DNA of 50,523 bases from assembly GCA_025965795.1 (NCBI GenBank), contig JAOPWH010000238.1:1-50523 (forward strand), read 5' to 3'. The notes beneath the pieces are model-generated. The model saw only the letters and a list, made by a program, of their open reading frames with translations, did no database searches and had not been told where the DNA came from. Of the stretch, positions 1 through 50,523 are shown piece by piece. Made by a program: the position numbers and the translations under genes. The first letter of the stretch is position 1. Each line of letters begins with the position of its first letter. This DNA comes from Blastococcus sp. Lineage in GTDB: Bacteria; Actinomycetota; Actinomycetes; Mycobacteriales; Geodermatophilaceae.

Positions 1-756
1 CGGCCCGGCAGCGGGTCCCGCGGCGACCAGGGCCGCCGCGATCAGCCGGCAGCGGTGCCGGTCGAACGGGGTGCCGTCGTGCGGCTCGTCGGCCAGGCCG
101 ATGCCAGGGGCGACCGCGCGGGTGAAGGCCGGCACCGAGTCCCCGACCAGCAGGGGCGAGCGCTCCGTCGTCCGCAGGACGATGTGCACGAGCGCGGCGA
201 CGCTGTCCCGGGCCACCGTCACCACCGCGGCCCGCACCTGGTCGGGGAACCACGGGTCCCCGCGCAGCTCGGCGCGGAAGCCGATGCCGTAGCCCTCGAG
301 CGTGGTGACCAGCTGGGCGAACACCTCGGGGGCGACGCGCGGGGTCAGGTCGAGGAAGCAGCTGCCACGCGCGGCCACCGGATCCGTTCCCGCGCCCACG
401 ACGAAGGCCGGGACGCCGGACTCGTCGCGGTAGGTGAACGTCCAGCCGTCCCGTCCGAAGAACTGGGGGCGCAGCGCGGAGGCAAGGCGTGCGCACGCCT
501 GGGCTGCCCCACGACCGGCCGTCGGCATGGGTGCCGCCCGCCGGGCGTGCGGTGGTGAGCGCACGTACCGGGCGAGCAGGGCGTCGGTCAGGGCCGTGGC
601 CGGCCGACGTCCCGACGGCACGGGGAGCAGGTCGCCGGCGATCCGCACCGAACCGTCCAGCTCGGTCTCCTCGGCGATGCGGGTCAACAGGGCGATCCAG
701 GGGATGTGGGACCGGGGAGTGGCAGGCGGAGGCTCGTCCAGGGTGAGGGGCGGCAT
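1..756 (-). CDS. HopA1-like (T3SS effector HopA1 family) protein, 3' end outside window
   Basis: The reading frame is open from an ATG preceded by a GGAGG-type ribosome site to the window edge, giving 252 residues without a stop. The second half (about residues 145-252) has the pattern I associate with actinobacterial HopA1-family proteins: an FLDLTPRVAP strand, a YGIGFRAEL segment, DSVAALVHI, then PAFTRAVAPGIGLADEP and a C-terminal RHRCRLIAAAL. HopA1-type domains occur in class V lanthipeptide loci, where they act as lyase or accessory enzymes, and otherwise as uncharacterised actinobacterial proteins. The gene is divergent from the methyltransferase next door, with about 70 bp between starts. 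The family call is from remembered sequence pattern only; whether it belongs to a RiPP cluster depends on sequence beyond position 1. Confidence 0.5.
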   Translation of the reverse strand, partial: MPPLTLDEPPPATPRSHIPWIALLTRIAEETELDGSVRIAGDLLPVPSGRRPATALTDALLARYVRSPPHARRAAPMPTAGRGAAQACARLASALRPQFFGRDGWTFTYRDESGVPAFVVGAGTDPVAARGSCFLDLTPRVAPEVFAQLVTTLEGYGIGFRAELRGDPWFPDQVRAAVVTVARDSVAALVHIVLRTTERSPLLVGDSVPAFTRAVAPGIGLADEPHDGTPFDRHRCRLIAAALVAAGPAAGP

Positions 757-825
757 GGCGGTCCTCCGAACTCCGGCCGCCGCCCGGACGGGCGGCGCTG
801 ACCAGCAGAGGAGCAGGATCCACCC

Positions 826-1623
826 GTGGATACGTATACGCACGGGCATTCCGACCCTGTGCTGCGGTCGCACCGCTGGCGCACGGCCGAGAACTCGGCG
901 GCCCATCTGCTCCCGTCGCTGCGCCCGGGTCTCGACCTGCTCGACGTGGGTTGCGGGCCCGGCACCATCACCGTCGACCTCGCCGCCCTCGTGGCGCCGG
1001 GCCACGTCGTGGGCCTCGACGTCTCCGCCGAGCCGCTGGCCGAGGCGCGCGGACTGGCCGAACGCAGCGGCGTCGAGGTGGCCTTCGAGGTGGGGGACGT
1101 CTACGCGCTCGCCGAGGCCGACGACTCCTTCGACGTCGTGCACGCCCACCAGGTGCTGCAACACCTCACCGATCCGGTCGCGGCGCTGCGCGAGATGGCG
1201 CGGGTCTGCCGCCCGGGCGGCATCGTCGCGGTGCGCGACGTCGACTACGGCGCCTTCGTGACGCACCCGGCCGACGAGGCGCTGGACCGGTGGCTGGACC
1301 TGTACTACCGGGTGGCCCGGCGCAACGGCGGCGAGCCCGACGCCGGGCGGCGGCTGCTGTCGTGGGCGCACGCGGCCGGGCTGACGGACGTCGTGGCCAC
1401 GACGTCCTCGTGGTGCTTCGCGACGCCGGCCGACCGGGAGTGGTGGGGCACGTCGTGGGCGGGCCGGGCGACGACGTCCGCGTTCGCCGAGCAGGCGGTT
1501 GCCTACGGCCTGGCGACGACGGACGAGCTGGCGGAGATCGCATCGGCCTGGCTGCGCTGGGCCGCAGCCGACGACGGCTGGCTGGGCATGCTGCACGGCG
1601 AACTGCTGATCCGCGTGCCGTGA
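826..1623 (+). CDS. class I SAM-dependent methyltransferase
   Basis: A 265-residue Rossmann methyltransferase. The SAM-binding glycine loop is LDVGCGPGT (near residues 40-48), the acidic end of strand 2 is GLDVSAEPL, and the post-motif segment is FDVVHAHQVLQHL, followed by a UbiE/Methyltransf_11-type MARVCRPGG turn. The substrate cannot be read from the sequence; the C-terminal half (tryptophan-rich, residues 200-260) is typical of small-molecule methyltransferases. It starts at GTG with a GAGGAG/AGGA stretch about 10 nt upstream and is divergent from the HopA1-like gene. A long convergent hairpin follows the stop codon. Family call secure, substrate unknown. Confidence 0.88.
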   Translation: MDTYTHGHSDPVLRSHRWRTAENSAAHLLPSLRPGLDLLDVGCGPGTITVDLAALVAPGHVVGLDVSAEPLAEARGLAERSGVEVAFEVGDVYALAEADDSFDVVHAHQVLQHLTDPVAALREMARVCRPGGIVAVRDVDYGAFVTHPADEALDRWLDLYYRVARRNGGEPDAGRRLLSWAHAAGLTDVVATTSSWCFATPADREWWGTSWAGRATTSAFAEQAVAYGLATTDELAEIASAWLRWAAADDGWLGMLHGELLIRVP

Positions 1624-1628
1624 AAGAT

Positions 1629-1675
1629 GTGCGCTGATGGGCAGTTCCAGGGTCCGGAAGTGCCCATCCGCGCAC
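1629..1675. terminator. bidirectional hairpin terminator
   Basis: Arms GTGCGCTGATGGGCA and TGCCCATCCGCGCAC pair over 15 bp with one mismatch, and the loop itself contains a TTCC/GGAA pair. It sits exactly between two convergent genes (methyltransferase stop 6 nt away, MerR gene stop 6 nt away). No clear U-tract on either side. Confidence 0.7.
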
Positions 1676-1680
1676 AGTGA

Positions 1681-2433
1681 TCAGCCCTGGCGGGTGGCGT
1701 TGGCCTGGACGGCGGTGCTCACGTACCGCGCCAGACCGGGTGCGATCTTCTCGTAGTGCGCGGTGAACCGCTCGTCCTCGACGTACATGCGGCCGAGGCC
1801 GACGTGCATCTCGGGCGGGCAGTCGTAGTAGTTCCGCGTGATCGACTGCCGGTGCTCCTCGGCCAGGTCCATCGCCTCGTCCGAGTCGGGGGCCGCTCCG
1901 GACCGCAGCGCGGCGGCGAAGCGCGCTTCGAGCTGGGCGCCCTCAGCCTTGATCCGCACCCAGTCGTCCTTCGTGTAGGCCGCCGTCTTCCGCTTCGACT
2001 GCTTGTAGGCGTCGGTCTCGCCCCAGCGCTGCGACACCTCCGCGTCGTACTGTGCCGGGTCCTGCTCGCCGAACACCTCGAACCGCTCCTCCGGGGTCAG
2101 TGAGATCCCCATGTTCCGTGCCTCCATCTCCTTCTCGACGGCCGCGACCATCGCCGACGTCCGCTCCAGCCGGTCCCGCAGCATCCGGTGCTGCCGGCGC
2201 AGGTGCGTCTCCGGATCGGCGGACGGGTCGTCCAGCAGGGTCGCGACCTCCTCGAGGGGGAACCCGAGCTCGCGGTACAGCAGCACCTGGTGCAGCCGAT
2301 CGAGATCCGACGGCCCGTACTGCCGGTAGCCGGACGGCGTGCGCCCGGACGGCGACAGCAGGCCGATCCGGTCGTAGTGGTGCAAGGTGCGCACCGTGAC
2401 CCCGGCCAGCGCCGCGACCTCGCCCACGTTCAT
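1681..2433 (-). CDS. MerR-family regulator with TipAS drug-recognition domain
   Basis: 250 residues. The N-terminus is a MerR winged helix (MNVGEVAALAGVTVRTLHHY, then DRIGLLSPSGRTPSGYRQY), followed by the dimerisation coiled coil (about 75-115) and a TipAS-type domain (about 130-245; FEVFGEQDPAQYDAEV, then QSITRNYYDCPPEMHVGLGRMY), as in Streptomyces TipAL. TipAL binds cyclic thiopeptides through TipAS and activates its own promoter. The start was chosen at an ATG 6 nt after AGGAGG; the frame is open further upstream, but that part overlaps the promoter and lacks MerR features. A 7-bp-arm palindrome resembling the tipA operator lies just upstream, supporting autoregulation. The ligand here is unknown. 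Confidence 0.92.
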   Translation of the reverse strand: MNVGEVAALAGVTVRTLHHYDRIGLLSPSGRTPSGYRQYGPSDLDRLHQVLLYRELGFPLEEVATLLDDPSADPETHLRRQHRMLRDRLERTSAMVAAVEKEMEARNMGISLTPEERFEVFGEQDPAQYDAEVSQRWGETDAYKQSKRKTAAYTKDDWVRIKAEGAQLEARFAAALRSGAAPDSDEAMDLAEEHRQSITRNYYDCPPEMHVGLGRMYVEDERFTAHYEKIAPGLARYVSTAVQANATRQG

Positions 2434-2473
2434 CGGGGTTCCTCCTCTCTTCTCTGCCAGGAGGAGGGTCCCG

Positions 2474-2490
2474 CCTGACGCCACGTCAGG
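2474..2490 (-). promoter_or_regulatory. MerR/TipAL-type operator in the regulator's own promoter
   Basis: A perfect inverted repeat CCTGACG-N3-CGTCAGG. On the minus strand a TTGACC hexamer (2492-2497) and a GACCCT hexamer (2467-2472) bracket it with a 19-nt spacer, the over-long spacing that MerR activators correct by DNA distortion. The palindrome resembles the Streptomyces tipA repeat as I remember it (CCTCACG...CGTGAGG). Confidence 0.65.
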
Positions 2491-2541
2491 GTCAAGGCCG
2501 ATTTCTCGGAACCTGCCCGCGGCACCCCGACGAGTGCTCTG

Positions 2542-3153
2542 ATGGCCGCCATGCACCGCCGGGTCCTGTCAGCCGCCCTTGCCGGGCTGCTGCTCGCCGG
2601 CTGCAGCGTCGACGAGCCGTCGGGCGGCACCGCCTCGTCCCAGACCTCCGCAGCATCCACGAGCTCCCAGCCGTCCCGGCCCAGCGAGGCCCTGCCCGCA
2701 GACCCCGGTACCACCACGCTCGTCTGCGCGGCCTCGATCGACGGCAGTCCGCCGCCCGCGGGGTTCGAGGTCGTGCTGGGGGTCGTCGCCCTGCCCACCG
2801 GTTCCGCCGGCCGCTCTCTCCAGGTGTCCGCCACCGGTGACCCGTCCACCCCGGCCCTGTTCGCGAAGACGGGCCTGCTCGTCCACGCCGGGCACGCGTT
2901 CGAGCTCGCCGTCCCCGCGCCGGCCGGCAACGGTGCCGCGATCGGCTGGGGCAACCGGGCGTTCCGGCCCGCCGAGCGGTTCGTCGTGCCGGAGTGCGCC
3001 GACCAGTACGGCACCGGCTGGCTCGCCTACCCCGGCGGTTACTGGGTGGATCAGCCGGTGTGCCTGCCCGTGACCGTCCGAGCCGGGGGCCGCGAGCAGG
3101 TCGTGGACGTCGGGGTCGGCGCGGCGTGCACGGGACAGCAGCCGCCGGCCTGA
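2542..3153 (+). CDS. secreted lipoprotein of unknown function
   Basis: About 200 residues. A short basic N-terminus (MHRR), a hydrophobic stretch and the lipobox LLAGC, with the lipidated cysteine near residue 21, predict export and anchoring to the outer face of the membrane. A Ser/Thr-rich linker (SGGTASSQTS...) follows, then a compact, mainly beta-like domain with conserved-looking tryptophans and cysteines (C at the LVCAASIDG, VPECADQ, VCLPV and ACTGQ positions, possibly two disulfides). There are two ATG codons, nine bases apart; the second (2551) gives the more standard signal peptide. It is divergent from the TipAL-like regulator and could share its promoter region. I do not recognise the family. 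Confidence 0.75.
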   Translation: MAAMHRRVLSAALAGLLLAGCSVDEPSGGTASSQTSAASTSSQPSRPSEALPADPGTTTLVCAASIDGSPPPAGFEVVLGVVALPTGSAGRSLQVSATGDPSTPALFAKTGLLVHAGHAFELAVPAPAGNGAAIGWGNRAFRPAERFVVPECADQYGTGWLAYPGGYWVDQPVCLPVTVRAGGREQVVDVGVGAACTGQQPPA

Positions 3154-3322
3154 CCGCATTCAGCCTTCGACTCCCTGACCGGGTGCCACGCGGGCTCGGA
3201 CCTCTCCCGCGCCCCAGGTGATCGCCATGCTGCACGCGTGAGCACGCCCGGGGCGCCCGAGGCCTCGGTCGGGGAGGCGATTCGCGAGAGTTCTGCGCCG
3301 AGGCCCGCCGGCCGGACCGGCC
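3154..3322. other. intergenic region between convergent genes
   Basis: Between the lipoprotein and the GDT1-like gene. No convincing ORF; only weak GC-rich inverted repeats such as GCCTCGG/CCGAGGC around 3260-3306. No clear terminator can be named. Confidence 0.4.
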
Positions 3323-3922
3323 TCAGCCGGCGAGCTGGCGGATCGTCTCGATGGTCGCGATCACGGCGAACACGGAGAACAGGATCGCGGCGACCAGGCG
3401 GATCAACCGGATGGGCAGCTTGTCGGCAAGCTTCTTGCCGAGGAAGACAGCGAGCGCGGAGACCACCAGCAGGGCCGCCCAGGAGCCGATGAACACCGAC
3501 ACCGGGTCGGAGTAGCGGGCGGCGAGGCCGGCGGTGGCGAGCTGGGACAGGTCGCCCCACTCCGCCGCGAACAGGACGCCGAAGGAGATGGACGCCGCCT
3601 TGAGGAAGGACGGGTGCTCGGGCGCCTCGACGATGTCGTCCTCCTCCTCGGCGCCGCGGCGGACGCTGCGCCACAGGATCAGCGCGCCGACCAGGAACAG
3701 CGCCGCCACGATCGCGGTGACGACGGCGTCGGGCAGCAGGGTGAGCAGGCCGCCCGCGGTCACCGCGATCAGCGACTGGACCGCGAACGCCGTCCCGACG
3801 CCCACGAAGACCGGCAACGGCCGGAAGCGGGTGGCCAGGACCAGGGTGGCGAACAGCGTCTTGTCCGGCAGCTCCACGGGGAGCACCAGGATGAACGCAG
3901 CCGCGATGACCGACAGAACCAC
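3323..3922 (-). CDS. TMEM165/GDT1 (UPF0016) family cation transporter
   Basis: 199 residues, about six membrane segments arranged as two repeats of three. The family's two E-x-G-D-[KR]-[TS] signatures appear as ELPDKT (residues 17-22) and EWGDLS (121-126). Both keep the glutamate and aspartate, but the first has P for G and the second has L for K/R. An acidic cytosolic linker (AEEEDD) separates the halves. Family members move Mn2+ or Ca2+ out of the cytoplasm in exchange for protons. Start is GTG with GAGGAG 5 nt upstream. The gene is divergent from the MFS gene. No yybP-ykoY-like Mn2+ riboswitch was seen in the leader. Confidence 0.88.
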   Translation of the reverse strand: MVLSVIAAAFILVLPVELPDKTLFATLVLATRFRPLPVFVGVGTAFAVQSLIAVTAGGLLTLLPDAVVTAIVAALFLVGALILWRSVRRGAEEEDDIVEAPEHPSFLKAASISFGVLFAAEWGDLSQLATAGLAARYSDPVSVFIGSWAALLVVSALAVFLGKKLADKLPIRLIRLVAAILFSVFAVIATIETIRQLAG

Positions 3923-4033
3923 AGATTCTCCTCGCTCGGCACTGCCGGGCGGGCCTCGGGCAGTTCAGTACGACACCGCCACGGTAATCGAGCACTCGGC
4001 AGAATCCGGCGGCGGGCTGGGCTGCGGCGGCGT

Positions 4034-4039
4034 TAGCCT
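4034..4039 (+). promoter_or_regulatory. -10 box TAGCCT of a leaderless-type promoter
   Basis: TAGCCT is followed by exactly six bases and then an ATG at 4046, the geometry seen at several other genes here. That ATG opens MPFR and then a TGA (4058-4060), so the promoter seems to point at a start codon now closed by a nonsense codon upstream of the MFS frame. Confidence 0.5.
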
Positions 4040-4114
4040 GCGCACATGCCGTTCCGTTGACGCCCGTCCGCGAACCCCCTGCCGAGCACGGCCCGGCCTC
4101 TCGCCCGGCTCGCC

Positions 4115-5245
4115 GTGCAGTGGGCCGCGCTCTCGGAGCTGGTGCCGCTCTATCCGCTCTACGCGCTCCTGTTCACCGACCACGGGCTGTCCGACGCCCG
4201 GATCTCCGGCCTCTTCGCCTTGTGGTCGATCACGTCGTTCCTCACCGAGGTGCCGGCGGGCGCGCTGGCCGACCGGTGGTCCCGCCGCGGCGCCATCGTC
4301 CTCGCCGGGATCCTGCAGGCGGTCGCCTTCGCCATCTGGACGGCGGCCCCGGGGTACGCCGCGTTCGCCGCGGGTTTCGTCGTCTGGGGACTGGCCGGCG
4401 CGCTCGTCTCCGGAGCCTCGGAGGCGCTGGTCCACGACGGGCTGGCCGCGGTCGGGGCCGCGGAGTCCTACGCGCGGGTGAACGGCTGGATGGTCTCGGC
4501 CGAGCTGCTCGTGCAGCTCCCGACGGCGGGAGCGGCCGCCGCGCTGTTCGCCGTCGGCGGCTACCCCCTGGTCGGCTGGGTCAGCGCGGGGGTGTGCCTC
4601 GCGGCGGCCGCGCTCGCGCTCCGCTTCCCCGAAGCGCCGCCGACGGCGGACGACGAGGACGACGTCCCACTCCGGCGGGGCGTGCTCGAGGCGCTGCGTC
4701 GTCCGGCGCTGCGCTGGGCGGTGCTCGCGGCGGCGCTGGTCGGCGGACTGGACGCGGTGGAGGAGTACTTCCCGGTGCTCGCCGCCGACTGGGGCGTGCC
4801 CACCACCGCGGTGCCGGTCGCGGTGGTTGGTATCGCGCTGGCCGGCGCCCTGGGCGCTGCGCTGGGCGGGCGGGCCGAGCGGCTGCCGTCGGGCGTGCTC
4901 CTCGGGCTCCTCGCCGGAGCGGGGGTGTGCCTCGCGGCGGCGGCGCTCTGGGCACGGCCGGTCGCACTGGGCGTGACCGCGGTGTTCTACGGCCTCTACC
5001 TCGCGGTCCTGGTGGTGGCCGGGGCGCGCCTGCAGGCCCGGATCACCGGGCCGCACCGGGCGACGATCACCTCCATCGCCGGCATCGGGATCGAGGTCGC
5101 CGCGCTGCTGGTCTTCGCCGCCTGGGCGATCGGGGGCCCGGTCGCGGTCGCGGCCCTCGTGCTCGCCGTCGTGCCCGTCGTCCGGGTCGGACTGCGCACT
5201 CAGGAGGCCCGCACCCAGGAGGCCGGCACCCAGGAGGCCGTCTGA
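4115..5245 (+). CDS. MFS transporter, N-terminus interrupted or shortened
   Basis: 376 residues, about 11-12 membrane helices. The loop between helices 2 and 3 has the MFS signature form GALADRWSRRG, preceded by TSFLTEVPAG, and a second basic loop appears at GGRAERLPSG. The usable GTG start lacks a Shine-Dalgarno sequence and puts helix 1 almost at residue 1. Upstream, in the same frame and without further stops, lie an ATG at 4046 behind a good -10 box and a TGA four codons later. So the native product was probably about 23 residues longer, and a C-to-T change may have created the stop. Translation may reinitiate at GTG, or the gene may be inactive. The C-terminus ends in three copies of TQEA[RGV] encoded by a 15-bp tandem repeat. 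Substrate unknown. Confidence 0.78.
   Translation: MQWAALSELVPLYPLYALLFTDHGLSDARISGLFALWSITSFLTEVPAGALADRWSRRGAIVLAGILQAVAFAIWTAAPGYAAFAAGFVVWGLAGALVSGASEALVHDGLAAVGAAESYARVNGWMVSAELLVQLPTAGAAAALFAVGGYPLVGWVSAGVCLAAAALALRFPEAPPTADDEDDVPLRRGVLEALRRPALRWAVLAAALVGGLDAVEEYFPVLAADWGVPTTAVPVAVVGIALAGALGAALGGRAERLPSGVLLGLLAGAGVCLAAAALWARPVALGVTAVFYGLYLAVLVVAGARLQARITGPHRATITSIAGIGIEVAALLVFAAWAIGGPVAVAALVLAVVPVVRVGLRTQEARTQEAGTQEAV
5198..5242 (+). repeat. 15-bp tandem repeat, three copies, at the end of the MFS gene
   Basis: Three units of the form AC[TC]CAGGAGGCC[CG][GT]C encode TQEAR-TQEAG-TQEAV just before the stop codon. Such in-frame repeats arise by replication slippage and may vary in copy number between strains. 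Confidence 0.8.
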
Positions 5246-5254
5246 CCCCGGGCA

Positions 5255-5816
5255 CGCCGCAGAGAGGCGGACGGGGGAATGCCGACGACGGCGCGGAAGT
5301 CCCCGCGTGAAGTGCGCCTGGTCGAACCAGCCGAGCGACGTCGCGAGCCGGGCGAGATCGTCCGCGGTGCCGTCGTCGATCGTCGCGGCTGCGTCCCGCA
5401 GCCCTTACCGGGCGAGCACCGCCTTGGGACTCACACCCGCGTAGGCCGCGAACAGCCGCTGCAGCGATCGGACGCTCATCCGCCCTCGCGCCGCCACCTG
5501 GTCGACCCGGACGGGCGTGCGATCGTCCATCGTCGCCGCCATCAGCGCCAGCGGGTCGAGGTAGGGCGCCGGCGGCTCGGTCGCCAGCGGTGCCAGCGCG
5601 GCGTCGAGTGCGGCGGAGCGGTCGTCGTACTCGTCCTCGGCGAGGACGGCGGCCAGCAGCCACCTCCGGCTCCGTGCCGAGCAGGCCGACGGAGTCGCGG
5701 TCCGGCAGCACGCCGGTGAGCGGGGCGAAGCCACCGGGGCGGAACTCGATCGCGGTCACCCGTCCCGATCCCCGTCCGACCGACGGAGAAGCGAGGCGTC
5801 ACGACGCCGTGCAGCA
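5255..5816 (-). pseudogene. AraC-family regulator remnant (DUF6597-like plus HTH)
   Basis: Pieces of one AraC-type regulator lie in order but in changing frames: LHGVVTPRFSVGR, then RVTAIEFRPGGFAPLTGV, then AAVLAEDEYDDRSAALDAAL followed by the HTH domain (DPLALMAATMDD, then SVRSLQRLFAAYAGVSPKAVLAR). An in-frame TAA (5405-5407) stands where the family has tyrosine (R-Y-RL), one base from TAC. After it the frame continues as GLRDAAATIDDGTADDLARL and GWFDQAHFTR; an extra base in the C-run at 5301-5304 then shifts to DFRAVVGIPPSA. Two more frame changes lie near 5665-5685 and 5765-5775. At least four lesions make this a dead gene. The N-terminal end is missing and abuts the VOC remnant. Confidence 0.82.
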
Positions 5817-5833
5817 GGCCGTTCGGGAGAAGC

Positions 5834-5976
5834 CGGCGACGTTCGTCACCGGCGACCGGTTCGCCTCGATCCACGACCCGTTCGGCCATCGCTGGGCGGT
5901 CAAGACCCGGGTGGAGGACGTCAGTCCGGAAGAGGCGGAGCGTCGTCTGGCGGAGTGCGCCTCGACGCAGGGCTGA
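5834..5976 (+). pseudogene. C-terminal remnant of a PhnB-like VOC protein
   Basis: The frame encodes GDRFASIHDPFGHRWAVKTR and then VEDVSPEEAERRLAE before a TGA. This is the characteristic C-terminus of PhnB-type glyoxalase-fold (VOC) proteins. The upstream part of the domain is absent and the frame continues into antisense of the AraC wreck. The fragment overlaps the 3' end of the YczE-like gene. The simplest reading is that a single deletion removed the divergent promoter region and the 5' ends of both an AraC regulator and its VOC neighbour. Confidence 0.7.
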
Positions 5977-6607
5977 GCGACAGCCGGGGCAGCAGCACCT
6001 GCACCAGCGGACCGACCGCGAGCGCGTAGACGACCGTGCCGAGCCCCAGCCTGCCCCCGAGCAGCCAGCCGGTGGCGACCACGCCGACCTCGATCGACGT
6101 GCGCACCAGCCGCACCGATCCACCGGTGACGCGGACCAGGCCGGTCATCAGGCCGTCCCGCGGGCCGGGGCCCAGGTGCACCCCGATGTAGGCGGCCGTG
6201 GCCACGGCGTTGAGCAGGACACCGGCGACCAGCAGCCCGACCCGCACCGGCATGGACGACGGCGCCGGGACGACGGCCAGGGCGGCGTCGACGGCCACCC
6301 CGATCACGAGAACGTTGCTCACGGTGCCGAGGCCGGGCCGCTGCCGGAGCGGGATCCAGGCCAGCAGCACCAGCGCACCGACCGCGACCGAGACCGTGCC
6401 GATCGACCAGTTCAGTCGGGTCGCGAGGCCCTGGTGCAACACGTCCCACGGCATGTTGCCCAGCGTCGAGCGGATGATCAGCGCCATCGAGAGGCCGTAG
6501 ACCGCCAGCCCGAGGTACAGCTGGACCAGCCGGTGGGGCAGCCGGCGGCCGCGCAGGGACGGAACGCGGCGGCGCGGGGACTGGAGCACGCCCGGAGTCT
6601 GACTCAC
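5921..6607 (-). CDS. YczE/YyaS-type integral membrane protein
   Basis: 228 residues with about five to six membrane helices. The two internally similar loops GNMPWDVLHQGLA (near residue 50) and GPGPRDGLMTGLVRVTG (near residue 145) are the marks of the YczE/YitT-like family (COG2364). Its transport role is uncertain; B. subtilis YczE is linked to surfactin production. The GTG start overlaps the larC stop by 4 bp (GTGA), so the two are translationally coupled. The last 18 or so residues (SRRTPPDDAPPLPD) read through antisense of the VOC remnant and probably replaced the native C-terminus after a rearrangement. Confidence 0.83.
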   Translation of the reverse strand: MSQTPGVLQSPRRRVPSLRGRRLPHRLVQLYLGLAVYGLSMALIIRSTLGNMPWDVLHQGLATRLNWSIGTVSVAVGALVLLAWIPLRQRPGLGTVSNVLVIGVAVDAALAVVPAPSSMPVRVGLLVAGVLLNAVATAAYIGVHLGPGPRDGLMTGLVRVTGGSVRLVRTSIEVGVVATGWLLGGRLGLGTVVYALAVGPLVQVLLPRLSLSPASRRTPPDDAPPLPD

Positions 6608-7812
6608 GGCTGCCCGGCGTCCGGTCCGGTGTGCTGATCAGCCGCCGGGTACGCGGCTTCCGCGGCGGCCGTGGCCGCCCGCAGCACCTCCTTGACCGGC
6701 AGGCCGAGCTCGCCGGCCAGCGCGGCGACGTCCTCGAACTCGACGCTGACGTTGACCCGCCGGCCGTCGGACACGGCGACCTTGACGCCGACCCGCCCGC
6801 CGAGCACCTCGACCGACGTCTCGGACCGCTCCATCGCGACCTTGCCGACCGGCACCACCCGGAGGCCGATGGTCGACGTCGTCGCGAACACCGCCGCCCG
6901 CACCTGCCGCTCGAGGTCTGCCCGGCAGAGGACGGAGAGTGTCTGCGCCGGCCGCCCCTTCTTCATGAGGATCGGGGTGAGCCAGGCGTCGGAGGCCCCG
7001 GCGGCGAACAGCGCGTCGAGGACGCCCGGCCACAGCCGGGGGTCCAGGTCGTCGACGTTGGTCTCGAGCACCAGGGCGCCAGGGGGCGGGGGCCCGTCGG
7101 GGGAGCCGAGCACCAGCCGGACGACGTTGGGCAGCTGCTCCGGGTCGCGGCCACCGGCGCCGACGCCGACGCGCTCGACCCGCATCGGCGGCAGGGTCGT
7201 CCACTCGTCGACGCGGGCGGCGACGAGCGCGGCGCCGGTCGGCGTGCACATCTCGGCGGGAACCGCACCGGCGTGCACGGGGATGCCGGCCAGCAGTTCG
7301 AGGACCGCCGGTCCGGGGATCGGGACGACGCCGTGCGCCCCACGGGCCGAGCCGCTGCCGAGCGCCACCGGTGAGGCCGTCAGCCGCGACAGCGCGAGGT
7401 GCTCGAACCCGGCGACGACGCCGACCACGTCGGCCAGGGCGTCGAGGGCGCCGACCTCGTGGAAGTGCACGTCCTCGGCGGGCATCCGGTGCACGCGACC
7501 CTCGGCGACCGCGAGTCGCTCGAACACCGCCAGGGCGCCCTCGCGGACCGCCGGCGGCAGGGCCGCGTCGGCCAGCAGCGCTCGGACCTCGGACCAGGTG
7601 CGCTGCGCGTCCGACGCGGGCGCGTGCACGTGCACGCGGGTGGCGCCGAGTCCGTGCCGGGTGGTCTGCTCGACGGTGAGCCGGATCGGCTCGACGGGGA
7701 GCGCGGCGACGGCGGCCCCGGGGACCTCCAGCGGAACCCCGGCGTCGACGAGCGCGCCGAGCAGCATGTCGCCCGACGCCCCGGCGGACAGGTCGAGCCA
7801 CCCGATGGTCAC
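6604..7812 (-). CDS. larC: LarC, nickel insertase of nickel-pincer nucleotide cofactor synthesis
   Basis: 402 residues of the LarC (formerly DUF111) family. The N-terminus is IGWLDLSAGASGDMLLGALV; further motifs are HFHEVGALDALADVVGV, a PxPAVLELLAGIPV segment, CTPTGAALV, and ETNVDDLDPRLWP near residue 255, then MKKGRPAQTLSVLC. LarC uses CTP to insert nickel into the pincer precursor made by LarB and LarE, giving the cofactor of lactate racemase-type enzymes. In Lactobacillus, LarC is made by ribosomal frameshifting from two frames; here it is one uninterrupted frame. The GTG start is 6 nt after an AATAAT box, unusually AT-rich for this DNA, suggesting a leaderless mRNA. LarE and a LarA homologue are not in the window. 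Confidence 0.95.
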   Translation of the reverse strand: MTIGWLDLSAGASGDMLLGALVDAGVPLEVPGAAVAALPVEPIRLTVEQTTRHGLGATRVHVHAPASDAQRTWSEVRALLADAALPPAVREGALAVFERLAVAEGRVHRMPAEDVHFHEVGALDALADVVGVVAGFEHLALSRLTASPVALGSGSARGAHGVVPIPGPAVLELLAGIPVHAGAVPAEMCTPTGAALVAARVDEWTTLPPMRVERVGVGAGGRDPEQLPNVVRLVLGSPDGPPPPGALVLETNVDDLDPRLWPGVLDALFAAGASDAWLTPILMKKGRPAQTLSVLCRADLERQVRAAVFATTSTIGLRVVPVGKVAMERSETSVEVLGGRVGVKVAVSDGRRVNVSVEFEDVAALAGELGLPVKEVLRAATAAAEAAYPAADQHTGPDAGQP

Positions 7813-7818
7813 GTGATC

Positions 7819-7824
7819 ATTATT
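7819..7824 (-). promoter_or_regulatory. -10 box AATAAT of larC
   Basis: AATAAT sits exactly six bases before the larC GTG and lies in one of the few AT-rich spots of the window. It supports a leaderless larC transcript and this choice of start. Confidence 0.5.
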
Positions 7825-7850
7825 GCGGGACGGCGCCGCTGTCCCGCCGC

Positions 7851-7856
7851 TACCGT
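7851..7856 (+). promoter_or_regulatory. -10 box TACCGT upstream of the 158-aa gene
   Basis: TACCGT is followed by six bases and ATG. The larC -10 box lies about 30 bp away on the other strand, so the two form a compact divergent promoter. Confidence 0.5.
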
Positions 7857-7862
7857 CCGGAC

Positions 7863-8339
7863 ATGCCCCTGCCCCGCATCCTGTTGCTCATCTTCGATCC
7901 GGCCGGCGCGGAAATGGAGAAGGGCCGACCCTCCAGGCCGCGGGCGCCGATGCACCGGGGTGCGGCGGTCTACGGGCCGGGGGAGCCGAGCGGGGGTCGC
8001 CCCGCGACCGTGGCCGAGGCCCAGGTGCTGGCGGCGAGCGCCGCGACGCACGCCGGCCGGTTCGAGGAGTCGGTCGAGGCCCTCCTGCGTCGTCGGTCGG
8101 TACAGCTGGAGGCCGCTGCGGACGAGCTGCTGCGCACCGGCTCGGTCGGGCTCCGGCTCGGCGCCTGGGAGGTCGAGGCACGGATCATCCGTTTCTGGCA
8201 CGGCGACTCGGTGCTCGAGATCAGCAGCAGGTCCGACGCCGGCAGCAGGCGAGGTCGGACGAGGATCCCCCGGGACCCGAGGCGGCTGGGTCGCGAGGGG
8301 CTGACCCACTACCTCGCGCACGCGGCGACTGACGACTGA
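7863..8339 (+). CDS. hypothetical protein, 158 aa
   Basis: I do not recognise this protein. It opens with a short hydrophobic run (PRILLLIFDP), continues with a basic, proline-rich stretch (KGRPSRPRAP), then a helical segment rich in A, E and R (EAQVLAASAATHAGRFEESV) and a beta-like LGAWEVEARIIRFWHG segment. It was accepted as a gene because it has G/C-biased codons, a TACCGT -10 box exactly six bases before its ATG, and otherwise lies in an unexplained gap. It is placed on the opposite strand between larC and the LarB-fusion gene, breaking what would otherwise be a larB-larC arrangement. Confidence 0.5.
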   Translation: MPLPRILLLIFDPAGAEMEKGRPSRPRAPMHRGAAVYGPGEPSGGRPATVAEAQVLAASAATHAGRFEESVEALLRRRSVQLEAAADELLRTGSVGLRLGAWEVEARIIRFWHGDSVLEISSRSDAGSRRGRTRIPRDPRRLGREGLTHYLAHAATDD

Positions 8340-8355
8340 CGACTGACGGCGGGTG

Positions 8356-11229
8356 TCAGGACCGTCCGGTGCGGCGCGCCACGCGGGCGGCGAAGACACC
8401 GGCCGAGTAGCCGTTGTCGAGGGTGCCGACCACGACACCGGGCGCCGTCGCGGTGAGCATGGTGAGCAGGGCACCGAGCCCGCCGAGCGCGTTCGGCTGG
8501 CCGGTGGAGGTCGGCACCGCGACGACGGGCAGGTCGGTGTGTGCGCCGATGCTGGCAACCAGCGAGGCGTCCATCCCGGCGACGACGACCAGGCAGTCGG
8601 CGTCGGCCGGAACCCCGCCGTCCGCGAGCATCGACCGGAGCCGGCTGGGCCCGACGTCGTCGAGCCGGAGGACGGCGGTGCCCGTGACGCGTGCCACGAA
8701 CGCGGCCTCGGCCGCCACGGGGATGTCGGCACCGCCCACGCACAGCACCCGCACCCGGCCGACGGGCTCCGGCAGGCGGCCGACCGCGGCGGCGGACGCG
8801 GCGGCGTCCAGAGTCGTGTCCGCGCCGTGCTCGGCGGCGAGCGCGACGAGGGTGTCGGCGGAGGCGCGCAGCACGAGCGCCGGGCGGTCCGGGTGCTCCA
8901 GCCGGGCCTCGCGCACCAGGGTGAGGACCTGCTCGGGAGTCCGGCCGGTGCCCCAGATGACGTCGGGCGCCGCGGTCCGCGCCGGAGTCGCCGGCCCGGT
9001 GGCGGGCGGAACGGCGGTGGGCGGAGCAGCGGCGGGCGGAGCGGGGGTGGGAGCCTGCGCAGCCGGTGCGGCAGCGGTCGGCAACGGGCCCAGGATGGGC
9101 TCGGACGCGCTGCCCAGGCCCAGCGGCGGGTCGAAGCGGGAGGGCACCGCCAGCAGGGGCGCGAATCCGGTCTCGTCGGACGCTTCGTCGACCGGGGACG
9201 GCGGCTCGACCAGGGCCACGGTGTCCTCCGGGGGCTCGGGCTGCGCGGCGGTGTCCTCGGAGCCGCCCTCCGGGGCGCGTGTCTGCGTCACGCCCGAGAG
9301 CCGCACGACGCGGTCGCGGCCGCTGCGCTTGGCGTCGTAGAGCACGCCGTCGGCCGCGGCGAACAGGGTGCGGCGGTCGTCGCCGCGGGCGGCCGAGGCG
9401 ATGCCCACACTGATGGTGACGGTGCCCTCGAGGCCGAGCTCTGACCAGTCGTTCTGCGCGACGGCCATGCGGATGCGCTCGAGCGCGCGTTCGCCCTGCT
9501 CGGCCGTGGTGTCGGGCAGCAGGATCACGAACTCGTCGCCGGCCCAGCGGCACACCTCGTCGGTGTCGCGGACGCCGGCGACGAGCAGGTCGGCGACCGC
9601 CCGCAGGACGACGTCCCCACCGGGGTGACCGATCGCGTCGTTGATCGACTTGAAGCGGTCCACGTCGACGACGGCCAGTGCCGGCGCGGCCCCGGCGGAG
9701 AGCAGGCCGTCGAGGCGCGCCTCGGCGTAGCGCCGGTTGGGCAGGTGGGTGAGCGGGTCCTCGTAGGCCTGGCGGCGCAGCTGGCCGGCCGCTCTCTCGG
9801 TCTCCAGCAGGCTCTTGCGCCGGCCGAACAGCTCGACCCAGCGGGTGCGCCGCTCGTCGACCCGGTCCAGCTCGTCGGAGAGATACGCCTGCAGGTAGGG
9901 CAGGGCACGGCCCGCGTCGTCCAGCTCGGCGTGCAGGGTGCACAGCTCGCGCAGCGCGGCGCGGCGCAGGCGGGGGAGGCCGTGCTCGGTGCCGAGGGTC
10001 AATGCCGACACCAGGTGCTGGTCGGCGGAGTGGGTGTCGCCCTGCCGGCGCAGGGCGCGGCCCAGCGCCAGCTGTGCCGAGGCGAGCTGCGCGCGGTCGG
10101 CGGTGGCCGACGTGATGCGCACGGCGGCGCGCAGGGGACCGATCGCGGCGTTGTGCTCGCCGAGACCGACCAGGGCCCAGCCGTGCACGACCTGGGCCGC
10201 GACGATGCTCGGTGCCTCGGGCGGCAGGATCTCCAGCGCCCGTTCGGCGAGTTCGCGCGCCTCGGCGAAGTGCGGTTCCGCCGATTCGGGGACGCCGTCG
10301 TCGAGCAGGCCTTCGCCGAGTTCGGCGCACAGCTCCCCGAGCCGGATCGCGGCGTCGGCGACCAGCAGCACCGGGTCGCCGTCGTCCTCGCCGAGCGCGT
10401 CCGGCGTCTCGGCGGCTGCGAGGGCGGCCTCGTGGGACCGCCGCTGGAAGTCCAGCGCGAGGGGCATGAGCTCGAGGTCGGCGAGGACGCCGGCGAGGGT
10501 GCCGAGGGTGTCGACGAGCAGCCCGCTCGGTGGCAGCGACGGGGCCAGCAGGCTGGCTGCCTCGACGGCCTCGTCCATGGCGGCGTCGATGCGGCGCGAC
10601 AGCAGTTCGATGCGGGCGTGCCGGGCCAGACCGGCGGCGCGCTGGAGGTCGTCGTCCGTGGCGTCGAAGGCGGCCTTGGCCGAGCGCACCAGCGCGATGG
10701 CCAGGGCGGCCCGGGTGGCCGATTCCGACCTCGGGTCGACGTCGTCGCCGGGGACGGTGCCGGAGACGGCGGAGCCACCGCCGTCGATGAGCTCGGCGAC
10801 CCCGGCGTGCAGGTCGAGCGCGGGCTCGGTGACGGCGTCCGGCGCGGCCGGAACGGGGTCGCCGACCAGCGTGAACCCGGCGACGCGCAGCCGGCGGACG
10901 AGCAGTTCGGCGCGCAGCGTGTCCGCCCAGGCGCGACCGAGCGAGCCGGGGGCGTCGTCGGACGCGTCGTCGGCCGGTTCGGCCGCGACGTAGGGCGAAG
11001 GGTCCCGCTCGACTCCGGCGAGCAGTTCCTCGGCATCGTCGAGTTGCCAGTTCGCCAGGGCAGCGGTCACCCGTTGATGGAGAGCTCCGGGTGGCACGAG
11101 CGCACTGTGCACGTCACCCCGGTCGCTGTCGAGCACGTGTTCGGAGCCACGCCGTCCCCTGTCCGTCGCGTCCCACGTGCCCCACCCGCGCGCCGCAGCG
11201 GGGCCGTCGCCGCGTTCGGCGGCGCTCAC
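8356..11229 (-). CDS. TPR-GGDEF-LarB fusion protein
   Basis: A 957-residue single frame with three parts. Residues about 50-470 are alanine-rich helical repeats of TPR type (for example AAIGPLRAAVRI and AQLALGRALRRQGDTHSADQ). Residues about 488-645 are a GGDEF domain: DPLTHLPNRR, the metal motif VVDVDRFKSINDA, the active-site variant AGDEF (563-567) and an inhibitory RxxD site (RDTD, 554-557) five residues before it, so c-di-GMP synthesis looks possible. A Pro/Ala-rich linker (about 650-753) leads to a LarB/AIR-carboxylase-like domain (about 754-957): PDVIWGTGRTPEQVL, GGADIPVAAEAA, VVVAGMDASL, PVVAVPTSTG and TLDNGYSAG. LarB normally carboxylates and hydrolyses nicotinate adenine dinucleotide at the start of pincer synthesis. 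The LNxCAPG cysteine motif of LarB reads LTATAPG here, so carboxylase activity is doubtful. The GTG start overlaps the upstream GGDEF gene's stop by 4 bp. Confidence 0.9.
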   Translation of the reverse strand: MSAAERGDGPAAARGWGTWDATDRGRRGSEHVLDSDRGDVHSALVPPGALHQRVTAALANWQLDDAEELLAGVERDPSPYVAAEPADDASDDAPGSLGRAWADTLRAELLVRRLRVAGFTLVGDPVPAAPDAVTEPALDLHAGVAELIDGGGSAVSGTVPGDDVDPRSESATRAALAIALVRSAKAAFDATDDDLQRAAGLARHARIELLSRRIDAAMDEAVEAASLLAPSLPPSGLLVDTLGTLAGVLADLELMPLALDFQRRSHEAALAAAETPDALGEDDGDPVLLVADAAIRLGELCAELGEGLLDDGVPESAEPHFAEARELAERALEILPPEAPSIVAAQVVHGWALVGLGEHNAAIGPLRAAVRITSATADRAQLASAQLALGRALRRQGDTHSADQHLVSALTLGTEHGLPRLRRAALRELCTLHAELDDAGRALPYLQAYLSDELDRVDERRTRWVELFGRRKSLLETERAAGQLRRQAYEDPLTHLPNRRYAEARLDGLLSAGAAPALAVVDVDRFKSINDAIGHPGGDVVLRAVADLLVAGVRDTDEVCRWAGDEFVILLPDTTAEQGERALERIRMAVAQNDWSELGLEGTVTISVGIASAARGDDRRTLFAAADGVLYDAKRSGRDRVVRLSGVTQTRAPEGGSEDTAAQPEPPEDTVALVEPPSPVDEASDETGFAPLLAVPSRFDPPLGLGSASEPILGPLPTAAAPAAQAPTPAPPAAAPPTAVPPATGPATPARTAAPDVIWGTGRTPEQVLTLVREARLEHPDRPALVLRASADTLVALAAEHGADTTLDAAASAAAVGRLPEPVGRVRVLCVGGADIPVAAEAAFVARVTGTAVLRLDDVGPSRLRSMLADGGVPADADCLVVVAGMDASLVASIGAHTDLPVVAVPTSTGQPNALGGLGALLTMLTATAPGVVVGTLDNGYSAGVFAARVARRTGRS

Positions 11230-12941
11230 GGCCGCTCCTCGTCCGGCGTGTCGTCCGGCGTGTCCTCGAGTGCCTCGTCCGGCACCTCATCCGGCGAGGC
11301 GGCACCGGGAGCCCGGACCCGGTTGCGGCCCCCCCGCTTGGCCGAGAAGAGGTGCAGATCGGCGGTGTCGAACACGCTCCGCCAGCCCACCGCGCCGCCC
11401 TCGGCTCCCTCGGCGACCGCCGGTGCGGTCGCCACGCCCACGCTGACCGTCACCGCCTCGGTGAGGTCGAGGTCGCTCCAGTCGGCATCCGCGACGGCGC
11501 GGCGCAGCCGTTCCATCACCACGACGGCCTGGGCCTCGGTCGCGGTCGGGAGGACGACGAGGAACTCGTCACCGGCCCAGCGGTACACCTCGTCGCCGTT
11601 GCGGCTGTGCTCGCGCAACAGGTCGGCCACCCTGCGGAGGACGGCATCGCCCTGGGTGTGCGAGGCGGCGTCGTTGACCGACTTGAACCGGTCCACGTCG
11701 ACGACGGCCAGCGACAGGGGCTCCCGGCCGAGCCGCATCGCGCCCAGCCGGCGCTCAGCGCTGCGCCGGTTGCCCAGCCCGGTGAGCGGGTCCTCGAGCG
11801 CGTGCCGGCGCAGCAGCGCGGCCTGACGCTCGGCCTCGCGCAGCCGGCTGCGGCGGACGAACATCTCCGCCCACATCTGCCGGCCGCGGGCGTGCGCGCG
11901 GCCGGTGTCGGACCGGTAGGCCTCCAGCCAGTGCAGCGCCTCGGCCGGGCGGCCCAGGTCGGCGGTGTGCTGGCCGAGCTCCAGCAGGCACTGGCGGTAG
12001 CGCCGCCGGTCGCCGGCGGCGACGAAGGAGCCCGCGGCGTCGACCAGCAGGCCCACGGCCTCCTCGCCCTGTGCCGGGTCGTCGTCCCGGTCGGCCAGCC
12101 GGGCGAGCAGGCGGGCCAGGACGAGGTCGGTGTACCCGCGCAGCCAGACGCCGCCGTCGGCCTGGACGTGCCGTCGGACCCGGCGCAGGGGGCCGAGCGC
12201 GCCGTCGAGGTCGTCGGAGCACATCAGCGCCCAGGCCTGGACGACGTCGAGGAGGTCCTCCTCCGCCCGCTCCGGCTCCCAGGGCAGGTCGCGGGCGGAG
12301 GCGGCGCAGGCGATGGCCTCGGCGGCCAGCTCGCGTGACCGGGTCTCGTCTCCGCGGCGGCGCAGCGTCTGGGCCAGCTCGGTGTGCTGCTGGGCCGACA
12401 GCAGGCGCATGCGCCACAGGTCCGCAGGCTCGCGCAGCGCCGCGGCCCCGTGCTGGGCCCGGAGGGCGTGCGCCACGGCCAGCTCCTCCAGGTCGAGACC
12501 GGCCAGCGTGAGCGACAGCCAGCGGTGCGCCAGGAGCAGGGAGCGCGACGCCTCGGCGCCGGCGGGCCCCTCGGTGAGCAGGCTCGCGTCGACGGCGAGC
12601 AGCATCGCCGCGTCGAAGTGGTCGGCGGTGACCTCGACCTGCGCGAGATAGGCCAGGGCGAGCGCCGTCTGCGCGGTCGGCGGGCACTTGTCGAGGGCCT
12701 CGCGGGCGGCCGTGGCGCGCTCGGAGACCGGCTCCGGTTCGCCGTCGATGAGGCTGCGGCGGGCGGCGAGCGCGTGCCGCCATGCGGCCCAGAGCGGCTC
12801 CTCGGTCTCGGCGAAGATCGCATCGGTCTCGTCGAGGACGGCGAGGAAGGCGGTGGCGTCGTCCCGGGGAGGCGCGGCGAGCAGGCGCCAGAGGGCAGCC
12901 TGCTGATCGCCGTCGGCGCTCCGGGCCGCGCGCTCGCTCAC
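11226..12941 (-). CDS. TPR-GGDEF protein, putative diguanylate cyclase
   Basis: 571 residues from a GTG preceded by GGAGG; a longer frame exists, but the extra residues look non-coding. Residues about 1-375 are helical TPR-like repeats without membrane segments, so the protein is probably cytosolic. The GGDEF domain (about 380-545) has DPLTGLGNRR, VVDVDRFKSVNDA, the variant active site AGDEF (456-460), which is compatible with activity in other cyclases, and an I-site RNGD at the usual spacing. A repetitive acidic tail (DEVPDEALEDTPDDTPDEE) follows. It resembles the next gene throughout the TPR and GGDEF parts and is coupled to it by a GTGA overlap, so the pair probably arose by duplication and one copy gained a LarB domain. 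Confidence 0.92.
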   Translation of the reverse strand: MSERAARSADGDQQAALWRLLAAPPRDDATAFLAVLDETDAIFAETEEPLWAAWRHALAARRSLIDGEPEPVSERATAAREALDKCPPTAQTALALAYLAQVEVTADHFDAAMLLAVDASLLTEGPAGAEASRSLLLAHRWLSLTLAGLDLEELAVAHALRAQHGAAALREPADLWRMRLLSAQQHTELAQTLRRRGDETRSRELAAEAIACAASARDLPWEPERAEEDLLDVVQAWALMCSDDLDGALGPLRRVRRHVQADGGVWLRGYTDLVLARLLARLADRDDDPAQGEEAVGLLVDAAGSFVAAGDRRRYRQCLLELGQHTADLGRPAEALHWLEAYRSDTGRAHARGRQMWAEMFVRRSRLREAERQAALLRRHALEDPLTGLGNRRSAERRLGAMRLGREPLSLAVVDVDRFKSVNDAASHTQGDAVLRRVADLLREHSRNGDEVYRWAGDEFLVVLPTATEAQAVVVMERLRRAVADADWSDLDLTEAVTVSVGVATAPAVAEGAEGGAVGWRSVFDTADLHLFSAKRGGRNRVRAPGAASPDEVPDEALEDTPDDTPDEERP

Positions 12942-13044
12942 GTGCTGCCTCCAGTCGCGGGGTGGCCCGGCCGGAAGGCCAGGTCTGCCGGGTGACGAGT
13001 CGCAGCTTCCCCCGGGTGGAGCATCCGCCCCCACCCGCCCGCAC

Positions 13045-13050
13045 TACCCT
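13045..13050 (+). promoter_or_regulatory. -10 box TACCCT of pheA
   Basis: TACCCT, six bases, then ATG: a leaderless arrangement that fixes the pheA start. Confidence 0.55.
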
Positions 13051-13056
13051 TGCCGG

Positions 13057-14007
13057 ATGCCCGGGAAGCCCCCCAGTACACGCCCGACGCGGTTCGCCTA
13101 TCTCGGGCCCGAGGGTACCTTTGCCGAAGCGGCACTCAAGAGGGCACTTGCCTCCTCGGAGGGAGCGCGTTCACCCGCCCCGAGCGTGGCGGCGGCACTG
13201 GCCGCCGTCCGAACGGGGGACGCCGACGCCGCCCTGGTTCCCCTGGAGAACTCCGTCGAGGGCTCGGTGCCGGCCACGATGGACGGTCTGGCCGACGGCG
13301 ACCCGCTGGTGATCACCCGCGAGGTGTTCCTCCCTGTGACGATGACCCTGGTAGCCCGGCAGGGGGTCGCGCTCGCCGATGTGCGCTCCGTGGCGAGCCA
13401 TCCGCACGCCCTCGCGCAGGCCTCGCGCTGGCTCGCCACGCACCTGGCCGGCGTCTCGCCTCTGCCGACGACGTCGACCGCCGCCGCCGCCGCGGCCGTC
13501 GCCGCCGGGGAGTTCGACGCCGCCGTGTGCGCGCCGATCGCCGCCGAGCGGTACGGCCTGGCGACCCTGGCCGACGACATCTCCGACCACCCCGGCGCGG
13601 TGACCCGGTTCGTGCTGGTCACCCCGCCCGGCGACCTCCCCGGGTCCAGCGGCAACGACAAGACGTCGCTGGTCGCAGTCGTCGGTGACCGCACCGGGGC
13701 GCTGCTGGAGCTGCTCAGCGAGTTCGCCGTCCGAGGGATCTCCCTGACGCGGATCGAGTCGCGGCCGACCCGCGAGCGGCTCGGCGTCTACTCCTTCTCC
13801 CTCGACTGCGAGGGGCACATCGCCGACCGGCGGGTGGGGGAGGCGCTGGCCGCGCTGCACCGGGTCTGCGAGGACGTGCGGTTCCTCGGGTCCTATCCGC
13901 GGGCCGACGGGCGGCAGAACGTGCCGGTGCCGCCGGTGGCCGCCGATGCCGCCTTCACCGAGGCCGAGGCCTGGCTCGAACGGGTGCGCGACGGCTCGGC
14001 CGGCTGA
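13057..14007 (+). CDS. pheA: prephenate dehydratase
   Basis: 316 residues; converts prephenate to phenylpyruvate in phenylalanine synthesis. The catalytic domain starts with FAYLGPEGTFAEAAL, contains VPLENSVEGSV and ASHPHALAQ, and the substrate-binding T-R-F triplet is present (AVTRFVLV, near residue 185). The C-terminal ACT domain (about 205-285) has the GALLELLSEFA and ESRP motifs that bind phenylalanine for feedback control. No chorismate mutase domain is fused, as usual in Actinobacteria. In M. tuberculosis pheA lies close to a small metallopeptidase gene and serS; here those lie 13-16 kb further on. Confidence 0.97.
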   Translation: MPGKPPSTRPTRFAYLGPEGTFAEAALKRALASSEGARSPAPSVAAALAAVRTGDADAALVPLENSVEGSVPATMDGLADGDPLVITREVFLPVTMTLVARQGVALADVRSVASHPHALAQASRWLATHLAGVSPLPTTSTAAAAAAVAAGEFDAAVCAPIAAERYGLATLADDISDHPGAVTRFVLVTPPGDLPGSSGNDKTSLVAVVGDRTGALLELLSEFAVRGISLTRIESRPTRERLGVYSFSLDCEGHIADRRVGEALAALHRVCEDVRFLGSYPRADGRQNVPVPPVAADAAFTEAEAWLERVRDGSAG

Positions 14008-14053
14008 CTCTTTCGGTGCGCATTCCCGCGGGACGACGGCTCGAGGCTGTCGA

Positions 14054-16195
14054 CTAGCTCCTCCCGGCCTGGGGGGTCGTGGTCGCCCCGACCGGGGCGT
14101 TCTCCCGTGGGACCGACGACCGGCCAGAAGCCGGCCCCGTCGCCGGCCGGCTCGGCCACCACACCCGGTCGCCGATGATCGCGACCGCCGCCGGCACGAC
14201 CAGCGAGCGGACGACGAAGGTGTCGAGCAGGACGCCGAAGCCGACCAGGAACGCCATCTGCGCCAGGAACAGCAGCGGCAGCACCGAGAGGGCGCCGAAG
14301 GTGGCGGCCAGCACCATGCCCGCGCTGGTGATCACCCCGCCGGTGACCGTGAGCGCCTTCAGGACGCCGGGCTTCGCGCCCGACCGCGCCGACTCCTCGC
14401 GCGCCCGGGTCATCAGGAAGATGTTGTAGTCGATCCCGAGCGCGACCAGGAAGACGAACGCGATCAGCAGGATCGCCGGGTCGCTGCCGGGGAAACCGAA
14501 GACCTTCTCGAACAGCAGCGCCGCCACGCCCACGGTGGCGCCGACGCTGAGCACCACGGTGGCGATGAGCAGCACCGGCGCGACGAGCGAGCGCAGCAGC
14601 AGGGCCAGCACCAGCGTGATGACGACGAGCACGCTCGGCACGATCACGCGCAGGTCGCGGGCGCCGCTCTCGCGGGCGTCGAGGTTGCTGGCCGTCTCGC
14701 CGCCCACGATCGCCGCGGGGTCGGCCGCGTCCAGCGTGGTCCGCAGGTTCTGGACGGCGTCGACGGCGGCGGTGCTGTCGGGTGCGACGTCCAGCGTGAC
14801 GTCGAGGCGCACGAGACCGTCCACCACCTTCGGGTCGCCCCCGGCCAGCGGCGGGCCACCGGTGAACGGCACGACGGCGGCGACGTCGGCGGTCTTCCCG
14901 GCGGCCTCGGCCACCGCGGGCCAGGTCTCCTCCGGTGCGAGGACGACGGTGGGGCTGCCGGTGCCGGCGTCGAAGTGCCGACCCAGGGCCGTCTGGCCGG
15001 CCACTCCGTTGGACTCGCCCTGGATGGCCTCGGAGACCGGAATGCCCTCGGCCTGGAAAGTGGGGGCGAAGACGGCGGCCGCGAGCAGCGCCAGGACGCT
15101 GATCGCGAGCACCCGCCGGGGGCGCCGGCCGACGAGGGCCGCCACGCGCTCCCAGCCGCGGCCGGGCGTCGGCTCGCTGCCGTACTGCGGGCGGAACGGC
15201 CAGAACGCGGCCCGGCCCAGCAGCATCAGCGCCGCGGGCAGGAAGCTCAGGGCCGCGAGGACGGCGAAGGCGACGCTGACCGCCGAGATGGGGCCCAGCC
15301 CGCGGTTCGAGCCGAGGTCGGACAGCAGGAGGCAGAGCACGCCGAGGATCACGGTGGCTCCCGACGCGAGGATCGGCTCCCACGAGCGATGCAGCGCGAT
15401 GCGCATGGCGGTGTACTTGGAGGGGTGCCTGCGCAGCTCCTCGCGGAAGCGGGAGACCAGCAGCAGGCCGTAGTCGGTGGCCGCGCCCACGACCAGGATC
15501 GACGCGATGCCCTGGCTCTGGCCGTTCACCGTGATCACACCGCCGTCGGCCAGCAGGTAGGCGACCGCGTTGGCGGCGGTGAGCGCGAGGCCGGCGGTGG
15601 CGATGACCAGCAGCGGCAGCAGCGGACTGCGGTAGACGACGAGCAGGATGATCAGGACGACGCCGAACGCCGCCAGCAGGAGCACGCCGTCGATGCCCTG
15701 GAAGACGGCGGAGAAGTCGGCGAAGATCCCGGCCGGCCCCGTGACGAAGGAGTCCGTCCCGTCCAGCTCGATCGCCGCACGCAGGTCCTCCACCAGGGGC
15801 AGCAGGTCGTCGCTGAGGTCGGGACTCAGCGGGAGGAACGCCTCGACCGCCTTGCCGTCCGCCGAGGGGATCGGTGGTGAGACGTCACCGGCCAGCGCGT
15901 CGGCGCCCCTCGCCACGTCGGTCGCTGCCTGGATCCGCTCCCCGATCGCCGCGAGCGTGGCCGGGTCGATGCCTTCGGTGTTCTCCCACAGCAGGAGGGC
16001 CGGGATCGACTCGGTCGGCTGGAACTGCGACTGCAGCTCCTGGACCCTGGTGGACTCCGCACTGTCGGGGAGGAACGCGGCGATGTCGTTCTCCTGCAGG
16101 CCGCTGAGCTTGGCCCCCAGCGCGCTCAGGGGTCCGGCGCTGCCCAGCCAGACGATCAGCAGGAGGACAGGCAGCAGCCAGCGAAGACGCGACAT
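14054..16195 (-). CDS. MMPL/RND-type membrane transporter
   Basis: 713 residues with about 12 membrane helices in two homologous halves, each with a large extracytoplasmic loop. The halves carry the paired MMPL signatures VVGAATDYGLLLVSRFREEL (first half) and ALGIDYNIFLMTRAREES (second half). Related to YdfJ and mycobacterial MmpL exporters, which move lipids or drugs using the proton gradient. The start chosen is the ATG before the signal-anchor SRLRWLLPVLLLIVWLG, with GGAAGG 8 nt upstream; the frame stays open for 34 further codons of non-membrane character. Convergent with pheA. No regulator adjoins it, so the substrate cannot be guessed. Confidence 0.93.
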   Translation of the reverse strand: MSRLRWLLPVLLLIVWLGSAGPLSALGAKLSGLQENDIAAFLPDSAESTRVQELQSQFQPTESIPALLLWENTEGIDPATLAAIGERIQAATDVARGADALAGDVSPPIPSADGKAVEAFLPLSPDLSDDLLPLVEDLRAAIELDGTDSFVTGPAGIFADFSAVFQGIDGVLLLAAFGVVLIILLVVYRSPLLPLLVIATAGLALTAANAVAYLLADGGVITVNGQSQGIASILVVGAATDYGLLLVSRFREELRRHPSKYTAMRIALHRSWEPILASGATVILGVLCLLLSDLGSNRGLGPISAVSVAFAVLAALSFLPAALMLLGRAAFWPFRPQYGSEPTPGRGWERVAALVGRRPRRVLAISVLALLAAAVFAPTFQAEGIPVSEAIQGESNGVAGQTALGRHFDAGTGSPTVVLAPEETWPAVAEAAGKTADVAAVVPFTGGPPLAGGDPKVVDGLVRLDVTLDVAPDSTAAVDAVQNLRTTLDAADPAAIVGGETASNLDARESGARDLRVIVPSVLVVITLVLALLLRSLVAPVLLIATVVLSVGATVGVAALLFEKVFGFPGSDPAILLIAFVFLVALGIDYNIFLMTRAREESARSGAKPGVLKALTVTGGVITSAGMVLAATFGALSVLPLLFLAQMAFLVGFGVLLDTFVVRSLVVPAAVAIIGDRVWWPSRPATGPASGRSSVPRENAPVGATTTPQAGRS

Positions 16196-16476
16196 GGACC
16201 CAGCCTTCCGGTGTCTCCCGTGTGCCGTCGGGCGAGCTTCGGCGCCCGGGGCCTCCGTGGATGCGGACACGAGGGGCAGTCGCGGGTCAGACGGCAAGAG
16301 CCGTCCGCCGCCCTCGCGCCGCGGGAACCGGCACGGCGGGCAGGGACACCAGCAGGACGAACAGACCCACGAGGTCCGTCTCCGCCGGAATGACGTCGGC
16401 GGACCTGCCCGGCCGGTTCATGCGCCCGATGATCCGGGTGGGCGACGGCGTGCCGCAACCGCCGACGCCACGAGCG
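16196..16476. other. intergenic region, possible 44-aa minus-strand small ORF
   Basis: Mostly featureless, between GroES and the MMPL gene, both on the minus strand. An ATG at 16423 opens a 44-codon minus-strand frame (MNRPGRSADVI... with a hydrophobic VGLFVLLVSLPAVPVP stretch ending in RGRRTALAV) that could be a small membrane peptide, but there is no ribosome site or -10 box to support it. Confidence 0.3.
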
Positions 16477-16815
16477 TCAGAGGTACAGGCCGGTCGACTC
16501 CTCGATCCGCTCGGCCGCCACGGCGTGGACGTCACGCTCGCGCAGGATGATCAGGTCCTCTCCGTGCACCTCGACCTCGTGCTGGTCCTCCGGCGAGAAC
16601 AGCACCTGGTCGCCGACCTTCACCTGGCGGACGCTGCCGCCGACGCCGCGGGCCTCCCCCCAGACGAGCCGCTTGGCCACCTGCGCGGTGGCGGGGATCA
16701 GGATCCCGCCGGTCGATCGGCGTTCGCCGTCCTCCTTGCGGAGCGCCACCAGGATGCGGTCGTGCAGCATCTTGATCGGCAGCTTGCCGCCGGGAGTGGC
16801 GATGGAGTCGGGCAC
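16477..16815 (-). CDS. groES: GroES co-chaperonin (Cpn10)
   Basis: 112 residues. The Cpn10 fold begins at KMLHDRILVALRKEDGERRS, continues with GGILIPATAQ (the mobile-loop region that docks on GroEL) and ends with GDQVLFSPEDQHEVEVHG and the typical terminus DLIILRERDVHAV. The family forms the heptameric lid of GroEL. The start was set at GTG (VPDSIATPGGKLPIK), matching the family's N-terminal extension in relatives as I remember them; a TAGCGT box lies 8 nt upstream. A longer open frame upstream looks non-coding. No groEL follows, as often in Actinobacteria where a second GroES-like gene stands alone. Confidence 0.88.
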   Translation of the reverse strand: MPDSIATPGGKLPIKMLHDRILVALRKEDGERRSTGGILIPATAQVAKRLVWGEARGVGGSVRQVKVGDQVLFSPEDQHEVEVHGEDLIILRERDVHAVAAERIEESTGLYL

Positions 16816-16998
16816 GTCGATCCACGCTACCCGCCGCCCCGATGAGACCGTCGGTACCAGGAGTCCCTGGCCGGCCGCAGCCGAGCTCCTCGGGGCGGCG
16901 GTCGGCGATGCCGGCCCCGCGCGGTCAGCGCGGAAGGCGGTCCGGGACGCTCGACGGGTCCCGGTGTGCACCTGCGGCGCGCACCGGAGGGGCCGCGG
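16816..16998. other. intergenic region with one copy of a short repeat
   Basis: No ORF of note. Contains TCGGTACCAGGAGTCCCTG (16851-16869), which recurs with one mismatch at 39710-39728, also intergenic. Confidence 0.4.
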
Positions 16999-18060
16999 TC
17001 AGAGCGTGTCGGCGAGCCAGTCGGCCATGCGCGGCCGTACGAGGTGGTGCATGTTGTGGCAGCAATGGTTCCCCTCCGGCGGGATGTCCCAGACCACGTC
17101 GAGTTCCGGCGGCAGGGCGGCGCGGAGCTTCTCCACCTGGCTCACCGGGATGAGGTCGTCGGCGCCACCGTGCAGGACGTAGGTGGGGCAGTTCAGCCGG
17201 CCGGCGACGTCACTGAGGTCGATCGAGCGCTGCAGGAACTCGCGCGCATCGGCCGGCTGGGCGAAGCCGGACACGTACGCGAAGCCCACGGCGGCGCTCG
17301 GCGACAGATCCTCGAAGAAGGACAGGTCGAAGAACGCGCCCCACACGCCGCAGGCGCGCAGGCGCTCGTCACAGGCGGCCGAGCGGACGGCGTAGTAGCC
17401 CCCGAGGCTGCGCCCCAGCACGCCGATCCGGTCCCCGGCGACCGCCGGCTCGGACTCCAGGAAGTCGACGACGGCCGAGGTGAAGCGCTCGAAGTCCGGC
17501 CGCAGCACACTCTGACCGAGGAAGTCACCCTGCCCGGGACCGTCGAAGGCGCAGGTGGCCACCCCGCGGTCGAGGCAGAGATCTTCGAACAGGAGACTTT
17601 CCTCCTTGGTGCTCTCCAGCCCCCCCAGCAGGATCACGCACGGATGCGGTCCCGGACCGGGCGGCAACCGTAGGAAGCCGGGCACCCGCAGCCCGTCGAC
17701 CACCACCTCGAAGGGCCGGGCGGCCGGCTGCAACAGGGGCGCCGCGCGCCGGTACAGCCGGCTCTTCTCCTCCTGCCCCACCGTCTTCACCGCTGCGTCG
17801 TGCCACCAGAGGAACTGCGCGTAGTGGTGTGCCATCGAGCCGAACCAGAACAGCCGGCCGGCGGTCAGGTCGTGTCCAACCGCCAACTCCTCGTCAGCGA
17901 GCTGCTCGTACTCTGCTCCGCGCCGGGACCAGAAGTCGAACCACTCGTCCCAGGACTTCAGGGCCCGCTCCGCCGTCTGCACGTCGGGCAGGGGCAGGCC
18001 GTCACCGACCAACCGGCCGGCGTGGATGCGCAGAACCTGCCGGAGCTTCTCGTCCTGCAC
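16999..18060 (-). CDS. alpha/beta hydrolase, pseudooxynicotine-hydrolase/FrsA-like
   Basis: 353 residues. A helical N-terminal part (about 1-110) precedes an alpha/beta-hydrolase core. Visible are the oxyanion region LLGGLESTKEE, the nucleophile elbow GRSLGG (near residue 210), an aspartate in LHGGADDLIP and the histidine in EGNHCCHN. This layout (helical cap in front, ESTKE motif) is that of DUF1100/FrsA-like esterases and of 2,6-dihydroxypseudooxynicotine hydrolase, a C-C bond hydrolase of nicotine breakdown. The start is a GTG with AAGGAG 6 nt upstream; an ATG 33 bases earlier has no ribosome site. It is the last gene of the six-gene operon, 42 bp after the LVIVD gene. The exact substrate is unknown. 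Confidence 0.85.
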   Translation of the reverse strand: MQDEKLRQVLRIHAGRLVGDGLPLPDVQTAERALKSWDEWFDFWSRRGAEYEQLADEELAVGHDLTAGRLFWFGSMAHHYAQFLWWHDAAVKTVGQEEKSRLYRRAAPLLQPAARPFEVVVDGLRVPGFLRLPPGPGPHPCVILLGGLESTKEESLLFEDLCLDRGVATCAFDGPGQGDFLGQSVLRPDFERFTSAVVDFLESEPAVAGDRIGVLGRSLGGYYAVRSAACDERLRACGVWGAFFDLSFFEDLSPSAAVGFAYVSGFAQPADAREFLQRSIDLSDVAGRLNCPTYVLHGGADDLIPVSQVEKLRAALPPELDVVWDIPPEGNHCCHNMHHLVRPRMADWLADTL

Positions 18061-18102
18061 GTGAACTCCTTCGTCGGTGGTCGGTGTGGGCATGGCCGAG
18101 GG

Positions 18103-19335
18103 CTACCGGAGCCCAGGCAGGTAGCGCAGGACGAAGACGCCGTGGTTCTTGTCGCTGCAGTAGATGTAGCCGCGCGCGTCCACGATCACGTCCTCGAACT
18201 GCGTGACCAACTCGGTGGGCAGCACCCCACGTCGCTCGGCCGGATTCTCAGGGACGAACCAGCCTGCCTCGACCGGCGCCCGTGGATCGCTGATGTCGAA
18301 CAGCCGGAGGCCGGCGTTGAAGTAGGTCAGCAGCACGTGGTCACCGAGCCGGAAATGGGCCCGGTTGCCCTGGTGGTGGTGCTGGTTGTGCGGACCGAAG
18401 CGTCCGCCCTTGTCGAAGTAGCTGCGGTACGGGAGTCCAGGCTGCGGCCGGGGGACCGGCAGCGAGCTGAGGACGCGGGGGCGGGCCGGATCGGCGACGT
18501 CGACGACGAAGGCGTAGTTCAGCTGCTCGGCCCCGCCCTCCTCGATGGCCTCGCTGTTGACGACGAGCAGCCCGCGCTCGGGAACGGGCACTGCGGAGTG
18601 CAGGCCGAGAAAGCTGCCGAGGTCGCCGAACTCCAGCACGCTCACCAGCTCCGGGTGGGTGGCGTCGGAGACATCGAGGACGACCAGTCCGACGCGGCCG
18701 TAGGGCAGGTAGGCGAGGTGGTCGACCACGTACGCCGGACCGTGCAGGTAGGCGAGGGGTGGTCCGGCACCGTCCGTCGCGAGCTGGTCCGGCCAGGCCC
18801 AGCGGGAGACCTCCCGGGGGCTCGCCGGGTCGGAGACGTCGAGGATCACCAGGCACTGGCCCACCTGGTCGGGGCCGGCCGCCGTGAGGTAGGCGTACTT
18901 CCCGCCGGCGTAGAAGTTGCGGTGGGTGCCGTACGAGTGGGTCCGCCAGGCCCCCACCTGCCGTGGCCGCGCGGGGTCGTCGGTCAGGTCCCAGAGCAGG
19001 ACGCCTTCGTCGAAGGGAGCTCCGGCCGGTACGCCCCATCCCGGCACGGGTCGCTCCAGTGCCGTGACCAGGAGACCGTCGGCGGCCTGCACCTGGATCG
19101 TCCACGTCGTGTCGGGTCCGGTCATCCTGTGCACCACTGCGGGGGCGGCGGGGTCGGTCACGTCGACAACGGACCAGCCGCTCTCCCAGAGGTGGCCGGT
19201 GTAGAGCAGCCACCGGCCGTCCCGCTCGTGCAGTGCCAGCTTGAAGCCCGGGCGACCGTCCAGGTCGCAGTAGCCGACCAGTTCGAAGCCCTCGCACTCC
19301 ACGACGCCGGGTCGATCAGAGGCGGCGATCGCCAT
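18103..19335 (-). CDS. LVIVD-repeat beta-propeller protein
   Basis: 410 residues built of repeated blades with the pattern [LV]x[IVL]xDVSDPxxP: WSVVDVTDPAAPAVV, LLWDLTDDPARPRQV, LVILDVSDPASPREV, LVVLDVSDATHPELV, FVVDVADPARPRVL and LRLFDISDPRAPVEA. It also has a histidine-rich NQHHHQGNRAHF loop that could bind metal. The start is the ATG with GGAGG 6 nt upstream. No signal peptide, so it is probably cytosolic. LVIVD proteins have no well-defined function; here the protein is encoded between the PucR regulator and the hydrolase in one operon, so a role in the same catabolic pathway is likely but unproven. Confidence 0.87.
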   Translation of the reverse strand: MAIAASDRPGVVECEGFELVGYCDLDGRPGFKLALHERDGRWLLYTGHLWESGWSVVDVTDPAAPAVVHRMTGPDTTWTIQVQAADGLLVTALERPVPGWGVPAGAPFDEGVLLWDLTDDPARPRQVGAWRTHSYGTHRNFYAGGKYAYLTAAGPDQVGQCLVILDVSDPASPREVSRWAWPDQLATDGAGPPLAYLHGPAYVVDHLAYLPYGRVGLVVLDVSDATHPELVSVLEFGDLGSFLGLHSAVPVPERGLLVVNSEAIEEGGAEQLNYAFVVDVADPARPRVLSSLPVPRPQPGLPYRSYFDKGGRFGPHNQHHHQGNRAHFRLGDHVLLTYFNAGLRLFDISDPRAPVEAGWFVPENPAERRGVLPTELVTQFEDVIVDARGYIYCSDKNHGVFVLRYLPGLR

Positions 19336-19383
19336 CCCGTCCCTCCGCTCCCCAGGCGCTGACAACAGCGCGGTGAAGCGAGG

Positions 19384-21090
19384 TTAGGAGGAGGACGGCG
19401 GCGGGCGGAACGTCGAGTCGCCACCTCCGCGGCGAGCTCCGTTGTCGAGAACCGACAGCCGGCCCGCACCGGCGGCGCCGCCCTCTTCGAGAAAATCGCG
19501 GAGCCGTAGCGCCAGGATGATGTTGAGCCGGAGGTCGGCATCGCTCGAGAAGGGCCCGAGCAGCTCCTCCAGCCGCCGGACGCGGTGCCGGACGGTGTTG
19601 TAGTGGCAGTGCAGCACCCGGGCGACATCGGCCAGGCTCAGGTTGTCGGCCAGCAGGGCCTGCAGCGTGGCGACCAGGCCCTCCGCCTCCCGGCCAGGCA
19701 GCTCGTCGAGCGGTGCGAGGACGCCGGCGACCAGGTTCGGGGCGTCGTCCTCGGCGGAGTGGCCGGCGAGGACGACGCCCAGCGCACCCAGCTCCGTGAA
19801 CGAGCACGGGCGGGGCTGCCCCGCCCGGCGCCGGGCCGCCCCGGCGGCGACCTGTGCCTGGCGCAGCGCGGTGGGGGCGTCCTGCAGCCGCCGGCAGTCG
19901 CCGCTGAGCCCGGCGTTGATGTGGTGCTCCAGTTCGTCGGCAGGACGGCGGTGGAAGGTGTCCATCACCCGTTGGACGGCGGCCTCCAACCGGGCCCGTT
20001 CGCCGGACGGGACGACGGCGGCGAGGTGATCGTCGACCACGCCACTCACGACCGTCTGCCCTGCCGTCTGCAGCGACTGACGCAACAGGGCCAGGCCCGT
20101 GGAGCGCAACCAGACCGCCGCGCGTGCGTCGCCCTGCCGGTCTCCGCGTTCCGCACCGATCATGACCGTGCCCACGACGAGCGGGCACTCCAGCCGCCAA
20201 CCCAGTTCGCGGAAGCGGGGAACGGTGCCGGTCGCATCGTCGTAGTCGCCGCGGAACAACCGGGCCAGGATCTCGCTCTGGAACTGCGCCTCCACGTCAC
20301 GCACCGCGACCTGCTGGGCAAGAGCCAGGGCGGCTACTGCGGCGGAGCGCTCCAGTGCTCGCACCTCCGCCGAGGTGAACGGCCGTCCGGGTCGCCGGGC
20401 CGTCAGGTATCCCAGCAGGTTGCGGGGACCGCCGAGACGCAGGACGACGTCCTCCACCGGCTCGGTGCCGGTGCGCGGGTCCCGCGCCGAGGCCTCGAGC
20501 ACCTGCCAGTGCTCCGGTGGGAGCAGAACTCCGGACGGCGTGGGCGCGATGGGAGCTCCGGTCGGGTCCCGCAGCGCGACGTCCGCCGCGAACAGCCGGG
20601 CCGCCTCGCTGGCCACCCGGCCCGCGTTGCCGCCGCTCATGACGATGTCCGCCAGGACGGCGTGCACCTGCTCGGCGAGCTCCAGGTCGGCCAGGAGGGC
20701 CGAGTTGATGCGGCGCAGGACATCGATGAGGATGTCGTCGAACGCGAAACTGTCGGTCAGCTGGATGACCGGCAGGCCCGCCTCGTCCGCCGTCTCGAGC
20801 AGGCCGGGCGGGAAGTCGTCGAGGTAGCTGCCCAGCCGGATCGCGATACAGGCCACCGAACGGGCATCGAGCTCGCGGATGATCTCCCGCATGTTCTCCC
20901 GGCGTTCCCGGATGGGGTGCCCCGTGGAGAGGAGCGCCGCCCCGGGCTTGACCCACTCGATGATCTCGGTGCCCGCGACCACGCTCACGTTCTGCACCCG
21001 GCGGTCCAAGCCGGCCTTGCCCGCCACGACGCGTGTACCGGCCAGGGTGGGCAGGTTCAGGAGGTCGGTCACTCGGACGTCGTTGCTCAT
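19384..21090 (-). CDS. PucR-family transcriptional regulator
   Basis: 568 residues. The N-terminal PucR sensor domain (about 1-130) starts with VTDLLNLPTLAGTRVVAGKAG and contains EIIEWVKPGAALLSTGHPIR. A GAF-like central part (about 135-265) and a GGDEF-like CdaR region follow. The C-terminal HTH_30 (about 505-550) reads NLSLADVARVLHCHYNTVRH then RVRRLEELLG. PucR proteins activate purine, allantoin or amino-acid catabolic genes in response to pathway intermediates. The gene lies inside the operon it probably controls, 33 bp after the molybdenum hydroxylase gene, with GGAGG before its ATG. Confidence 0.93.
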   Translation of the reverse strand: MSNDVRVTDLLNLPTLAGTRVVAGKAGLDRRVQNVSVVAGTEIIEWVKPGAALLSTGHPIRERRENMREIIRELDARSVACIAIRLGSYLDDFPPGLLETADEAGLPVIQLTDSFAFDDILIDVLRRINSALLADLELAEQVHAVLADIVMSGGNAGRVASEAARLFAADVALRDPTGAPIAPTPSGVLLPPEHWQVLEASARDPRTGTEPVEDVVLRLGGPRNLLGYLTARRPGRPFTSAEVRALERSAAVAALALAQQVAVRDVEAQFQSEILARLFRGDYDDATGTVPRFRELGWRLECPLVVGTVMIGAERGDRQGDARAAVWLRSTGLALLRQSLQTAGQTVVSGVVDDHLAAVVPSGERARLEAAVQRVMDTFHRRPADELEHHINAGLSGDCRRLQDAPTALRQAQVAAGAARRRAGQPRPCSFTELGALGVVLAGHSAEDDAPNLVAGVLAPLDELPGREAEGLVATLQALLADNLSLADVARVLHCHYNTVRHRVRRLEELLGPFSSDADLRLNIILALRLRDFLEEGGAAGAGRLSVLDNGARRGGGDSTFRPPPSSS

Positions 21091-21123
21091 CGTCCTCCAC
21101 CTCTCACCCGACCGTGCCGGAGA

Positions 21124-23538
21124 TCATGCTCCCCGACGACGCGCCTCCTCCCCGCTCAGGGGCTCGATGTCGCCCTTCGCGAATCGTCGCCGCAGCTCGA
21201 AGAGGTCGCTGGGACTCAGCGGCATGGCGTCGATCCGAAATCCCTCGGCGTCCTCCACCGCGCTGGCGATGGCAGCCACGGCGGGGATCACCCCGGCCTC
21301 GCCCGCTCCCTTGAGGCCGAGCGGGTTGAGGGGCGACGGCGTCTCCAGATGGTCGATCTCGATGTTCTGCGGCACCTCCGTGGCGAAAGGCATCAGGAAG
21401 TCCATGAAGGAGGCGTTGAGCAGTTGTCCGTCGCGGTCGTAGACCATGCGCTCGTAGAGCGCGCCGCCCACTCCCTGCGCCACGCCGCCGTGGATCTGCC
21501 CCTCGACGATCAGCGGGTTGATGACGCGTCCGCAGTCGTGCACGACGCAGTAGCGCAGGATGCGGATCTCCGCGGTGGCCCGGTCGGTCTCGACCACCAC
21601 CGCGTGGACGCCGTTGGCGAACGTCGACCGGAGGGGCGAATGGAAGCCCACGGCCTCCAGGCCCGGCTGGGCACCGTCCGGCAGCGGCGGCCGGTCGTCG
21701 TGGTGCGGTGCCACGAACTGGGTGGCCGAGCGGGCTTGCTCGTCGAAGGCGTACCGGAGCGGGTTGGACAGCACGGCCAGGGTCGACAGCGGCAGTGCCG
21801 TCCCCGGGTTCCCCTTCACCCGGACGGTCCCGTCGACCAGTTCGAGGTCGCCGGCGTCGGCCTCCAGCGTGTCGGCGGCGATGTCGAGCGCCATCGCCCT
21901 GACCTCGCGCGCTGCGCGGGCGACGGCGTTGCCGGCCATCACCGCGCCCCGCGAGGCGTAGGTGCCCACGCCGTAGCGGACGGCCCGTGTGTCGCCCGTG
22001 GTCACGTCGACGACGTCGTGAGGGACGCCGAGTTCCGAGGCGACGATCTGGGCCAGCGTGGTCTGGTGGCCCTGTCCCTGGCTCGTGATGCCGGTCGCCA
22101 CCGTGACGCGGCCGCTGGGCAGGAGATGCACGCGCGCGGTCTCGTACGGCCCCAGCCCGGTGTTCTCGACGTAGGTGGCCAGCCCGATCCCGACGGTTCG
22201 GCCCTCCCGCCGGGCGGCCGCTCTGACCTCCTCGAACTCGTCCCAGCCGATCAGCTCCTTCAGCTTCTCCAGCGCCGCCGGGTAATCGCCGGAGTCGTAG
22301 ACGACCTCGCGGCCGTCCTGACCTCGAAATCCGTGGCCATAGGGCATCTGGTCCGTCGCGATCAGGTTGACCTCTCGCACCGCCGCCCGGTCCATCTCCA
22401 GATGGTCGGCGATCCGGTCCATCATCCGTTCCACCGCGAACACGGCCTCGGGCCGACCGGCGCCGCGATAGGGCGCGACCATGACCAGGTTGGTGTACAG
22501 GGCGGTGACGGTGGCCCGCTTGGCGGGCACCGCGTAGGGCCCGAGCAGATGGGACGACGTGTTCTGCGAGACGACCAAGCCGTACTGGGAGTAGGCGCCG
22601 ATGTCGTGCCAGATGTCGATCTCGTAGCCGAGGACGCGCCCTGAGTCGTCGAACCCGACGCGCACGTGCTGTTGCTGGGCCCGCTCCTGGGCGCTGGCGA
22701 TGAAGTTCTCGCGCCGGTCCTCCACCCACTTCACGGGACGACCCAGCAGCCTTGCGGCCAGCGGGACGAGGATCTCCTCCGGCCAGGGCCGCACGCCCTT
22801 GAGGCCGAAGGCGCCGCCGACGTCGGGCGTCACGACGTCGACAGCGGTCTCCGGCAGCCCCAGGAGGTAGGCGACCACCGCCCGCACGGCGTGTGCCACC
22901 TGGGTCGAGGTGTGGATGACCAGCCGTCCGTCGTCCGGGTCCACGCGTGCCAGGACGCCACGGCCTTCGATGGGTGCGGCCATGCTGCGCTCGATGGTGA
23001 GATCGAGGTCGAGTACGTGCGGCGCGCGGGCGAGCGCGCCGTCGACGTCGCCGCACGTCTGCCTGATGACCCCGGCGATGTTGTCGGGAACGTCCTCGTG
23101 CACCGTGGCGTCGGCCCGCCGAGCCGCATCGATCCCGACCACGGGCGGAAGCGGCTCGTACTCGACCACGATCGCGCCGGCCGCGTCCTCGGCCAGATAC
23201 CGGTCGCGGGCAACCACCATGACGATCGGTTCGCCGAGGTGGTTGACCTCCTCCCGGGCCAGGGCATACCCGGTGCGCGACGCCGTCAGCCCGGGGTGCG
23301 GAATGCTGACCGGGATGGGGTCGGCGGCCCGGCCGGGCAGGTCCTCCCAGGTGTAGATGGCGACGAGGCCCTCGACGTCGAGCGCGTCGGTGACGTCGAT
23401 GTCGAGGATGCGGGCATGCGCGTGCGGACTGCGGACGAAGGCGGCGGCCAGCGCGTCGGCCCCCAGATCGTCGAGGAACCGGCCCTGGCCGATGACCAGG
23501 CGCCGGTCCTCGACGCGGGGGAGCGGAGAGCCCAGCAC
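21124..23538 (-). CDS. xanthine-dehydrogenase-family molybdopterin subunit (CoxL-like)
   Basis: 804 residues, full length for the large subunit. The N-terminal part has RVEDRRLVIGQGRFLDDL and VRSPHAHARI; the molybdopterin-binding half has GGAFGLKGVRPWPEE, APYRGAGRPEAVFAVERMMD, GQGQGHQTTLAQIVASELG and the C-terminal catalytic glutamate region LKGAGEAGVIP. The CO-dehydrogenase-specific AYxCSFR loop is absent, so it is a hydroxylase for an aldehyde or N-heterocycle rather than CO dehydrogenase. The GTG start lies 2 nt after the permease stop. The FAD and 2Fe-2S subunits, usually encoded next to it, are absent from the window, so it must borrow partners encoded elsewhere or work differently. Confidence 0.92.
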   Translation of the reverse strand: MLGSPLPRVEDRRLVIGQGRFLDDLGADALAAAFVRSPHAHARILDIDVTDALDVEGLVAIYTWEDLPGRAADPIPVSIPHPGLTASRTGYALAREEVNHLGEPIVMVVARDRYLAEDAAGAIVVEYEPLPPVVGIDAARRADATVHEDVPDNIAGVIRQTCGDVDGALARAPHVLDLDLTIERSMAAPIEGRGVLARVDPDDGRLVIHTSTQVAHAVRAVVAYLLGLPETAVDVVTPDVGGAFGLKGVRPWPEEILVPLAARLLGRPVKWVEDRRENFIASAQERAQQQHVRVGFDDSGRVLGYEIDIWHDIGAYSQYGLVVSQNTSSHLLGPYAVPAKRATVTALYTNLVMVAPYRGAGRPEAVFAVERMMDRIADHLEMDRAAVREVNLIATDQMPYGHGFRGQDGREVVYDSGDYPAALEKLKELIGWDEFEEVRAAARREGRTVGIGLATYVENTGLGPYETARVHLLPSGRVTVATGITSQGQGHQTTLAQIVASELGVPHDVVDVTTGDTRAVRYGVGTYASRGAVMAGNAVARAAREVRAMALDIAADTLEADAGDLELVDGTVRVKGNPGTALPLSTLAVLSNPLRYAFDEQARSATQFVAPHHDDRPPLPDGAQPGLEAVGFHSPLRSTFANGVHAVVVETDRATAEIRILRYCVVHDCGRVINPLIVEGQIHGGVAQGVGGALYERMVYDRDGQLLNASFMDFLMPFATEVPQNIEIDHLETPSPLNPLGLKGAGEAGVIPAVAAIASAVEDAEGFRIDAMPLSPSDLFELRRRFAKGDIEPLSGEEARRRGA

Positions 23539-23540
23539 CG

Positions 23541-25115
23541 TTACCTGTGTTCTCCGGTGGCTGTGCCGTCGTCCGACTGCCGCCCCGTCGGAAGGTGGAC
23601 CCCTCCGGCCGGGGTCGTCGCTCCCGCCCGGGAGACCGTGGACGTCGGCGCACCATCGCCACCCGCGGCGGCCGGCACCTCGGCCGTCGCAGTGTCCAGG
23701 TTCGTGTCCGAGTCCGCACGCGGGCGGCCGGGGAGCGCGAAGTGGGCGACCAGTACCAGGAGGAGGCCGGCGACCATGGGGTCCGAGAGGAGCGGCCGGA
23801 TGACTTCCGGAAGCCGCCCCAGCAGGTCGGGGGAGATCGCGTGCAGGCCCACGGCCGGGGCCAGTCCCAGGCTGAGGACGGCCGCGTTCCGGGGGGTGGC
23901 CATGTCGCCGGCCAGCCGCCGCACACCCTCGCTGGCGATCATCCCGAAGGTCATGATGAGCCCGGCGCCCAGCACGGGGGCAGGCATGGCAGCGATCAGC
24001 GCCGCGAACTTCGGTACCAGGCCGAAGATCACCATCACCGCACCCCCGGTCGCCACTGCGTAGCGGCTGCCGATCCCGGTGAGCCGGATGAGGCCGACGT
24101 TCTGGCCGTAGGTGGTCATCGGCAGGCCGGAAGTGAGGCCGGCCAGCGGACCGCCCAGGCCGTCGACGATCAGTGCCCCGCGCAGCTGGCGGGAGGTGAC
24201 CTTGCGGTTGAGGATCGTGGCCACGGCCGTGGAGTCGCCCAGGGTCTCGATGAAGGTGGCCAGGTACACGACGGTCATGGCGACCACCACGGCGAGCCCC
24301 GGCCAGGCGGGTGCGCCCAGCTCGAAGGGGCTGACCAGGCCGAACCAGGGGGCGGACTGGACGCCGGCGAAGTCGATCAGGCCGACGATGGCCGCGAGCA
24401 CGTAGCCGACAGCGAAGCCCACCAGGACCGAGACCGGCCGGAGCAGCTTCGAGCCGAGGCAGCCCAGGCCCGCGATGACGGTCAGCGTGACCACGCCGAC
24501 CAGCAGCGCCGTTCCGGAGCCCTCGTACGGCTTGCCCATCGACAGGAAGTTCTTCAGCCCGATCGGCATCAGGCTCACCCCGATGACCAGCAGGAAACAG
24601 CCGATCAGGAACGGTGTGAACAGCCGCCGCAGGATGCCGGCGAAGAAGCCGAGGCATGCCGTGAGCAGCCCGCTGATCAGCGCCGCACCGTAGAGGGCGG
24701 GGAAGCCGCCGGCCTTGTAGGCGACGAGCATGGGGCCGATGAACTTGAAGGTGGCCGCGTTGACGATCGGCAGGCGGGCGCCGAGCGGTCCGATGCCCAG
24801 GGACTGCACCATCGTCGCGATGCCGGCGGCGATCAGCACGCCGGAGACCAGGATGCGCTCCTCCCGGGATCCGAGTCCGACCGCTGCCGCGAACGTGAGC
24901 GGGACCCCGATCATGGCGGCGAACGCCACGATCACGTGCTGGAAGCCGAAGAGGATCATCTTCGGCGCGGCTGGGCGGTCATCGAGGTCGTAGAGGATCG
25001 TTATCGCCTGGTCGTTCCCCGTCTGCGAGGAACTGCTGCCGTCGGCGGCTGGGCGGGCCGGCTCTCCGGTCTCACCAGGGTGCGGCGGTCCAGCGGGGCG
25101 TTGCCTTCTGATCAT
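23541..25115 (-). CDS. NCS2 family nucleobase permease (uracil/xanthine type)
   Basis: 524 residues. A cytosolic N-terminal tail (about 50 residues) precedes some 12-14 membrane helices. The family core is clear: FGFQHVIVAFAAMIGVPL, GARLPIVNAATF (the alpha-strand substrate region), the TFIETLGDSTAVATI motif with the conserved glutamate, and the signature GLPMTTYGQNVGLIRLTGIGSRY. A hydrophilic tail of about 55 residues follows the last helix. NCS2 carriers import xanthine, uric acid, uracil or similar rings with protons. The ATG overlaps the amidohydrolase stop (ATGA), placing it in the same operon and pointing to a purine- or pyrimidine-like growth substrate. Confidence 0.94.
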   Translation of the reverse strand: MIRRQRPAGPPHPGETGEPARPAADGSSSSQTGNDQAITILYDLDDRPAAPKMILFGFQHVIVAFAAMIGVPLTFAAAVGLGSREERILVSGVLIAAGIATMVQSLGIGPLGARLPIVNAATFKFIGPMLVAYKAGGFPALYGAALISGLLTACLGFFAGILRRLFTPFLIGCFLLVIGVSLMPIGLKNFLSMGKPYEGSGTALLVGVVTLTVIAGLGCLGSKLLRPVSVLVGFAVGYVLAAIVGLIDFAGVQSAPWFGLVSPFELGAPAWPGLAVVVAMTVVYLATFIETLGDSTAVATILNRKVTSRQLRGALIVDGLGGPLAGLTSGLPMTTYGQNVGLIRLTGIGSRYAVATGGAVMVIFGLVPKFAALIAAMPAPVLGAGLIMTFGMIASEGVRRLAGDMATPRNAAVLSLGLAPAVGLHAISPDLLGRLPEVIRPLLSDPMVAGLLLVLVAHFALPGRPRADSDTNLDTATAEVPAAAGGDGAPTSTVSRAGATTPAGGVHLPTGRQSDDGTATGEHR

Positions 25116-26170
25116 GACCGGTCTCCTCGGGTCCTCGCGACTACGGCGGTGGGTTCCAGGCCGTCCAGCTGTTCGAGCTGCAGTCCGAACAGCTCGACGG
25201 CGTTGCGGCTGGCGATCTGCGTGTACGCCTCGCCCTGCATGACGTCGGCGAGGTCGATTGCGGCTCCTCGGGCGTCTGCGATCGGAAAGGGGTGATCGGT
25301 GCCGAAGACCACCCGGTCGGACCCGAGGACCTCGGCGCACAGCCGCAGGCTCTGCGGCGAGAAGAGGATCGAGTCGACGAAGAGGCCGGGAGCCCGCTCG
25401 GCGAGGCTGCGGACGTCGGCCTGCTGGCCGGACTGCTCCGCCTCCAGGGCCCGCCGCAGGCGGCCCGCGAGAGCCGGCAGCGCACCACCTCCGTGGGCGG
25501 CCACGACCCGCAGGCGCGGGTGACGCTCGAAGCGGCCCGCCAGCGCCAAGCGGGCGACCGCCACCGTCGTCTCGAAGGGGAAGGCCAACGCCAAGGTGAG
25601 CGCCTGCCCGTAGCCGCGCGTCGCCTCCGGCGCCAGGCCCGACCCGGGATGCACGAAGACCGGCAGGCCGGCTGCTGCGGCCGCCGCCCAGAAAGGATCC
25701 AGCTCGTCGGCGTCGAGGGGGAGGCCGGCGATGCGCGTGCCGACCATCACGCCGACCATCTCCTGCTGGGACGCGAGCTCCCCGACGGCGTCGACGGTCG
25801 CCCCCACGGTGTGGTTGGGCAGGAGGCCCATCGCCCAGACCCGGTTCGGAGCCTGGCGCACGAGTTCGCTCAGTTCGGCGTTGATCGTGCGGGCAAGCGG
25901 CACGCTCGCCGCATCGTGCAAGAGGTCGAGCCAGGGATTGCCGGGGGACAGGACCGAGTGCGTGATGCCGGCGTCGGCCATGAATGCCAGCTTCGCGTCG
26001 AGCTGCGTGAACTCCGCCGTGACAGCGACCCCACGGTCACCCGGGAAGAGGCAGAACCGCGGTGCACCCTCGACGTCCCGGATGAAGGGCGGCTCGGTCC
26101 GCTGGCGCAGGTACTCCACGAGAGCAGGCGGATAGATGTGACTGTGGACATCGATCAGCGCCGTACTCAC
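25112..26170 (-). CDS. amidohydrolase of the ACMSD-like decarboxylase group
   Basis: 352 residues. Metal ligands of the amidohydrolase barrel are visible: the H-x-H in IDVHSHIYPP (residues 8-10), a histidine in VFVHPGSG, one in VVAAHGGGALP, and the aspartate in VVFGTDHPFPI. This pattern is that of amidohydrolase family 2, which includes aminocarboxymuconate-semialdehyde decarboxylase, gamma-resorcylate decarboxylase and isoorotate decarboxylase. The last acts on a pyrimidine, which would suit the neighbouring nucleobase permease. It is the first gene of the operon, starting at GTG; 230 bp of promoter region with a palindrome lie upstream. Confidence 0.9.
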   Translation of the reverse strand: MSTALIDVHSHIYPPALVEYLRQRTEPPFIRDVEGAPRFCLFPGDRGVAVTAEFTQLDAKLAFMADAGITHSVLSPGNPWLDLLHDAASVPLARTINAELSELVRQAPNRVWAMGLLPNHTVGATVDAVGELASQQEMVGVMVGTRIAGLPLDADELDPFWAAAAAAGLPVFVHPGSGLAPEATRGYGQALTLALAFPFETTVAVARLALAGRFERHPRLRVVAAHGGGALPALAGRLRRALEAEQSGQQADVRSLAERAPGLFVDSILFSPQSLRLCAEVLGSDRVVFGTDHPFPIADARGAAIDLADVMQGEAYTQIASRNAVELFGLQLEQLDGLEPTAVVARTRGDRS

Positions 26171-26256
26171 TGGCAGCCCCCGAGATGCATGGTGAGGACT
26201 GTCACACCGCGCACTGCCGCAGTCATTGGCTCGGTTGGACTATCGACGGACGTTCC

Positions 26257-26275
26257 GTTGTCGAACCTCGACAAC
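26257..26275. promoter_or_regulatory. palindrome upstream of the catabolic operon
   Basis: GTTGTCGA-ACC-TCGACAAC, perfect 8-bp arms with a 3-nt spacer, centred about 95 bp upstream of the amidohydrolase start in a 230-bp gap that otherwise holds no gene. A candidate operator for the PucR regulator encoded in the operon; the assignment is inference. Confidence 0.5.
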
Positions 26276-26400
26276 AGCCGCCGTCCTCCGCCGCCTCACG
26301 CTCCGAGCCCGACCGACAGGCGGGTCGGTGCACTCCTCGATGCGCTCGCGTGCCACCTCGCGCCCGGGTCAGGGCACAGCGTCGGCACCGGACGTGCCGG

Positions 26401-28626
<2,226 letters not shown>

Positions 28627-28630
<4 letters not shown>

Positions 28631-28875
28631 GGCAGTTCTCCGCGGAATGCCGCGGCCACCTCCTCGGGGAGATCGTCGAAGTCGCTGGGCATGCGGATCT
28701 GTCCGTGCGCACTTCCGGGCGCCCGCCGGGCCGGTCGCACAGGTACGGGGACCAGACGGACCATCGGCTTCCCGGAGCGGGCGATGACGACGTCCTCCCC
28801 GGCCAACGCCCGATCGATCAACTTCGAGAGCTGGGTCTTCGCCTCGTAGACGTTCACCGGCTCGCTCACACCCAT
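28627..28875 (-). CDS. vapB: Phd/YefM-type antitoxin (VapB)
   Basis: 82 residues. The N-terminal fold that binds DNA reads VNVYEAKTQLSKLIDRALAG followed by EDVVIARSGKPMVRLVPV, the classical Phd/YefM pattern. The C-terminal 30 residues (HGQIRMPSDFDDLPEEVAAAF) form the toxin-binding tail. The ATG start is six bases after a TACCCT -10 box, so the mRNA is probably leaderless. A perfect 30-bp palindrome starts 3 bp beyond that box, over the expected -35 position, and is the likely autoregulatory operator. Confidence 0.93.
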
Positions 28876-28881
28876 TCGGCG

Positions 28882-28887
28882 AGGGTA
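28882..28887 (-). promoter_or_regulatory. -10 box TACCCT of vapBC
   Basis: TACCCT, six bases, then the vapB ATG. Confidence 0.55.
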
Positions 28888-28890
28888 GGA

Positions 28891-28920
28891 CGCCTTGGTC
28901 TGGTTGACCAGACCAAGGCG
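28891..28920. promoter_or_regulatory. perfect 30-bp palindrome, likely VapBC operator
   Basis: CGCCTTGGTCTGGT-TG-ACCAGACCAAGGCG: 14-bp arms without mismatch and a 2-nt centre. It covers the -35 side of the vapB promoter and lies 49 bp upstream of the serS -10 box. It stands between two divergent 5' ends, so it cannot be a terminator. Confidence 0.75.
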
Positions 28921-28969
28921 GGTGGAGATCCACCGATTTGCCGCTTCCGGGCCGACTGCTGCGCGCACC

Positions 28970-28975
28970 TACGAT
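28970..28975 (+). promoter_or_regulatory. -10 box TACGAT of serS
   Basis: TACGAT, six bases, then the serS GTG; a leaderless arrangement. Confidence 0.5.
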
Positions 28976-28981
28976 CGGGTC

Positions 28982-30283
28982 GTGATCGACCTCCGCTTCG
29001 TCCGCGAGAATCCCGACGCCGTCCGTGCCAGCCAGAGGGCCCGGGGTGCCGACGAGTCGCTCGTGGACGTGCTGCTGGCCGCCGACGCCGAGCGCCGCGA
29101 GGTGGTCAAGCGCGCCGACGACCTGCGCGGTGAGCAGAAGACGGCGTCGCAGGCCGTGCGCGGTGCGAGCGCCGAGGAGCGACCGGCGATCCTCGAGCGG
29201 GCCAAGGCCCTGGCCGCGCAGGTCAAGGACGCCGAGGAGGCCCAGCGGGCAGCCGACGCGGCCTTGCGGACGGCGCACCTGAAGCTGGCCAACGTGATCG
29301 CGGACGAGGTCCCGCCCGGCGGCGAGGACGACGCGGTCACTCTGCGCACCGTCGGCGAGGTGCCGGCCTACGACTTCGCGGTCCGCGACCACCTCGAGAT
29401 CGGGGAGCTGCTCGGCGCCATCGACATGGAGCGCGGGGCGAAGGTCTCCGGCGCCCGCTTCTACTTCCTCACCGGCCCCGGGGCGCTGCTGGAGTTCGCG
29501 CTCGCCCAGCTGGCCATCTCGCGCGCGGTCGCGGCCGGGTTCGTTCCCGTCGTCGCTCCCGCCCTGGTGCGCCCGGAGGCGATGGAGGGCACCGGGTTCC
29601 TCGGCGAGCACGACGAGGAGGTGTACCGCATCGAGCGCGACGACCTGTACCTCGTCGGCACCTCCGAGGTGGCGCTGGCCGGCATGCACTCGGGCGAGGT
29701 GCTCGACCTGTCGGCCGGCCCGAAGCGCTACGCCGGCTGGTCGTCGTGCTTCCGCCGCGAGGCCGGCTCCTACGGCAAGGACACCCGCGGCATCATCCGC
29801 GTGCACTGGTTCGACAAGGTCGAGATGTTCAGCTTCTGCCCGCCGGAGGAGGCAGCCGCCGAGCACCTGCGGCTGCTCGCCTGGGAGGAGGAGTTCCTCA
29901 CCTCGCTCGAGCTGCCCTACCGCGTCGTCGACATCGCCGCCGGTGACCTCGGCACCAGCGCCGCCCGCAAGTACGACATCGAGGCGTGGTTCCCCAGCCA
30001 GGGCACCTATCGCGAGCTGACCAGCACCTCGGACTGCACGACGTTCCAGGCCCGGCGGCTCAACATCCGGTTCCGCGACGGCGAGGGCAAGCCCCAGCCC
30101 GCCGCCACGCTCAACGGCACCCTCTGCGCCATCGCCCGCACGATCGCCTGTCTGCTCGAGGTCCACCAGCGCGCCGACGGTTCCGTGTACGTGCCCAAGG
30201 CGCTCCGCCCCTGGCTGGGCGGGGTCGAGCTGCTCACCCCCGGGATGGCGCTCACCGCCGCCGTCCCGCCGCTCACCGCATGA
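28982..30283 (+). CDS. serS: seryl-tRNA synthetase
   Basis: 433 residues, normal length for a class II synthetase that charges tRNA-Ser. The N-terminal coiled-coil arm (about 30-105, rich in A, E, K and R) contacts the tRNA long variable arm. Motif 2 is [20 protein letters not shown], followed by HWFDKVEMF, and [18 protein letters not shown] precedes motif 3, which here reads [19 protein letters not shown]. The GTG start ([17 protein letters not shown]) is fixed by family homology and a -10 box six bases upstream. The next gene starts inside its stop codon (ATGA), forming a serS-HAD-HAD operon. Divergent from vapBC. Confidence 0.97.
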
Positions 30284-31194
30284 CCCGGGAGAAGCCGAGG
30301 CCGCTCAAGGCGTACGGCGCGCTGCCGGGCGCCGACCGGGTGGTCGAACTGGCTGTCGGCGGCGTGCGGCGGCCGAAGCTGGTCGCGACCGACCTCGACG
30401 GCACGCTCCTCGACTCCGACGGTGAGGTCAGTCCCCGCACCCGCGCCGCCCTGACGGCCTGCTGGGACGCCGGCATCCCCGTCGTCGGGGTGACCGGCCG
30501 TGGACCCCGACTGCTGGACAGCGTCCGCGTCGCACTCGACGGCCGCGGCATCGCCGTCCTCGCGCAGGGCGGCTACGTCGTCGACCTCGAGCGCGACCAG
30601 GTCCTGCGCACCGTCGGCCTGCCCCGCGCGCAGGCGATGGCCGTCGTCGAGGCGATCGAGGCGGTCGCCGGCGAGCTGGTCATGGCCGTCGAGGACGCCG
30701 CCGAGCAGGCGGAGGCGCGATCCGGCGCGCCGTTGCGGGTGCAGCACGGGTTCGACTGGCCCTATCCCGAGCCTGCGCACCTGCTGCCCAAGCACGAGGT
30801 GCTGCCGCCGGGCGCCGTCCTCAAGGTGTTCCTGCGGTCGTCGACGCTGGGTCAGGACGAGCTGCTCGCCCGCGCCCAGGGGGTCGTCGACCCCGCCGAC
30901 GCCGAGGTGACGCACGCCGGTCTGGGGTTCATCGAGGTGCTGCCGCCGGGGATCACCAAGGCGACCGGGCTGGCGGTCGCGCTGGAGCGCTACGGGGTCG
31001 GGTTCGGCGACGTCCTCGTGTTCGGCGACATGCCCAACGACCTGCCGATGATCCGCGCGGTCGCCGAGGCCGGAGGAACGGCCGTCGCCGTGGCGAACGC
31101 GCACCCTGCCGTCCGGGCCGCCGCGGCCGGACTGACCAGCGGCCACGACGCCGATGGTGTGGCGCGGTACCTCGAGGCGGTGCTGGATGTCTGA
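30280..31194 (+). CDS. HAD-superfamily phosphatase, Cof type
   Basis: 304 residues. Motif I with the nucleophile is [12 protein letters not shown] (D38, D40), motif II is GVTGRG, the lysine is near KATGLAVAL, and motif IV is [14 protein letters not shown]2-type cap sits between motifs II and III (about 95-220). Cof-type enzymes dephosphorylate sugar phosphates, flavin or pyridoxal nucleotides. The start overlaps the serS stop by 4 bp, and a second HAD gene follows 11 bp downstream. The same order (serS and nearby HAD genes) is seen in other Actinobacteria. The substrate is unknown. Confidence 0.92.
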
Positions 31195-31205
31195 CCGGAT
31201 GCGCG

Positions 31206-32009
31206 ATGTCTGACTGGCGCCCGAAGCTCATCGTCAGCGACATGGACGGCACCCTGCTGCGCCGGGACGAGACGGTCAGCGCGACAACCGTCGCGGAGCT
31301 GGAGCGGTGGCGGGCCGAGGGCATCCCGGTCGTGCTGGCCACCGGCCGGCCGCCGCGGTGGATGCACGAGATCCGCGAGGTGCTCGGCTTCGGCTCGGCG
31401 GTCTGCTGCAACGGCGCGGTGACCATCGACCTGGCGAGCATGGCGGTGCTCGACGAGGACCTGCTCGCCCCCGCCACGCTGCGCACGGTCAGTTCCGAGC
31501 TGCGGCGCCGGCAACCGGACACCTGGTTCGCGGTCGAGTACGGCGACCAGTTCCGGCACGAGTCGACCTACAAGCCGCGCTGGGACGTCGATGCGCCGGG
31601 CGTCGCCGAGGCGACGCTGGCGGAGATGGTTGCCACACCCGTGGCGAAGCTGCTGGCCAGGCACGAGCTGATGGGCCCCGAGGAGTTCGTGGCCGTCGTC
31701 GACGAGGTGGTCGGGAACCTGGCGACCGTCACCCACTCCTCGAGCGACGGGCTGGCCGAGATATCTGCCCTCGGCGTCACCAAGGCGTCGGGGCTGGCGA
31801 AGGTCGCGGCCCGGCACGGGGTCGATGCCGGGGACGTCGTCGTGTTCGGGGACATGCCCAACGACATCGCGGCCTTCGAATGGGTCCGCGCCGGCGGCGG
31901 CCGCGCCGTCGCCATGGCCCACGCGCACCCCGACCTGATGGCCGTCGCGACCGACGTCACCGCCACCAACGACGACGACGGCGTCGCGGAGTTCCTCGCC
32001 TCGCTCTGA
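31206..32009 (+). CDS. HAD-superfamily phosphatase, Cof type (second copy)
   Basis: 267 residues. Motif I is SDMDGTLLRRDE (D12, D14), motif II LATGRPP, the lysine in GVTKASGLAKVA and motif [15 protein letters not shown], with a C2 cap between (about 85-190). It resembles the preceding gene in layout and is probably an old duplicate. The sequence around the junction repeats GATGTCTGAC, once as the end of the first gene and once as the start of this one, which may be a trace of that duplication or chance. Confidence 0.92.
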   Translation: MSDWRPKLIVSDMDGTLLRRDETVSATTVAELERWRAEGIPVVLATGRPPRWMHEIREVLGFGSAVCCNGAVTIDLASMAVLDEDLLAPATLRTVSSELRRRQPDTWFAVEYGDQFRHESTYKPRWDVDAPGVAEATLAEMVATPVAKLLARHELMGPEEFVAVVDEVVGNLATVTHSSSDGLAEISALGVTKASGLAKVAARHGVDAGDVVVFGDMPNDIAAFEWVRAGGGRAVAMAHAHPDLMAVATDVTATNDDDGVAEFLASL

Positions 32010-32016
32010 CCGCCGG

Positions 32017-32118
32017 TCAGGGCCCCGGCACGCGGTAGCCGGTCAGCCGGCTCGGCCAGGTCTGGAGGACGACCGTGCCACCCGGGATCGCGACGCGCGC
32101 GCTCCGACCATGCGACAT
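32017..32118 (-). CDS. possible 33-aa small ORF or C-terminal gene remnant downstream of bpa
   Basis: An ATG-started frame of 33 codons reading MSHGRSARVAIPGGTVVLQT and then WPSRLTGYRVPGP before TGA. Nearly every codon ends in G or C and the peptide looks protein-like (IPGGTVVLQTW), which is why it is listed. It lies 40 bp downstream of bpa on the same strand. There is no ribosome site before the ATG. It could be a small protein or the preserved tail of a lost gene. Confidence 0.28.
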   Translation of the reverse strand: MSHGRSARVAIPGGTVVLQTWPSRLTGYRVPGP

Positions 32119-32158
32119 CGCCCGGTTCACCGGATCGAGCGACCCGGGCTCCCCGATG

Positions 32159-32704
32159 TCACAGGTACTGCCCGCCGCCGGGGCGGAAATCGGGCTGTTG
32201 GCTGGACTGTCCGCCGGGCAGGGCCTTGCGGCGCATCTCCTCCAGCTGCGCGCGGGCGGCCATCTGCTGGGCGAACATCGCCGTCTGGATGCCGTGGAAC
32301 ACGCCCTCCAGCCAGCCGACGAGCTGGGCCTGGACGATCCGGAGCTCGGCGTCCGACGGCGTCTCGCCCTCGCTGAAGGGGAGGGTGATCCGCTCGAGCT
32401 CCTCCCGGAGCTCGGGTGACAACCCGTCCTCCAGTTCGCGGATGGAGGCCGCGTGGATGTCGCGCAACCGGTTGCGGCTGGCGACGTCGAGGGGCGCGGC
32501 GCGGACCTCCTCCAGCAGCTGCTTGATCATCGTGCCGATCCGCATGACCTTGGCCGGCTCCTCGACCATGCCGCCGATGCCCGTGCCGCCGTCGCCGCCG
32601 TCGTCGGCGCCCATCGGCATGGACATGGTGCCGACCGGCTGCCCGTCGGGCCCGACGACGACGACCTGGTGCTGGTTCTCGCTGCCGTGTTCGGGTGCAG
32701 TCAT
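32159..32704 (-). CDS. bpa: bacterial proteasome activator Bpa
   Basis: 181 residues of the DUF2587/Bpa family. A flexible N-terminus (HQVVVVGPDGQPVGTMSM, Gly/Asp-rich) leads to a helical bundle (about 52-165; MRIGTMIKQLLEEVRAAPLD, ELEDGLSPELREELERI, AQLVGWLEGVFHGIQTAM). It ends in the GQYL motif that docks in the 20S proteasome alpha-ring pockets. Bpa forms a dodecameric ring that opens the proteasome without ATP and feeds it unfolded proteins such as HspR. Its presence implies a 20S proteasome elsewhere in the genome. Divergent from the sigma factor. Confidence 0.95.
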   Translation of the reverse strand: MTAPEHGSENQHQVVVVGPDGQPVGTMSMPMGADDGGDGGTGIGGMVEEPAKVMRIGTMIKQLLEEVRAAPLDVASRNRLRDIHAASIRELEDGLSPELREELERITLPFSEGETPSDAELRIVQAQLVGWLEGVFHGIQTAMFAQQMAARAQLEEMRRKALPGGQSSQQPDFRPGGGQYL

Positions 32705-32730
32705 ACCGCCATCCTGCCCCGTGCACGGAC

Positions 32731-32755
32731 TGAACCGATCGCCGACCGGTGACGT
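32731..32755 (+). promoter_or_regulatory. SigL-type promoter TGAACC-N16-CGT upstream of the sigma gene
   Basis: TGAACC (32731-32736) and CGT (32753-32755) are separated by 16 bases. This matches the M. tuberculosis SigL consensus as I remember it (TGAACC, 16-18 bases, CGTgtc) and suggests the sigma factor transcribes its own gene. The implied leader is about 150 nt. Confidence 0.5.
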
Positions 32756-32917
32756 GCTGGTGGAAGGACACGGGTCGCACACTGCGGAAGGGGCGTCCGG
32801 TGGGGAGAACGGGGCGGCGATTCGCGGCCGGCCCGCCGGTTCCGGTCCAGCCGCATACTGAGCGGCCCGGAGGAGGCCGTCGATGAGCTGTGCACGCCTG
32901 GACGACGGGATGCGATC

Positions 32918-33457
32918 GTGCCGGTCCGCCGGATGAGGCTCCGGACCGAGGACTCCCGCGAGCAGAGCCTGCGGGCGCTCTACGACGGGCACGCTCCCGT
33001 GCTGCTGGCCTACGCGCTGCGCCTCACGAACGGAGACCGTCAACGCGCGGAGGACATCGTGCAGGAGACGCTGCTGCGGGCCTGGCGCAATCTCGACGCG
33101 CTCGACGACAGGGACCGGCCGGTCCGGCCGTGGCTGTTCACCGTCGCCCAGCGGCTGGCCATCGACGCGCACCGCGCCCGGCATGCCCGGCCGCCGGAGG
33201 TGGGGGAGGCCGCGCTCGCGGCGGTGCCCAGCCTCGACGACGTCGAGAAGACACTGGACCGGATCCTGGTGGCCGACGCGCTGCAGGCTCTGTCCTCCGA
33301 GCACCGCGCGGTGATCGTGGAGACCTACTACCGCGGCCGCTCCGTGGCGGAGGCGGCGACCGAACTGGGGATACCGCCCGGCACGGTCAAGTCGCGGTCC
33401 TACTACGCATTGCGGGCGCTCAAGTTGGCGCTCGCCGAACGAGGAGTGACGACATGA
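32918..33457 (+). CDS. ECF sigma factor, SigL-like
   Basis: 179 residues. Sigma region 2 (about 20-90) reads LYDGHAPVLLAYALRLTNGD then RAEDIVQETLLRAWRN and PWLFTVAQRLAIDAHRARHA. Region 4 (about 115-170) reads ADALQALSSEHRAVIVETYY followed by RGRSVAEAATELGIPPGTVK and SRSYYALRALKLALAERGVT. The region 4 wording is very close to M. tuberculosis SigL as I remember it. The start is either this GTG or an ATG 15 bases later. The anti-sigma gene begins inside the stop codon (ATGA). Such pairs respond to envelope or redox stress. Confidence 0.92.
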   Translation: MPVRRMRLRTEDSREQSLRALYDGHAPVLLAYALRLTNGDRQRAEDIVQETLLRAWRNLDALDDRDRPVRPWLFTVAQRLAIDAHRARHARPPEVGEAALAAVPSLDDVEKTLDRILVADALQALSSEHRAVIVETYYRGRSVAEAATELGIPPGTVKSRSYYALRALKLALAERGVTT

Positions 33458-34083
33458 CGTGCCGGGACGGGGCGACCGACCTGGGGGCCTACGTGCTGGG
33501 GGCGCTCGAGCCGGCGGACCGGCTGCGCGTGGAGGAGCACGTCCGCGGCTGCGCTGCCTGTGCGGCGGAGCTGGCGGAGTTCCGCACCCTCCCAGCCCTG
33601 CTCGACATGGTCGGACCGGAGGACCTGCAGGCCGCGACGGTGACGCCCTCCGGCGACCTGTTCGAGCGGATGTCGGCCGTGGCCGCCGCGGAACGGCACG
33701 GGGCTCGTGTCCGCCGCCGGCTGCTCGTCGCCGCCGCGGCGGTCGCCGTGCTCGGGGCGGGCGCCGGGGTCACCGGTTGGGTGCTCGGCTCCGACGAGGA
33801 GACCCACTCGGTGGTCGCGGGCCAGGTGCACATCAGCGTGACGGCGACCGAGCAGGGCGACGGCACGTCCCTCGACGTGACCGTGGCCGGGGTGCCACCC
33901 GAGACGAACTGCACGCTCGTCGTCGTCGACCGGGACGGCGACCGGCACCAGGCCGGGGAGTGGTCGGCGACGTATGCCGGAAAGGCCTGGTTCAAGGGCT
34001 GGTCGGACGTCGACCGGTCCGACGTCGAGGACGTCGTCCTGCTGGGCACCGACGGGCAGGAGCTGGTGCGCGTGCCGCTCTGA
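33454..34083 (+). CDS. anti-sigma factor with zinc-finger, RslA-like
   Basis: 209 residues. The N-terminal anti-sigma domain has LGAYVLGALEPADRLRVEEH then the HxxxCxxC zinc motif (H-VRG-C-AA-C, near residues 29-36). One membrane helix (about 87-108; LLVAAAAVAVLGAGAGVTGW) separates it from an extracytoplasmic C-terminal domain (about 110-209) of beta character with a single cysteine (TNCTLVVVD). This matches RslA/RskA anti-sigma factors that hold the sigma factor at the membrane and release it on zinc loss or proteolysis. Coupled to the sigma gene by a 4-bp overlap. Confidence 0.92.
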   Translation: MTCRDGATDLGAYVLGALEPADRLRVEEHVRGCAACAAELAEFRTLPALLDMVGPEDLQAATVTPSGDLFERMSAVAAAERHGARVRRRLLVAAAAVAVLGAGAGVTGWVLGSDEETHSVVAGQVHISVTATEQGDGTSLDVTVAGVPPETNCTLVVVDRDGDRHQAGEWSATYAGKAWFKGWSDVDRSDVEDVVLLGTDGQELVRVPL

Positions 34084-34116
34084 GGGCGCGGCACCGGATC
34101 GTTGGGCTGCGGCCGC

Positions 34117-34236
34117 ATGCGCGGCCTCGTCGTCCCGCTCCTGCTCGTGACGGGCCTCGCGGCGTGCGGCCAGGGCGGCACGGACGCGGCGGCCCTGGCT
34201 GCTGCGGCGCGCCCGGGACCCAGGTCGCCGACCGGT
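34117..34236 (+). pseudogene. lipoprotein signal-peptide stub downstream of the anti-sigma gene
   Basis: An ATG opens MRGLVVPLLLVTGLAACGQG, a textbook lipoprotein signal with lipobox GLAAC, 33 bp after the anti-sigma stop. After about 40 residues the frame runs into antisense of the oppositely oriented quinone oxidoreductase gene with no stop for 400 bp more, so no sensible mature protein follows. SigK/SigL operons often encode a secreted lipoprotein third; this may be its truncated remnant. The end given is where the antisense overlap begins. Confidence 0.45.
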
Positions 34237-35228
34237 CAGTCCTCCGGCAGGAGCAGCACCTTGCCGACGTGCTCGCTCGCCTCCACGACGCGGTGCGCCT
34301 CCGCGGCTCGCGACATCGGCAGCCGCCGGTCGACGATCGGACGGACGACGCCCCGCTCCACGTCCGGCCACACGTCGTGGCGCACCGCGGCGACGATCTC
34401 GGCCTTGCCGCCGGCCCCCGTCGCGGGGCGGGACCGCAGCGTGGTGGCGTGCACCGAGGCCCGCTTCTGCATCAGCTTCCCGAGGTCGAGCTCCGCCTTC
34501 GTGCCGCCCTGCATGCCGATGCTGACGAGCCGGCCGCCGACGGCGAGGGCGTCGACGTTGCGCGCCAGGTACTTCGCGCCCATGTTGTCCAGGACGACGT
34601 GCACACCGCCGCCCCCGGTCTCCTCCCGCACCCGCTCGACGAAGTCCTCGTCGCGGTAGTTGATGGTCACGTCCGCGCCGAGCTCGCGGCAGACGGCCAG
34701 CTTGGCCGTCGTTCCCGCGGTGGTGAACACCCGTGCGCCGGCGCGGGCGGCCAGCTGGACGGCCATCGTCCCGATGCCGCTGGAACCGCCGTGCACCAGG
34801 AAGTTCTCGCCCTGCTTCAGCCCCGCCAGCAGGAACACGTTCGACCAGACCGTGCAGGTGACCTCGGGCAGCGCGGCGGCGGTGGCGAGCTCCACCCCGG
34901 CCGGCCGGGGGAGCAGCTGCCCCGCAGGGACGGCGACCCGCTCGGCGTAGCCGCCGCCGGACAGCAGTGCGCAGACCTCGTCGCCGACCGACCAGCCGGT
35001 CACTCCCTCGCCGACCTCGCTGATCAGCCCGCTGCACTCGAGGCCGAGGATCTCGCTGGCGCCCTTCGGCGGCGGATAGAAGCCCTGCCGCTGCAGGAGG
35101 TCCGCGCGGTTCACCGCTGTCGCCGCCACGTCGACGATCACCTCGCCCGGGCCGCACTCCGGATCCGGGGCCTCCCCCCAGCCGAGCACGTCAGGGTCAC
35201 CGGGGCCGCTCACCGTCACCGCACGCAT
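34236..35228 (-). CDS. NAD(P)H:quinone oxidoreductase, PIG3 family
   Basis: 330 residues of the zinc-free MDR superfamily. The N-terminal GroES-like domain has VAATAVNRADLLQRQGFYPP and LECSGLISEVGEGV; the nucleotide-binding domain has VHGGSSGIGTMAVQLAARAG (AxGxxG-type loop) and LGADVTINYRDEDF. The QRQGFYPPP and LGLECSG wording is that of the PIG3 (TIGR02824) group, NADPH-dependent quinone reductases. The ATG is preceded by TAGGGT at six bases, so it is likely leaderless. Convergent with the sigma/anti-sigma operon; the last bases meet the lipoprotein stub. Confidence 0.93.
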   Translation of the reverse strand: MRAVTVSGPGDPDVLGWGEAPDPECGPGEVIVDVAATAVNRADLLQRQGFYPPPKGASEILGLECSGLISEVGEGVTGWSVGDEVCALLSGGGYAERVAVPAGQLLPRPAGVELATAAALPEVTCTVWSNVFLLAGLKQGENFLVHGGSSGIGTMAVQLAARAGARVFTTAGTTAKLAVCRELGADVTINYRDEDFVERVREETGGGGVHVVLDNMGAKYLARNVDALAVGGRLVSIGMQGGTKAELDLGKLMQKRASVHATTLRSRPATGAGGKAEIVAAVRHDVWPDVERGVVRPIVDRRLPMSRAAEAHRVVEASEHVGKVLLLPED

Positions 35229-35234
35229 GGCCCG

Positions 35235-35240
35235 ACCCTA
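35235..35240 (-). promoter_or_regulatory. -10 box TAGGGT of the quinone oxidoreductase gene
   Basis: TAGGGT lies six bases before the ATG. Confidence 0.5.
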
Positions 35241-35466
35241 GAAGGCCGCCGTCCTCCCCATCCTTCGCATGCCCGGGGCGGGACCCGGGATGCAGCCACG
35301 GGGAGTCAGCTGTGCTGACACGCGGCTTGGGCGCGCCGAGCGGTGGCCGGCTACGAGACGGCGGGGGATCGATGCGTCGTCGAGATGTCCTGGCGGTGCC
35401 ACGTTGGGTGTGCCCGTCGGCACCTACCGCGGGACCCGCGGCCCGGCGGTCGCCTGGAGGTACGCC

Positions 35467-36327
35467 ATGACCGCCTATCCGCAGGGTCCGGGGAGCGCTC
35501 CGCCGCCACGCTGGCGCGCCGGCCGCATCGTCGCGCTGGTCCTCGGCGTCCTGATCCTCCTGCCGGGACTCGGCCTGCTGGCCGGAGGCGGGGTGCTGCT
35601 CTGGGCGGACAAGGCCGGCCGGGCCGACGACGGGTACCTGATGTCCGGCTCCGACAGCTTCTCGACACCCGGCTACGCCCTCACCAGCGAACGGCTCGAC
35701 CTCGCCACCGGAGCGGACTGGGTGCCCCTCTCGGCGACCCTGGGAACCGCCCGGATCGAGGTGACCAGCTCGAACGACGTCTTCGTCGGGGTCGCGCCGG
35801 TGACGGACGCGAGGGCCTACCTGGACGGCGTGCAGCGGACCGTCGTCGACGATCTCGGAACGGGCTCCGCCGCCGGCGGAGAGACCCTGATCTCCGGGGA
35901 CGCGCCGTCCGGAGCTCCGGGCGACCAGGACATCTGGACCGAGTCGGTCAGCGGATCCGGCACCCAGCAGCTGGACTGGGCCCCGGGCCAGGGCGACTGG
36001 ATGCTCGTCGTGATGAACACCGACGCCTCGGCCGGACTGACCCTGGACGGCCGCATCGGCGCCACCGCGCCCGCCCTCGACGGTCTGGCGTGGGGAGTGC
36101 TGATCACCGGGCTCGTCGTGACGATCATCGGGGGGCTCCTCGTGGCGCTGGCGATCCGCCGTCGTCCCTCGGGAACCGCGCCGTCGTACGGCTACGTGCC
36201 GGCACCCACCCTCGGCGCACCGCGGTACCCGGGAGCGGCGGCGCCGTGGACGCCGCCGGCTCCGGTCGACCGGTCGTCGGCCGCGGACGCCGCCCCGTCG
36301 CCGGTCAGGCACGACCCGTCCGTCTGA
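35467..36327 (+). CDS. membrane protein of unknown function, two helices
   Basis: 286 residues. A short proline-rich cytosolic start (MTAYPQGPGSAPPPRWRAG), a first helix (about 21-45; IVALVLGVLILLPGLGLLAG), a large extracytoplasmic beta-rich domain (about 50-205; LATGADWVPLSATLGTARIE), a second helix (about 213-237; LAWGVLITGLVVTIIGGLLV) and a Pro/Ala-rich cytosolic tail. I know this layout from many uncharacterised actinobacterial proteins but not a function. The start is the ATG with GGAGG 6 nt upstream; a longer open frame upstream looks non-coding. Confidence 0.82.
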   Translation: MTAYPQGPGSAPPPRWRAGRIVALVLGVLILLPGLGLLAGGGVLLWADKAGRADDGYLMSGSDSFSTPGYALTSERLDLATGADWVPLSATLGTARIEVTSSNDVFVGVAPVTDARAYLDGVQRTVVDDLGTGSAAGGETLISGDAPSGAPGDQDIWTESVSGSGTQQLDWAPGQGDWMLVVMNTDASAGLTLDGRIGATAPALDGLAWGVLITGLVVTIIGGLLVALAIRRRPSGTAPSYGYVPAPTLGAPRYPGAAAPWTPPAPVDRSSAADAAPSPVRHDPSV

Positions 36328-36383
36328 GCGGACCCAAGTCGCGCTCAAGTCCCTTCCCAGTGGGCTCCTGCACGGTTCGCGGC

Positions 36384-36980
36384 ATGACCACGACCGCACC
36401 GGCACCTGCCCCGCCGTTCCCTGGCACGCCCCGCCGATCCGGGGAGGCCGAGCCCGACCTCCTCGGCGTGACGATCATCCACCGCGCCATGCGGGCGGCC
36501 ACGCGGCTGCTGGCAGAGGCGGTGGGGAGGATCGCCGAGGGGGAGCCCTGCCCGCGCGAGCGGCAGCGCGCCGCGGAGGCCGAAGAGATCGACCTGGAGC
36601 CCCTCGTCGACGACCACACCGTGCTGGCGACGCTGCTGCGGCGGGCCGATCAGGCGCTGCCGGACTTCGCCCGGGACCCCGCCACCGGTGCCGCGGCCCT
36701 CGCCCCGCTCTTCGCCGAGCTGGCCGACCTCCTCGACGAGCACATCGGCGAGGAAGAGGCGCTCGCCTTCCCGATCATGCGCACGGACGTGTCGGTGGGG
36801 GACTTCGACCGCGTCGAGCGGATGTTCCGGAAGGGCACCTCGGTCGGGCAGCTGGTGTTCCTGCTGCCGTGGATCGCCGACCAGTGCACCCCGGCCGAGC
36901 GGGCCGAGCTGGTCGCCGGGGCGGGCCGTCCGCTCGAACTGCTGCTGCGGGTGACCGAATCCACTCCGCCCTGGCGCTAG
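36384..36980 (+). CDS. hemerythrin-domain-like protein lacking one ligand helix
   Basis: 198 residues. Helix A has TIIHRAMRAATRLLAEAV, helix C DDHTVLATLLRRADQAL and helix D LLDEHIGEEEALAFPIM, as in actinobacterial hemerythrin-like proteins. Between helices A and C the family normally has a helix with an H-x3-E or HHHHTxED ligand cluster; here only about 15 residues (PCPRERQRAAEAEEI) link them, so roughly 30 residues seem deleted in frame. Without those ligands a di-iron centre is unlikely to form. A C-terminal helical extension (about 135-198) remains. The gene overlaps the convergent CoA ligase gene by 4 bp. Confidence 0.72.
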   Translation: MTTTAPAPAPPFPGTPRRSGEAEPDLLGVTIIHRAMRAATRLLAEAVGRIAEGEPCPRERQRAAEAEEIDLEPLVDDHTVLATLLRRADQALPDFARDPATGAAALAPLFAELADLLDEHIGEEEALAFPIMRTDVSVGDFDRVERMFRKGTSVGQLVFLLPWIADQCTPAERAELVAGAGRPLELLLRVTESTPPWR

Positions 36981-38578
36981 AGGCGGGCCTTGAGGTCCTT
37001 GCGCAGGATCTTGCCGGCCGCCGACTTCGGCACCTGGTCGATGAACTCGACGAAGCGGATCTTCTTGTGCGGGGCGACCTTCTCCGCCATGTAGTCCATC
37101 ACCGCCTGCTCGGAGAGCTCCGAGCCCGGGGCGCGGACGACGAAGGCCTTCGGCAGCTCCTCGCCGGTCTCCTTCTCCGGTACGCCGATGACGGCGGCGT
37201 CGGCGATCTCCGGGTGACCGAGCAGCACGGCCTCGAGCTCGGCCGGGGCGACCTGGTAGCCCTTGTACTTGATCAGTTCCTTGACCCGGTCGACGACGGT
37301 GTAGCAGCCGTGCGCGTCGACGACCGCGACGTCGCCGGTGTGCAGCCAGCCGTCGGCGTCCACGGTCTCCTGCGTCGCCTTCTCGTTGTTGAGGTAGCCC
37401 TTCATCACCTGCGGTCCGCGGATCCACAGTTCGCCGCGCTCGCCCTCGGCGGCGTCCTCACCGGTGGACGGGTCGACCAGCCGGCACACGGTGTTGGGGA
37501 TGGCGAATCCGACCGACCCCTTGGGTACCGGGTAGCCCTCGGCGCCGGGAGGCTCGTGTCCCTCGTCGGGCGTGGTGTGCGAGACCGGCGAGAGCTCGGT
37601 CATGCCGTAGCCCTGGGCGACGGTCACCCCGGTGTCGGCGCCCTTGCGCAGCCGCTGCTCGACAGCCTGGGCCAACGACTCGTCCAGCGGTGCGGCACCC
37701 GAGAGGATCGACGTCAGCGACGAGAGGTCGTAGGTATCGACCAGCGGGTGCTTGGCCAGCGCCACGAGGATGGGGGGTGCGACGAACGCCCGGGTGATCT
37801 TGTGGTCCTGGATCGTCCGCAGGAAGTCCTCGAGGTCGAAGCGCGGCAGCGTGACCACGGTCGCGCCCCACGCCAGGCCCTGGTTCATCAGCACCGTCAG
37901 GCCGTAGATGTGGAAGAACGGCAGGACGGCGATGATCCGCTCGTTCTCCTGCAGGTCGATCAGCGCCCGGGTCTGGGCCACGTTGGCCACCAGGTTGCGG
38001 TGGGTGAGCATCACGCCCTTGGGCAGGCCGGTCGTGCCGCTGGAGTAGGGCAGCGTGACCAGGTCGTCGGCCGGGTCGATGTCCACCTGGACAGACGGCG
38101 CGTCGCTGCCGAGCAGCTCGAGCAGGTTGGCATGCCCCTCGGCGCCGTCGAGCACGATGATCTCGTCGAGCGGCGACTTCTCCGCCGCCGCCGACGCCCG
38201 GTCCAGGAACAGCGAGATCGTGATGAGGATCTTCGCGCCGGAGTCCTCGAGCTGGAACGCGATCTCGTCGGGCGTGTACAGCGAGTTGATCGGCGACATC
38301 ACGCAGCCGGCCGCGGCGATCCCGTGGAAGACCACGGGGTACCAGGGGGTGTTCGGGCAGAAGACGGCGACGACGTCGCCCTTGCGCAGGCCTCGCGCGT
38401 GCAGTGCGGCGGCGACGCGGTCGACGTAGGCGGCCAGCTGACCGTGGGTGATGACGTCGCCCTTGAGCCCGTCGATCAGTGCGGGCGCGTCCGGCCGCTC
38501 GCGTCCGGCAGCGAGGACGAACTCGGGTACCGGCAGGTTCGGGATCTCGACATCGGGATACGGGCTGGCCAGCGCCAC
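36977..38578 (-). CDS. 4-coumarate--CoA ligase family acyl-CoA synthetase
   Basis: 533 residues of the ANL adenylating superfamily. Visible motifs are the P-loop-like YSSGTTGLPKGVMLTHRN (about 178-195), GYGMTELSP, the GELWIRGPQVMKGYLNN turn, GWLHTGDVAVVD, the hinge VDRVKELIKYKGYQVAPAEL, and the C-terminal catalytic lysine in PKSAAGKILRKDL. These enzymes activate an aromatic or medium-chain acid to its CoA thioester. The GTG start follows GAGGAGG. The neighbouring PaaI thioesterase and MaoC hydratase suggest acyl-CoA metabolism, but substrate choice is not visible. Confidence 0.94.
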   Translation of the reverse strand: MALASPYPDVEIPNLPVPEFVLAAGRERPDAPALIDGLKGDVITHGQLAAYVDRVAAALHARGLRKGDVVAVFCPNTPWYPVVFHGIAAAGCVMSPINSLYTPDEIAFQLEDSGAKILITISLFLDRASAAAEKSPLDEIIVLDGAEGHANLLELLGSDAPSVQVDIDPADDLVTLPYSSGTTGLPKGVMLTHRNLVANVAQTRALIDLQENERIIAVLPFFHIYGLTVLMNQGLAWGATVVTLPRFDLEDFLRTIQDHKITRAFVAPPILVALAKHPLVDTYDLSSLTSILSGAAPLDESLAQAVEQRLRKGADTGVTVAQGYGMTELSPVSHTTPDEGHEPPGAEGYPVPKGSVGFAIPNTVCRLVDPSTGEDAAEGERGELWIRGPQVMKGYLNNEKATQETVDADGWLHTGDVAVVDAHGCYTVVDRVKELIKYKGYQVAPAELEAVLLGHPEIADAAVIGVPEKETGEELPKAFVVRAPGSELSEQAVMDYMAEKVAPHKKIRFVEFIDQVPKSAAGKILRKDLKARL

Positions 38579-38676
38579 GGGTGCTCCTCCTCGAACGGAT
38601 GTGGCGCCAGTCTCACACTGCCCGGGCCCCGCGCCACAAGGGGGTTACTCACCGGTTCTGCCCGCCCCGCTGAGGG

Positions 38677-39102
38677 TCACCGCGGCCAGAGCACCGACTG
38701 GGTGCAGCGGAACAGTGCGACGGTCTTCCCGGTACCCGCGTTCGTCACGACGGCGTCCCACACCTGCGTCGTCCGCCCGGTGTGGACGTTCGTGGCCACC
38801 GTGGTGATCCGCCCCTCGCGTGCCGTCCCGAGGAAGTTGGACTTGAGCTCGATCGTGGTGAAGCCGGCCGCGCCGTCGGGGAGCAGCGCCCGCGTGGCCA
38901 GGCCGCAGGCGGTGTCGGCCAGGCCGATGACCGTCGCCGCGTGCAGGTACCCGTTGGGCGCGAGCAGGTCGGGGCGCACGTCGAGCGCGGCCTCCAGCCG
39001 GCCGGGCTCGTGCGCGGTGATCGTCACGCCGAGCAGGCCGGGCAGCGTCCCGGGAAGGAGGGCGTTGAGCTCGTCGGCGGTGTGGAACCCCGTGGCGGCC
39101 AT
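38677..39102 (-). CDS. PaaI-type hotdog thioesterase
   Basis: 141 residues. The hotdog fold is seen in LLGVTITAHEPGRLEAALDV, the catalytic-loop pattern PNGYLHAATVIGLADTACGL, and the strand TTIELKSNFLGTAREG. PaaI/YbgC-type thioesterases hydrolyse aryl- or acyl-CoA. The start is the ATG seven bases after TACGTT, probably leaderless; an ATG nine bases upstream lies within that spacer. It is upstream of and on the same strand as the CoA ligase gene (about 100 bp apart), consistent with a shared CoA-ester pathway. Confidence 0.9.
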   Translation of the reverse strand: MAATGFHTADELNALLPGTLPGLLGVTITAHEPGRLEAALDVRPDLLAPNGYLHAATVIGLADTACGLATRALLPDGAAGFTTIELKSNFLGTAREGRITTVATNVHTGRTTQVWDAVVTNAGTGKTVALFRCTQSVLWPR

Positions 39103-39109
39103 GCACTGC

Positions 39110-39115
39110 AACGTA
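39110..39115 (-). promoter_or_regulatory. -10 box TACGTT of the thioesterase gene
   Basis: TACGTT lies seven bases before the chosen ATG. Confidence 0.45.
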
Positions 39116-39150
39116 ACGGGTGCATGGCCGGGAGGAGCGGGGCCCGGAGG

Positions 39151-39193
39151 GTCCCCGACGAGTGGCCGGTGGGGCTCAGTGCAGATCGGGGAC
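39151..39193 (-). terminator. possible hairpin downstream of the VOC gene
   Basis: Arms GTCCCCGA and TCGGGGAC, 8 bp, separated by 27 nt, 40 bp after the stop of the minus-strand VOC gene. The long loop makes this a weak call. Confidence 0.3.
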
Positions 39194-39231
39194 GGTCGCT
39201 GGCCGCGGTGTCGGCCGGTAGGGCGACGATG

Positions 39232-39615
39232 TCATCGCACCGTCTCCCAGAGGCCGACCACGTTGCCCTCGGGGTCGGTGAAGTAGGCGGCGAACCCCAT
39301 GTCACCGACCGGGGCCTTCGGTGAGACGGTCGTGCCGCCCAGGCCGCTGATCTTCTCCAGGGCGGCGTCGATGCTGTCGACGTCGACGACGATCACCGGC
39401 CCCTTCGCGGGGCCGTCGTCCCGCGCCAGCATCCCGCCGTTGATGAACCCGGGCTCGCTCGGACCCTGGTCGCCGCTCGGGCCGGACGTGACCAGCGTGT
39501 ACCCGCCCATCTCGGGCATCGTCACGAGCTGCCAGTCGAAGATCTCCTTGTAGAAGCTGCGCGCCCGGTCCCCGTCGTCGAACGGGATCTCGAAGTGCAC
39601 GACCTTGCCGCTCAT
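39232..39615 (-). CDS. VOC (glyoxalase-fold) family protein
   Basis: 127 residues, two beta-alpha-beta-beta-beta halves. The first half has KVVHFEIPFDDGDRARSFYK then EIFDWQL; the second has IVVDVDSIDAALEKISGLGG and ends in AAYFTDPEGNVVGLWE. The histidine of VVHFEIP and the glutamate of VGLWE stand where VOC metalloenzymes bind metal. Proteins of this type (CFP-30B-like) act as dioxygenases, isomerases or resistance proteins; none can be chosen here. The start taken is the ATG 9 nt after GGAG; an ATG three codons earlier is possible. Confidence 0.9.
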   Translation of the reverse strand: MSGKVVHFEIPFDDGDRARSFYKEIFDWQLVTMPEMGGYTLVTSGPSGDQGPSEPGFINGGMLARDDGPAKGPVIVVDVDSIDAALEKISGLGGTTVSPKAPVGDMGFAAYFTDPEGNVVGLWETVR

Positions 39616-39728
39616 CTCCACCATCTCCGGTCAGTCTGCGGACGGCGGCGACGCTAGACCCGCGGCGCCCTCCCGAGAACCGCCCCGAGCGTGCGGAGAA
39701 GCGGGATTTTCGGTACCAGGAGTGCCTG
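39616..39728. other. intergenic region with the second copy of a short repeat
   Basis: Between folP2 and the VOC gene on the same strand. Holds TCGGTACCAGGAGTGCCTG (39710-39728), one mismatch from the copy at 16851-16869, immediately after the folP2 stop codon. Confidence 0.4.
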
Positions 39729-40589
39729 TCAGGCGAGGCCGCGGACGGTGCGCACCGGCGGCCGCGAGCCCTGGATCGAGGCCACCATGTCCAGCGTCTG
39801 ACGGGTCGCCGCGACGTCGTGCGCCCGGAACACCCGCGCGCCCAGCCACGCGCTCACCGCGGTGGCCGCCAGCGTGCCGGTCAGCCGCTCCTCCAGCGGG
39901 ACATCGAGGGTCTCGCCGACGAAGTCCTTGTTCGACAGCGCCACCAGCACCGGCCACCCCGTGGCGACCAGCTCGTCGAGGCGCCGGGTGGCCTCCAGCG
40001 AATGCCGGGTGTTCTTGCCGAAGTCGTGACCGGGATCGATCAGCACCCGCTCCCGGTCCACCCCCGCTGCCACGGCGGAGTCCGCGAGCGCCGTCGTCCG
40101 TTCCACGATGTCGGCCACGACGTCGTCGTAGGCCACCCGGTGCGGCCGGGTGCGCGGCGGCAGGCCGCCCGCGTGCGTGCAGACCAGACCGGCACCGGCC
40201 TCCGCGGCCACCTCGGCCAGCGCGGGATCCACCCCGCCCCACGCGTCGTTGACGACGTCGGCGCCCGCGGCCAGCGCCTCGCGCGCGACCACCGCCCGCC
40301 AGGTGTCGATCGAGATGGGCAGCGCCGGGTGGGCGGCGCGGATCGCGGCCACGAGATCGACGGTGCGCCGGATCTCCTCCGCGGCGTCGACGTCCTCGCC
40401 CGGGGCCGCCTTGACGCCGCCGACGTCGACCATGTCCGCGCCTTCGGCGACCACCCGGTCGACCCGTTCGACGGCCGCGGCGAGGGAGAAGGTGGCGCCG
40501 CGGTCGTAGAAGGAGTCGGGCGTGCGGTTGACGATCGCCATGACCACGAACCGGCCGTCCGGCACGTCGAGGGTGCCCAGTCGGAGCAA
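39729..40589 (-). CDS. folP2: dihydropteroate-synthase homologue, FolP2 type
   Basis: 286 residues of the pterin-binding barrel. The first motif reads VMAIVNRTPDSFYDRGATF, where true DHPS (FolP1) has a GVLNVTxDSFSDGG pattern. Other segments are MVDVGGVKAAPGEDVD, ISIDTWRAVVAREALAAGAD, VNDAWGGVDPALAEVAAEAG, LIDPGHDFGKNTRHSLEATR and the C-terminus MVASIQGSRPP followed by RTVRGLA. These match the mycobacterial FolP2 paralogue, which lacks DHPS activity, more than FolP1. So it is probably not the folate enzyme or the sulfonamide target. Start is a TTG with GGAAGG upstream. Divergent from the MaoC gene. Confidence 0.9.
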   Translation of the reverse strand: MLRLGTLDVPDGRFVVMAIVNRTPDSFYDRGATFSLAAAVERVDRVVAEGADMVDVGGVKAAPGEDVDAAEEIRRTVDLVAAIRAAHPALPISIDTWRAVVAREALAAGADVVNDAWGGVDPALAEVAAEAGAGLVCTHAGGLPPRTRPHRVAYDDVVADIVERTTALADSAVAAGVDRERVLIDPGHDFGKNTRHSLEATRRLDELVATGWPVLVALSNKDFVGETLDVPLEERLTGTLAATAVSAWLGARVFRAHDVAATRQTLDMVASIQGSRPPVRTVRGLA

Positions 40590-40651
40590 CGTCGTCCTTC
40601 CGTCCGGATGTGGTGGAGTTCGCCAACCTAGTTCTACCGAAGGAGGGCTCC

Positions 40652-41113
40652 ATGGCGGCGACGACGGCCGAGGGCATCGAGGGCGTGCAGGGCCTGGTCG
40701 GGCAGCACCTCGGCCACAGCGACTGGGTGGAGATCACCCAGGAGCAGGTGAACCAGTTCGCCGAGGCGACCGGGGACCACCAGTGGATCCACGTCGACCC
40801 CGAGCGGGCGAAGAAGGAGAGCCCGTTCGGCGGGCCGATCGCGCACGGCTACCTGACCCTGTCGCTGATCCCGTCGCTGATTCCGCAGATCGTGGAGATC
40901 GAGGGCTTCCGGATGGGCGTCAACTACGGCACCGAGAAGGTGCGGTTCCCGTCGCCGGTGCCCGTGGGCAGCCGGGTGCGCGCGGGCGCGACCCTGGAGT
41001 CGGCGACCCCGTTCGACGGCGGCATCACCATGAACCTCGGCGTCACGATCGAGATCGAGGGCGGCAGCAAGCCCGCGATGGTGGCCACCGTCGTCTACCG
41101 CCGGTACTTGTAG
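40652..41113 (+). CDS. MaoC-family (R)-specific enoyl-CoA hydratase
   Basis: 153 residues, single hotdog domain. The hydratase-2 signature is FAEATGDHQWIHVDPERAKK with the catalytic aspartate and histidine, followed by SPFGGPIAHGYLTLSLIPSL. Further on are MGVNYGTEKVRFPSPVPVGS and VRAGATLES. These enzymes hydrate enoyl-CoA thioesters in side-chain oxidation or fatty-acid supply. The ATG has AAGGAGGG 5 nt upstream. It is divergent from folP2 (62 bp) and ends at a strong convergent terminator. Confidence 0.94.
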   Translation: MAATTAEGIEGVQGLVGQHLGHSDWVEITQEQVNQFAEATGDHQWIHVDPERAKKESPFGGPIAHGYLTLSLIPSLIPQIVEIEGFRMGVNYGTEKVRFPSPVPVGSRVRAGATLESATPFDGGITMNLGVTIEIEGGSKPAMVATVVYRRYL

Positions 41114-41154
41114 TGGAGCGGGAGAGCGCGGAAAACGCGTCCCTCCCACTCCAC
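41113..41154. terminator. bidirectional hairpin between the MaoC and serine hydrolase genes
   Basis: GTGGAGCGGGAG pairs with CTCCCACTCCAC (12 bp with one G-U type mismatch), and an inner CGCG-GAAAA-CGCG adds four pairs. The left arm starts on the last base of the MaoC stop codon, and the right arm ends 1 nt before the serine hydrolase stop. Confidence 0.75.
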
Positions 41155-41155
41155 G

Positions 41156-42412
41156 TCAGTCGACGAGGGCCTGGTTGACCAGCTGCCGCAGGTGGTTGCG
41201 GATCGGCAGGGTGCTGGAGGGGAGCAGCTGCGTGTAGAAGCTGACGGTCAGGTCCTCGACCGGGTCGACGTAGAACGCCGTCGACGCCGCGCCGCCCCAG
41301 CTGTAGTCGCCGCGGCTGGCGACGACGCCGTAGCGCGCCGGGTCGATGACCATCGAGAACCCCAGCCCGAAGCCGACGCCACGCAGCGGGGTCTCGGCGA
41401 ACAGCGGCCGGCCGAACGTCTCGAGGTCGGTGTCGCCGGGCAGCTGGTTGGTCACCATGTAGGCGATCGTCCGTGAGCCCAGGAGCCGTCCGCCGTCGTA
41501 GGAGCCACCGCGGCGCAGCATCTCGATGAAGCGCAGGTAGTCGGGCGCCGTGGAGACCAGCCCACCGCCGCCGGACAGGAACGCCGGCTTGCTGTGCGCG
41601 GCGGCGTCGAACGGCTCGCTGAACATCATCCCGGACGACGGACCACCCGGCGTGCCCGGTGTGGCGAGGTAGAGCCGAGCCAGTGACTCGACGTCGTCAC
41701 CTTCCCGGAGGCCGAAGGAGGTGTCGGTCATGCCGAGCGGCGCGAAGATCCGAGACGAGAAGAACTCGTCCAGCGGCCGGCCCGAGATCACCTCGACGAG
41801 CCGGCCCAGGACGTCGGTGGAGACGCCGTAGTTCCAGTCGGTGCCTGGCTGGAACACCAGCGGCATCGATGCCCACTGCCGGCAGACCTCGGCCGAGTCG
41901 GCGCCGGGCGGGGTTCCCCACTCGTGACCCGCGGCCCGGTACATGGCGTCGACGGGATGGGAGTGGTGGAAGCCGTACGTCAGGCCGGACATGTGCGTGA
42001 GCAGGTGCTTCACCCGGATCGGCTCGACGGCCGGCACCGTCACCGGCTTCATGGTCGACCCGGCGACGTAGACGCGGGGCTCGGCGAACTCGGGCAGCCA
42101 CTTCGAGATCGGGTCGCCCAGCTCGAAGGCACCCTCCTCGTACAGCGACATCGCCGCGACCGAGGTGACCGGCTTGGTCATCGAATAGATGCGCCAGCGG
42201 GTGTCGTCCTCCACCGGCAGCCCGGCCTCGACGTTGCGCATGCCGTAGCGGCCGACGTGCACCAGGTGCCCGCGTCGCGCGACAGTGACGAGGAAGCCCG
42301 GCAACTGGCCGTCGTCCACCCAGCGCGCCAGCCGGCGGTCGAGGCGCTCCAGTCGGGCGGCGTCGACGCCGACCTCCGCGGGATCTGTGTCGAGCTTGAG
42401 CTCACTGCCCAC
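41156..42412 (-). CDS. serine hydrolase, beta-lactamase class C / esterase type
   Basis: 418 residues. The SxxK nucleophile motif is IYSMTKPVTS (near residue 80), the second motif is in DWNYGVSTDVLGRLVEVISG (a tyrosine standing for the YxN tyrosine), and the third appears as SWGGAAST in place of KTG. HLLTHMSGLTYGF is the usual class C/EstB segment. There is no signal peptide, so a cytosolic esterase is more likely than a periplasmic beta-lactamase. The start is the GTG 5 nt after GGAGG; the frame stays open for about 55 codons upstream without coding character. Confidence 0.92.
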   Translation of the reverse strand: MGSELKLDTDPAEVGVDAARLERLDRRLARWVDDGQLPGFLVTVARRGHLVHVGRYGMRNVEAGLPVEDDTRWRIYSMTKPVTSVAAMSLYEEGAFELGDPISKWLPEFAEPRVYVAGSTMKPVTVPAVEPIRVKHLLTHMSGLTYGFHHSHPVDAMYRAAGHEWGTPPGADSAEVCRQWASMPLVFQPGTDWNYGVSTDVLGRLVEVISGRPLDEFFSSRIFAPLGMTDTSFGLREGDDVESLARLYLATPGTPGGPSSGMMFSEPFDAAAHSKPAFLSGGGGLVSTAPDYLRFIEMLRRGGSYDGGRLLGSRTIAYMVTNQLPGDTDLETFGRPLFAETPLRGVGFGLGFSMVIDPARYGVVASRGDYSWGGAASTAFYVDPVEDLTVSFYTQLLPSSTLPIRNHLRQLVNQALVD

Positions 42413-42530
42413 CTGGACCTCCACGCCTGGAAACGCCGACCGCCGCCGAGCGGCACCGGACCCGCATCCTGACCCACGGAGCTGTGGGCCGGACCACACG
42501 GGGTCTGGCGGCCGCCCGACGGCGGATACG

Positions 42531-42586
42531 GCCCCCTTGCAGGGGCCCGCCGCGAGCGTGCGAACGGCGGGCGGCAAGGGGGTCCT
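42531..42586 (-). terminator. GC-rich hairpin terminator after the HU gene
   Basis: CCCCCTTGC pairs with GCAAGGGGG and an inner CCCGCCG pairs with CGGCGGG. On the minus strand it begins AAGGACCCCC a few bases after the HU stop codon. A near-identical arrangement follows the acyl-CoA oxidase gene (48996-49053), so this looks like a lineage-typical terminator. No U-tract. Confidence 0.65.
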
Positions 42587-42589
42587 TAC

Positions 42590-42874
42590 TCAGACCGGAA
42601 CGCTGCTCGCGGCCTTCTTCAGGTTCGAGCCGGCGGTCACCTTGACGGTGTTCGCCGCGGGGATGTCGATGGACTCGCCGGTCTGCGGGTTGCGACCGGT
42701 CCGCGCGGAACGCTGGGTGCGCTCGACGGTCAGCAGGCCGGAGACGGCGACCTTGTCACCGCGGGTGATCGCGTCGACCAGCTCCTCCTGCAGGCCGGTG
42801 AGGACCGAGTCGACGGTCGAGGCCGGGACGTCGGCGCGCTTGGCGATCGCGGAGACCAGTTCAGCCTTGTTCAT
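42590..42874 (-). CDS. HU-family DNA-binding protein
   Basis: 94 residues. The HU fold is clear: MNKAELVSAIAKRADVPAST followed by VDSVLTGLQEELVDAI, then the DNA-binding arm ARTGRNPQTGESIDIPAANT and VKVTAGSNLKKA. The long lysine-rich tail found in mycobacterial and Streptomyces HupB/HupS is absent, so this is the short HupA-like form. HU bends DNA and organises the nucleoid. The start has GAGAGG 5-6 nt upstream. A hairpin terminator follows the stop. Confidence 0.95.
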   Translation of the reverse strand: MNKAELVSAIAKRADVPASTVDSVLTGLQEELVDAITRGDKVAVSGLLTVERTQRSARTGRNPQTGESIDIPAANTVKVTAGSNLKKAASSVPV

Positions 42875-43193
42875 GGAGTTCCTCTCGTGTGTGCATGGCA
42901 GGTGCCTGGGCTCGGCTCGAGGCCGGCTCCTTCCCCGGACGCGGCTAGCGCCGGTGGGGAGCTCCCGGGGCCTCCGCGCGGGGCGCGAGCGGCTCGGGAG
43001 CATCCGATCCTCGGTGAGGCGGACCTCCGGCACCGTGCCATGCCGGGCCGGGGTCTGGCCAGTGGGGGTACCGGAGAACCCCGCAGAAGACACGTCGGTC
43101 ACACCCGTCCCAGCCCGTCGGCCGCCCTTCACGGGCCCGCGCAGAGCTTGCTGGGGGTGAGGGGAACGGGGTCCGTTCACTAGCGTGGGGGTC
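42875..43193. other. 319-bp divergent intergenic region
   Basis: Between the HU and aldo/keto reductase genes. No ORF with coding character. The right end holds the reductase -10 box; the rest probably contains the HU promoter and leader, but no clear -10/-35 pair was found. Confidence 0.5.
43181..43186 (+). promoter_or_regulatory. -10 box TAGCGT of the aldo/keto reductase gene
   Basis: TAGCGT, seven bases, then ATG at 43194. An in-frame GTG (43185) overlaps the box itself and is therefore unlikely as start. Confidence 0.45.
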
Positions 43194-44117
43194 ATGCCGC
43201 AGCTCCCGGGGACCGATCTGACCGTCAGCGACCTCTGCCTGGGCGCCAACGTCTTCGGCTGGACGGCGGACGAGGCGACGTCCTTCGCGATCCTGGACCG
43301 CTACGTGGACGCCACGCCCAGCACGGTCCAGCCGTTCGTGGACACCGCGGAGTCCTACGGGGACGGCGAGTCCGAACGCATCCTCGGCGCCTGGATGGCC
43401 GCCCGCGGGCAGCGCGACCGCATGGTGGTGGCAACCAAGGCATCGCGGGGCGAGAAGGCGCACCCCCTGGCGGCCGGGGAGATCCGCGCGGCGGCCGAGC
43501 GCTCGCTGCGCAACCTGCAGACCGACCGGATCGACGTCTACTACGCGCACCACGACGACGAGACGACGCCGCTGGAGGAGACGCTCACGGCGTTCGACGA
43601 GCTGGTGCGGGCCGGCAAGGTGCGCTACGTCGCGGCCTCGAACTACTCCGCGAAGCGGCTCACCGAGGCGCTGGACACCTCCGAGCGCGCCGGGGTGGCC
43701 CGGTACGCGGCGGTGCAGACCCACTACAACCTGATGGAGCGCGCCGCTTTCGAATCCGGGCTCCGGGACGTCGCGGCCGACCGTGGGCTCGGGGTGCTGC
43801 CCTACTTCGCGCTCGCCAAGGGTTTCCTGACCGGCAAGTACCGGCCGGGAGAGCAGATCGACTCGCCCCGGGCCAAAGGCGCGTCGGCGTACGCGGGGGA
43901 GAGGGGCGACCGCGTGCTGGCGGCGCTGGCGACGGTCGCCGGGGCTCACCAGGCGACGCTGCCCGCCGTCGCCCTGAGGTGGCTGGCCGACCAGTCGACG
44001 GTGACCGCGCCGATCGCCAGCGGCCGGTCGGTGGAGCAGTTGGCCGAGTTGCTGCCGATGCAGGACCTCGTGCTCACCGACGACCAGCGACAGCTGCTGA
44101 CCGACGCGTCGGCCTGA
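43194..44117 (+). CDS. aldo/keto reductase
   Basis: 307 residues, TIM barrel. The catalytic tetrad is visible: aspartate and tyrosine in VDTAESYGDGESE, lysine in VVATKASRG and histidine in VYYAHHDDE. The NADPH-binding end has VTAPIASGRSVEQLAELLP. The group with GESERILGAWM and NLMERAAFE resembles AKR families acting on sugars or aldehydes; the substrate is unknown. Convergent with the EAL gene, with 34 bp between the stops. Confidence 0.93.
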   Translation: MPQLPGTDLTVSDLCLGANVFGWTADEATSFAILDRYVDATPSTVQPFVDTAESYGDGESERILGAWMAARGQRDRMVVATKASRGEKAHPLAAGEIRAAAERSLRNLQTDRIDVYYAHHDDETTPLEETLTAFDELVRAGKVRYVAASNYSAKRLTEALDTSERAGVARYAAVQTHYNLMERAAFESGLRDVAADRGLGVLPYFALAKGFLTGKYRPGEQIDSPRAKGASAYAGERGDRVLAALATVAGAHQATLPAVALRWLADQSTVTAPIASGRSVEQLAELLPMQDLVLTDDQRQLLTDASA

Positions 44118-44151
44118 ACGGAGTCGCTCGACTGCGGAAACCGCCCACGAG

Positions 44152-45246
44152 CTACTCCGCAAGGGCTCCGGCGGCGAGGTCCTCGATGCGGAGCAGGCCG
44201 ACGACGGCGCCGGCCGGATCGGTGCAGACCACCGGGTCGAAGCGCTGGCCCGGGGGCCGGGTGAGCGCCCGCTGGAGGGTGTCGACGACGCTCGCGGACG
44301 GGTGCACCCGCAGCGACACGGGGGCGGTGTAGACCTCCCCGGTTCGCGGATCGGCGAGCAGCAGGCCGACCGGATCGCCCTCGTTGCCCAGCAGGACGGC
44401 AGGAGGGACGGCGGGAGGCTCGTCGCCGGCGTCCGCCTGGCGCACGGGCCGGAGCATGCCGGCGACGGTGTCGACCAGCCGGGCGCGCGCGACCTGGGCC
44501 CGGATCAATCGCTCGGTCTCCGGGGACAGCGGGGCGAAGCCCGGCGTGGGCCGGCCGAGCAGCCAGCCCTGGGCCAGCGGTACGCGGAGCCGCGCGCACG
44601 CAGCGAGCTCGGCGATGGTCTCGATCCCGTCGGCGAGCAGCCGGGCGTCGGTCCGCCCGGCGAACTCCGCGAGCATCTCGGCGAGGGCGGCGCGGACCGG
44701 ATCGGGATCGGCGTCGCTCACCAGGGCACGGTCCAGCGTGACCACCTGGGGTCGCAGGGCGGCGAGGTGGCGGAGTCCCGAGTAGCCGCTGCCGGCGTCG
44801 CCCAGGGCGATCAGCGCGCCGCGGCGCCGGAGCTCGTCACACCGGTCGCGCAGCACGTCGACGTCCTCGACGGGGGTCTGCTCGGTCAGCCCGACGACGA
44901 CGCGGCTCAGGTCGGGCCGGCTGTCCAGCGCGGCCCGTACCGGCTCGACCCCCAGTAGATGAGCGCTGAGGGTCACCGCGAGGAAGGTGTCCGCCGGCAG
45001 TGACGGGACGACGGCGAGTGCCTTGTGGACGGCGAGGGCCTCGAGCTCGGCAGAGAGCCCGGCCTCCGCGGCGGCGGCGAACCAGACATCGGGACCCGCG
45101 GTGCCCGGGAAGCGGGCCAGCGCCGCGTACCCCGCGATGGCGGCGCCGGCGAGGTCGACGATCGGCTGGAAGACGATCGTCAGGTCGTCGGGATCGGACA
45201 GCAGAGGACGACAGTCCGGAAGTCCCATCGTCGCCAGGCCCAGCAT
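44152..45246 (-). CDS. degenerate EAL-domain protein with C-terminal CBS-like part
   Basis: 364 residues. The EAL fold is evident (about 20-245; TIVFQPIVDLAGAAIAGYAA at the start, AQGWLLGRPTP at the end), but catalytic residues are replaced: E of the EAL triplet is A41 (GYAAL), the asparagine of VNLS is T92 (VTLS), DDFG reads GDAG (149-152), the lysine of LKxDR is T170 (VVTLDR), and E of AEGxE is D206 (ADGIE). Only E122 (LTE) and D150 remain. It therefore cannot hydrolyse c-di-GMP and may bind it or a protein instead. A C-terminal part (about 285-360; VVGLLRIEDLAAG) resembles a CBS-type module. ATG with AAGGA close by; an ATG 18 bases downstream is an alternative. Divergent from the SpoIIE phosphatase. 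Confidence 0.88.
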   Translation of the reverse strand: MLGLATMGLPDCRPLLSDPDDLTIVFQPIVDLAGAAIAGYAALARFPGTAGPDVWFAAAAEAGLSAELEALAVHKALAVVPSLPADTFLAVTLSAHLLGVEPVRAALDSRPDLSRVVVGLTEQTPVEDVDVLRDRCDELRRRGALIALGDAGSGYSGLRHLAALRPQVVTLDRALVSDADPDPVRAALAEMLAEFAGRTDARLLADGIETIAELAACARLRVPLAQGWLLGRPTPGFAPLSPETERLIRAQVARARLVDTVAGMLRPVRQADAGDEPPAVPPAVLLGNEGDPVGLLLADPRTGEVYTAPVSLRVHPSASVVDTLQRALTRPPGQRFDPVVCTDPAGAVVGLLRIEDLAAGALAE

Positions 45247-45434
45247 GTCCTTCTCATCGGTCCGAGCACGACCGGCCTTGAATCGGCGTAGAGCCGCCTC
45301 CCCCGCGGGGGGTGGAGACCGACACGACCGGGTGGGCCGGAGGAGGACGATGGCCGGAAGGCGGCGCGCTCCGTGTCAGCATGTGCGGGGCCGAGGCCCC
45401 GTCCGGGGCGGATCGCACAGTCAGAGGAGGTCGG
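45247..45434. other. divergent intergenic region, EAL protein / SpoIIE phosphatase
   Basis: No ORF with coding character beyond an upstream extension of the phosphatase frame. Presumably holds both promoters. No clear -10 box or palindrome was identified. Confidence 0.4.
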
Positions 45435-48269
45435 GTGCCGGCATCAGAGGGGCGGCTGCCGACCAGCCACGACGTGCTGCACGACCCGCACCGGGTGGCA
45501 GCCGCGCGTCGACTGATCGTGGAGGTCGCCGGGCCGGCCGCCTTCGACCGCCTCTCGTCGCTCGCCGCGCGGCTGCTCGGCGCAGGCCACGCGAAGGTCA
45601 CCATCTTCACCGACCAGGACACCGTGGTCGGGGGCTACGGGCTCCCCCCGGGCGTCGTCGGCGGCCCTGCACTCCTGACCGGTGCACTGTCGGGCATCGT
45701 CGTGACGGAGCGGCGCCCGCTGAGCATCGCGCAGGCGCGCGACGACAGCCGGGTCGCCGAACTCCCCGCCGTCACCTCCGGACAGGTGCAGTCCTACCTC
45801 GGTGTCCCGCTGGTCGCCGACTCCGGGCACGTCGTCGGCGCCCTCGCCGTCTACGACTCCGAACCCCGTTCGTGGACCGACGACGCCGCCCAGTTGCTGG
45901 ACCAGTTGGGGGCCTCGGTCGTGGCCGAGCTCGAGCTCTCCGCCGCCCGTTCGGCGATCGGCAGCTCGCTGGCGCGGCTCGACGTCGCCCTGGAGGCCAG
46001 TTCCGTCGGCATCTGGGAGGTCGACCTGCAGCGCGGGGTCATCGACTGGGACGAGCGGTGCGCGGCCATCTTCGGGCGGGACAGTGCGGCCACCATCTCC
46101 ATGGACGAGCTCTTCGCCCAGCACGTCCACCCGGAGGACCAGGCCGCCGCCCAGGCGGCCATGCAGGCCGCGATCGAGCAGCGGGCCCAGTACACCGTGG
46201 AGCTGCGCACCTTCCGGTTCGGTGAGGTGCGGTGGACGGTGTCCCGTGGTCGGGTCCTCGTCGATCAGGCGGGTGAGCCGGAGCGCATCCTCGGCACGGT
46301 CCTCGACGTCACCGACGCCCGCCAGGAGGCCGAAGCGCGGTTGTCGGCCATGCACCGGGCCGCGGCGATCGCCGAGGTGGCGGCCGAGGCCGCCAACGCG
46401 GCGCGGATCGAGCAGCTCGCCGACATCACGCTGCGCGGGGCCGAGGTGCTCGGGGCCGACTCCGGCGGCGTCGCCGTGTTCGATCCGGTCGACGGGACCC
46501 TTCGCGTCTACCTGGGCCGCCGTCTGATGCACGCCGTCGAGGCCGAGACGCACGAAGAGGTGCCGTTGGGCGGCGTCCCGATCGAGCTGGACGACTCGCT
46601 GCCGACGCAGTACACGGCGCGCACCGGCGAGCGGGTTCTGCTCCCCAACGCGGAGGAGGCCGCCGCGCGGTTCCCCGCGATGGCGCAGATCACCGAGATC
46701 CTCGGCGTCCATGCGCTGGCCTCGGTGCCGCTGCGGGTGGAGGACAACCTGCTGGGCAGCTTCGTGGCCACCTGGCGGACCGATCACGAGTTCGCCCAGG
46801 AGGACGTCGAACTGCTCGACGGCCTCACCGCGCAGATCGCCCTGAGCATCTCCCGCCTGCAGGCCGACGCGCAGCGGGCTGCGGCCGTCGCCGCGATGGT
46901 CGACGCCAATCGTCAGGTGCAGCTGCTGGCCGATGCGGGGCGGGTGCTCTCGGGCACCCTCGAGATCGACCAGCAGATCGAGCAGCTTGCCGAGATCGTC
47001 GTTCCGACCCTCGGCGACTGGTGCTGGCTCGTGGTCACCGACGAGCAGGGCCGGCTCTACGACCTGGCCTCCTCCCATCGCGACCCGGCACGACGGGAGG
47101 AGGTGGAGGCCTACGTCCGGTCGATGGTGACGACGATGAGCGACGAGGCCGGAGCCCGGGTGGTCACGGCAACCGGCCGGCCGATGGTCATGCCGTTCGT
47201 GGATCCCGACCACGTCCTCCGCGCACTGCCCGACCCCGAGGTGCGCGAGCAGCTGACCCGGCTCTCCGTCTCCTCCGGCGTCGTCGTCCCCCTGGTGGCC
47301 CGTGGGCAGACCCTCGGTGCGCTGGGCCTGTTCAACGGCGACGGCCGTGCCCCGCTCACCCAGGCCGAGATCGAGACCGCCCTGGAGATCGGCCGGCGCG
47401 CCGGCCTGGCCCTGCACCACGCGAGGCTGTTCCTCCAGCAGCGCGACCTCGCGGTCGCCCTGCAGCGCAGCATGCTCACCGAGCCTCCGCAGCCCGACCA
47501 CTCGCAGATCGTCGTCCGGTACGTGCCCGCTGCCGCGGGAGCCGAGATCGGCGGCGACTGGTACGACGCCTTCCTGCAGGAAGGGGGGGCGACGATGGTC
47601 GCGATCGGCGACGTCGTCGGCCACGACACCCGCGCCGCCGCGGCCATGGGTCAGGTCCGCGGGCTCCTGCGCGGGATCGGGTACTCCAGCGGCGGCTCCC
47701 CGGCCGAGGTGCTCACCGGCCTCGACCGCGCCGTCCAGGGCCTGGCGCTGGACACGATGGCCACGGCCCTGGTCGCCCGCCTCGAGCAGGACGACGCCGA
47801 CCTCCGCGCGGGGCACACCCGGCTGCGGTTCTCCAGCGCCGGGCATCCGCCGCCGGTGGTGCTGACCGCCGACGGCAAGGCGTACCTGCTCGACGAGGAG
47901 CCGCCCGAACTGCTGCTCGGCGTCTCCCCGGACAGCGAGCGACGCGAGCACGTGGCGGTCCTCGACCGGGGCGCCACGGTGCTGCTCTACACCGACGGCC
48001 TCGTCGAGCGGCGCGACCGGGACATCGACGCGGGTATCGCCGAGCTGGTCACGGTCCTGCAGGACTGCGTCGGTCTCACGCTGGACGAGCTGTGCGACCG
48101 GGTGCTGGAGCGGCTGTTCCTCCCCGACGCCGAGGACGACGTCGCGATCCTCGCCCTGCGGCTCTTCCCGCCGGACGAGCCCCGGCCGCCGGAAGCCGGT
48201 CCGCAGCGCGTCCCGGCCACCGTCGAGCCGGCCCCGGAGGTCCGGCCGGAGGCCGAGACCGACCGCTGA
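45435..48269 (+). CDS. GAF-PAS-GAF-GAF-SpoIIE protein phosphatase
   Basis: 944 residues from a GTG with AGAGGAGG 4 nt upstream. Order: GAF (about 20-170; VQSYLGVPLVADSGHVVGAL), PAS (about 180-295; EASSVGIWEVDLQRGVIDWD, VHPEDQAAA, ILGTVLDVTD), GAF (about 310-480; VHALASVPLRVEDNLLGSF), a third GAF (about 490-660; GVVVPLVARGQTLGALGLF) and a PP2C-type SpoIIE domain (about 685-885) with metal-binding aspartates in AEIGGDWYDAF, IGDVVGHD, LLYTDGLVERRD and DDVAILAL. This is the layout of RsbU/RsbP-like phosphatases that dephosphorylate anti-anti-sigma factors in the general stress cascade. There is no membrane segment, so sensing is probably cytosolic. No STAS or RsbW gene lies nearby. Confidence 0.94.
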   Translation: MPASEGRLPTSHDVLHDPHRVAAARRLIVEVAGPAAFDRLSSLAARLLGAGHAKVTIFTDQDTVVGGYGLPPGVVGGPALLTGALSGIVVTERRPLSIAQARDDSRVAELPAVTSGQVQSYLGVPLVADSGHVVGALAVYDSEPRSWTDDAAQLLDQLGASVVAELELSAARSAIGSSLARLDVALEASSVGIWEVDLQRGVIDWDERCAAIFGRDSAATISMDELFAQHVHPEDQAAAQAAMQAAIEQRAQYTVELRTFRFGEVRWTVSRGRVLVDQAGEPERILGTVLDVTDARQEAEARLSAMHRAAAIAEVAAEAANAARIEQLADITLRGAEVLGADSGGVAVFDPVDGTLRVYLGRRLMHAVEAETHEEVPLGGVPIELDDSLPTQYTARTGERVLLPNAEEAAARFPAMAQITEILGVHALASVPLRVEDNLLGSFVATWRTDHEFAQEDVELLDGLTAQIALSISRLQADAQRAAAVAAMVDANRQVQLLADAGRVLSGTLEIDQQIEQLAEIVVPTLGDWCWLVVTDEQGRLYDLASSHRDPARREEVEAYVRSMVTTMSDEAGARVVTATGRPMVMPFVDPDHVLRALPDPEVREQLTRLSVSSGVVVPLVARGQTLGALGLFNGDGRAPLTQAEIETALEIGRRAGLALHHARLFLQQRDLAVALQRSMLTEPPQPDHSQIVVRYVPAAAGAEIGGDWYDAFLQEGGATMVAIGDVVGHDTRAAAAMGQVRGLLRGIGYSSGGSPAEVLTGLDRAVQGLALDTMATALVARLEQDDADLRAGHTRLRFSSAGHPPPVVLTADGKAYLLDEEPPELLLGVSPDSERREHVAVLDRGATVLLYTDGLVERRDRDIDAGIAELVTVLQDCVGLTLDELCDRVLERLFLPDAEDDVAILALRLFPPDEPRPPEAGPQRVPATVEPAPEVRPEAETDR

Positions 48270-48271
48270 AC

Positions 48272-48961
48272 TCAGTCGCCCCTGCGGCGTCGCCGGCCGA
48301 GCCGGTCCCGGGCGCGCAGCGGCAGGTCGACGGCGACAGGCGCCTCCCACCCCCGCCACACCGACAGCACGCGCAGGGCGGCGACCAGCGTGATCACCGC
48401 TGCCGCGACAGGCAGCGGGGCGAGCCCGAGCGGCCCGGCGAGGATCGTCAGAGCCGCGGCACCGATGAGCGCGGCGACGGCGTTGTACGGGCCCGGCTGG
48501 ACGATCTCGGCGCGCTGTGCGAGGAGCACGTCGCGGATCAGCGCCCCGCCCACTGCCGTGACCGTGCCGACGAACACGACTGACGCGCTCGGCAGCCCGG
48601 CCAGTTCCGCCTTCTGGGCGCCGATGACGGTGAAGAACCCGAGGGTGACCGCGTCCAGCACCACCAGGAGGGCGGTGAGCCGGGACAGCCAGCCGGAGAA
48701 GAAGAACGTGACGCCCGCGGTGATGGCGACCGTGGGCAGGTAGGCCTGGTTGGTGAGCGCCACCGGCGGCCCGTCGGCCAGGAGGACGTCGCGGATGAGG
48801 CCGCCGCCCAGACCGCCGCCGACGGCCAGGATCAGCACCCCGGAGACGGCGAACCCCTCACGGGCCGCGAGCAGGCCGCCGGTCAGCGCGCCGATGACGA
48901 TGGCGGCGAGGTCGACGGCCGCGGGTACCCGCAGCGCTTCCGCCGCGGCGAGGATCTCCAC
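48272..48961 (-). CDS. trimeric intracellular cation (TRIC) channel family protein
   Basis: 229 residues, about seven membrane helices in two repeats of three plus one. The glycine-rich GGGLGGGLIRDVLLADGPP and VGGALIRDVLLAQ motifs that end each repeat are the hallmark of UPF0126, now known as prokaryotic TRIC-type potassium channels. A basic cytosolic tail (RARDRLGRRRRRGD) follows. The start is GTG with GGGGAG about 11 nt upstream. Convergent with the SpoIIE phosphatase gene with 2 bp between the stops. Confidence 0.93.
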   Translation of the reverse strand: MEILAAAEALRVPAAVDLAAIVIGALTGGLLAAREGFAVSGVLILAVGGGLGGGLIRDVLLADGPPVALTNQAYLPTVAITAGVTFFFSGWLSRLTALLVVLDAVTLGFFTVIGAQKAELAGLPSASVVFVGTVTAVGGALIRDVLLAQRAEIVQPGPYNAVAALIGAAALTILAGPLGLAPLPVAAAVITLVAALRVLSVWRGWEAPVAVDLPLRARDRLGRRRRRGD

Positions 48962-48995
48962 GAACGGCGATTCTCCCCTGGTGTGGTGATGGAGC

Positions 48996-49053
48996 GGCCC
49001 CCCGTGCGGGGCCCCGCCGCCGGCAGGCGAGCGGTGGGGGGCGCGGGGGTCCT
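48996..49053 (-). terminator. GC-rich hairpin terminator after the acyl-CoA oxidase gene
   Basis: CCCCCGTGC pairs with GCGCGGGGG around a GC-rich loop. On the minus strand AAGGACCCCC begins at the oxidase stop codon, as after the HU gene. Confidence 0.6.
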
Positions 49054-49054
49054 T

Positions 49055-50523
49055 CTACTGGGCCGGCGCCACCTCGAGGTCCGTCGCGCTGTCGCCGGGG
49101 GCCTGGTCGCCCTCGGCCTCGGCGCGCACCTCGGCGTCCCGGGCGGCCATCGCCTCCTGACGGGCGGGCTCCTCCTCGAGGATGGCCGCCGCCTTCCACC
49201 CGGCGGGAATGCCGAAGGCGTCGACCAGCGTGATCAGATGCGGGCGCAGCACCTTGAGCAGGTGGTTCACCGTGCCGGTCAGCAACTTCGCGCGGGACGC
49301 CGTCAGCTGGCCGTGCTCGAGGAACCAGCCCTTGTCGGCCTCGATCGTCGACAGCGCGTACAGGTCGCAGAGGGTGTCGAGGAGCTGCCGGGCGGCCGGG
49401 TCGGTGGCGCGGTCCACCCCGGCGACGAACGCCTCCAGCACGATGCGGTCGATGTGCGTCTGCGCCGTCTTGAGCACGTGGTCCTGGACGTCGTTGAACA
49501 TGTCGAAGGGCGCCATGCCCTCCGTCGTCGAGTTCTTCCGCAGCCGGCGGATCGCCCCCTCCAGCGCGTGCTTCTCGCGGAACTCGAACATCTTCAGCTG
49601 CCAGCCGCGCTCGAGCATCGGCACCTCGTCGTCCCGGCCCGGCACCGCGTCGACCAGCCGCTGGATGAGCGCGCGTGCCGCCGTCCGTTCCAGCACCGTC
49701 TCGCGGACCATGTCGGCGATGAACCCGACCTTGCCCCAGCCCTCGAGCGAGCCGAACGTGTCGCGGTAGCCGGTGAGCAGCCCCTTGGCGACCAGCTGCA
49801 GCAGCACCGTGTTGTCGCCCTCGAAGGTGGTGAACACGTCGGTGTCGGCCTTGAGGTGCGGCAGCCGGTTCTCCTGCAGGTAGCCGGCGCCGCCGCACGC
49901 CTCCCGGCACATCTGGATGGTGCGGGTGGCGTGCCACGTCTGCGCGGCCTTGAGTCCCGCGGCGCGGGACTCCAGCTCACGCTGCTTGGCCTCGTCGATC
50001 TCCTCGCCGTCCCGATGCACCGCCGTCTGGACGTCGTGCATCGTGCTGACCAGCTCGCCCTGGGCGAAGTGCAGCGCGTAGGTCTGGGCCAGTGCCGGCA
50101 GCAGTTTGCGCTGGTGGACCAGGTAGTCGTTGATGACGATCTCGCGGTCGTCGCCCGGGGCGGCGAACTGGCGGCGCACGTCGCCGTAGCGGACGGCGAT
50201 GTCGAGGGCCAGCTTGGTGGCCGACGACGCCGAGCCGCCGACGCTGACCCGGCCCCGGACGAGGGTGCCGAGCATGGTGAAGAAGCGACGGGTCTCGTTC
50301 TCGATCGAGCTGGTGTAGGTGCCGTCGGCAGCGACCTGGCCGTACCGGTCGAGCAGCATGTCGCGCGGGACCTTCACGTGATCGAAGGACAGCCGGCCGT
50401 TGTCCACGCCGTTGAGGCCCGCCTTGGCACCGTCGTCGCCGATGGTCACGCCCGGGCACGGGGTGCCGTCCTCGGTGCGGATCGGCACCAGCCAGGCGTG
50501 CACCCCGTGGTTCTTGCCCTGGG
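49055..50523 (-). CDS. acyl-CoA oxidase/dehydrogenase, 5' end outside window
   Basis: 489 residues are visible; the frame stays open through the edge (QGKNHGVHAWLVPIRTEDG), so the N-terminal domain lies outside. The middle part has the acyl-CoA oxidase pattern: PGVTIGDDGAKAGLNGVDNG, FDHVKVPRDMLLDRYG and RGRVSVGGSASSATKLALDI, then MCREACGGAGYLQENRLPHL followed by DVFTTFEGDNTVLLQLVAKG, the FAD-binding and catalytic-glutamate segment. The C-terminal ACOX-type domain (about 200 residues) distinguishes it from ordinary acyl-CoA dehydrogenases. It catalyses alpha,beta-desaturation of acyl-CoA in beta-oxidation, passing electrons to oxygen. The last residues (EGDQAPGDSATDLEVAPAQ) are a flexible tail. 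Confidence 0.93.
   Translation of the reverse strand, partial: QGKNHGVHAWLVPIRTEDGTPCPGVTIGDDGAKAGLNGVDNGRLSFDHVKVPRDMLLDRYGQVAADGTYTSSIENETRRFFTMLGTLVRGRVSVGGSASSATKLALDIAVRYGDVRRQFAAPGDDREIVINDYLVHQRKLLPALAQTYALHFAQGELVSTMHDVQTAVHRDGEEIDEAKQRELESRAAGLKAAQTWHATRTIQMCREACGGAGYLQENRLPHLKADTDVFTTFEGDNTVLLQLVAKGLLTGYRDTFGSLEGWGKVGFIADMVRETVLERTAARALIQRLVDAVPGRDDEVPMLERGWQLKMFEFREKHALEGAIRRLRKNSTTEGMAPFDMFNDVQDHVLKTAQTHIDRIVLEAFVAGVDRATDPAARQLLDTLCDLYALSTIEADKGWFLEHGQLTASRAKLLTGTVNHLLKVLRPHLITLVDAFGIPAGWKAAAILEEEPARQEAMAARDAEVRAEAEGDQAPGDSATDLEVAPAQ

Follow-up and report, generated by a model that had tools for sequence, protein, structure and literature searches.

A GGDEF protein of the Geodermatophilaceae with a C-terminal LarB-fold domain that looks like a pseudoenzyme

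What does a domain with the fold of LarB do at the end of a diguanylate cyclase? The question is raised by one gene in a 50,523-nucleotide stretch of Blastococcus sp. DNA (contig JAOPWH010000238.1, assembly GCA_025965795.1), hereafter the window. GGDEF proteins occur with many sensory domains, and no description of a GGDEF-LarB architecture was found in print in the literature searched. A first-pass annotation, made from the sequence alone, had proposed either that the fusion couples c-di-GMP signalling to cofactor supply or that its LarB fold is a sensor controlling the cyclase. We identified the following features at the locus:

6604..7812, minus strand: larC, intact (TIGR00299 and NF052512 over cut-off)
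8356..11229, minus strand: TPR-GGDEF-pseudoLarB fusion gene, 957 codons, GTG start
8359..8967, minus strand: predicted pseudo-LarB domain, residues 755-957 (NCBIfam, residue comparison, fold search)
8446..8448, minus strand: Thr928 at the LarB cysteine C221 position (alignment to LarB)
8728..8730, minus strand: Ala834 at the LarB S127 position (alignment to LarB)
8974..9291, minus strand: disordered, fast-evolving Pro/Ala linker, residues 647-752 (alignment, AlphaFold2)
9151..9168, minus strand: GFAPLL, short conserved linker motif, residues 688-693 (alignment)
9310..9768, minus strand: GGDEF domain, residues 488-640 (Pfam PF00990)
9529..9543, minus strand: AGDEF active-site motif, residues 563-567 (alignment of 45 rows)
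9559..9570, minus strand: RxxD inhibitory site, residues 554-557
9769..9915, minus strand: long helix from the TPR region to GGDEF, residues 439-487, strongly conserved (alignment, AlphaFold2)
9925..10734, minus strand: TPR-like helical region, residues ~166-435 (Pfam below cut-off, AlphaFold2)
11226..13034, minus strand: upstream TPR-GGDEF gene, 602 codons
13057..14007, plus strand: pheA (prephenate dehydratase), divergent, marking the likely ancestral larB-larC site

The fusion frame is unbroken, as first annotated; it lies on the minus strand, running from a GTG at 11229 to a stop ending at 8356, and its 5' end shares 4 bases with the 3' end of the TPR-GGDEF gene upstream. The TPR-like repeats claimed for its N-terminal part appeared as an all-helical stack at residues ~166-435 in AlphaFold2, with Pfam scores under their cut-offs (TPR_MalT, 29.1 vs 45 bits; TPR_12, 21.7 vs 30.1 bits). 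The GGDEF domain matched PF00990 with an E-value of 8.6e-38 (130.1 bits, cut-off 23.8), and the motifs described as intact were found in all 45 rows of the full-length alignment, from which 4 of 49 rows were excluded: both metal-binding Asp residues of VVDVDRFK, R554 and D557 of the RxxD site, and AGDE, followed by F in 40 rows and Y in 5. The Pro/Ala linker is a disordered segment, and within it the GFAPLL motif had F in 36/36 aligned rows and G and both L in 91-94%. The full-length model (pTM 0.46) is uninformative on domain packing; SiaD and DgcB cyclases were its best matches in Foldseek.

The C-terminal domain has the LarB fold. Annotated as LarB-like over residues 750-957, it matched the NCBIfam LarB model NF033503 across residues 750-952 with an E-value of 4.4e-40 but at 137.6 bits, below the curated cut-off of 175, which among the fusions scored was barely exceeded by one relative (G056, 178.7). 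The Pfam AIRC model matched at 33.4 bits against a cut-off of 30, spanning residues 877-951 only. The predicted model of the domain (pLDDT 86.5) had LarB entries at ranks 1-27 of a PDB fold search, with TM-scores of 0.76-0.87, and the solved LarB chains share 36-38% identity with it. The AIRC match over cut-off is a likeness to PurE (AIR carboxylase, PF00731), whose entries among the listed fold matches had TM-scores of 0.40-0.50 (model-normalised); the fusion domain is nearer LarB in both sequence and fold.

A single frame of at least 850 codons containing GGDEF and LarB sequence was present in 45 of 49 homologous rows, which come from 48 genomes including that of the window (G014 contributes two rows, on two contigs). 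We therefore rejected, as a general explanation, that a sequencing error had fused two separate genes, an objection that the first-pass annotation had raised against its own reading. The four exceptions comprise two rows that begin at contig starts (L056 and L074) and two that are interrupted: L053, from a one-contig genome, has its frame broken within the linker, and L064 contains an in-frame stop. The frame of L178 is also broken, in the linker or close to it, and a contig end cuts the LarB part of L081. If the breaks in L053, L178, and L064 are real, LarB is separable there. The split gene suggested by short open frames in G099 and G102 is explained by contig ends.

Comparison with stand-alone LarBs separated lost from retained residues. 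A cysteinyl-pyridine intermediate has reportedly been described for LarB by Rankin et al. (2021), and we take C221 (L. plantarum numbering) to be the cysteine behind it. C221 was present in 42/42 stand-alone LarBs and in 0 of 48 fusions, where the position held A in 35, T in 4, S in 4, G in 3, and P in 2, and S127 was present in 41/42 stand-alone LarBs and in none of the 49 fusion rows. D39, R42, and R45 were found in all 42 stand-alone LarBs, whereas among the 49 fusion rows D39 is gone and R persists at position 42 in 13 and at position 45 in 4. H158/R159 are mostly replaced in the fusions (H in 5/49), and G125, T126, G153, Y204, and G205, conserved in stand-alone LarB, are variable. By contrast, D128, E134, D151, A177, G178, P199, T200, S201, D231, and G233 are each kept by ≥90% of the fusions and ≥90% of the stand-alone LarBs. 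Judged by these residues, the fused domain looks like a pseudoenzyme, and we are highly confident of the fusion anatomy together with the loss of the LarB catalytic residues. LarB structures in the PDB contain AMP (7mj0), NAD (7mj1), and Zn, and include an S127A variant in complexes, so that LarB without S127 is apparently still able to hold a ligand; the variability in fusions of positions conserved in stand-alone LarB means that ligand binding may also have been lost.

A LarB-fold domain was identified in 101 of the 112 family genomes searched, assigned by score and place with GGDEF confirmed for part of the set, and the named matches are mostly Geodermatophilaceae. Counting the best candidates scored per genome, 37 of the 101 carriers had no other LarB match; none of these 37 had larE over cut-off, 28 also lacked a larC match, and 3 (G133, G145, and G147) are <90% complete. 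A search with the LarB family model in 17 of the 37 fusion-only genomes found no stand-alone LarB over cut-off. These counts show the fusion to be independent of larE and of stand-alone LarB. G054 and G146 carry TPR-GGDEF without a LarB match, and loss of the domain in them is unproven because the gene extends close to the contig end.

The proposal that the fusion is a working LarB linking c-di-GMP signalling to nickel-pincer cofactor supply draws on larC, which is located 3' of the fusion in the same orientation in 33/49 loci. It is contradicted by the missing C221 and S127, by the separate complete LarB elsewhere in the window's Blastococcus sp. genome, and by the 37 carriers without other LarB or larE. 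On the presence of larE, larC, and LarB across the 112 genomes, we rejected it as extremely improbable. The neighbouring larC, offered in the first-pass annotation as support for the LarB reading, is probably better read as the leftover of an old larB-larC pair than as a sign of cofactor synthesis by the fused domain, given the 28 fusion-only carriers without a larC match.

The pattern of substitution shows that the domain is under purifying selection. Across the 24 closest pairs, which are mutually non-independent, omega was 0.04-0.39 for the LarB part vs 0.32-1.18 for the linker. These values come from simple Nei-Gojobori counting in DNA rich in G+C, which probably makes dS too low at depth (dS was <0.9 in all 990 pairs). 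LarB values of 0.08 (L036-L037) and 0.12 (L054-L055) were obtained in carriers that lack both larE and another LarB, and mean column conservation was 0.795 for LarB, equalling the TPR region (0.796). A functionless, decaying remnant of a gene fusion, to which the shortened or divergent members L082 and L083 and the linker breaks in L053 and L178 might point, was rejected by dN/dS and is scarcely credible; the gene's position near contig ends in G054 and G146 also weakens it. Purifying selection and the retained acidic D128, E134, and D231 would fit a domain that remains catalytic but with a changed reaction, such as cysteine-independent hydrolysis of a dinucleotide. This we consider improbable, as C221 and S127 are replaced in all fusion rows that have a residue at these positions, the D39/R42/R45 segment and mostly H158/R159 are not kept, and position 221 has no consistent substitute.

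We searched for related loci outside the family. A one-genome-per-species scan returned at least 80 loci, and those listed included 20 from Nocardioidaceae at 46-52% identity, with C221 in all 16 of these examined. Against the fusion profile, stand-alone LarBs from the order (G063, G070, and G065) reached scores as high as 232 bits, and score alone cannot separate fusion from stand-alone LarB because the most diverged fusion, G017, scored 222.7 bits; C221 is present in G063 and G065. Of 28 loci sampled from the class outside the family, none had GGDEF in the frame within the short flanks covered, and C221 was present in 28/28. A plasmid search returned 30 records, every one <60% identical.

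The neighbourhood suggests where the domain came from. At the window locus, two cyclase genes lie between pheA and larC, the second one fused to LarB, and a relative of the upstream cyclase gene stands beside the fusion in 47/49 loci. Some relatives keep a pheA / larB-larC arrangement with a complete LarB. A small ORF at 7863-8339 had no family match over cut-off and no match in the 48 other loci. In a tree of 57 of 106 rows, hand-picked and omitting 2 truncated fusions of 49, the fusions form a group with the pheA/larB/larC LarBs (96/88) on a long stem. A grouping of fusions with larE-linked LarBs was not rejected by the AU test (p 0.339), and one with both pheA/larB/larC and Nocardioidaceae rows had p 0.234. 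Divergent pheA stood beside larB in just 5 of the 20 Nocardioidaceae loci among the matches listed. Synteny and the tree together support an origin by position, which the tree alone does not settle. We infer that the ancestral larB of the pheA / larB-larC site was joined, in frame, to the 3' end of a TPR-GGDEF gene, probably close to the base of most of the family, and that a different larB, next to larE, served the cofactor pathway at that time or came to do so later. The exapted LarB would then have lost its catalytic residues and been kept as the C-terminal domain of a diguanylate cyclase.

As for its present role, we think it reasonably probable that the LarB part is a module that regulates the cyclase by binding a ligand, by oligomerising, or by both. 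The sensor proposed in the first-pass annotation agrees in outline with this prediction and fits both the pseudoenzyme-like residue losses and the signs of selection, with its ligand remaining putative. The presumed nucleotide pocket appears partly kept (D128, PTS 199-201, D231/G233, and AG 177-178), and the fold probably accommodates a nucleotide-type ligand, promotes oligomerisation, or does both, any of which might alter GGDEF dimerisation and so c-di-GMP output, with the TPR region reading a protein input jointly with the LarB part. Rigid allosteric coupling to GGDEF is less obvious because ~100 disordered residues join the LarB domain. Such a long flexible linker better suits tethering by a dead LarB that is a mere oligomerisation scaffold, self-assembling like its PurE/LarB relatives and gathering GGDEF domains free of ligand. 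LarB and PurE-like folds do look oligomeric (six chains in LarB entries; "Human octameric PAICS" among the matches), and fold and core residues are retained while catalytic residues are lost. We regard the scaffold as possible but the weaker reading, as D128, PTS, and D231/G233 are nearly invariant, seemingly more than a scaffold alone needs, and a long helix already precedes GGDEF, like that of coiled-coil cyclases. Within the regulatory-module reading, the more specific idea of a receptor for a putative nicotinate/adenine dinucleotide ligand, by which NAD-precursor status would set diguanylate cyclase activity family-wide, is doubtful.

The locus offers a case of an enzyme turned signalling domain with the likely ancestral and derived states both in living relatives, and a defined candidate domain for metabolite input to c-di-GMP. 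A LarB label here would imply nickel-pincer cofactor synthesis in genomes without the pathway. With LarB itself (PDB 7mj0-7mj2, 8soq, 8stc, and 8std), the domain has in common the fold, many core residues, and a larC neighbour, and it differs in lacking C221, S127, and D39/R42/R45, in scoring below the family cut-off, and in sitting behind GGDEF. The coiled-coil-stalk cyclases SiaD and DgcB have in common with the fusion the GGDEF domain, AGDEF, RxxD, and the preceding long helix, to which the fusion adds a TPR-like N-terminal part and the C-terminal pseudo-LarB.

The single uninterrupted frame reported in the first-pass annotation was borne out, with 957 codons running on the minus strand from a GTG start at 11229 to 8356. 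The frame overlaps the end of an upstream gene by 4 bases, and the locus reads as follows:

6604-7812, minus strand, larC
7863-8339, plus strand, 158-codon open frame between larC and the fusion gene
8356-11229, minus strand, TPR-GGDEF-LarB-like fusion gene
11226-13034, minus strand, upstream TPR-GGDEF gene
13057-14007, plus strand, pheA

The GGDEF domain was identified at residues 488-640 (Pfam, E 8.6e-38), and its AGDEF site (563-567), RxxD motif (554-557), and both metal-site Asp residues were kept in 45 of 45 full-length relatives, barring F567, which is Tyr in 5 of them. The N-terminal part scored below the cut-off of the Pfam TPR models. The full-length AlphaFold2 model places stacked helices at approximately 166-435, a single long helix at 439-487 leading into the GGDEF domain, and a disordered stretch (647-752) followed by a compact C-terminal domain; at a mean pLDDT of 72.4 and a pTM of 0.46, the model does not predict domain packing. 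The LarB identity proposed for the C-terminal domain stood, with an NCBIfam LarB match at E 4.4e-40 whose 137.6 bits fell under the cut-off of 175. When this domain was modeled alone (pLDDT 86.5), LarB accounted for 27 of the best 27 structural matches. The linker carries one conserved GFAPLL-like motif (window 9151-9168; F689 in 36 of 36 aligned rows), which stands out in a disordered, otherwise fast-evolving segment and is possibly a docking site.

A profile search, with assignment by score and place, identified the fusion-type domain in 101 of 112 Geodermatophilaceae genomes, and the proposed architecture recurs in relatives: among 49 rows from 48 genomes, 45 had a single frame of 850 or more codons holding both GGDEF and LarB. 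The 11 genomes without the domain comprise nine from genera g6, g9, and g11, plus G054 and G146, where the TPR-GGDEF gene is present and runs near a contig end. Three loci hold broken copies: the frame is interrupted within the linker or close to it in L053 and L178, and L064 has an in-frame stop. These may be sequencing errors. Named matches, among those listed, were 57-76% identical and belonged to Blastococcus, Modestobacter, Geodermatophilus, Klenkia, Goekera, and unclassified Geodermatophilaceae; one of the matches was a MAG labeled Frankiales and another a record labeled Bacillus. The domain of locus L109 ("UNVERIFIED_ORG: Bacillus sp. AZ43") is 73% identical to that of the window, and its organism label is probably wrong. 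Further, the TPR part had matches in 25 of 150 genomes of the order, at 27 bits or less in the seven outside the family and at least 403 bits for the best match of each family genome; as far as sampled, it appears to be family-specific.

The title of a 2021 paper by Rankin et al., cited in PMC9283937 and PMC11796402, names a cysteinyl-pyridine intermediate, and we take C221 (L. plantarum numbering throughout) to be its cysteine, as the conservation of C221 supports. In an alignment of 42 stand-alone LarBs, 49 fusion domains, and L. plantarum LarB, all 42 stand-alone proteins had Cys at position 221, and none did among the 48 fusions that cover this position (35 Ala, 4 Thr, 4 Ser, 3 Gly, 2 Pro). 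C221 was likewise present in every row of further stand-alone sets, possibly overlapping one another (28 of 28, 16 of 16). Ser at position 127 was present in all but one of the 42 stand-alone proteins and absent from all 49 fusion rows (24 Ala, 22 Gly, 2 Val, 1 Pro; genome G014 counted twice). D39, R42, and R45, invariant in stand-alone LarBs, were unconserved in fusions (R42 in 13 of 49, R45 in 4 of 49). By this alignment, the catalytic residues of LarB are gone from the fused domain. Residues shared by 90% or more of each set were D128, E134, D151, A177-G178, P199-T200-S201, D231, and G233, and six positions had a new common residue in fusions (K57R, L69A, V154G, G156R, G181A, and A212G). 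PMC9283937 and PMC11796402 describe LarB as a NaAD carboxylase/hydrolase.

The suggested coupling to nickel-pincer cofactor synthesis did not hold: 37 of the 101 carriers, 34 of them at least 90% complete, had no other profile match, and larE was over the cut-off in 0 of the 37. larC was unmatched in 28 of these genomes and matched in nine, five of which have a larC of diverged sequence (121-158 bits). In loci L046, L054, and L055 and genomes G099 and G107, a low-scoring larC was retained despite no larE or other LarB, as if drifted or reused. The remaining 64 carriers had another profile match, with larE in 62; the exceptions were G144 (genome 70% complete) and G148 (partial larE match). The window's own genome encodes a stand-alone LarB (247 bits) on another contig together with part of larE (123 bits). 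Some family members (G027, G042, G114, G117, G120, and others) have a separate, free-standing larB with larC after it, and on the fusion profile this LarB outscores the usual one linked to larE; larE shares the contig in 4 of these 5 named genomes. The residue pattern was similar in carriers with and without another LarB plus larE (17 vs 32 rows).

Across the 24 closest pairs, omega was 0.04-0.39 for the LarB domain, 0.05-0.39 for the TPR region, and 0.32-1.18 for the linker, and the GGDEF domain had at most 0.18 in 23 pairs and 0.68 in one. Mean column conservation was 0.795 (LarB), 0.796 (TPR), 0.897 (GGDEF), and 0.417 (linker). The same LarB constraint was found in pairs without larE and another LarB (L036-L037, 0.08; L054-L055, 0.12), and these values indicate that the LarB domain is under selection.

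GGDEF enzymes work as dimers, and the top structural matches of the full-length model were two cyclases, SiaD and DgcB; the DgcB structure includes its coiled coil. The dead LarB could supply an oligomerization step, either ligand-dependent or constitutive. The PDB S127A LarB entries 8soq, 8stc, and 8std have titles that include "in complex", which suggests that LarB without S127 can still hold ligand; position 127 is Ala or Gly in 46 of 49 fusion rows. A putative role as a scaffold alone seems less likely; we lean toward a putative regulatory module acting through ligand binding and/or oligomerization.

A TPR-GGDEF relative adjoining the fusion and a divergent pheA were identified in 47 of 49 loci, the other two starting at contig starts. 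Downstream of the fusion, 33 of the 49 loci had larC in the same orientation (loci span approximately 6 kb on this side), fewer than 300 bases away in 23 of these vs 547 bases between aligned ends in the window. The plus-strand frame in this gap had no family match over the cut-off and no match in the 48 other loci. Genus g9, which also belongs to Geodermatophilaceae, has the arrangement divergent pheA, larB, larC, with LarB stand-alone (L179, L180, L184, L094). The same arrangement was found in two loci from elsewhere in the order, outside this family (L016, L020), and in 5 of 20 listed Nocardioidaceae loci (L165, L169, L170, L173, L174). The other 15 had no divergent pheA match; of the 20, 19 have larC or its start after larB, and L161 ends before that point. 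In the simplest history, two cyclase genes would have come between pheA and larB, and larB would then have fused to the second. In the tree, the fusions formed a single clade (100/100), with a long stem of approximately 1.0 change per site, and grouped with the pheA/larB/larC rows (96/88); grouping them with larE-linked LarBs was not rejected by the AU test (p 0.339). The tree agrees with fusion in place but is no proof of it.

No description of GGDEF-LarB, or of GGDEF with nickel-pincer, AIR carboxylase, or pseudoenzyme, was found in the literature searched (titles and abstracts; few subscription journals covered). The c-di-GMP-binding anti-sigma factor RsiG is reported from 16 of 16 Geodermatophilaceae species in PMC8325347, and the window's genome had 26 GGDEF matches, which together make c-di-GMP signaling in the family plausible. 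Elsewhere in the window, 21124-24657 encodes the large subunit of an aerobic carbon-monoxide dehydrogenase (NF040766, above its cut-off).
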